Shown: positions 1 through 32,038 of the stretch, in pieces
Position numbering within the stretch: position 1 is the first letter of the stretch
Layout of the letters: the number at the start of each line of letters is the position of its first letter
Origin: Deltaproteobacteria bacterium
GTDB lineage: Bacteria; Desulfobacterota; DSM-4660; Desulfatiglandales; Desulfatiglandaceae
Reading direction: 5' to 3'
DNA length: 32,038 bases
Assembly: GCA_029933075.1 (NCBI GenBank)
Contig: JAOZOW010000012.1
Coordinates: 1 to 32,038 of the forward strand
Notes under the pieces: model-generated
The model's database searches: none
Told to the model about the DNA's origin: nothing
The model's input: only the letters and a program-made list of their open reading frames with translations
Made by a program: the position numbers and the translations under genes

Positions 1-199
1 GCAGCCGACTAACCAACCGCGGAGTAGATCATCTGGTCGCCCCCCATGCGGGGGCGTGGATTGAAACAGGTCCAATTAACAGAGAAATGGGAAAAATATA
101 TGTCGCCCCCCATGCGGGGGCGTGGATTGAAACATTTTAGACTCTATCCTGCCAAGGTATTGAGGGCGTCGCCCCCCATGCGGGGGCGTGGGCCGCGAC
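1..199 (+). CRISPR. CRISPR array, trailing end, type I-C-like repeats (continues off the left edge)
   Basis: Two identical 32-base repeats lie at 36-67 and 102-133. A third copy at 168-199 matches through its first 24 bases and then diverges at five of the last eight, as a terminal repeat often does. Each repeat starts GTCGCCCCCCATGCGG, carries an internal GC-rich palindrome and ends in ATTGAAAC, which is the wording of type I-C repeats. Spacers at 68-101 and 134-167 are both 34 bases. Bases 1-35 have the length of another spacer, so the array continues to the left. The ATTGAAAC 3' handle and the degenerate right-hand repeat indicate transcription left to right, with the leader and any cas genes outside the window. 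No cas gene is visible here. Confidence 0.95.
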
Positions 200-224
200 A
201 AATTAGGTTGTTATTTGGAGGCGT

Positions 225-512
225 ATGAAATCAGTTGATGTCAAGACATTGTTTCGGCCATCCCTTTTCTGGGATGCTGATGAAATTGATCCGGTCCGGC
301 ATGCGGCCTATATCATTGGTCGAGTCCTTGACTATGGGGATGAAAAAGATGTGGCCCGGCTCATGAAAATGTATCAAAAGGAGGAGATCATCTCGGTCAT
401 AAAAACACGAAGGGGGCTGTTTCCAGAAACCGGGAAATACTGGGCGGTTAAGTTTGATATACCGCTTTCCGAGGTAGCATGTTTGCGCAAGTACTATCCC
501 AAGAAGCCATGA
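225..512 (+). CDS. Small hypothetical protein, DUF6922-like, orphan
   Basis: A 95-residue soluble protein with no signal peptide or membrane segment. It starts at an ATG preceded by GGAGG (217-221) at a short spacing of 3 bases, only 25 bases after the degenerate last CRISPR repeat. Its wording (an FWD motif near the N-terminus, a central RVLDYGDEKDV stretch, then a conserved Trp and an IPLSEVACLRKYY tail) resembles the small DUF6922-type proteins that often sit beside AbiEii-like nucleotidyltransferase genes. That assignment is from memory and is moderate only. No nucleotidyltransferase partner follows; a terminator at 529-552 ends the unit and dinB lies convergent. It could be an orphan antitoxin-like remnant, but the function is unknown. 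Confidence 0.7.
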   Translation: MKSVDVKTLFRPSLFWDADEIDPVRHAAYIIGRVLDYGDEKDVARLMKMYQKEEIISVIKTRRGLFPETGKYWAVKFDIPLSEVACLRKYYPKKP

Positions 513-528
513 ATGCAATTTACAGCGG

Positions 529-552
529 GTCTCTAAAAGAGACTTTATTTTT
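529..552 (+). terminator. Intrinsic terminator after the small DUF6922-like gene
   Basis: GTCTCT (529-534) and AGAGAC (538-543) form a perfect 6-bp stem with an AAA loop, followed by TTTATTTTT (544-552). It lies 16 bases after the stop of the gene ending at 512 and its T-tract overlaps the dinB stop codon at 545-547, so the convergent genes share these bases. Confidence 0.75.
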
Positions 553-1735
553 CGAGAAGGGTTCCGGGGCGGACACTATCCTCTCCATGTTTCTCATATA
601 AAGAATCGAGGGCCATGTTCAGGCTCTTTCTCTTTTTGAATTGCTCATCCCGATCAAACAGGGAGAACTGGCTTTCCTTTCCATGAAAGCTGAGCTGGGA
701 CAGCGAGATCCCTAGGAGCCGTACCGGCCTCATACCTACCGCAGTCTTTCTTAGGAGCCGGCATGCAGTGGAATATATTTCAAAACCATCGTCTGTGGGA
801 CTGGAAAGCGTCTCGGCCCTGGTTATCTGGCGGAAGTCGCTGTATTTTACCTTCAGGGTGATGGTCCTGCCAGCGGCTTGCATCTTACGCGCCCGGTGAG
901 CCACCTTGTTCGAAAGGCGTAAGATCTCTTTTTTGCCCGCATCGATATCCTGGATATCCTGGGAGAAGGTTTCTTCATGGCTGATGGATTTCACCTCGTG
1001 ATCCGCTACGACCTCGCGCTCATCTATTCCCATTGACAGCTGATGCATCTTGAGGCCATATTTACCGAATTTCTTCTCGAGGACCTTGACGGGCATCTGC
1101 CTCAAATCCTTAAATGTCCGAACCTTGAGACGCATCAGGGCCTCCCTGGTTGCCTTTCCCACTCCCCACATTTTCTCTATGGGCAGCGGATCAAGGAACT
1201 CTCTTACCCTGTCAGAGGGTACAATGGTGAGGCCATCGGGCTTGTCCATGTCAGAGGCGATCTTGGCAACAAACTTGTTCGGAGCCACGCCGGCTGAAAC
1301 GGTGAGCCCCGTCTCTTCCAAAACGCACCGCTTGATCTTTTCGGCAATACTTTCGGGCTGGCCAAAAAGGCGCAGGGAGCCTGTAACGTCCAGAAACGCC
1401 TCGTCTATGGAAAGGGGCTCCACCAGTGGAGTGAAACGATAAAAAATCTCGAATACCTGCCTCGAGACTTCCTTGTATCTTCTCATTCTGACCGGCAGAA
1501 ATATTCCTTGGGGGCACAGACGCATGGCTGTGGCCATGGGCTGGGCGGAATGAACGCCGAACTTTCTGGCTTCATATGAGGCAGAGGATACCACGCCCCT
1601 TTCCCGGCTGCCGCCCACAATAACCGGCTTGCCTTTCAATGCCGGATTATCCAGTGCCTCCACCGAGGGATAGAAGGCATCCATATCCAGGTGAATGATG
1701 GCCCTTGCTTTCAATTGGTTATTCCTGTTTTTCAA
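545..1735 (-). CDS. dinB: DNA polymerase IV (Y-family translesion polymerase)
   Basis: A 396-residue error-prone polymerase that bypasses DNA lesions, normally held to the sliding clamp. The N-terminal IIHLDMDAFY carries catalytic Asp17 with Tyr22 at the steric-gate position, and SIDEAFLDV supplies Asp111 and Glu112. The thumb and little-finger domains follow, including VKYSDFRQITR. A clamp-binding motif QFSLF is at residues 356-360, followed by about 36 more residues. Length is close to other DinB proteins. The start lies inside the 3' end of the upstream Mut7-C gene (17-base overlap), so the two are probably translated from one transcript. The next internal Met is residue 18, inside the catalytic motif, so this start is secure. 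I see no LexA-type operator just upstream. Confidence 0.95.
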   Translation of the reverse strand: MKNRNNQLKARAIIHLDMDAFYPSVEALDNPALKGKPVIVGGSRERGVVSSASYEARKFGVHSAQPMATAMRLCPQGIFLPVRMRRYKEVSRQVFEIFYRFTPLVEPLSIDEAFLDVTGSLRLFGQPESIAEKIKRCVLEETGLTVSAGVAPNKFVAKIASDMDKPDGLTIVPSDRVREFLDPLPIEKMWGVGKATREALMRLKVRTFKDLRQMPVKVLEKKFGKYGLKMHQLSMGIDEREVVADHEVKSISHEETFSQDIQDIDAGKKEILRLSNKVAHRARKMQAAGRTITLKVKYSDFRQITRAETLSSPTDDGFEIYSTACRLLRKTAVGMRPVRLLGISLSQLSFHGKESQFSLFDRDEQFKKRKSLNMALDSLYEKHGEDSVRPGTLLEK

Positions 1736-2501
1736 GTGAGTTGTCCGCCTCTCGGGATCCCGGCCCGTCCAGTATCAGGTCGATGATTTTTTTCAACTCA
1801 ATATAATGAGGTCCCCTCCAGTAGATTTTGTCGCAGGTGCTACACATGGTGTATTCGTGGTAAAGATCTTTTGTCTTCGGAGGGATCCTGTGGATAATTT
1901 TCTCCTTTGGCACCTTTTCCAGCAGGTTGTTGCAACCAAGACATCTTGAAAAAGGGTTTATGCTCTCCCTGAGATCCAGATAGTCTATGATTCGCTTTAT
2001 TTGGCTTTCGACTGTCCCCGGCCTTACGAAGATTCCGTGGGTTACCTCTCTGAATTTCAGTAGTTTTTTGCTCCTTGTGAGTATTATTCTCTTTTGTCTT
2101 CTGGATATTTCAATGAGCTGCCGGTTGGAGAGCAGGGGGTCGTAATACACGTCAAGACCCAGCAACCTCATATATTTTACCATATCTCGCAAATGGACAT
2201 GAGCTATGAACCTGGTATCCCGAAGAGGAACCTTTCTCAGTCGTGTAGCATTTTCAATATTGAGCGATTCAAATACTGGATATACGCTTACCCGGTCTCC
2301 ATCTTGGATAATATAACTGAAATCTACGGATTTTCCGTTTATCAAGATGAGGTCGATTTCCGTATGAGGGACTCCGAGCGCCTCGATCATGTCTTTTACG
2401 GACCTTTTCCCCTGGAAGGCGGCTTCAAAGTCGGTTTTTCGTTGGCATTCAGGGAGAAAGTCGTTTAATTCTTCATAAAAGCGGAATATTGCTTTTGGCA
2501 T
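1719..2501 (-). CDS. Mut7-C family protein: ubiquitin-like fold plus PIN-like domain plus zinc ribbon
   Basis: A 260-residue protein. The start at 2501 is chosen over an in-frame ATG at 2540 because GGGGAA sits just upstream and the ubiquitin-like domain begins immediately. Residues 1-80 look like the Mut7-C ubiquitin-like domain. About 90-180 match the PIN-like Mut7-C domain (FIAHVHLRDMVKYMRLLG ... IILTRSKKLL). A zinc ribbon follows with CLGC and CSTC pairs. In the usual family pattern the PIN site is FxAD...D...LTRD. Here those three acidic positions read His, Asn and Ser, so nuclease activity is doubtful. It overlaps dinB, which lies downstream. The family assignment is confident; the biological role is not known. 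Confidence 0.85.
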   Translation of the reverse strand: MPKAIFRFYEELNDFLPECQRKTDFEAAFQGKRSVKDMIEALGVPHTEIDLILINGKSVDFSYIIQDGDRVSVYPVFESLNIENATRLRKVPLRDTRFIAHVHLRDMVKYMRLLGLDVYYDPLLSNRQLIEISRRQKRIILTRSKKLLKFREVTHGIFVRPGTVESQIKRIIDYLDLRESINPFSRCLGCNNLLEKVPKEKIIHRIPPKTKDLYHEYTMCSTCDKIYWRGPHYIELKKIIDLILDGPGSREADNSLEKQE

Positions 2502-2792
2502 CGATTCCCCACTGGTGCAAGGGCATTTCAGGAGGAGCATTTCCGGGGTCCCGGCACCGTGCTTTCAGTCAACTCGGGTATGAGTTGGGTGAAGGATGAA
2601 CCGATTATACATTGGCTGTTCTTGCAGGAAAAACAAAAACTGCGGCCGGGGATATTTTTTCCCCTGCCGCAGCAGGCCTGCACCCCGGGAGTAACTTTGG
2701 GGTTTGGCCATTTGATGGGGCATCGGTCAAGCGGGTGGTTCTTTACAGGGCGCGTAAATTGGAGTATCAATACAGCATGTGAGGAAAGCGCC

Positions 2793-3452
2793 ATGATCAA
2801 AGAAAATGTGGAGAAGATTCTCAACGAGCTCCCGGATGGCGTCGGTCTTGTGGCAGCCGCCAAGACGAGGACACCGGAGGAGATCCTGGAGTGCGTGGAG
2901 GCCGGGGTCGGCATCATTGGAGAGAACTATGTCCAGGAGGCCGAGAGGGCTTACTCTGTAATAGGGGACAGGGCCCGGTGGCACATGATCGGGCATCTCC
3001 AGAGCAACAAGGCCAAGAAAGCGGTCAAGATCTTCGACATGATCGAGACGGTGGACTCTGTCAAACTTGCAAAGGCCATTGACAGGGCGTGCGAGAAGAT
3101 CGGGAGGACAATGCCGATCCTCATCGAGATAAACAGCGGCGAAGAACCTCAGAAGGCGGGTGTAATGCCAGAAGATGCCGTCGGGCTTGTCAAAGAAATC
3201 TCCGGCCTCAATAATATTGAAATCCTCGGGCTCATGACCATGGGCCCCTTTGCAGGGGATCCCGAGGAGGCGCGTCCCTATTTTCAGAAGACCAGAGCGC
3301 TCTTTGAAGAAATCAAGGGCCTGGAGCTTCCCCGTGTGGAGATGAAGTACCTATCCATGGGCATGTCCAATTCTTACAAAGTAGCCATAGAGGAGGGAGC
3401 GAATCTGGTCAGGATCGGCACGAAAATATTTGGTGAACGCCATTACGATTGA
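2793..3452 (+). CDS. yggS: YggS/PROSC family PLP homeostasis protein
   Basis: A 219-residue PLP-binding protein of the YggS/PLPBP family, which holds pyridoxal 5'-phosphate on a lysine and buffers the free cofactor; it has no known enzymatic reaction. The PLP lysine is in AAKTRTPEE near the N-terminus. Family motifs follow: GENYVQEA, WHMIGHLQSNKAKKAV, LIEINSGEEPQKAG, GLMTMGP, LSMGMSNSY and RIGTKIFGER. The reading frame opens further upstream, but the ATG at 2793 is preceded by GAGGAAAG (2781-2788) and gives the usual family length. The TtcA-family gene follows after 45 bases in the same direction, so they may be co-transcribed. Bases 2502-2792 upstream hold no gene I can support. Confidence 0.93.
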   Translation: MIKENVEKILNELPDGVGLVAAAKTRTPEEILECVEAGVGIIGENYVQEAERAYSVIGDRARWHMIGHLQSNKAKKAVKIFDMIETVDSVKLAKAIDRACEKIGRTMPILIEINSGEEPQKAGVMPEDAVGLVKEISGLNNIEILGLMTMGPFAGDPEEARPYFQKTRALFEEIKGLELPRVEMKYLSMGMSNSYKVAIEEGANLVRIGTKIFGERHYD

Positions 3453-3497
3453 GACGAGGGGCCTGGAGACGAGAGGACTTTCCGTGAGGCGGGAGCA

Positions 3498-4217
3498 GTG
3501 AGTTTTGTTGCAAAGGAGCTCAGGCGCCTTGTGGGAAAGGCGATCCATGAGCGGGACATGATCCGGGATGGGGATCATGTGCTTGTATCAGTTTCCGGGG
3601 GGAAAGACAGCCTCACACTCCTGTGGATGTTGAGGGAGCGACTGCAAAGAATTCCGATCAGTTATCGGATCACGGCCGTTCATGTGGACCCTGGTTTCGG
3701 TGCCGATTCAGCCACCCGAATGGCGGCTTTTTTTTCCGAACACGGCTTTGAATACCGGGTGATCCCGAGCGATGTGGGGCCCAGGGCACACGGCCCGGAA
3801 AATCGGGAGAATCCCTGCTTCCTTTGCTCGAGGCTGAGACGGAAGCTGATTTTCGAACTGGCCGATGAACTTGGCTGCAACAAGATCGCCTTCGGTCATC
3901 ATAAGGACGACCTGATCGAGACTTTCTTCCTGAATATTTTTTACGGGGCCAGCATCAGTACCATGATGCCGGTGCAGCCCTTTTTCGATGGAAGGCTGAC
4001 CGTACTCAGGCCCCTTTATATGACAGATGAAGACATCATCAGGCGCTTCGCCAGGTCCATGGGCTGGTCCAGGATCGACCTTGGCTGCCCCACGGCAGGT
4101 TCATCAAAACGGGAGGAGATCAGGGAGATACTCAGACACTTATACAGATCGAACCGGAAGGTTAAAGGAAATATTTTTCACGCCCTGCAGAATGTGAAAT
4201 CCGAGTATCTCTTGTAG
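3498..4217 (+). CDS. TtcA-family PP-loop ATPase (tRNA 2-thiocytidine-type)
   Basis: A 239-residue ATP-dependent tRNA-thiolation-type enzyme. It starts at GTG 3498 behind GAGGCGGGAG. The PP-loop is VSVSGGKDSLTLLW (residues 30-43), followed by CFLCSRLRRK and GHHKDDLIETFFLN. TtcA proteins bind a 4Fe-4S cluster through three cysteines, two in the first CxxC and the first of a second CxxC. Here CFLC is intact, but the second motif is GCPTAG with only its first Cys, so the three ligands are present and the fourth, non-ligand Cys is not. It is shorter than the roughly 310-residue E. coli TtcA. Modification of C32 of tRNA is the best guess; another PP-loop substrate remains possible. Confidence 0.85.
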   Translation: MSFVAKELRRLVGKAIHERDMIRDGDHVLVSVSGGKDSLTLLWMLRERLQRIPISYRITAVHVDPGFGADSATRMAAFFSEHGFEYRVIPSDVGPRAHGPENRENPCFLCSRLRRKLIFELADELGCNKIAFGHHKDDLIETFFLNIFYGASISTMMPVQPFFDGRLTVLRPLYMTDEDIIRRFARSMGWSRIDLGCPTAGSSKREEIREILRHLYRSNRKVKGNIFHALQNVKSEYLL

Positions 4218-4293
4218 ACCTTTTGCGCGGCTATACGCCTGGCCGTGGACGGATTAAATTTGTCCTTGCCCGGGAGAGGCGCGACCTTTATAA

Positions 4294-4350
4294 TCCATGA
4301 CATGTTCATGGAGTGGATCCATGTTTTATCGAAACGGTGATGACATGTTC
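4294..4350. repeat. Inverted repeat plus 11-base direct repeat, candidate operator
   Basis: TCCATGA (4294-4300) and TCATGGA (4306-4312) form a 7-base inverted repeat with a 5-base spacer. ATGACATGTTC occurs at 4297-4307 and again at 4340-4350, four helical turns apart. They lie in the 195-base gap before the membrane-anchored protein. There is no T-tract, so a protein-binding site is more likely than a terminator. No functional evidence. Confidence 0.35.
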
Positions 4351-4412
4351 GCTCGCCTGACGCATTCTTGCCAGCGGCGCGGTATTGTCTGCGTTGATGG
4401 ACTGTGGTGATT

Positions 4413-5438
4413 ATGCCTGATTCCAACGAAGAAAACATTGAGAAGCCTGTGGAACCGGACGATAAGGACGCGGTTGACAGGGATGATGAGCCAGCTCAAG
4501 AAGAGCCGGAGAAGGCCGAGCCCGAGGAGGCTTTTCTGGATGAGGATCGCCTTGTTACCCTTATACTGGTTGCCTTGCTGGTGCTGGGTTTAGTGGGACT
4601 CGCGGCCTTTTATTTTACCACGTCGGGTCATGAGAAGAGGACAATGACTGGGAAATACCCCGGGAGTGCCCAGGTGATGCCGCCTGAGTCGGCCTTGGGG
4701 AAGAGCAGTGATGTTACACTGAGGGATCGAAAAGCAGCAGCCCCCGGTATATCACCGATAAAACAAAAGCAGATTGCAGAAGGTGATGATACGGCTCGGA
4801 GGCTGCCCTCCGGGCGGGAAGCTGGAATTGCCCCGGAAGAAGCAGTTGCTTCAGTTGAGGAGAAGCGTTCTCAGGAGATACATGAGTCTGTAACGGAAAA
4901 GCAGGGCAATATCCCTTCGGCCCAGGGTACACCCGAAGAGACGAGTGAACCGAGAACCGGATCTGTTGAAAAGTCTGTCTCCCCTGGCCTGCCGGGCCCT
5001 CCGGATGATAGGGGTGCCAAACCGGAGGAAGAAGAGGCAAAGGCGGCAGCCCCCGGCGCTGTTTCTCCGGAACCATCCTTAGCTGTCATCCGGGAGCAGG
5101 CAAGGGCCAATGGCACCTTCTTCGGGGCCCAGAAGGTCACCGAAGGTATCATTGTGGGGAAAAGAGGTACGAGGGGTGATCGGGCCGATATTTACAAGAT
5201 CCATGCCACGGGAAACAGGATGGTCCTAACCCTGGACCCCTTCTTGAGTGAGGAGGGCAGACGATTTTATCTTACCGTGTTTGATCAAAACAGAAAGCCG
5301 ATCGGGAGTATATCGTCCAGAACCGGCCCCACCGTAAATCTTAATGTTGCTCCCGACAGGAGCTATTATATCATGCTCGACCTTAGCAAAGCCCCCATTG
5401 GGGAGCCTGAGTACAGGGTGAGCGTCCATTTCAAGTAG
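4413..5438 (+). CDS. Membrane-anchored hypothetical protein with a beta-rich C-terminal domain
   Basis: About 341 residues. An acidic cytoplasmic N-terminus rich in Glu, Asp and Pro (1-46) is followed by one membrane helix (LVTLILVALLVLGLVGLAAF). Then comes a low-complexity linker of some 150 residues rich in Pro, Glu, Ala and Ser, and a C-terminal domain from about residue 230. That domain reads as alternating strands (ADIYKIHATGNRMVLTLDP ... FYLTVFDQNRKPIGS ... YYIMLDLSKAPIGEPEYRVSV) and resembles PPC-type beta-sandwich domains. The predicted topology puts this domain in the periplasm. ATG 4413 is taken, but in-frame GTGs at 4404 and 4407 are possible and no strong ribosome site separates them. 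The 5'-nucleotidase gene follows in the same direction. Function unknown. Confidence 0.75.
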   Translation: MPDSNEENIEKPVEPDDKDAVDRDDEPAQEEPEKAEPEEAFLDEDRLVTLILVALLVLGLVGLAAFYFTTSGHEKRTMTGKYPGSAQVMPPESALGKSSDVTLRDRKAAAPGISPIKQKQIAEGDDTARRLPSGREAGIAPEEAVASVEEKRSQEIHESVTEKQGNIPSAQGTPEETSEPRTGSVEKSVSPGLPGPPDDRGAKPEEEEAKAAAPGAVSPEPSLAVIREQARANGTFFGAQKVTEGIIVGKRGTRGDRADIYKIHATGNRMVLTLDPFLSEEGRRFYLTVFDQNRKPIGSISSRTGPTVNLNVAPDRSYYIMLDLSKAPIGEPEYRVSVHFK

Positions 5439-5523
5439 ATACCACTCGCATATAGCTTTCCGGAATCAATTTTAATATCATTGCAGAGGAAGGGAAATCG
5501 GCTCTCCCCTGCCGGCCTGCGCG

Positions 5524-7359
5524 GTGAAGACCCATGGCCGGAGTTGTAAGGCTTGGCAGGGCCAAGGCAAGAGAAAGGACAACGTCATCTTGAAAGAATC
5601 ACCGGCGGACTGGCGGCACACAGGCGTCTCTTTCATAGGCCTCAAGAGAACGAACAGGATCGTTTTCCTGTTACTTGCCCTCGTTGGTGTTCTGCTGGTC
5701 CGGGGGTTGAGTTGGGGTAAGGGATCGTCCGATGACGCTCCTGTCCACCATTTGGTGGTCCTTCACACCAACGACACCCACGGGCATCCCCTGAAGTTCT
5801 ACCTCTACCCCGCCCCTGACGTGGGAGGGCTTCCTGCCCGCGCCACCCTGATAAAGGGGATCAAAAAGGAAAATGAAAATGTCCTCCTCCTTGATGCGGG
5901 GGATCTCAACACCGGTAGGGCCGAGTCAAACCTGTTCAGGGCCAAGCCGGATATTATCGGCTACAACTATATAGGTTATGATGCCATGGCCTTGGGAAAT
6001 CATGAATTTGATCACCCCCTGGATGTCCTGCGAATGCAGATGGCTTGGGCAAAATTTCCCTTTCTTTCAGCCAATATCAGAGTCCCCGGCGGCAAATATT
6101 TGGCAAGGCCTTACATCATCAAAGCGTTCAAAGGCTTTAAGGTGGCCGTGTTAGGGCTCACCACTACCGAAACGAGGGGGATAGCGAACCCTCAAAACAT
6201 TGATGGTTTGATTTTTCTCGATGAAGTTGAGACCGCACGCAACCTGGTACCGGAATTGAGAAGACAGGCGGACCTGGTCATTGCGCTGGTCCATCTGGGG
6301 ATCTATCCCTCTTGGAACAGGGGTTCAAAAAGATTAGCCAATGAAGTGGAAGGCATTGATCTCATTGTAGACGGACACACCCATACAAGGCTTGATGCCC
6401 CCATTGTCGTGAAGCACAAGGCATCGGGCCGCAGGACGTTGATCGTTCAGGCCTGGAAATGGGGCCTCCTGATGGGGAGGGTTGACCTGTGGTTTCAGGA
6501 CAGCAAGATCAGGGATTACCGATTCCGTGCCATTCCAGTAAACCTCAAGACCGTGCATAAGAGGGCCCATGGCCGCAGGGCGTATCGTTTTGTTGGCAGC
6601 GAGGTCAAGGAGGACCGCAGGCTCCTGGCCATGCTGAAACCTTACGCGGATGAGGTGAAGGCACGGCTGTCCGAGGTCATCGGATATGCGGAGAGGCCGT
6701 TTCTGTACAGGTATGCAAGAAGAAAGGAGACCCCTTTAGGCGACCTGGTGGCAGACTCCATGCTCTGGTTTACCAGGAGGCTGGGCGTGGATTTTGCGAT
6801 CCAAAACGGCGGCGGCATCAGGGACAACTTGGAACCGGGTCCGATCACCATGAGGGATATTTACGACATCCTTCCCTTTGAGAACACCGTGGTAGTGCTG
6901 AGTTTGACGGGAAAGGATATCGAGGCGGTGTTTGACCGTATCGGGGCCGTAACAAGGGGGAGAGGCGCCTTCCCCCAGGTCTCGGAGGGCCTGAGATTCA
7001 CCATCAACCAGCAGAAAAAGAGATGCGAAAACATTCTCATCCACGGGCGGCCCGTAGATCCTGCCAGGGTTTACCGGGTAGCCACCAATTCCTATCTGGC
7101 AAATGGCGGTGACGGCTATTTCGTATTCAGGGATGCAGAAGAAAAATATGACACGTCAATGCTCCAGAGGGATGTCTTGATTCGGTACATCCGATCGCTG
7201 GGAGGGCGCATCAGGCCCAAGAACCGTAGGAGGATCCACATCATCGAAAGGGCCCAGCCCCTTTCAGCCCTGGATCCCCCAGCCCAGAGCGACCCCTCTC
7301 AGCCTATTGCTGTTTTTCCAGCCACTCCCGTTTCAAATTCCGCAGCCTGCCTCCCTTGA
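5524..7359 (+). CDS. UshA/5'-nucleotidase family metallophosphoesterase, exported or anchored
   Basis: A 611-residue enzyme expected to hydrolyse 5'-nucleotides or related phosphoesters outside the cytoplasm. A hydrophobic segment (about residues 46-60) acts as signal or anchor. The metallophosphoesterase domain shows LHTNDTHGH (80-88), LLLDAGD (121-127), GNHEFD (158-163), VHLG and VDGHTHTR, supplying the two-metal site. The C-terminal 5'-nucleotidase domain shows NGGGIRDN, a DILPFENTVVVL stretch and NGGDGYFVF. The GTG at 5524 has no good ribosome site; a TTG at 5590 preceded by GAGAAAGGA would give a shorter N-terminus nearer the hydrophobic segment. The last 18 codons overlap the convergent tgt gene by 56 bases, and this tail has no recognisable domain. 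Confidence 0.9.
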   Translation: MKTHGRSCKAWQGQGKRKDNVILKESPADWRHTGVSFIGLKRTNRIVFLLLALVGVLLVRGLSWGKGSSDDAPVHHLVVLHTNDTHGHPLKFYLYPAPDVGGLPARATLIKGIKKENENVLLLDAGDLNTGRAESNLFRAKPDIIGYNYIGYDAMALGNHEFDHPLDVLRMQMAWAKFPFLSANIRVPGGKYLARPYIIKAFKGFKVAVLGLTTTETRGIANPQNIDGLIFLDEVETARNLVPELRRQADLVIALVHLGIYPSWNRGSKRLANEVEGIDLIVDGHTHTRLDAPIVVKHKASGRRTLIVQAWKWGLLMGRVDLWFQDSKIRDYRFRAIPVNLKTVHKRAHGRRAYRFVGSEVKEDRRLLAMLKPYADEVKARLSEVIGYAERPFLYRYARRKETPLGDLVADSMLWFTRRLGVDFAIQNGGGIRDNLEPGPITMRDIYDILPFENTVVVLSLTGKDIEAVFDRIGAVTRGRGAFPQVSEGLRFTINQQKKRCENILIHGRPVDPARVYRVATNSYLANGGDGYFVFRDAEEKYDTSMLQRDVLIRYIRSLGGRIRPKNRRRIHIIERAQPLSALDPPAQSDPSQPIAVFPATPVSNSAACLP

Positions 7360-8506
7360 TGGCATTTCGAATCCGGCGCACCAACGACTCTATGAAATAG
7401 AGATTGTGGATGGCCGCCAGATGCATGCCTAAAAGCTCTCTGGCAAGAAAAAGGTGCCTGAGATAGGCCCTGGTGTGATTTATGCACGTATAGCAATTGC
7501 AACCTTCTTCGATGGGTCGATGGTCCGTCTTGAAGCGGGCGTTGAGGAGATTGAGCCTGAAGCGTTCGGCGCCTCGCACCAGGAGGGTCCCGGTGCGGGC
7601 CATGCGGGTGGGCGTGACGCAGTCAAAGAGGTCTATTCCCCTCTCTATGATCTCAAATATGTCTTCTATCTCCCCGATGCCCAGAAGGTGGCGGGGTTTA
7701 TGTTCCGGCAAGAAAGGAGCGGTCCATTCCAGGACTTGGTAGAATTCCCTCTTGGACTTCCCCAGTGCCCCTCCGATGGCATAGCCGTCAAACCCCAGTC
7801 CGCTTATGAACAGAGCGCTCTCTCGCCTCAGATCCTGGTACGTGCCCCCCTGAACGATCCCAAAAATGGCCTGGTCCCCTCGGGAGCTTTTCTGAAAAAA
7901 ATCCAGTGCCCGAACAGCCCAGCGATGGGTCCGATCCATGGCCGCCTTGGTGTACCGGTAGTCATGGAGGGGGGAGGTACACTCATCGAGGACCAGGATA
8001 ATATCCGCGCCTAATTTTTGCTCTATTTCAATAACCCGCTCGGCAGTAAATCGGTGCCGGGAGCCGTCCAGGTATGATATGAACTCCACGCCGTCCTCAT
8101 CCACTTCCACGAGTCTCCGCCTTTTCTTTGCGCTGAAATGCCCGCCGCGATCTTCTTGTTCGGGAGAAGGGAGAGCGATCTTGCCAACGTCTTCCTCCCT
8201 TCCGGCGCCGTGGCTGAAGATCTGAAAACCGCCCGAGTCTGTCATCAATGGGCCGTCCCATCCCATAAACCTGTGCAGCCCCCCCATCTGCGCTATCAGG
8301 TCTTCGCCCGGCTGGAGGTGAAGATGGTACGTGTTGGCGATAATCACCTGGGTGCCGATTTTCAGGAGGTCTTTCGTGGACAGGGCCTTTACACTGGCAA
8401 GGGTCCCCACAGGTATGAACGAAGGGGTCTCGATCACCCCATGGGGCGTGATCAGTCTGCCGGCCCGGGCTTGTCCATCTTGTGCCAGTAACTCGAACTC
8501 AAACAT
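7304..8506 (-). CDS. tgt: tRNA-guanine(34) transglycosylase (Tgt), variant pocket
   Basis: A 400-residue enzyme that swaps G34 of tRNAs with GUN anticodons for a 7-deazaguanine base. Catalytic Asp90 (LMTDSGGFQIFS) and nucleophile Asp295 (LFDCVTPTR) are present, as are zinc ligands Cys336, Cys338, Cys341 and probably His367. Two departures from the common bacterial form stand out. The loop normally reading GGLAVGE is GGALGKSK (245-252), lacking the bulky Val that limits the pocket to preQ1. There is also an extra charged stretch at about 100-128. The ATG at 8506 overlaps the stop of the upstream Qng1-like gene (TGATG), which fixes the start and implies translational coupling. Coupling to a queuosine-salvage gene suggests queuine use. 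Confidence 0.95.
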   Translation of the reverse strand: MFEFELLAQDGQARAGRLITPHGVIETPSFIPVGTLASVKALSTKDLLKIGTQVIIANTYHLHLQPGEDLIAQMGGLHRFMGWDGPLMTDSGGFQIFSHGAGREEDVGKIALPSPEQEDRGGHFSAKKRRRLVEVDEDGVEFISYLDGSRHRFTAERVIEIEQKLGADIILVLDECTSPLHDYRYTKAAMDRTHRWAVRALDFFQKSSRGDQAIFGIVQGGTYQDLRRESALFISGLGFDGYAIGGALGKSKREFYQVLEWTAPFLPEHKPRHLLGIGEIEDIFEIIERGIDLFDCVTPTRMARTGTLLVRGAERFRLNLLNARFKTDHRPIEEGCNCYTCINHTRAYLRHLFLARELLGMHLAAIHNLYFIESLVRRIRNAIKGGRLRNLKREWLEKQQ

Positions 8507-9462
8507 CAGTAAAAGATGGTCACCGTTTTGTGATAGGGTTTGCGCCTGAATTCCTTTTTTTGGCCTAAGTTCCACAACAGTCCGTCGATCTCAAACGACC
8601 TGAGTTCTTTTCCCATGGAGGCCAGTTCGCTGCGGATCATCTCTACTGCGGTGATGGTGTTGGCCCTGATCTCCACTTCCTCCTCGCTTCCTGCCTCTAT
8701 CAGGATATTGTTGTCGACTTTCCGGGAGAGGTTTCGCGAATAATGCAAAACTCCCAGGTGACGCAGCACCTGAGGGAGCTTATAGTCAGCAAAGGCGGTC
8801 AGTTGATCCATGTCATGAAATGCCCCCCAACTCCTTCCCTGAAACGCGCCGTGGAGGTCGGCTGCAAATATCTGGGCCCGCTTGTAAAAGAAGACCTCGG
8901 TCCCCCGATATTGAGCTACATCCCTGAAAGACTCCAACTCGTCGGCCAGAAGGCCGGCCAGTTGGACGGCAGATCCCCTGGCAGCCTCGACCATCCTGTG
9001 GGCCTTTCCGCCATATGACTCAAGAAGCACCCTTCCCAGCTCATTGAGCGCCTTGCCTCTTTCTCTCAGGAGTTGTAGTTCCCCTTGACCGCCCAAGATC
9101 CTCCTCAACTCATTCAAGGACATTCGGGCAAGGTATTCGGCATCATCAAGGGGCGTGCCTGATTCAACCGCGTCTCTCAGGGCCGCGGCAAGGGCATAGT
9201 AGCCGGAGAGCCTTTGCCCCCGGGATTGAATCTCCCACCTGGGCCTGCCCGGCGGCGGCCAGAAACAGAAGTTGATCGTATCCAGGGCCAGGAGATATGC
9301 CACGGTTTTTTCACCACCGTCGTGGAAGTGATGGAAGGAATCCCACGATGGCGCCTTGAAGTCCTGAAAGCGCTCCTCCACTAATCGCGCTACGGCGCCC
9401 CTGTCTATCCTGACATGATGACTCTGTTCCGCCACTTTTTTTATTTCAAAGGGGACACCCAT
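8506..9462 (-). CDS. Qng1/DUF2419 queuosine-salvage family protein (queuosine 5'-phosphate N-glycosylase-like)
   Basis: A 318-residue protein of the DUF2419/Q-salvage family; characterised members release queuine base from queuosine 5'-monophosphate. Family wording is clear throughout: LALDTINFCFWPPPGRPRWEI near residue 60, a YYALAAALRDAVESG stretch, FFYKRAQIFAADLHGAF, an FHDMDQLTAFADYKLPQVL stretch and SEEEVEIRANTITAVEMIR. The reading frame stays open to 9735, but that part is antisense to the transposase relic, so ATG 9462 (family-like length) is chosen. No good Shine-Dalgarno precedes it; the upstream bases are AT-rich. The stop overlaps the tgt start by one base. The pair would convert salvaged queuosine nucleotides to queuine and insert it into tRNA. 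No preQ1 biosynthesis gene is in the window. Confidence 0.88.
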   Translation of the reverse strand: MGVPFEIKKVAEQSHHVRIDRGAVARLVEERFQDFKAPSWDSFHHFHDGGEKTVAYLLALDTINFCFWPPPGRPRWEIQSRGQRLSGYYALAAALRDAVESGTPLDDAEYLARMSLNELRRILGGQGELQLLRERGKALNELGRVLLESYGGKAHRMVEAARGSAVQLAGLLADELESFRDVAQYRGTEVFFYKRAQIFAADLHGAFQGRSWGAFHDMDQLTAFADYKLPQVLRHLGVLHYSRNLSRKVDNNILIEAGSEEEVEIRANTITAVEMIRSELASMGKELRSFEIDGLLWNLGQKKEFRRKPYHKTVTIFY

Positions 9463-9507
9463 AAAAATATAAATTGACTTATTTGCAGGAAATAGTATGA
9501 GGCATTC

Positions 9508-9852
9508 ATGCCCCCTCAAGGCCTTATAGACGCTCCCGGAGCGTTCCGTCATATCATTGTCAGGGGCATGGGACAGAAAAAGATATTCCATGATCCCAAA
9601 GACCGCAATGATTTTCTCGCCCGTACTGGCGGTATTGTAAAAGAAACCTCGGCAAGTTGTTATGCTTGTGCCCTGATCCACAACCATGTCCGCCTGCTCC
9701 TTTGTACAGGCACAGTACCCCCATAGCGATGGCAATGGGAAGACTCCTGACGGGATATGCCGTGACCTTCAATCGAAGATACGATCCTCCGGTCGCCTGT
9801 TTCAGGACCGTTAAAAGCCCATTATCTGCCAGGAGAGTCCCTATTTTTTCTG
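9508..9852 (+). pseudogene. Decayed REP-associated tyrosine transposase (RAYT, Y1/HUH family)
   Basis: The translation from 9508 (PPQGLIDAPGAFRHIIVRGM, then KIFHDPKDRNDFL and CALIHNHVRLLL) matches the N-terminus of REP-associated tyrosine transposases. It stops at TAG 9724-9726 after a run of five Cs (9718-9722). Removing one C restores PIAMAMGRLLTGYAVTFNRRY. A second shift near 9785-9800 leads to LFQDR, a TAA at 9812-9814 where the family has Tyr, then KPIICQESPYF to about 9852. The usual HxH of the HUH site reads HVR, so the enzyme would be dead even without frameshifts. The rest of the gene is missing. Bases 9853-9978 hold no gene I recognise. Confidence 0.85.
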
Positions 9853-9992
9853 CGGGCCGGGCGGATGTGATACAGCCTGGCGTGAGTATATCTGTAAGAA
9901 GAGGGGGAGAGGATCGTGGAGGAGACGGGTCTTCAGATAGACAGTATTTTATGATTTTATGGGCCGTGCATAACGCATAAGGAGATTCGGGT

Positions 9993-10799
9993 TTGAGGAT
10001 TGCAATTCCATGTGACGAGCCGGACCTGAAGGCCAATGTAGGATCGAGACTCGGGACATCCCGGTATTTGCTTGTAGTCGACCTGAGGACAAATGAGATT
10101 GAAGCCGTGCCCAACGCTGGCACGCCGGGGCAAGGCAGTGGCGGGATCGGGGCTGTTGTAATAGCCGTCAGCAAGAAAGTAGATGCCATCTTGACGGGTT
10201 ACTGTTCCCCAACCGCAGAGAAATATCTTTCGGCCAGCGGAATAACCGTTGTGACCGGCGTCAGTGGTACTGTTGAAGGGGCAGTGGAGAGATATAAGAA
10301 AGGTGAATTTGCCCGGGATGTTGGCATTGGGGCAAAGTCAGAATCGGCCGAGGCCGGGGTTGACAGGGCCGCAGTGTTTTCCGCGTTAAGGAGATCTTTC
10401 AATCAGTTTGTCAATCTTGTACCGATGCTGGCAGGTATCGTGCTACTCATTGGACTTTTCAATGCATTGGTTTCCAGGGAGTTCCTGGCCTCTTTGTTCT
10501 CCGGTAACCCCGGACAGGATACCCTGTGGGGCGCCTGCTTTGGCAGTATTTTTACAGGGAATCCCATCAATAGCTATATCATAGCCGGAGAGCTGCTACA
10601 CTCGGGGATCAGCCTGTTTGCAGCCACAGCTCTTATTATCTCATGGGTCAGTGTTGGCCTCATACAGCTACCTGCCGAGGCAGGGGCCCTGGGCAGAAAG
10701 TTTGCCCTTGTGAGAAACGGGGTATCCTTTGTCCTGTCCATGGCAATAGCATTTGCCACCGTGATTGTGCTCAATTTGATTAGGGGATGGTTTCTATGA
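9993..10799 (+). CDS. NifX-type (FeMo-cofactor/orange-protein) domain fused to a half-permease
   Basis: A 268-residue fusion. Residues 1-105 (MRIAIPCDEPDLKANVGSRL ... GSGGIGAVVIAV ... VDAILTGYCSPTAEKYL) match the dinitrogenase FeMo-cofactor biosynthesis fold of NifX, NifB C-terminus and MTH1175-like proteins. Some members bind Mo- or Fe-containing clusters. After a short linker, about 130-267 is a hydrophobic module with several helices and the wording SWVSVGLIQLPAEAGALGRKFALVRN, typical of the second half of DUF318/ArsP-like permeases. The start is TTG 9993, set by AAGGAGA (9979-9985). Its stop overlaps the next half-permease start (ATGA), so the two halves are probably made together and pair. 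The cargo is not known; the Wtp transporter downstream hints at Mo or W. Confidence 0.88.
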   Translation: MRIAIPCDEPDLKANVGSRLGTSRYLLVVDLRTNEIEAVPNAGTPGQGSGGIGAVVIAVSKKVDAILTGYCSPTAEKYLSASGITVVTGVSGTVEGAVERYKKGEFARDVGIGAKSESAEAGVDRAAVFSALRRSFNQFVNLVPMLAGIVLLIGLFNALVSREFLASLFSGNPGQDTLWGACFGSIFTGNPINSYIIAGELLHSGISLFAATALIISWVSVGLIQLPAEAGALGRKFALVRNGVSFVLSMAIAFATVIVLNLIRGWFL

Positions 10800-11338
10800 G
10801 CGGGTTAGGAGATACGATCCCGCGGAGTAAAAAGCGGACCATACGCCTTGTGATCTTTCCCGCCTTGGTGTTGCTGATCTATTGTATCCTTTTCGTTATT
10901 GTGCCGGATAAGACCATTGGCGCACTGAGGGCCAGCGGCAAGGTCTTCCTCAATATCCTGATCCCTCTGTGCGCGGTTTTTATTCTCATGGTGGTCCTGA
11001 ATATCTTCTTAAAACCAGCCCATATCACAAAGCTCCTCGGCAAAGAAGCAGGGGTTCGGGGTGTTATGCTTTCAGCCATGGCAGGCATTGTTTCGATGGG
11101 GCCTATATATGCATGGTACCCGCTGCTGAAGAGCATTCGGGAAAAAGGGGTGCGGCCGCGTTTTATAACTATTTTTCTTGGCAACCGTGCCGTGAAACCT
11201 TTCCTGCTTCCCATTATGATTTCTTATTTCGGCGGGCTTTATGTCCTGATCTTGACAGCATTTACCATATTCGGCTCGGTGGTTGCGGGTTATTGCGTCG
11301 AGATTCTTATAGGAAAAAGTGATGAGACCGGGTCTTGA
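10796..11338 (+). CDS. DUF318/ArsP-like half-permease, first-half type
   Basis: A 180-residue integral membrane protein with about four or five helices (LVIFPALVLLIYCILFVIV; FLNILIPLCAVFILMVVLNI; the block around MLSAMAGIVSMGP; a C-terminal pair). The motif SMGPIYAWYPLLKSIREKG followed by FLGNRAVKPFLLP and SYFGG fits the first half of DUF318/ArsP-type permeases, which are usually single chains of about 300 residues. ATG 10796 overlaps the stop of the NifX-permease gene and has AGGGGA (10782-10787) upstream; an ATG at 10787 is less well placed. The two products together would make up one full permease. It is followed by a weak terminator-like element and a 369-base regulatory gap. Confidence 0.85.
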   Translation: MSGLGDTIPRSKKRTIRLVIFPALVLLIYCILFVIVPDKTIGALRASGKVFLNILIPLCAVFILMVVLNIFLKPAHITKLLGKEAGVRGVMLSAMAGIVSMGPIYAWYPLLKSIREKGVRPRFITIFLGNRAVKPFLLPIMISYFGGLYVLILTAFTIFGSVVAGYCVEILIGKSDETGS

Positions 11339-11361
11339 TATCCATATGAGTAATTATAGGA

Positions 11362-11379
11362 TATTATAAGTTTATAATA
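11362..11379. promoter_or_regulatory. Perfect 18-base palindrome, candidate operator
   Basis: TATTATAA (11362-11369), GT, TTATAATA (11372-11379): 8-base arms without mismatch, 24 bases after the half-permease stop. It contains a TATAAT (11373-11378) that could be a -10 element, though no good -35 lies 17 bases upstream. It is a candidate binding site for the HTH-PBP regulator encoded downstream. Confidence 0.45.
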
Positions 11380-11440
11380 GGAACATATAGAAAAAATCTT
11401 GACTAATAGTTTCTAATATGATTAAAGAACCTCCACGCTT

Positions 11441-11463
11441 TCTCGGTAGCGAGATATTTTTTT
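11441..11463 (+). terminator. Weak terminator-like hairpin
   Basis: TCTCG (11441-11445), loop GTAG, CGAGA (11450-11454), then TA and seven Ts (11457-11463). The stem is only 5 bp. It may end the NifX-permease transcript, which stops at 11338. Confidence 0.35.
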
Positions 11464-11472
11464 GGATTTTCT

Positions 11473-11490
11473 TATATCAATTCTGATATA
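11473..11490. promoter_or_regulatory. Inverted repeat, candidate operator
   Basis: TATATCA (11473-11479), ATTC, TGATATA (11484-11490): perfect 7-base arms in an 18-base site. The TATA-type half-sites with a short spacer recall molybdate-regulator boxes in layout only; I do not claim a match to the ModE consensus. It lies 218 bases before the regulator start at 11708. Confidence 0.45.
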
Positions 11491-11559
11491 TGACTCCATC
11501 AACTCAAAGAAAGTATAGCGCAGCATGGAGGCCAAAGATCAAACCTGGATTTAGGCCTT

Positions 11560-11700
11560 GCATGAGTATTGAGTATGACAATGCCAAATCCCCATAAGCG
11601 GGGCGATGTACGCCTCAAAAATTATCTCTACAGGGAAAGGCCTGTCTCCGGGCCGTGACCCTGACCGGGAAGTGATAAACCTGATTATGACGGAAGGAGG
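11560..11700 (+). promoter_or_regulatory. Possible structured 5' leader of the wtp operon
   Basis: The bases before the regulator start hold several short complementary runs: CCCC/GGGG around 11600, ACAGG/CCTGT around a GAAAGG loop near 11635-11645, GGCC/GGCC, and CCC/GGG within a CCCTGACCGGG run. The reading frame is open from 11606, but the best ribosome site is GGAGG at 11696-11700, which leaves this stretch untranslated. A Moco/Tuco-type riboswitch is a natural hypothesis for a Mo/W transport operon. I cannot fold or align it to a covariance model here, and the individual stems are short. Confidence 0.3.
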
Positions 11701-11707
11701 GCCGGTT

Positions 11708-12649
11708 GTGGAAGAGAAAAGGCTTCTTAACACCCGTGAGGTGGCACGCCTCCTGGATATCAATGAGAAGGTGGTCTATTCGCTGATATCGGAAAAGGGC
11801 CTCCCTGGTACAAAGGTAACGGGAAAATGGTTATTTCCGCGACACCTGGTGGAACAGTGGCTGGAGAACCAGACGATCAATTATCCAAAACCGGCCCATC
11901 AGCTTCCCCCGTATCACGGGCTCATCATCATCGCGGGAAGCAATGACATACTGCTGGACAAGGCCGTCAACATTTTTAACCGGCAGTACACCGATCACCT
12001 GGCCGTTTTCGGCAACCTGGGAAGTATGGGGGGTATCAGGGCGTTGAGGCGAAACCTCTGCCATATGGCATCCAGTCACCTGCTGCAGGAAAAGGAGGAG
12101 GAATACAATTTCAGCTTTGCGAGCCAGGAACTGGAACAGATGCCTGCGGTGGTGAATTTTTGCCGGCGGGAGCAGGGACTTGTGATACAGAAGGGCAATC
12201 CCAGGGGGATCCATGGCGCCAACGATCTTGCCAAGAAGGGTGTCCGCATTGTCAACCGGCCCCTTGGTACCGGAACCCGCCTACTGTTTGATATGGAATT
12301 GGAAAAGGCAGGCATAAATGGCGAAGACCTGGAAGGCTACGGCAATGAGCTCCCGAAGCACCTTGACGTAGGCCTCGAGATCCTTGCCGGCCGAGCGGAT
12401 GCAGGCCCAGGCATAAGGGCCGTCTCGGGCATACTGGACCTGGATTTTATCCCCTGGCGCTGGGAACGCTTTGACTTCCTCATATCAAAGGAACGTTTTT
12501 TTGATTATGGGATCCAGCTTTTTTTGGGGTTCCTGCATGAGGAGGCCTTCCGTGAACTGGCAGAGGAGCTTGACGGTTATGAGTTAAGTCTGTGTGGAAA
12601 GATGGTATTTCCCCAAAGGACAGGAGAAAAGGAGAAAGATCGTTCATGA
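11708..12649 (+). CDS. HTH (excisionase-type) plus PBP-like domain regulator, probable Mo/W-responsive
   Basis: A 313-residue one-component regulator. Residues 1-55 (LLNTREVARLLDINEKVVYS ... TGKWLFPRHLVEQWLENQ) are an excisionase/HTH_17 DNA-binding domain. From about 70 to 295 a periplasmic-binding-protein-like domain follows (LIIIAGSNDILLDKAVNIF ... VIQKGNPRGIHGANDLAKKG ... NRPLGTGTRLLFDMEL ... GRADAGPGIRAV), as in regulators that sense molybdate, tungstate or molybdopterin-type ligands. GTG 11708 is chosen because GGAGG (11696-11700) lies 7 bases upstream. Its stop overlaps the wtpA start (ATGA), so the regulator is translated as the first gene of the transporter operon. The ligand is inferred from context; two palindromes upstream are candidate autoregulatory sites. 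Confidence 0.88.
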   Translation: MEEKRLLNTREVARLLDINEKVVYSLISEKGLPGTKVTGKWLFPRHLVEQWLENQTINYPKPAHQLPPYHGLIIIAGSNDILLDKAVNIFNRQYTDHLAVFGNLGSMGGIRALRRNLCHMASSHLLQEKEEEYNFSFASQELEQMPAVVNFCRREQGLVIQKGNPRGIHGANDLAKKGVRIVNRPLGTGTRLLFDMELEKAGINGEDLEGYGNELPKHLDVGLEILAGRADAGPGIRAVSGILDLDFIPWRWERFDFLISKERFFDYGIQLFLGFLHEEAFRELAEELDGYELSLCGKMVFPQRTGEKEKDRS

Positions 12650-13617
12650 GCAGGAATTTTTCAAAAGCCCTGTGGATAGTATTATTGACGGCTTTCATCT
12701 GCATAAGCCTATTTGCATCAGCTTTGTGTGCGGAAAGCAGGCAGAAACTCGTGATATTTCATGCGGGTTCCCTGTCGATTCCTTTTAGAGAGATGGCAAA
12801 GGCCTTTGAGCGTCGCTATCCTGGCGTAGTGGTGATCAGGGAAGCGGCTGGATCCAGGACCTGTGCCAGAAAGATTACCGACCTGGGCAGACCCTGCGAC
12901 GTGATGGCCTCGGCCGATTATACGGTGATTGAGAATCTTCTCATTCCCAAATATGCGGCATGGAATATTTCCTTTGCAACCAACGAGATGGCCATCATGT
13001 ACAGGCCCGATTCCAGGTATGCCAAAGAAATCGACGGTCAAAATTGGTACCGGATTCTTCTGCGAAAAGGAGTGGAATACGGCCATTCCGACCCGAACAG
13101 CGATCCCTGCGGCTACAGGACCCTCCATGTTTGGCAGCTGGCGGAGAAATATTATGGGATGCCGGGGCTCTATGGGAAGCTCAAGATGGGTTGTCCCCCC
13201 CGGAATGTGAGGCCAAAAGAGACGGACCTGATTGCGCTGCTGGAGGCTGGACAGATTGATTATCTCTTCATATACAGGTCCGTTTGCCTGCAGCACCAGA
13301 TGCCTTTTGTAAAGCTGCCGGAGCAGATAAACTTGGGTTCTTCCGGACTCGCAGATTTTTATAGGCAGGTTAAAATCAAGATCTCAGGGAAAACGCCCGG
13401 CTCTTTTATTGAGAAGCCTGGAAAACCAATGGTGTACGGGATCACGGTCCCGAAAAATGCCCCCCATCGTAATATGGCCGTGCGGTTTGTGGCCTTTGTG
13501 CTTGGGCCCGAGGGACGACGGATCATGATGCGAAACGGTCAGGCGCCCCTTCAGGCCCCCAAGGCCACAGGCAATGTGGAATTTCTGCCTCCTTTGTTGA
13601 GGTCGCTGGTAGAATGA
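12646..13617 (+). CDS. wtpA: Tungstate/molybdate ABC transporter substrate-binding protein, WtpA type
   Basis: A 323-residue secreted binding protein. A signal peptide (residues 1 to about 30, hydrophobic core ALWIVLLTAFICISLFASA) probably ends after ALCA; no proper lipobox is seen. The mature protein opens LVIFHAGSLSIPFREMAKAF, the characteristic WtpA wording, and continues with REAAGSRTCARKI, a CDVMASADYTVIENLL stretch and SDPNSDPCGYRTLHVWQLAE, the oxyanion-binding regions of this family. WtpA proteins bind tungstate, often more tightly than molybdate; which is preferred here cannot be told. The ATG overlaps the regulator stop by the ATGA arrangement and AAAAGGAG lies upstream. The wtpB start overlaps its own stop in the same way. 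Confidence 0.93.
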   Translation: MSRNFSKALWIVLLTAFICISLFASALCAESRQKLVIFHAGSLSIPFREMAKAFERRYPGVVVIREAAGSRTCARKITDLGRPCDVMASADYTVIENLLIPKYAAWNISFATNEMAIMYRPDSRYAKEIDGQNWYRILLRKGVEYGHSDPNSDPCGYRTLHVWQLAEKYYGMPGLYGKLKMGCPPRNVRPKETDLIALLEAGQIDYLFIYRSVCLQHQMPFVKLPEQINLGSSGLADFYRQVKIKISGKTPGSFIEKPGKPMVYGITVPKNAPHRNMAVRFVAFVLGPEGRRIMMRNGQAPLQAPKATGNVEFLPPLLRSLVE

Positions 13618-14387
13618 AAAGTTTTAAAATTATCATAGGATGCCTGGGAACAATACTGCTTCTGATGGTGGTTGTACCTCTTCTGAGAATGATATTGGCT
13701 GCTGATCCAGGCATCCTGAAAACCACTGTTACCGAGCCTGAAGTCACACAATCCATTTTACTGACGCTCAGGTGTGCCTTGTGGGCCACCCTGGCGTGCG
13801 CCTTTCTGGGTATCCCCCTCGCTTATATCCTGGCCCGGTGGCAGTTCCCGGCCAGGAGTCTTGTTCAGGGAGTGATAGATCTCCCTGTTATGATTCCCCA
13901 CACCGCGGCCGGTATTGCCCTTTTGATGGTCTATGGCCGGAGGTTTCCTTTGGGCAAGGCCTTTGCATCGGTTGGTGTCAGTTTTGTGGGAACAGAGGCC
14001 GGTATCAGCTTGGCCATGGCATTTGTCTCCCTTCCTTTCCTGGTAAATGCAGCAAGGGATGGGTTTTTCTCCATCGATCCCAGACTCGAACGTGTAGCCC
14101 GGACACTTGGGGCATCCCCCTGGAAAGCGTTCTTCCGGGTAAGCCTGCCCCTTGCCTGGCGGCCGATCCTATCAGGGGGCATCATGATGTGGGCAAGGGG
14201 AGTTTCAGAGTTCGGGGCTGTGATCGTCCTTGCTTACCATCCCATGACCGCCCCGGTGTTGATCTGGGAACGGTTCGAGTCCTACGGTCTCAAATATGCA
14301 AGGCCTGTTGCCGTGGTCTTGATCCTCTTATGTCTGATTATTTTCGCTGTCCTGCGCGGTATTGCAGGAAAACACAGGGAGGTGTAG
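13614..14387 (+). CDS. wtpB: Tungstate/molybdate ABC transporter permease
   Basis: A 257-residue inner-membrane permease of the ModB/WtpB type with an N-terminal helix and about five more. The cytoplasmic EAA-type loop that docks the ATPase reads RVARTLGASPWKAFFRVSLP, followed by a GGIMMWARGVSEFGAV stretch. It begins with ATGA overlapping the wtpA stop, and wtpC starts one base after its stop, so the transporter is a tightly packed operon. It should form the membrane channel as a homodimer with two WtpC subunits. Confidence 0.93.
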   Translation: MKSFKIIIGCLGTILLLMVVVPLLRMILAADPGILKTTVTEPEVTQSILLTLRCALWATLACAFLGIPLAYILARWQFPARSLVQGVIDLPVMIPHTAAGIALLMVYGRRFPLGKAFASVGVSFVGTEAGISLAMAFVSLPFLVNAARDGFFSIDPRLERVARTLGASPWKAFFRVSLPLAWRPILSGGIMMWARGVSEFGAVIVLAYHPMTAPVLIWERFESYGLKYARPVAVVLILLCLIIFAVLRGIAGKHREV

Positions 14388-14388
14388 C

Positions 14389-15456
14389 GTGCTTCGCCTC
14401 CAGGATGTCCGGGTTACGTTGGGGGATTTCAGGCTCCACGACATATCCCTGCACGCAAAGCAGGGAGAATACATGGTCCTGCTCGGGCCGACGGGCACAG
14501 GCAAAACCGTGCTCCTTGAAACCATTGCCGGGATGCATCAAATAGAGAAAGGGAAGATCTTCATCCATGGGAGGGATGCCACCCGACTCCCACCTGAGAA
14601 GAGAAATTTAGGTGTGGTTTATCAGGACTATGCCCTCTTCCCCCACCTCACGGTGCGCAAGAACATCGCCTTTGGATTGGAATTGAGAGGGGAACCTGGA
14701 TACAAGAGCAGGAAAGCGGTAAGAGAAATTGCGGATTTCCTGGATATCGGGCAGATCTTGGACCGCCGCCCCGTCAATCTCTCCGGGGGCGAGCGGCAAC
14801 GTGTGGCATTGGCAAGGGCGCTGGTCCTGGAGCCTTATGCCCTGCTCCTGGATGAACCGCTGAGCGCCCTGGACCGATCCACCCGTGATCGGCTCAGGCG
14901 CGAGCTCAAGAGAATCCATAAGGAATTCGGGGTTACCATTGTACATATTACGCATGATTTGACCGAGGCCTTTTTTCTGGCGGGTCACCTGGCGGTCATG
15001 AAGGACGGACACATATTGCAAGAGGGCAAGCCAGAGGATGTGCTTAAGCGTCCCCGGAGTCGTGTGGTCGCGGAACTTCTCGGCATAGAAAACTTTATCG
15101 CAGCAACGTGGACAGCGGGGGTGCTCCTAAGCCCTATGGGTCCTATTGATTTTTCCCCGCCTCGTTTTGATTTTGCGGAATGCCCGAAAAAACTCTACCT
15201 CACGGTTCCGGGATGGTGCGTAGAGGTGCTGCCTCAGAAAGAGGAAAAGCGATATGCATGGATGGGGAATATGAGAGTTGCGGGGGTGGACTTAATGGAT
15301 GGGCACCTGGAACTGGAACTCAGCCACAGCAGTGGAGAGCGTCTTCGCACCTCCGTTTCCAGGAGGGAGGTGGAGGCACTCGCTGTTTCCTTTGAGATTG
15401 GCCGAAAGGTCCCGATCGGCCTGTTGAAGGAAGGAATCCACGTGATCCCTCAATAG
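14389..15456 (+). CDS. wtpC: Tungstate/molybdate ABC transporter ATP-binding protein
   Basis: A 355-residue ATPase. Walker A is GPTGTGKT, the Q-loop is in VYQDYALFPHL, the signature is LSGGERQRVALARAL and Walker B with D-loop is LLLDEPLSALD, followed by the switch His in VHITHDLTEAF. The C-terminal third (from about residue 235) is a TOBE-like accessory region, which in ModC and WtpC relatives binds the oxyanion and regulates transport. The start is GTG 14389, set by AGGGAGG (14376-14382) six bases upstream, rather than an in-frame TTG at 14362 inside wtpB. A 68-base gap separates it from the third half-permease. Confidence 0.93.
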   Translation: MLRLQDVRVTLGDFRLHDISLHAKQGEYMVLLGPTGTGKTVLLETIAGMHQIEKGKIFIHGRDATRLPPEKRNLGVVYQDYALFPHLTVRKNIAFGLELRGEPGYKSRKAVREIADFLDIGQILDRRPVNLSGGERQRVALARALVLEPYALLLDEPLSALDRSTRDRLRRELKRIHKEFGVTIVHITHDLTEAFFLAGHLAVMKDGHILQEGKPEDVLKRPRSRVVAELLGIENFIAATWTAGVLLSPMGPIDFSPPRFDFAECPKKLYLTVPGWCVEVLPQKEEKRYAWMGNMRVAGVDLMDGHLELELSHSSGERLRTSVSRREVEALAVSFEIGRKVPIGLLKEGIHVIPQ

Positions 15457-15524
15457 ATAATCTCCATCCATAAATCAAATGAATTGGAGCCCAAACCTTT
15501 TGTGTTGACAAAGGGAGCGCCTGC

Positions 15525-16112
15525 ATGCCAGCTATTATGACATGGCAAGACCCCTGGAGATACGATTTTAAGGAGGATATGGACAGAAACGGGGGAAATA
15601 GCGGTATGCTCATAACGACCATTATCTTGGGCGTCGTAGCTGTTTTGCTGCTTGCAGCAGGCTACGCAAAGGGGCAGGGCCAGCATATTGCAGGCATGAG
15701 ATCGGCAGGGGTGATGCTGCTGGAAGTCATTCCATTGTTGATCTTCGCCTTTATTATTGCCGGGATGGTTCAGGTGCTTATCCCACATGAGGCTGTTGCC
15801 AAGTGGGTGGGGGTGGAATCCGGGTTTCGGGGCATTCTCATCGGTTCCGTGGCCGGGGGGTTGTGCCCGGGGGGACCTTTTGTCAGCATGCCGATCGCGG
15901 CAGGGCTGTTCCGCGCCGGGGCAGGCATAGGGACCATGGTCGCCTTTCTCACGGGGTGGTCGGTCTGGGCCGTGAGCCGGTTGCCCTTGGAAATAGGTTT
16001 CTTGGGGTGGAGGTTCACGCTTGTGCGGTTGGTGAGCAGCGCCCTGCTTCCCATACTGGCCGGACTTATCGCTCAGGTCCTTTTCGGCGGGTTCAAGGTA
16101 TCCCCTTCGTAA
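15525..16112 (+). CDS. DUF318/ArsP-like half-permease, second-half type
   Basis: A 195-residue membrane protein with a short hydrophilic N-terminus, a first helix (LITTIILGVVAVLLLAAGYA) and a bundle of further helices. The stretch FLTGWSVWAVSRLPLEIGFL then GWRFTLVRLVSSALLP parallels SWVSVGLIQLPAEAGALGRK in the NifX-permease fusion, so the two are homologous second-half modules. No first-half partner follows it, so it might pair with the protein at 10796-11338 or act as a homodimer. ATG 15525 has GGGAG (15513-15517) at a good distance; a second ATG at 15579 follows AAGGAGG too closely. It is probably the last gene of the wtp transcript. Confidence 0.85.
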   Translation: MPAIMTWQDPWRYDFKEDMDRNGGNSGMLITTIILGVVAVLLLAAGYAKGQGQHIAGMRSAGVMLLEVIPLLIFAFIIAGMVQVLIPHEAVAKWVGVESGFRGILIGSVAGGLCPGGPFVSMPIAAGLFRAGAGIGTMVAFLTGWSVWAVSRLPLEIGFLGWRFTLVRLVSSALLPILAGLIAQVLFGGFKVSPS

Positions 16113-16116
16113 AGGG

Positions 16117-16145
16117 TTGACAGAAAACATGTTTTTTGCGATCAT
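16117..16145 (+). promoter_or_regulatory. Probable sigma-70-type promoter of the leu leader/leuA
   Basis: A perfect TTGACA (16117-16122), a 17-base spacer and GATCAT (16140-16145, four of six consensus bases). Transcription would begin near 16152, just upstream of the leader peptide. It starts five bases after the stop of the preceding half-permease. Confidence 0.6.
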
Positions 16146-16188
16146 TTAATAAATTGAACTCATTTTGAATTCGGAAACGGCTAAGAAA

Positions 16189-16314
16189 GTGAACGCAGAT
16201 CTCTACAACGCAATTGCCATTATCAGGGAGACGGGGGAGACGGGCTTATTGCTGTCTCTGCTGTTAGGGCTCCTCCTGCTTAGGGGCCGACCGCCGGGCC
16301 TGATAATGGAATAG
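16189..16314 (+). CDS. leuL: leuA leader peptide (leucine attenuator)
   Basis: A 41-codon reading frame. Residues 20-31 contain ten leucines in twelve codons (16246-16281; TTA TTG CTG TCT CTG CTG TTA GGG CTC CTC CTG CTT), followed by RGRPPG. The enterobacterial LeuL leader likewise has a Leu run followed by RGR. The frame ends at TAG 16312-16314, just after an RNA segment that can pair either backward or forward. The start is uncertain: GTG 16189 has a weak ribosome site, TTG 16165 would add eight residues, and TTG 16249 behind GGGGGAG would give a 22-residue leader. In every case the Leu codons are read. The peptide itself is presumed to have no function beyond ribosome pausing. Confidence 0.8.
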   Translation: MNADLYNAIAIIRETGETGLLLSLLLGLLLLRGRPPGLIME

Positions 16315-16365
16315 CGCTGTAGAATAGTTCTTTGGAGTCCGTTATCAGGCAAGCCTGATAACGGA
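16217..16365 (+). promoter_or_regulatory. Leucine-responsive transcription attenuator, segments 1 to 4
   Basis: Segment 1 CCATTATCAGG (16217-16227) is exactly complementary to segment 2 CCTGATAATGG (16299-16309). Segment 2, as GCCTGATAATGGA (16298-16310), also pairs with segment 3 TCCGTTATCAGGC (16338-16350) with one G-U pair. Segment 3 pairs perfectly with segment 4 (16354-16365) to make the terminator. Segments 1 and 2 flank the Leu codons and segment 2 ends at the leader stop. A ribosome stalled on Leu codons frees segment 2 to sequester segment 3 (read-through). A ribosome reaching the stop covers segment 2, and with no translation 1:2 forms; both favour termination. Confidence 0.85.
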
Positions 16366-16373
16366 TTTTTTTT
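16338..16373 (+). terminator. Intrinsic terminator before leuA (attenuator stem 3:4)
   Basis: TCCGTTATCAGG (16338-16349), loop CAAG, CCTGATAACGGA (16354-16365) form a perfect 12-bp stem followed by eight Ts (16366-16373). It lies 38 bases before the leuA start codon and after the leader peptide. Confidence 0.95.
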
Positions 16374-16411
16374 GGCCGGATTTGGGAAGAGGGAAAAGGA
16401 GGTTATCCGTT

Positions 16412-17953
16412 ATGGAGCGAGTGATCGTCTTTGATACCACGTTGCGGGACGGGGAACAGTCTCCCGGCGCCAGCATGAACGTGGCGGAGAAACTGCGGCT
16501 TGCCACCCAGCTGGAAAAGCTCGGGGTGGACGCCATTGAGGCAGGTTTCCCCGCGGCTTCCCCCGGCGATTTCGAGGCGGTTCAGGCCATAGGCAAAAAG
16601 ATAGGCAACTCGGAGGTGACCGCCCTTGCCAGAACCTCAAAGGAGGACATAGACAGGGCGTGGGCCGCCGTTCGCGAGGCAGCAAGGCCGAGACTTCATA
16701 CCTTTATCGCCACCTCCGACATTCACCTGGAACACAAGCTGAGGATGAGCCGCGAGCAGGTCATTCAGTCCGCCGTGGAGGCCGTTAAACACGCAAGGCG
16801 CTTTACGGAGAATGTGGAATTCTCAGCCGAGGATGCGTCCCGGAGCGACAGGGACTTCCTCTGCCGCCTGTTTGAGGCAGTTATTGACGCAGGCGCTACC
16901 ACCGTGAATGTCCCTGATACGGTAGGTTACGCCATGCCGGATGAATTCGGTGAGCTGGTAAGATACATCCGCCAGCATACCCCGAATATCCACCGGGCCG
17001 TAATGAGCGTCCATTGTCATAACGATCTGGGTCTGGCAACGGCCAATACCTTAGCCGGGCTCAGGGCTGGAGCCCGGCAGGCAGAGGTTACCATCAATGG
17101 TATCGGGGAGAGGGCGGGGAATACGTCCCTGGAAGAGGTGGTGATGGGACTGCACACGCGCAGGGGGCTTTTGGATCTCTACACGGGCGTCAATACCAGG
17201 GAGATCCATCCCACGAGTCGCCTCGTCTCCATGATCACCGGTATTGTTGTCCAGCCCAACAAGGCGGTGGTCGGTGCCAACGCCTTTGCCCATGAGGCCG
17301 GGATTCATCAGGATGGGGTGCTCAAGAACAGGATGACCTATGAGATCATGGAGCCGGAAATTGTTGGTCTTTCGGCCAACCGGCTGGTCCTCGGGAAACA
17401 CTCTGGCCGACACGCCTTCAGGGAAAAGCTGGTGGATCTCGGATATGATCTTAGCGGTGAAGAGATCAATCGGCTCTTTGAAAAGTTCAAAGAACTGGCC
17501 GACAAGCGGAAAGAGATTGTGGATGAGGATATCGAGGCCCTTGTGGCGGAGGAGATCCTGCGGGTTCCCGATGTATACCAATTATTGTATTTAAACGTGG
17601 TAAGTGGAAATCTGGCTGTGCCTACGGCTACAGTGAAGCTGTTGGTAGAGGGAGAGGAGAGGCTGGGGGCCGGCTTCGGGGTAGGACCCATTGACGCCAC
17701 CTATAATACAATCGCCAAAGTCACGAGCACCCACTGCCGGCTGCTTCGTTTTTCCGTTAATTCCATCACTGGCGGGATGGATGCCCAGGGAGAGGTGACA
17801 GTCCGCCTCCAGGAAGACGACCTGGTGGCCCTCGGCAAGGGGGCTGATCCGGATATCATTACGGCCAGTGCCAAGGCATACATCAATGGCCTGAATCGGC
17901 TCGAATACCTGAGGAGGAACCCATCTTTGACCCCGGAGGAGAGGAGACTATAG
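16412..17953 (+). CDS. leuA: 2-isopropylmalate synthase
   Basis: A 513-residue enzyme condensing acetyl-CoA with 2-oxoisovalerate, the committed step of leucine synthesis. The N-terminal TIM barrel opens [18 protein letters not shown] and carries the [16 protein letters not shown] metal-binding region and [16 protein letters not shown]. About residues 365-500 form the LeuA dimerisation/regulatory domain that binds leucine in this family. Full-length for the long bacterial LeuA form. ATG 16412 has AAAAGGAGG (16394-16402) nine bases upstream. It is preceded by the attenuator described above, so leucine would control it both at transcription and by feedback. No other leu gene follows; its end overlaps the convergent lipB by six bases. 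Confidence 0.97.
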
Positions 17954-18616
17954 AGTGAACTCAGCAGGGCATATGTCTAAATGGAAAAGCCTGGCCATGG
18001 TTTCAAGGAAAGCAGTTTTTACTTGAGTCAACGGGATGTGTTCCCCTCTTAGGGAACTCAAGGAGCACATCTTGACCCCCCTGATACCGCACGGGATAAT
18101 CCAGTCGAAGTAGGAGAGATCAGGGTTGATATTTATGGCCAGGCCATGGTAGGTGATCCCGCCTTTTACAGCAACGCCGATGGATGCCACCTTACGATTC
18201 TTCGCCCATACGCCCCTCATTCCGGGCGTGCGGGACCCTTCCACGCCAAAAATCTTCAGGGTTTCAATTACAGCCTCTTCCAAAAGATAAACAAATCGAT
18301 ACAAATCAAGTCCCATTTGTTGGAGATCAAACAGCGGATAACAGACCATTTGACCCGGCCCATGCCATGTCACATCTCCCCCCCTCTCAACGCGGTAAAA
18401 GGGGATCCCCTTTTTCTCAAAAAATGTCTTTCCCCGCAGGATGTTTGCAAGATCGGCGCCTTTGCCTAAGGTATAGACAGGAAGGTGTTCTCCCAGGAGC
18501 AAAAAGTCAGGTAAATCTGATTTGATTTTCATCCCCACTAACCTTTTCTGGAGAATCCAGAGGGATTCATAAGGGGAAATCCTGAAATCAAAATAATGTG
18601 TCTTTGCCCTAACCAT
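17948..18616 (-). CDS. lipB: Lipoyl(octanoyl) transferase
   Basis: A 222-residue transferase moving octanoate from acyl carrier protein to lipoyl domains. [12 protein letters not shown] (residues 78-89) is the family signature. The catalytic pair is Lys142 (RKVASIGV) and Cys176 (IIPCGI). Length is normal. It is the last gene of the minus-strand block, 12 bases after lipA, and overlaps the convergent leuA end by six bases. The ATG at 18616 has only a weak ribosome site, so translation may depend on lipA. Its client is presumably the lipoyl domain of the E2 encoded three genes upstream. Confidence 0.96.
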
Positions 18617-18628
18617 TTCACAGATTTA

Positions 18629-19546
18629 TCATAGAGTACATCTCTGAGATAGCGTCTGTATTGCCGGGCGAGAGGCGCGCAGCCCGAGGACTTGCAATTC
18701 TGCCCGGTAGGAGCTCCGCACCAGAGGCCCTGACTCTACCCACCGGAACCCGGCCTCCAATGCCTTTTCTTTCAGATAAATAAACTCGTCATAAGTGTAA
18801 TAACGCGCTACAGGAAGATGTTTTTTACTTGGTCGCAGGTATTGGCCTATGGTCAGAATGTCGCAACCTACCTGCCGAAGCTCATGGAACATTTCTTCCA
18901 ATTCGTGAAAAGTCTCGCCTAATCCCACCATAAATCCCGATTTGGTCAATGTCTCAGGATTCATCTCTTTTGCCATTTTCAACACTTGAAGAGACCGCTT
19001 ATAGGCCGCCCTGGGCCGTACAGAGGCAAAAAGGCGGCTTACCGTTTCCATGTTATGGTTCAGGATTTGAGGCGCCGCTTCCATAACCTTTGACAGGGCC
19101 CCGGCATCACCCTTGAAATCAGGAATCAGGGCTTCAATGCTGCAATTTGGATTCCGGGTGCGTATGGTACGAATCGTTTTTTCAAATAGAGAGGCGCCTC
19201 CATCCGGGAGATCGTCTCGACTCACCGATGTGATGACCACGTGGCGGAGCTTCAGTACGGTGACAGCCTGGGCCAGCCTCTCTGGTTCCCCCCAATCCAC
19301 TTTCTGCGGTTCTCCTTTGAGTACGGCGCAAAAACGGCAGTATCGGGTACAGACAGCTCCGAGGATCATAAATGCGGCTGTTCCTCGGCCCCAACACTCG
19401 GCTATGTTGGGGCACAGGGCCTCTTCACATACGGTATGCAGGCCCTGTGTTTGCATGAGCGCCTTAAGGTTACTGAAGTTTCGGCCTGATGGAACAGCTA
19501 CTTTCAACCAGGGGGGTTTGGGGAGCTCTGCGGACAAATTTTTCAT
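18629..19546 (-). CDS. lipA: Lipoyl synthase (radical SAM)
   Basis: A 305-residue radical SAM enzyme that inserts two sulfurs into the octanoyl chain on lipoyl domains. The auxiliary cluster motif is Cys40, Cys45, Cys51 (CEEALCPNIAEC) and the radical SAM cluster is Cys66, Cys70, Cys73 (CTRYCRFC). The C-terminal RSSYRAE supplies the Ser ligand of the auxiliary cluster. Length is normal. It lies 16 bases after the E3 gene and 12 before lipB, so lipoyl assembly is co-expressed with the complex that needs it. ATG 19546 is used; no strong ribosome site is seen. Confidence 0.97.
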   Translation of the reverse strand: MKNLSAELPKPPWLKVAVPSGRNFSNLKALMQTQGLHTVCEEALCPNIAECWGRGTAAFMILGAVCTRYCRFCAVLKGEPQKVDWGEPERLAQAVTVLKLRHVVITSVSRDDLPDGGASLFEKTIRTIRTRNPNCSIEALIPDFKGDAGALSKVMEAAPQILNHNMETVSRLFASVRPRAAYKRSLQVLKMAKEMNPETLTKSGFMVGLGETFHELEEMFHELRQVGCDILTIGQYLRPSKKHLPVARYYTYDEFIYLKEKALEAGFRWVESGPLVRSSYRAELQVLGLRASRPAIQTLSQRCTL

Positions 19547-19562
19547 CCATTAATATGAGGTT

Positions 19563-20948
19563 TCAAGGTAAATAAATGGGCCTTCCCAGGCATTCCCTTG
19601 CTGCCTCTGCCAGGGATTCGCTGAGGGTCGGGTGAGGAAAGGCCAATTTGGCCATCTCCTCCAAGGTGACTTCCATCTGGACCGCCATGACGGCCTGGCC
19701 TGCCATCTCACAGGCAGCTTCTCCGATTATGTGAATTCCAAGTATCTCACCGTATTTCCTCTCAGCCACGATTTCCACAATGCCTTCATTCTGGGAGAGG
19801 ATCATGCCGCAGGGGTTCATGGAGAGGGGAGCTGCACCCATCACAACATCGTAGCCCGACTCCTTCGCTTCTTTGGCGGTCAGACCAACACAAGCTACCT
19901 GGGGGCTGGTGAATAGGACCCTTGCAATTGTGCGTGCACAAAGCGAACTCCCCAGTCCCATGGCGTTTTCAGCCGCCACAATGCCCCCGGCTGAGGCCAT
20001 GTGGGAGAAATGCATCTCCTCCGGAGCCGAAAGATCCCCAATGGCATAAATGTCATCCGCATCAGTCTCCATCCGGTCATTCACACGAATGTAGGGACTA
20101 CCTTCATCCAGCCCGACCTTGTCAAGCCCCAATCCCAGCATGGAGGCTCCCCTTTTCAAAGTGATCAAGCAGTCTACGGTTAATGATTCTACGCCCTTTT
20201 TTGATTTCAGGGAAACCCTAAGGCCCCCCTTTTCCTTTGCCAGCGCCTGCACTCGGGCCGTGGTACGGAGCTGCAGACCCTGGTTTTTCAGGACCTTGGT
20301 CAGACGGGATGAAATGGTCTTTGTCTCCTTTTCCAAGAGCCTTTTCCTCCCGGTGGCGAGGGTCGTTTTGGAACCGAACCGGTGCAAGAACTGCGCGATC
20401 TCGATAAGCATGGGGCTGTCCCCGAGCAGCAGGGCTCTTCCGGGCGGCTTTTTCGCATGCAGCAGATAGTCACTGTTTACCACTCCATCCAGGTCGCTGC
20501 CCGGGATATCAGGCTTGAGCCACCTCCCGCCAGTGGCCAGGATAATTTTACGGCATTTCAGAAGGTCGCCATTCACCCTGACGCTTCCCCTGTCAACCAG
20601 TTCTCCCCTGCCTGAAATAAGTGACACCTTGTTCTTCCTGAGCAACCCCTGGGTTCCCAACCGCATAAACTGGATCAATTTTTTTTGCCTTTTCTGGACA
20701 GCGGAGAAATCCGTTTCCTTTTTGGCACACGAGATACCCATTTCCTTCCCGAGGGACAGCATGTCGAGGATATGTACAGCGGCCATCATGTTGCCGAAAG
20801 GGATACAGCCCCTGTTCATACAGAGGCCTCCCAGGTGTTTTTCTTCCACGAGGGCCACCCGGCCGCCCAGTTGGGCCGCCCTGATGGCGGCTGGAACACC
20901 GCCCGCTCCCCCGCCTATTACGACGACATCAAAGATTTCTTCAGGCAT
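19563..20948 (-). CDS. lpdA: Dihydrolipoamide dehydrogenase (E3)
   Basis: A 461-residue flavoprotein that reoxidises the dihydrolipoyl arm of E2 with NAD+. The N-terminal FAD fold is VVVIGGGAGGVPAAIRAAQL, and the redox disulfide is Cys43/Cys48 in GGLCMNRGCIP. The NAD-binding and central FAD regions (IYAIGDL) follow, and the C-terminal HPTLSESLAEAA gives the catalytic His. The usual GGTCLNVGCIPSK wording is changed (Met-Asn-Arg between the cysteines, Phe-Gly after Pro), so it is a divergent E3. ATG 20948 has GGAGG six bases upstream; the extra codons upstream belong to the ribosome site. It starts 11 bases after the E2 stop. Confidence 0.95.
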   Translation of the reverse strand: MPEEIFDVVVIGGGAGGVPAAIRAAQLGGRVALVEEKHLGGLCMNRGCIPFGNMMAAVHILDMLSLGKEMGISCAKKETDFSAVQKRQKKLIQFMRLGTQGLLRKNKVSLISGRGELVDRGSVRVNGDLLKCRKIILATGGRWLKPDIPGSDLDGVVNSDYLLHAKKPPGRALLLGDSPMLIEIAQFLHRFGSKTTLATGRKRLLEKETKTISSRLTKVLKNQGLQLRTTARVQALAKEKGGLRVSLKSKKGVESLTVDCLITLKRGASMLGLGLDKVGLDEGSPYIRVNDRMETDADDIYAIGDLSAPEEMHFSHMASAGGIVAAENAMGLGSSLCARTIARVLFTSPQVACVGLTAKEAKESGYDVVMGAAPLSMNPCGMILSQNEGIVEIVAERKYGEILGIHIIGEAACEMAGQAVMAVQMEVTLEEMAKLAFPHPTLSESLAEAARECLGRPIYLP

Positions 20949-20959
20949 TCCATGCCTCC

Positions 20960-22213
20960 TCAGCAAACCATCAGGACCGGTTCTTCAATCATCTCCCTGA
21001 TGGTCTTAAGGAAACGCGCTGCAGGGGCGCCGTCAATAATCCGGTGGTCAAAGGTAAGGCTGAGCCCAATCCTTGGCTCCGGTACGACCTGATCGCCTTG
21101 CACAACGGGTTTTCGGGTGATTCTTCCTACGCCCAGGATTGCGCTTTCAGGCGGCCGGATGATGGGGGTGAAATGGTCAATATCTGCAAATCCCAGATTG
21201 GATATCGTAAATGTGCCGTTACTCATATCGTCAGGTGACAGCCGGTTTTCCCTTGTTTTGGCAACCAGCTCGGTAATCTCTTCATCAATCTCACGGATGC
21301 TTTTTAGGTCCGGGTTTCTGGTCACCGGGACGATCAACGCGTCCTTTGCCTCCATGGCGATACCGATGTGGATCTGTTTCCAGACAAGTATGGCATCTCC
21401 CTGCAGGGTGGCGTTGAGCCTTGGATGTTGTCGGAGGGCCATAGCGGCGATTTTGACCAGGATGGCGTTGAATGAGACTTTCCGCTCACTGGTGGAAAGG
21501 CGCTCTCTGAGATCTATAAGCGCCCCTGCTCCGGCTTCAGTGTGGAGCGTAAGCTGGGCGGATTGGCTGAGACTCTGATACATGTTATCAGAGATAGCCT
21601 TTCGAATACCCCGAAAGGGGACACTCTCCATGATTTCTTTTTCGATGGATTGTCTATCGTACAGATCCAAAGGGCCGGGCGGAGCGGGCAACTCACGTTG
21701 AAAGGCAGCGTGCTGCTGTTCAATGGCCCGCAGGATATCAGCTCTGACGATCCTGCCCCCCGGCCCTGATCCTTCAATAGCTGCAAGATTCAGGTTGTGG
21801 GAGGCGGCCATGGCACGAGCGAGAGGTGAGGCCTTTATCCTGAGTTTCGATCGGTCACCGGGCGCATCATTACCGGCCAGGAGGGAAGGAGGTGTTTCCG
21901 GCGGCCGTAATGCACCTTCATCTCTGTCCATTGAACTATCCACCGTGGGATATTTCGTGACGAGCCTTTCATATTCCTCTCGATCTTGCGCCACATAGCC
22001 CACAATCTCCTCGACCGCACAGATGCTGCCTTCTGACACAATCGGATGGATGATTCCATCCGCGGGGGAGGGCACTTCAAAACTCACTTTTTCGGTTTCT
22101 ATTATCAGGACCGTATCGCCTTTTTTGACGGCGTCTCCCGATATGAACTTCCACTCGACCACCTTGGCGTTCTCCATGGTGAGGCCCAGTTTTGGAATGG
22201 TGATCTCGATCAT
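20960..22213 (-). CDS. Dihydrolipoamide acyltransferase (E2) of a 2-oxoacid/acetoin dehydrogenase complex
   Basis: A 417-residue core subunit. Residues 1-77 are one lipoyl domain with the modified Lys42 in ETEKVSFEV. About 135-175 form the peripheral-subunit-binding domain (KASPLARAMAASHNL ... EGSGPGGRIVRADIL). From about 205 the catalytic acyltransferase domain runs to LTFDHRIIDGAPAARFL with the HRxxDG site. There is only one lipoyl domain. ATG 22213 is chosen because GGAGGT lies six bases upstream, giving an immediate lipoyl domain. The gene sits between E1beta and E3. Specificity (pyruvate, acetoin or another 2-oxoacid) cannot be decided from the sequence. Confidence 0.94.
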   Translation of the reverse strand: MIEITIPKLGLTMENAKVVEWKFISGDAVKKGDTVLIIETEKVSFEVPSPADGIIHPIVSEGSICAVEEIVGYVAQDREEYERLVTKYPTVDSSMDRDEGALRPPETPPSLLAGNDAPGDRSKLRIKASPLARAMAASHNLNLAAIEGSGPGGRIVRADILRAIEQQHAAFQRELPAPPGPLDLYDRQSIEKEIMESVPFRGIRKAISDNMYQSLSQSAQLTLHTEAGAGALIDLRERLSTSERKVSFNAILVKIAAMALRQHPRLNATLQGDAILVWKQIHIGIAMEAKDALIVPVTRNPDLKSIREIDEEITELVAKTRENRLSPDDMSNGTFTISNLGFADIDHFTPIIRPPESAILGVGRITRKPVVQGDQVVPEPRIGLSLTFDHRIIDGAPAARFLKTIREMIEEPVLMVC

Positions 22214-22254
22214 CTGCTGACCTCCGCGCACTCGGCTGGGTGATGTCAAACTGG

Positions 22255-23238
22255 TTATTGACGGTTAAGTATTTTTCTGACACTTTCAACAATATCGGCC
22301 ACTTGGGGAAGTACGAAATCTTCCATAACGGGGCTGAATGGAACAGGTACATCTTTTGCGCCGATCCTTGCCACGGGGGCATCCAGGTAGTCAAACAGCT
22401 CTTCACCGATCCTGGCGGCAATCTCAGCGCCGAACCCTCCGGTCAGACAAGCCTCATGGACCACGAGAGCGTTGTAGGTCTTTTTTACGGATCTGGAAAT
22501 GATATCAAAATCGAGGGGCTTAAGAGTCCTCAGATCAATCACTTCCGCCTCGATATCCTCCTGCGCAAGCAGATCCGCGGCCTCCAGGCACAGATAGGTC
22601 ATGCGGGAATAGGTTATCAGGGTGATGTGGGCTCCCTCTCTTTTGATTTCCCCCTTGCCGATGGGAATCAGGTATTCTTCTTGCGGTACATGTCCTGTCT
22701 GAGCAAAAAGTTTTTTATGCTGGAAAAATATCACCGGGTCGTCATCTCTTATGGCGCTTTTCATCAGGCCTTTCACATCGGCGGGCTCCGATGGGACCAC
22801 CACTTTCAGTCCGGGCGTATGGACAAACCAGCTTTCAAGGGATTGGGAGTGATGGGCGCCAGCACGAAGACCGCCTCCATCGGGCGCCCATATTACCATG
22901 GGCACTTTTGCCTGGCCGCCGAACATGTAGCGAATTTTGGCAGTCTGATTTACGATTTCGTCCATGGCCGTGGTAAAGAAGTCGGCGAAGTGCATGTCTA
23001 CCAGTGGCCTCATACCCGTTAACGCTGCACCGAGCCCAGCCCCCACGATACAGGTCTCGGAGATGGGCGTATCAATAACGCGGGCCGGAAATCTTTTGGG
23101 AAGACCTCTGAATTGCCCGAAGATACCGTCATGGGCTCGGATGTCCTCCCCGATTATGAAAACGCTATCATCTCTTTCCATCTCCTCAAGTAGCGCTTCG
23201 GCTAAGGCTTCGGAACATGACATGATCCTGTGGGTCAT
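22255..23238 (-). CDS. Thiamine-diphosphate dehydrogenase E1 beta subunit (acetoin/pyruvate type)
   Basis: A 327-residue subunit paired with the E1alpha encoded just upstream. Family wording includes SVFIIGEDIRAHDGIFGQF, RVIDTPISETCIVGAGLGAAL, MVIWAPDGGGLRAGAHHSQS, IDLRTLKPLDFD and VVHEACLTGGFGAEIAA. The C-terminal PVPFSPVMEDFVLPQ resembles acetoin dehydrogenase beta chains more than classical PDH. ATG 23238 has AGGAGG with a five-base spacing. It is 11 bases after the E1alpha stop, and E2 starts 41 bases after its own stop. Confidence 0.93.
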   Translation of the reverse strand: MTHRIMSCSEALAEALLEEMERDDSVFIIGEDIRAHDGIFGQFRGLPKRFPARVIDTPISETCIVGAGLGAALTGMRPLVDMHFADFFTTAMDEIVNQTAKIRYMFGGQAKVPMVIWAPDGGGLRAGAHHSQSLESWFVHTPGLKVVVPSEPADVKGLMKSAIRDDDPVIFFQHKKLFAQTGHVPQEEYLIPIGKGEIKREGAHITLITYSRMTYLCLEAADLLAQEDIEAEVIDLRTLKPLDFDIISRSVKKTYNALVVHEACLTGGFGAEIAARIGEELFDYLDAPVARIGAKDVPVPFSPVMEDFVLPQVADIVESVRKILNRQ

Positions 23239-23249
23239 TGGGTCCTCCT

Positions 23250-24218
23250 TCAGGGGTTTACAAAGAGATCGTCCAGGGCCTCCTCGGGATCGGGAAGGGG
23301 GGCCTCTTGGGCAGATCTAACGGCCTCTTCAATCTTAAGGGCTACTTTCTCCCTCATATCCTCGTAGCGCCGGTCTGAGAGAGTCCCTTCTTTTTTCAGT
23401 ATTCTCTTGAACTTCTCAATGGGGTCGTGCTTTTTCCTGAAGCTTTCCACCTCTTGCTTGCTCCGGTACTTCTGAGGGTCTCCTTCGAAATGACCGCGAT
23501 AGCGGTAGGTCCTGTTCTCCACTATTGATGGCCCTTTTCCCTCCCGGGCTCTCTTCACAGCCCTTGCAACTATCTTTCTCACTTCCAGGATGTCGTTTCC
23601 ATCAGTAATATGGCCCGGTATCCCGTAGGCGGAGGCCCTGGCGGCCACGGAGCCGCCCGCAAGAGAATAGGCAACAGGTGTTGTTGAGGCATAGAGATTG
23701 TTTTCGCAGACAAAGATGACAGGAAGCTTCCAAATAGCTGCCATGTTGGCAGCCTCATGGAATGTCCCACGATTGGCGGCACCATCACCGAAGAACACCA
23801 CGCCTATTTGATCGGTGTTTCTCAGTTTGATGGAAAGTCCTGCTCCGACGATGATGGGAAAGCCTCCCCCCACTACGCCGTTGGCACCCAGGATGCCCAA
23901 TGAGAAATCGGCGATATGCATTGAACCGCCCTTTCCCTTGCAATATCCCGTTGCTTTCCCGAAGAGCTCCGCAAACATCAACTGCGGATCAGCCCCCTTC
24001 GCGATCAGATGGCCATGTCCACGGTGCGTGCTGGCCACGTAATCGTCCGGCCGCAGAACCGAACATGTTCCTACCGAAGAGGCTTCCTCCCCGATGGAAA
24101 GATGGATGAATCCGGGAATCAGATTTTGCTGAAAGAGCTCGCCGGCCTTTTCTTCAAAGGCCCGCACCATCAGCATTTTTTCAAGGAGAGATAATTTTTC
24201 TTTTTTGCTTGTCTTCAC
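23250..24218 (-). CDS. Thiamine-diphosphate dehydrogenase E1 alpha subunit (acetoin/pyruvate type)
   Basis: A 322-residue subunit that binds thiamine diphosphate and decarboxylates the substrate. STHRGHGHLIAKGAD and GKGGSMHIADFSLGILGANG are typical of AcoA/PdhA. The cofactor motif runs from GDGAANRGTFHEAANMAAIW (144-163) to CENN (171-174). Start is GTG 24218 with AAGGAG six bases upstream. The 122-base gap between it and dctM shows no terminator, so read-through from the TRAP genes is likely. Wording leans to the acetoin dehydrogenase group, but pyruvate cannot be excluded. Confidence 0.93.
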   Translation of the reverse strand: MKTSKKEKLSLLEKMLMVRAFEEKAGELFQQNLIPGFIHLSIGEEASSVGTCSVLRPDDYVASTHRGHGHLIAKGADPQLMFAELFGKATGYCKGKGGSMHIADFSLGILGANGVVGGGFPIIVGAGLSIKLRNTDQIGVVFFGDGAANRGTFHEAANMAAIWKLPVIFVCENNLYASTTPVAYSLAGGSVAARASAYGIPGHITDGNDILEVRKIVARAVKRAREGKGPSIVENRTYRYRGHFEGDPQKYRSKQEVESFRKKHDPIEKFKRILKKEGTLSDRRYEDMREKVALKIEEAVRSAQEAPLPDPEEALDDLFVNP

Positions 24219-24340
24219 TGTTCGCTCCTTGTCATTAGGTTGTCGGTGATCAGAGACGCACCTATTATTGGGTTTGGATACCTTTGGAATCCGTTGTATA
24301 AGTCACTGAACGAAACCGAAGCCCAGAACATTGCCTCAAG

Positions 24341-25630
24341 CTAAGGGGTATACAGTCCTGCCTTTATCGGGAGATAGAGCGAGAGCCAGGGGAACAGGGA
24401 CAAAATGAGCAGGACGAAGGCATCCATGACCACAAAAGGGATGGCCTGTTTGGCCAAAGAGTCTATATCACCCTTTATCAAGTTGGCTGCGGTAAACAGA
24501 TTGACACCCACAGGAGGAGTTGCCTGGCCAATGGCGAGGGCCGAAATGAAAATGACCCCGTACCACAAGGGATCGATCCCGAAGGCGGTAAGCACCGGTA
24601 TAAGGATCGGCATGATGAGATAGGAGATAGATATCGCGTCCAGGATCATACCCAGGGCCAACAGCAAGAGATTTACCAGAATAATCATGACCACGGCGTT
24701 GGGTGATATTCTCACAATGAAGTTGGCCGCCAGATCGATAATGCCGATGACCGAAGCCGCCCAGGTAAAGATCCCCGCAAAGACCACGATGAACATGATA
24801 ACCGAACTGGTAACACTGGCATCAACCAGGATCTTTACGAGATCCTGCCACGACACAGACCGATAGATGAAGACAGCCACAAACAGACTATAAAAAACAG
24901 CCACAACAGCCGCCTCTGTAGGGGTAAATATACCTGCATATATACCTCCTAAGATGATGACCGGTGAGAGTATGGCCCAAATGGATTCTTTAAGGGAAAT
25001 GAGGATTTCTTTAAGGTTCCCTCTTTTGGCCAGGCCCCGATAGCCCCTTCTTTTTGATATGAAATATGCTACAAGAACTGTTCCTGCGCCTGTCAGAAGT
25101 CCTGGGATAATACCCGCCACAAAAAGGGCACTCACCGATACTCTTGTGATATTGCCATATATGATAAAGGCGATACTGGGAGGGATGATGATGGATAAAT
25201 CCGAAGAATTGGCAATGGTGGCTCCTGCAAAATGCTTATCATATCCATGCTTGATCATGGGCGCAAGGAGTATCAATCCAACAGCCGCGGTGGTTGCCGG
25301 TCCGGAACCGGATAGAGCCCCCCAGAACATACAGGTGAGGACTGCTACCATGGCCAGCCCTCCAACTGCTTTTCCCACCAGAAGTTCGAAGAAATGCGCG
25401 ATGGTCGCTGCAAGTCCGGCCTTATCAAGAATGACACCAGCCAGAACGAAAAAGGGAATCGCCAGCAGGGGAAAGGAGGCAATACCGGAAGAAAAATTGA
25501 CACCCAGCATTCCTATTCCAAGGTCGAATTGGAAGATCGTAACGATAGCGGCGATGCCAAGAGATGTCCCAATGGGGACCCCTATGGCCATAAGGACAAG
25601 AAAGGTTATTGAAATAACCACGATTTCCAT
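24341..25630 (-). CDS. dctM: TRAP transporter large permease
   Basis: A 429-residue membrane protein with about a dozen hydrophobic helices, the ion-coupled translocator of a TRAP transporter. Typical DctM stretches are present: PLLAIPFFVLAGVILDKAGL, MFWGALSGSGPATTAAVG, IANSSDLSIIIPPSIAFIIY and AIGQATPPVGVNLFTAANL. The start ATG overlaps the dctQ stop by one base (TAATG), which implies translational coupling. The substrate is set by DctP and is unknown; the neighbouring dehydrogenase genes suggest a small 2-oxo or hydroxy acid. Confidence 0.95.
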   Translation of the reverse strand: MEIVVISITFLVLMAIGVPIGTSLGIAAIVTIFQFDLGIGMLGVNFSSGIASFPLLAIPFFVLAGVILDKAGLAATIAHFFELLVGKAVGGLAMVAVLTCMFWGALSGSGPATTAAVGLILLAPMIKHGYDKHFAGATIANSSDLSIIIPPSIAFIIYGNITRVSVSALFVAGIIPGLLTGAGTVLVAYFISKRRGYRGLAKRGNLKEILISLKESIWAILSPVIILGGIYAGIFTPTEAAVVAVFYSLFVAVFIYRSVSWQDLVKILVDASVTSSVIMFIVVFAGIFTWAASVIGIIDLAANFIVRISPNAVVMIILVNLLLLALGMILDAISISYLIMPILIPVLTAFGIDPLWYGVIFISALAIGQATPPVGVNLFTAANLIKGDIDSLAKQAIPFVVMDAFVLLILSLFPWLSLYLPIKAGLYTP

Positions 25631-26121
25631 TATCTGCTTCTCTCCTTCACAAGCCCATCTAACTTAGTAGACGCATCTCTGTAGATGCCTGCAAATACAA
25701 ACACAGAAAAGACGGGAACGCCTATATAGTAGATCCATACGGGAATGGCTAAGGCCGCAGACGTTGCGTGAAACAGTGTTAATTCCTGGTATATGGCTTG
25801 AATCATGAAGATATCAACCGCGAGGAAAAGGAGGGCACTCAGTCCCGAACTGAAAAGGATCACCAATTTCTTGAATTTCTTTGGGAAAACATTGTACAGA
25901 GTAACCATCCCGAGCATCCCTCCGCGCTCAAAGGCAATCCCAGAACCGATTACGGTTATCCAGACAAAAAGATTAATAGTGATCTCCTCGGTTGCTGCAA
26001 AAGAGAAGTGAAGCAGGTAGCGACTAAGAACATTAATGAAGGCAATGGATGCCATGGCAAAGAGTAAGATGGCGACTATCCAGTGGTCTATTCTGATGTG
26101 CTGGTTGTTTTGCTCCATCAT
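25630..26121 (-). CDS. dctQ: TRAP transporter small permease
   Basis: A 163-residue membrane protein with four helices (WIVAILLFAMASIAFINVLS; ITINLFVWITVIGSGIAF; a third around LVILFSSGLSALLFLAVDIF; a fourth near the C-terminus). NVLSRYLLHFSFAATEEI is the conserved DctQ stretch. Two adjacent ATGs (26121, 26118) are both possible; GAGAGGG precedes them. It lies after a strong hairpin that separates it from dctP and overlaps dctM at its stop. Confidence 0.92.
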   Translation of the reverse strand: MMEQNNQHIRIDHWIVAILLFAMASIAFINVLSRYLLHFSFAATEEITINLFVWITVIGSGIAFERGGMLGMVTLYNVFPKKFKKLVILFSSGLSALLFLAVDIFMIQAIYQELTLFHATSAALAIPVWIYYIGVPVFSVFVFAGIYRDASTKLDGLVKERSR

Positions 26122-26132
26122 GTCCCTCTCAG

Positions 26133-26171
26133 AAAAGCCCCTGGGAATTTTGTGAATTCCCAGGAGCTTTT
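26133..26171 (-). terminator. Hairpin between dctP and dctQ, probable partial terminator or mRNA stabiliser
   Basis: In plus-strand terms, AAAAGC (133-138) pairs with GCTTTT (166-171) and CCTGGGAATT (26140-26149) with AATTCCCAGG (26155-26164), with a TTGTG loop and one C-A mismatch. That is 16 pairs out of 17. On the minus strand it ends in only four Ts, so leaky termination or protection of the dctP message is likelier than a full stop. The offsets above are 26133-26138 and 26166-26171. Confidence 0.7.
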
Positions 26172-26184
26172 CGTTCAGTGAGAG

Positions 26185-27264
26185 CTATTTGCTCATATCC
26201 GCCTTGGCCTTTTCATAGAGATCTTTTCCGATTTTTGGGATCCATTTGTCATAAAGGGGCTTAGTGGCGTCTATGAAGGCCTGACGCTCTTGATCAGAAA
26301 GGAAGGTGACGGTCATCCCTTTACCCTCTAAATACTTAACGGGATCAGGGACCTTCATGATATGATTGAATTCGTTTTTCAAAATGTTGAGTGACTTATC
26401 TCCATCGAGTCCGGCGCGACACAGGGCCTTTTCGAATCGGGCCGCTTCTTCGGCGGCCTCTTGGATCGCTTTCTGAATATCTTTGGGGAAAGCATCCCAT
26501 TGTTTCTTGTTCCAGTAAATAATACAAGGATCCACAAGATAGTTCCAGAAGGTGGTATACTTATGATAATTCCAGATCTGCACCGGGATAATGACACCAA
26601 CCGGATTTTCCTGGCCATCCACAACTCCCTGCTGGAATGCTGTTACCGCATCACCCCAGTTCATATTTACCGGATCAGCGCCCAATTGTCTGAAGGTATC
26701 AATGAAGATAGGGCTTCCAACAACGCGCACTCTTAGGCCCTTCAGATCCTGGGGACTGTGTATTGCTTTCTTGCTGTTTGTGACCTGCCTGAATCCGTTT
26801 TCGGCCCAGGCAAGGCCTTTCAGCCCCTTTTTCTCCATGGCCTTGAAGATGGCCTTTCCTGTTTCCCCGTATTCCATTTTGTCCAAGTTTTCAAAGTTAT
26901 TGATGAAAAAGGGTAGGGAAAAGATATTCATTTCGGGTATAACCGGAGAGGAATTAATGGTGGATTCAAAGGCGCAATCAATGACACCTTGGGCAACCAT
27001 CTGGGGAGACTTCAACTGCGCGCCTTTTAGAAGGGCGCTGCTGTAATAAGGTTTGATATTGATCTGACCATTTGTCTTCTCTTTTACCAGCTTGGCAAAT
27101 TTTGTAGCCCCCATGCCCCAATAGAACGATGAAGGCACGTTAAGTGTCATCTTGTATTCTTTTTTGAATTTGCCTGCCTCGGCCGGTGCGGCAAATGGCG
27201 CCGCAAGGGAAAGGCCTAAGGCCAAAACCAACAAGCATTTAAAAGATCCGAATTTTTTCGTCAT
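26185..27264 (-). CDS. dctP: TRAP transporter solute-binding protein
   Basis: A 359-residue periplasmic protein. A signal peptide with core CLLVLALGLSLAAPFAAPA ends near AEA. The mature protein follows the DctP fold: SSFYWGMGATKFAKLVKEKT, NIFSLPFFINNFENLDKM, and GLRVRVVGSPIFIDTFRQLG with the Arg that usually binds the substrate carboxylate. Then come NWGDAVTAFQQGVVDGQENP and a C-terminal helical part. ATG 27264 follows AAGGAG about ten bases upstream. It is 55 bases after the XRE-cupin regulator gene, which suggests local control. The ligand is not predictable beyond a small carboxylate. Confidence 0.95.
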   Translation of the reverse strand: MTKKFGSFKCLLVLALGLSLAAPFAAPAEAGKFKKEYKMTLNVPSSFYWGMGATKFAKLVKEKTNGQINIKPYYSSALLKGAQLKSPQMVAQGVIDCAFESTINSSPVIPEMNIFSLPFFINNFENLDKMEYGETGKAIFKAMEKKGLKGLAWAENGFRQVTNSKKAIHSPQDLKGLRVRVVGSPIFIDTFRQLGADPVNMNWGDAVTAFQQGVVDGQENPVGVIIPVQIWNYHKYTTFWNYLVDPCIIYWNKKQWDAFPKDIQKAIQEAAEEAARFEKALCRAGLDGDKSLNILKNEFNHIMKVPDPVKYLEGKGMTVTFLSDQERQAFIDATKPLYDKWIPKIGKDLYEKAKADMSK

Positions 27265-27319
27265 CTTAGTCTCACTCCTTTCTGGCGACGTTGAGGATTA
27301 AAATTTGGCTTTATAAAAC

Positions 27320-28003
27320 TCACCTCCTTTCCAGTGCCTTTTGTCTCCTGCCCTTGGTCCCTTTTGTTTTTCGTTTTTCCAGTTCCCTGCCCGGAAGATC
27401 TTCGTATTGGAATGTTCCGGTCCACCGTCCCGGGATCAGGTGTATATGTAAGGCTTTTGCAGGCCTTGGCCCCACGGAGATTCCTTTGTGAGGCAGATTT
27501 CCATTCCAGTAGACGGCGTTTCCCTTTTTCAGTACCAATTCCGTGGATCCCAGGGTAAGTTTTATCCTACCTTCAAGCACGTACATGAATTCCTGCCCGT
27601 CATGGATTCTGGGCTCCACCTCTGTCTCCTTGCCCACATGGGTCACAATCGCCGGTTCCATAAAAGGGTTTTGCATTCCCTCTGCCAGCAGCTCTAACTC
27701 ATATGCAACCTTCCGCCTTGAGCCCGATCTGGACACCACTATTCGCCGGTCACCGGGTTTGGTGACCACATATCCTTTTTCTTTTTCTTCGCGAAAGAAG
27801 TAGCCGACATCCGCTTTAAGGGCATTGGCGATCATCTGGAGGGTGGGGATGGAAGGCATGGTCAGGCCGTTTTCGATTCGGGAGAGGAGACCGGAGGAAA
27901 GCCCTGTTGCCTCCGCCAGCCGTTTCTGGGTGAGCCGTGCTGCTTTTCGGAGATTCTTGACCCTACTGCCTATCTTTCTGGCAAGGTCATTTTTGTCTTG
28001 CAT
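27320..28003 (-). CDS. XRE-family HTH plus cupin transcriptional regulator
   Basis: A 227-residue regulator. Residues about 8-65 form an XRE helix-turn-helix (LARKIGSRVKNLRKAARLTQ, then KRLAEATGLSSGLLSRIENG). About 110-195 form a cupin sensor domain (VEPRIHDGQEFMYVLEGRIK ... GNAVYWNGNLPHKGISVG). The C-terminal tail is basic and low-complexity (residues from about 208). Such regulators usually sense a small metabolite and control neighbouring transport and catabolic genes. It is the first gene of the dctPQM-E1-E2-E3-lipA-lipB series and has its own promoter upstream, so it probably regulates that transcript and itself. Confidence 0.92.
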   Translation of the reverse strand: MQDKNDLARKIGSRVKNLRKAARLTQKRLAEATGLSSGLLSRIENGLTMPSIPTLQMIANALKADVGYFFREEKEKGYVVTKPGDRRIVVSRSGSRRKVAYELELLAEGMQNPFMEPAIVTHVGKETEVEPRIHDGQEFMYVLEGRIKLTLGSTELVLKKGNAVYWNGNLPHKGISVGPRPAKALHIHLIPGRWTGTFQYEDLPGRELEKRKTKGTKGRRQKALERR

Positions 28004-28086
28004 GAGCTGCTTCCGGTTCGGCTGAAAGGCGTGAGAAGTCTCAAAATGTTTCCTTATGATAAATATTGTTCATCAATAGTAAAATC

Positions 28087-28116
28087 TAAATAATTCCTTA
28101 CCTAATTCCTTGTCAA
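28087..28116 (-). promoter_or_regulatory. Probable promoter with embedded direct repeats upstream of the XRE-cupin regulator
   Basis: On the minus strand a perfect TTGACA (plus 28111-28116) is followed after 17-18 bases by an AT-rich TTATTTA that could serve as -10 (plus 28087-28093). Two direct repeats AAGGAATTA, 12 bases apart (plus 28103-28111 and 28091-28099), fill the spacer, and a partial copy (TAAGGAA) occurs at 28050-28056. A repressor binding these repeats would block the promoter. Confidence 0.55.
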
Positions 28117-28172
28117 GAAAAAAATAATATGGCTCAACAAAATTTACAAATATGCAAGAAGTGCCGAGCGAT

Positions 28173-28199
28173 ATTATTGAAGTATTTTGTTTCGATAAT
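28173..28199. repeat. Imperfect inverted repeat after the oxidoreductase beta gene
   Basis: ATTATTGAA (28173-28181) and TTCGATAAT (28191-28199) pair with one G-U, separated by a 9-base loop. It is 26 bases beyond the stop of the gene ending at 28225 in the minus direction. There is no T-tract, so it is not a convincing terminator. Confidence 0.3.
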
Positions 28200-28224
28200 A
28201 ACTTTTAAATGAGGAAAGGAAGGG

Positions 28225-29124
28225 TTAAGGTGCGGCGGAATTTTCTAAGAGTTGTTCCCATCTTCGATCAACCCGGTCCTGAACAGCATTTAGCATTTCC
28301 TTTGATATCATGCGGAAGCGGCCCTGGGCCTCCATATAGTCCTTTACGGGGAGTTTTTTTTCGGGAACGACATTGACTGTGTACCCGCCGTTTTCTATCT
28401 CGTAGATCGGGAAGACGTTGGCCTGGGTGGCCATGCGCGCGACCTTCACCGATTGGCTGGAATCGATCCTCCAGCCCGGAGGGCAGGGTGAGAGGAGATG
28501 GATGAACTTTGTGCCTTTTATGCGGCGGACCTTCCTGAACTTGGCCACCAGATCGTCGGGATAGGCCACCGATGCGGTGGCCACGTAAGGGGTGCCATGG
28601 GCCAGCATGATCTTCACAATGTCCTTTTTCGGCTCTTCCTTGATGGCGCCGGGGGGAGTGGTGGTGGTCCAGGCGCCTGGAGGCGTTGCGCTCGAACGCT
28701 GAATGCCCGTGTTCATATATGCTTCGTTATCGTAGCAGACGTACAGGATGTCTTCATTCCTTTCAGCGGCGCCTGAGAGGGCCTGGAGTCCGATGTCAAA
28801 GGTGCCGCCGTCTCCCGCCCAAGCCATGACGACAACATCTTTTTCTCCGCGGACATCGAAGGCTGCCCGGATTCCGGAGGCTGCCACTGCCGCGGTTTCG
28901 AAAGGCACGTGAATAACCGGGACCTGGAGCGTGCAATGGGGATATGTCCCGATTATTATGGTCCAGCAGCAGGCCGGGATGACCACCACGGTGCGCTCCC
29001 CAAGACCCTTCAGAGCGAGTTTCATGGCAAGCGTTGCGCCACAGCCCTGACACGAGAGCCCGCCTGGCTGCATAAGTTCCTCTTCGGTCATCAGATCGCG
29101 TGGGATATCAAAGAGTTTCTGCAT
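28225..29124 (-). CDS. 2-oxoacid:ferredoxin oxidoreductase beta subunit
   Basis: A 299-residue subunit carrying thiamine diphosphate and one 4Fe-4S cluster. LSCQGCGATLAMK gives Cys25 and Cys28; Cys52/53 (PACCW) and a Cys in LLSPCPPGW complete the expected ligands. The cofactor motif is AGDGGTFDIGLQAL (103-116) with YDNEAYMNTGIQRS after it. The family oxidises pyruvate or another 2-oxoacid to an acyl-CoA and passes electrons to ferredoxin. ATG 29124 has GGGAGG five bases upstream and overlaps the end of the alpha gene by 17 bases. Substrate (pyruvate, 2-oxoisovalerate or other) is not decided by these motifs. Confidence 0.94.
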   Translation of the reverse strand: MQKLFDIPRDLMTEEELMQPGGLSCQGCGATLAMKLALKGLGERTVVVIPACCWTIIIGTYPHCTLQVPVIHVPFETAAVAASGIRAAFDVRGEKDVVVMAWAGDGGTFDIGLQALSGAAERNEDILYVCYDNEAYMNTGIQRSSATPPGAWTTTTPPGAIKEEPKKDIVKIMLAHGTPYVATASVAYPDDLVAKFRKVRRIKGTKFIHLLSPCPPGWRIDSSQSVKVARMATQANVFPIYEIENGGYTVNVVPEKKLPVKDYMEAQGRFRMISKEMLNAVQDRVDRRWEQLLENSAAP

Positions 29125-30292
29125 GATTTCCTCCCTGATCTCCTTTCAGGCCCCAGAAAAGAGGCATGGTTTCAGGTTCTTCGTTGGCGGCGGCATAATT
29201 GATCATGCCCTCCACATCCTCCGGTGTGACATCCCGTCCGCCAAGCCCCGCAATGAACGAAAAGAGGACGGATCGGTTCGTCAGCGGGTAGAGGGCGCTT
29301 CGGATCTCACTTGCAAACACCCCGCCCAATCCGGCGCAAAGGTCCCGGTCGATTACCACCACCTTTGCGGCATTGCCAAGGACTTTTTGCCAGCGCTCAA
29401 TGGGGAGGGGCCTGAAAAGGCGCAATTTCATCAGGCCGACCTTCTTACCTTCTCCTCTGGCCCTGTCGACAGCGATTCTGCTCACCGAGGTGATGGTCCC
29501 GGCAGTGACGAGGATAATCTCGGCCTCTTCGGTACGGTATTCTTCCACCACATCATATTCCCTGCCGAATACGGCGTGAAACTGCTCGCACACCTGGGGG
29601 TAGATATCCAGGACCTTCAGGGCGTCCCTGAACATGACATATCGCTCCTCGTAATAACAGTCAGGCCCGACCATTCCGCCGAACATCCGGGGTTTATTAA
29701 CATCCAGCCTGAATTCCGGCTCATATGGCGGGAGGAATTCATCTACCTGTTCAATATCAGGGACATCAACAATTTCTGAAGTATGGCTAAGGAAGAAGGC
29801 GTCATAACTGAGCATTACAGGGAGCATCACTTTTTCAGCAAGCCTGTATCCCATGATAACGCTGTCCAGGACCTCCTGATTGGATTCGCAATAGAACTGG
29901 ATCCAGCCCGTATCGCGTTGCGATAGGGAGTCGGTCTGGTCCGCCCATATGTTCCACCCCGGTCCTACAGCCCGGTTGACATTGGCGAGCACAATGGGCA
30001 GCCTGGCGCCTGCTGTCCAGTGAAGCACCTCATGCATGAGCAACAATCCATGACTGCTGGTGGCGGTGAAGGAGCGGACCCCGGCCGATGCGGAACCCAC
30101 GACCGCTGCCATGGCGGAGTGCTCGCTTTCCACCTTGATGAATTTGGCCTCCAGCTCACCGCTGGCGCACATCTCGGAGAGCTGTTCCACGATGGTGGTC
30201 TGCGGTGTAATGGGGTAGGCGGAAATAACCTTGACTCGGCTCAGTCTGACGCCGTGAGACACTGCGTGATTTCCTTTGATGACCTGTCTCAA
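29108..30292 (-). CDS. 2-oxoacid:ferredoxin oxidoreductase alpha subunit
   Basis: A 394-residue subunit. KVISAYPITPQTTIVEQLSE is the conserved YPITP motif, followed by IKVESEHSAMAAVVGSASAG and FTATSSHGLLLMHEVLHWTA, typical of PorA/VorA. The C-terminal part has LRLFRPLPIERW and AGLGG. The start is TTG 30292, supported by AGGAGG seven bases upstream. It is 12 bases after the GltD-like gene stop and overlaps the beta gene. No separate gamma subunit lies between them; it may be encoded beyond the right edge. Confidence 0.93.
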   Translation of the reverse strand: MRQVIKGNHAVSHGVRLSRVKVISAYPITPQTTIVEQLSEMCASGELEAKFIKVESEHSAMAAVVGSASAGVRSFTATSSHGLLLMHEVLHWTAGARLPIVLANVNRAVGPGWNIWADQTDSLSQRDTGWIQFYCESNQEVLDSVIMGYRLAEKVMLPVMLSYDAFFLSHTSEIVDVPDIEQVDEFLPPYEPEFRLDVNKPRMFGGMVGPDCYYEERYVMFRDALKVLDIYPQVCEQFHAVFGREYDVVEEYRTEEAEIILVTAGTITSVSRIAVDRARGEGKKVGLMKLRLFRPLPIERWQKVLGNAAKVVVIDRDLCAGLGGVFASEIRSALYPLTNRSVLFSFIAGLGGRDVTPEDVEGMINYAAANEEPETMPLFWGLKGDQGGNHAETL

Positions 30293-30304
30293 CTAAAATC
30301 CTCC

Positions 30305-32038
30305 TTACTCAGTTGACAATTGAAAATTGTCGCCTTCTACCGAGGTTTCTTCATCCACCATGGTTATGGCGTATCTTGGGCACTCGGTGAAACAGATGCC
30401 GCACCCTTTGCAGTAATCATAGTCGAAGGCATAGCCAAATTGCTCTTCTCCCTTGACCTGTACCGACATGTCAGGACAGAAGATCAGGCAATTGTCGCAT
30501 TCGATGCAGCGGCCACAGTGCATGCAGCGCCCGGCCTCCTGTTGGGCTTCATCTGCGGTGAAGGTTCTGGTGTGACTTTCAAAGGACCGCTTCCGTATGT
30601 TTGCCTCCTGGATTTCCTGGCGGACCCGGGGTTCCTTCCCGAAATAGTCGTAGACGATCTTTTCGGAATCGACGACTATGCGGTTGTTTTGGGTCACCGG
30701 GTTGACAGGGTCCCAACCCATATAGAGGGAGAAACTAATGGCCGTGCCGTCCCCCAAGGCGATCTCCTCGAGCACATCAGAATAGTCCGTGCCCTTGCGG
30801 TCGCAGTCCATGGCAATGGCCGCCTTCTTTCCTGAAGCCACAGCATGGACAACTGTGTGGGGGATAGGGATAATGTCTCCACCGGCGAATATCCTGGCTT
30901 TGCCGCTCCCTTTCGTGTAAACCTTCAGCCCTTCGTCCACCGGGATCACACCGTTCTCAATCGTTGCCATGTTATTCAGGTAATGAAGGATCGGAATTTC
31001 GCCGATACCTGTGAGAATACAATCGGCCTCTACGTCAAACAGGGCACCTTCCTTTTTAATAGGGCGCCTTCGTCCGCTTTCATCCGGCGGACCCAGCTCC
31101 ATCTCGCAGCACACCAGTCTGCGGATAGTGCCATCATCATCGAGCTCTATCCTCTCGGGGGCTGCAAGGGTCCTGAGTTGCACCCCTTCTTCCAGCGCTT
31201 CCCGCACTTCCTCTGGGTGGGCTGGCATTTCATTTTCCGAACGCCGGTAGATGATGGTGACACGACAGCCAAGACGAATGGCTGTCCTGGCGGCATCAAT
31301 GGCGGTATTGCCTCCACCGATGACCGCGATTTTCTGTCCAAGATCCACCTTCTCCCCGAGGGCGACCTTTTTCAGCATGGCCAGGCCGCTCATTACACGG
31401 TGAGACTCATCTTCCCCTTCCAGACCGAGTTTCCTGCTGGCATGCACTCCAGTGGCAAGGAAGAGATAGTCGTAAGTGTTACGGATCTCATCAATGGTCA
31501 CCGAGGCTCCCACGCCGGTGTTTGGACGGAGCTCTATCCCCATGTTCTTCAATCTGTGGAATTCGGTTTCAACGATCTCCCGGGGCAACCGGTAACCTGG
31601 TATTCCCACACGGAGGATGCCCCCCATTACAGGCAGCGCCTCAAAGATGGTCACATGAAACCCTAATAGCCTGGCATAATAGGCGGCAGACATGCCTGCC
31701 GGACCGGACCCCACGACAGCGAGGCTTTTTCCGTGATATCCAGGCAAATTTGGATGGGCCAATGAAGGCGCAACCTGATCTCCTATAAAACGCTCCAGTT
31801 CCCTGATGCCGACACATTCATCCAAGGGAGACCGATTGCAGGCAGTTTGGCAAAAACTGAAGCAGACCCGGCCCAATATGGAAGGGAAGGGCTGTTCCCG
31901 CTTCAAGTGCCAGTATGCCTCTTCATATTCGCCCTTTTGAAGGAGCTTGATCCACCCTTCGATATCGTTTCCCGCTGGGCAGGCGTTCTGGCAAGCGGGA
32001 ACCTTGTCTTCATAAATGGGCTTGATGAAGCGCCAGGC
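30305..32038 (-). CDS. GltD-like FAD/NAD(P) flavoprotein with C-terminal ferredoxin domain (5' end cut by the window edge)
   Basis: Partial: 577 residues are visible and the frame runs through the right edge. The visible N-terminus has a CQNACPAGNDIEGW cluster motif and VCFSFCQTACNR, as in glutamate synthase small-subunit-like proteins. Then come the FAD fold (VVGSGPAGMSAAYYARLLGF), the NAD(P) fold (AVIGGGNTAIDAARTAIRLG) and a second FAD motif. The C-terminal end carries two 4Fe-4S clusters (CMHCGRCIECDNC then CKGCGICFTECP), like the delta subunit of pyruvate:ferredoxin oxidoreductase. It probably passes electrons between ferredoxin/NAD(P)H and the alpha-beta oxidoreductase encoded 12 bases downstream. 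It is not a glutamate synthase on its own. Confidence 0.92.
   Translation of the reverse strand, partial: AWRFIKPIYEDKVPACQNACPAGNDIEGWIKLLQKGEYEEAYWHLKREQPFPSILGRVCFSFCQTACNRSPLDECVGIRELERFIGDQVAPSLAHPNLPGYHGKSLAVVGSGPAGMSAAYYARLLGFHVTIFEALPVMGGILRVGIPGYRLPREIVETEFHRLKNMGIELRPNTGVGASVTIDEIRNTYDYLFLATGVHASRKLGLEGEDESHRVMSGLAMLKKVALGEKVDLGQKIAVIGGGNTAIDAARTAIRLGCRVTIIYRRSENEMPAHPEEVREALEEGVQLRTLAAPERIELDDDGTIRRLVCCEMELGPPDESGRRRPIKKEGALFDVEADCILTGIGEIPILHYLNNMATIENGVIPVDEGLKVYTKGSGKARIFAGGDIIPIPHTVVHAVASGKKAAIAMDCDRKGTDYSDVLEEIALGDGTAISFSLYMGWDPVNPVTQNNRIVVDSEKIVYDYFGKEPRVRQEIQEANIRKRSFESHTRTFTADEAQQEAGRCMHCGRCIECDNCLIFCPDMSVQVKGEEQFGYAFDYDYCKGCGICFTECPRYAITMVDEETSVEGDNFQLSTE

Follow-up and report, generated by a model that had tools for sequence, protein, structure and literature searches.

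A leucine-rich leader ahead of leuA in a deltaproteobacterial genome, a probable transcription attenuator of an uncatalogued RNA family

Ribosome-mediated attenuators are classical in enterobacteria, where a single leader senses isoleucine, valine and leucine in the case of ilvGMEDA and ilvB, and have further been described in alpha-proteobacteria, Actinobacteria and Firmicutes; the 2004 proteobacterial survey by Vitreschak and colleagues reportedly covered the alpha and gamma groups. Actinobacteria have ilvB leaders and a LEU element, which combines a Leu-rich leader before leuA with a conserved pseudoknot and is not a classical attenuator (PMC1262725); the ilv operon of Staphylococcus aureus carries a leucine-rich attenuator peptide (PMC5794164). 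In a literature search of incomplete coverage we found no attenuators described in Desulfobacterota or among cimA leaders, and no Rfam model for branched-chain attenuators of Desulfobacterota came to light. Here we report on a leader that precedes leuA in a stretch of 32,038 nt from a Deltaproteobacteria bacterium (Desulfobacterota; hereafter ‘the window’), and which, judging by its layout, its covariation, the conservation of its promoter and of where its stop lies, and its gene-tracking codons, is very probably a classical ribosome-mediated transcription attenuator controlling this gene. We consider the observation to be real and its interpretation to have good in silico support; the wider result is the RNA family (R1) to which the element is assigned.

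The closest described counterpart is the leu leader of E. coli (leuL, RF00512), with which the window element shares a Leu-codon peptide before leuA, a protector/antiterminator/terminator arrangement, a U-rich terminator, and a protector 5' arm situated at or before the Leu codons. The two differ in that leuL uses four identical CTA codons (five Leu codon types in the window), in that its Leu codons overlap the protector arm (they start 19 nt behind the arm in the window), and in the stop codon, which in the window lies at segment 2 (overlapping or directly behind it). The position of the Leu codons 3' of segment 1 was initially a candidate for a layout unlike that of E. coli leu, and was weakened by the folded leuL, in which part of the Leu codons likewise falls within the protector loop. 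Searches of the window with Rfam (gathering threshold and E<=10) gave no match to RF00512, a model that recovered E. coli leuL at 145.8 bits as a positive control, and extending them (gathering and permissive thresholds) to the window and 12 related loci gave no relevant match. Conversely, the covariance model R1, which we built from 25 sequences (the window's element among them), reached a non-significant 11.5 bits (E=0.14) on E. coli. As RF00512 misses the window and R1 misses E. coli, the element is leu-attenuator-like in its predicted action and does not belong to that RNA family. The Leu-rich leader before leuA is likewise shared with the actinobacterial LEU element, although the window needs no pseudoknot, and leader peptide attenuation of branched-chain synthesis is shared with the S. 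aureus ilv leader, which belongs to another phylum and was compared by description. The cimA-leuA leaders of the R1 family appear to sense Ile, Val and Leu, as those of ilvGMEDA and ilvB do; they differ from these by their genes (cimA, leuA, leuCD), by their RNA, and by the re-coding of one frame for single amino acids.

The regulated gene, encoding 2-isopropylmalate synthase (leuA, 16412-17953, + strand, as are all features of the element; TIGR00973 leuA_bact 732.9 bits, cutoff 598.7; Pfam HMGL-like and LeuA_dimer), forms a single-gene unit that stands alone on its strand, the next genes (lipB/lipA) being convergent on the other one. A sigma-70 type promoter (16117-16145), recognised by a consensus scan and by conservation of its TTGACA in the family, consists of a -35 box TTGACA (16117-16122), a 17 nt spacer and a -10 box GATCAT (16140-16145) with TG ahead of it; 84 of 90 family members have TTGACA without a mismatch, at a nearly constant distance. 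Just 5' of this promoter, an ORF (15525-16112) partially matches the ArsP_1 family of predicted permeases (residues 63-187 aligned with positions 11-135 of 294); by the standard of this family it looks short. The leader peptide frame (16189-16314), which has homologues of similar length in relatives, begins with a GTG at 16189 (preceded by a weak purine-rich stretch only), encodes 41 aa (VNADLYNAIAIIRETGETGLLLSLLLGLLLLRGRPPGLIME) and ends with a TAG at 16312-16314. Its control codons (LLLSLLLGLLLL, 16246-16281) contain 10 Leu in 12 codons (TTA TTG CTG tct CTG CTG TTA ggg CTC CTC CTG CTT), a density that occurs once in the six frames of the window and exceeds the maximum of 8 Leu per 12 codons found in 30 Markov-simulated windows. 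Codons of the pathway's amino acid, as expected of an attenuator, are thus present before leuA and conserved in the family. The leader additionally carries three Ile codons at segment 1, and since these are kept, Ile may also matter to this Leu-dominated leader. A 9-nt tandem duplication (16227-16245; GGGAGACGG twice, encoding ETGETG) extends the 1:2 loop to 69 nt, as compared to the usual 60, and leaves the loop hairpin intact.

Four pairing segments could be delineated by sequence and folding. Segment 1 (16217-16227), the protector 5' arm, encodes Ile-Ile-Arg and forms 11 exact pairs (duplex energy -18.3 kcal/mol) with segment 2 (16298-16310; boundaries 16298/9-16309/10), which encodes the leader's C-terminus GLIM-E and would be covered by a ribosome at the stop. 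Segment 2 may alternatively pair with segment 3 (16338-16350; core CCGTTATCAG) through 13 pairs that include one U.G (-22.7 kcal/mol), and segment 3 pairs perfectly (-26.1 kcal/mol) with segment 4 (16353/4-16365), behind which eight Ts follow directly (16366-16373), arm and tail (16353-16373) together constituting the 3' part of an intrinsic terminator. The loop between segments 1 and 2 holds a hairpin (P, 16230-16265; 16230-16243 with 16252-16265), found by folding and conserved with covariation in the family, which we regard as a candidate pause hairpin. The 224-nt leader folds at -92.9 kcal/mol (z-score -6.5), none of 200 shuffles being equally good, and sub-segment folding yields the terminator when segment 4 is included and the antiterminator when it is not. 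Together with the U8, the conservation and the covariation, these folds point to a mutually exclusive antiterminator and intrinsic terminator with a U run. The stem was found by folding and family alignment; that a consensus terminator scan of the window reported no site at the leuA leader is a limit of such a simple scan. The anatomy advanced in an earlier note on this DNA is borne out by these data, with small corrections and with the GTG start, hairpin P and the three Ile codons as additions to it: the TTGACA promoter and the ten Leu in twelve codons (interrupted by Ser, tct, and Gly, ggg) are in place, the leader stop at 16312 does lie directly behind segment 2 (which ends at 16309/10), and all four segments with their three pairings and eight Ts are present, with slightly adjusted boundaries. 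The six different Leu codon blocks that it described were reduced by our count to five Leu codon types, CTA being absent.

Under the attenuation model, 1:2 and 3:4 would pair in the absence of translation, and transcription would end at U8. With charged Leu-tRNA, the ribosome would reach the stop (16312-16314) and cover segment 2, leaving 3:4 to form and terminate transcription, while a scarcity of Leu-tRNA (or of Ile-tRNA, over segment 1) would cause an upstream stall by which 1:2 is held open and segment 2 stays free; 2:3 would then form first and RNA polymerase would read into leuA. Folding with a ribosome footprint masked switched between terminator and antiterminator as expected for ribosomes at the stop and at segment 1: 1:2 and 3:4 formed with no ribosome, 2:3 formed with a ribosome over segment 1, and with a ribosome at the last codons or stop (where, by computed geometry and masked folding, segment 2 would be covered) 3:4 remained. 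A ribosome on the Leu codons gave 2:3 only if pairing across the ribosome was barred; otherwise 1:2 re-formed. Because the Leu run begins 3' of segment 1, that segment is not directly masked by a ribosome on Leu codons and, in equilibrium folding, stays exposed just behind the footprint. Control by leucine would hence require that a ribosome within the loop of roughly 70 nt prevents 1:2 closure. We infer translation, stalling and antitermination, as well as this block of 1:2 closure by a ribosome in the Leu run.

The window element carries all features by which the R1 family is defined (R1 match, leader, helices 1:2, P and 3:4, TTGACA promoter), its match of 113.1 bits (E 9e-19 in the whole genome) being partly by construction, because it is one of the 25 model sequences. 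R1 matches were found in 70 of the 85 genomes of the window's class (26 of the 30 good-quality ones; many of the 15 genomes lacking a match are incomplete) and, with weaker scores, in 20 genomes of other families within a 395-genome sample of the phylum. All 14 inspected out-of-class matches lie ahead of ilvD (11) or cimA (3), with leaders rich in Ile/Val/Leu. The core CCGTTATCAG is near-invariant within the class and recognisable across the phylum. In regions 5' of leuA in relatives, the terminator (AATCCGTTATCAGG-loop-CCTGATAACGGATTTTT) is conserved in primary sequence, its exact pattern being present in 22 of 61 relatives (none in the reversed control) and twice in the window's genome. Few Leu-rich ORFs were found within 600 nt 5' of leuA in relatives, because cimA comes first in most of them, and the relatives' elements were traced via the terminator sequence instead of ORFs upstream of leuA. 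In most relatives the element precedes cimA-leuA-leuC-leuD (an example leader being NIIVIISATGVLLSLLLLLLVVRLKCPGLIMT), often followed by ilvD/leuB, ilvB, ilvN and ilvC. The second copy in the window's genome precedes the citramalate synthase gene cimA (TIGR00977, 755 bits) and leuC, and has an Ile-rich leader (MRKNIIIIISATGISISLLRSEPQGLIMMA). The genome holds a split pair, with an Ile leader before cimA-leuC and a Leu leader before leuA; what is a multi-gene operon in its relatives is here split, with two specialised leaders. A mobile-repeat origin of the conserved palindrome was rejected, as it has just two copies in this genome, both standing before leucine/isoleucine pathway genes. On comparative grounds, the window element is a member of an uncatalogued RNA family common to a whole group of sulfate-reducer relatives. 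The suggestion that such an attenuator may be undescribed in a deltaproteobacterium-like genome agrees with our having found no description, although what R1 recovers is a class-wide family and not a one-genome oddity.

The predicted structure is accompanied by covariation. In a MAFFT alignment of 25 leaders, made without reference to the fold, the terminated structure scored 0.163 (0.123 in shuffles, 0.04-0.08 when slid), and in a model-fitted alignment of 92 rows, which leans towards the structure and in which two rows are reverse-strand matches, it scored 0.212 vs 0.138. The latter (class) alignment showed both-side changes at 18 pairs (shuffles 11.7) and 127 both-side-change cells as compared to 35.9 expected, with none of 500 shuffles as high and slid controls far lower. 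Compensatory changes, whose absence the earlier note had named as refuting, were found in both alignments; they affect the 1:2, loop hairpin P and terminator helices. Pairing in the 2:3 helix stands at 92.7%, with variation confined to G-U wobble and one U.G present in 25 of 25; that wobble keeps this helix slightly weaker than a perfect one, and may reflect selection. The leader stop codon lies in segment 2 or within 6 nt of it in nearly all relatives, starting 9-15 nt after the start of CTGATAATG in 77 of 84 and 1 nt after it in 5. In seven loci (L123, L124, L145, L146, L129, L130 and L155) the leader frame is shifted and the stop is a TGA within segment 2 (TGATAA), the RNA core there supplying stops in one frame.

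The leader codons were tallied against the first gene for 90 class elements, by a frame-picking script that favours Leu, Ile and Val jointly and none singly. Elements with cimA-leuA first (n=45) average 8.8 Leu, 6.2 Ile and 3.2 Val codons; those with leuA first (n=10) 8.4, 4.6 and 3.3; those with cimA and no leuA (n=9) 5.7, 8.4 and 0.8; and those with ilvB first (n=6) 3.8, 5.7 and 6.2, respectively (the remainder being 7 with cimA at a contig end, 11 with other genes and 2 with no gene). The codons thus track the gene, cimA-leuA operons having mixed leaders (Ile/Val and Leu), lone leuA Leu-rich ones, cimA without leuA Ile-rich ones and ilvB Val-rich ones. By nominal p values that ignore shared descent, the Val fraction is higher (p=0.0004) and the Leu fraction lower (p=0.0007) before ilvB, and the Ile fraction is lower before leuA (p=0.003). 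Conservation of the leader frame for Leu codons, as envisaged earlier, holds in the sense that branched-chain amino acid codons are kept; the Leu share itself varies with the gene.

Such gene-dependent codon content bears on the rival explanations. That attenuation is real and responds mainly to Ile (through the segment 1 codons) or to a general failure of translation, not to Leu, is improbable, even if it is the best of the alternatives: almost every family member has Ile codons over segment 1 and, in unconstrained folding, only stalls at segment 1 open 2:3, and yet the Leu run is expanded here and in the other units that start with leuA, shrinks before those with cimA only, and gives way to Val before ilvB. 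This shift with the gene suggests that the loop codons are under selection. Slightly less credible still is a reading in which a repressor binds the palindrome (CCGTTATCAGG-N-CCTGATAACGG) as its DNA operator and the Leu richness of the frame is a coincidence, for which a perfect palindrome suited to a dimeric regulator and the unusual constancy of its primary sequence across the phylum could be invoked. Its arm spacing, however, varies from 4 to 8 nt, a T-rich tail follows every scored hairpin on the coding side, the codon content tracks the gene, and neither the alternative pairing of segment 2 nor the 1:2 covariation would be explained. Constancy over long distances has, moreover, already been noted for attenuator segments with multiple partners (PMC1262725): segments 2 and 3 each pair with two partners and segments 1 and 2 also code for the peptide, which may suffice to account for the frozen core.

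That a small-molecule riboswitch or a T-box works through this terminator, as a structured leader with alternative helices might also suggest, is very improbable, given that neither the window nor the 12 related loci match an Rfam riboswitch or T-box, that the conserved pairing lies in or adjoins the ORF and is accounted for by 1:2, P, 2:3 and 3:4, and that the codon runs differ by gene. Least plausible of all, with hardly any weight left to it, is a plain terminator of the upstream permease gene accompanied by a Leu-rich frame that arose by chance: a strong terminator hairpin does follow the gene, which ends at 16112, but a conserved promoter lies between them, the unit of leader and terminator is found again ahead of branched-chain amino acid genes across most of the class, and the Leu run is far beyond chance. 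We regard this reading as largely refuted by the comparative data.

The R1 family presents a natural series of codon runs and genes combined with a single RNA frame, through which the evolution of amino-acid specificity in attenuators becomes directly testable; for sulfate reducers and related bacteria it also provides a marker of branched-chain amino acid regulation, operons of uncertain role included. We put at about even odds a broader hypothesis, in which one old RNA frame of the phylum serves as an exchangeable sensor whose four segments are frozen by their multiple pairing and, in segments 1 and 2, by coding for peptide, and of which only the loop codon run (Leu, Ile, Val or mixtures) is rewritten as operons split and fuse. 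The frame also stands ahead of acyl-CoA dehydrogenase-Etf and 2-ketoacid:ferredoxin oxidoreductase operons, a hint that they may act in branched-chain amino acid synthesis.

Ile/Leu attenuators precede acyl-CoA dehydrogenase, etfB and etfA operons in several relatives (among them L208, L209, L210, L216, L234, L236 and L239; leaders at 151-324 or 3001-3173), the operon, annotated in L208 and L234, having AcrC/AcrB/AcrA-like models as its best NCBIfam matches, below cutoff. In L297 (8640-11861), genes resembling 2-hydroxyisocaproyl-CoA dehydratase and its activase lie just upstream of the attenuator-led operon, reminiscent of leucine-reducing fermenters, a context that makes the predicted regulatory logic (genes on when Leu/Ile are scarce) puzzling. 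Lastly, two tandem attenuator copies situated 770 bp apart (L246:3001-3944 and L301:5301-6071, both on the - strand), the upstream one of which has lost its Leu run, precede a 245-aa ORF and 2-ketoisovalerate:ferredoxin oxidoreductase genes (VorB subfamily model above cutoff), and may mean that branched-chain amino acids are synthesised reductively.
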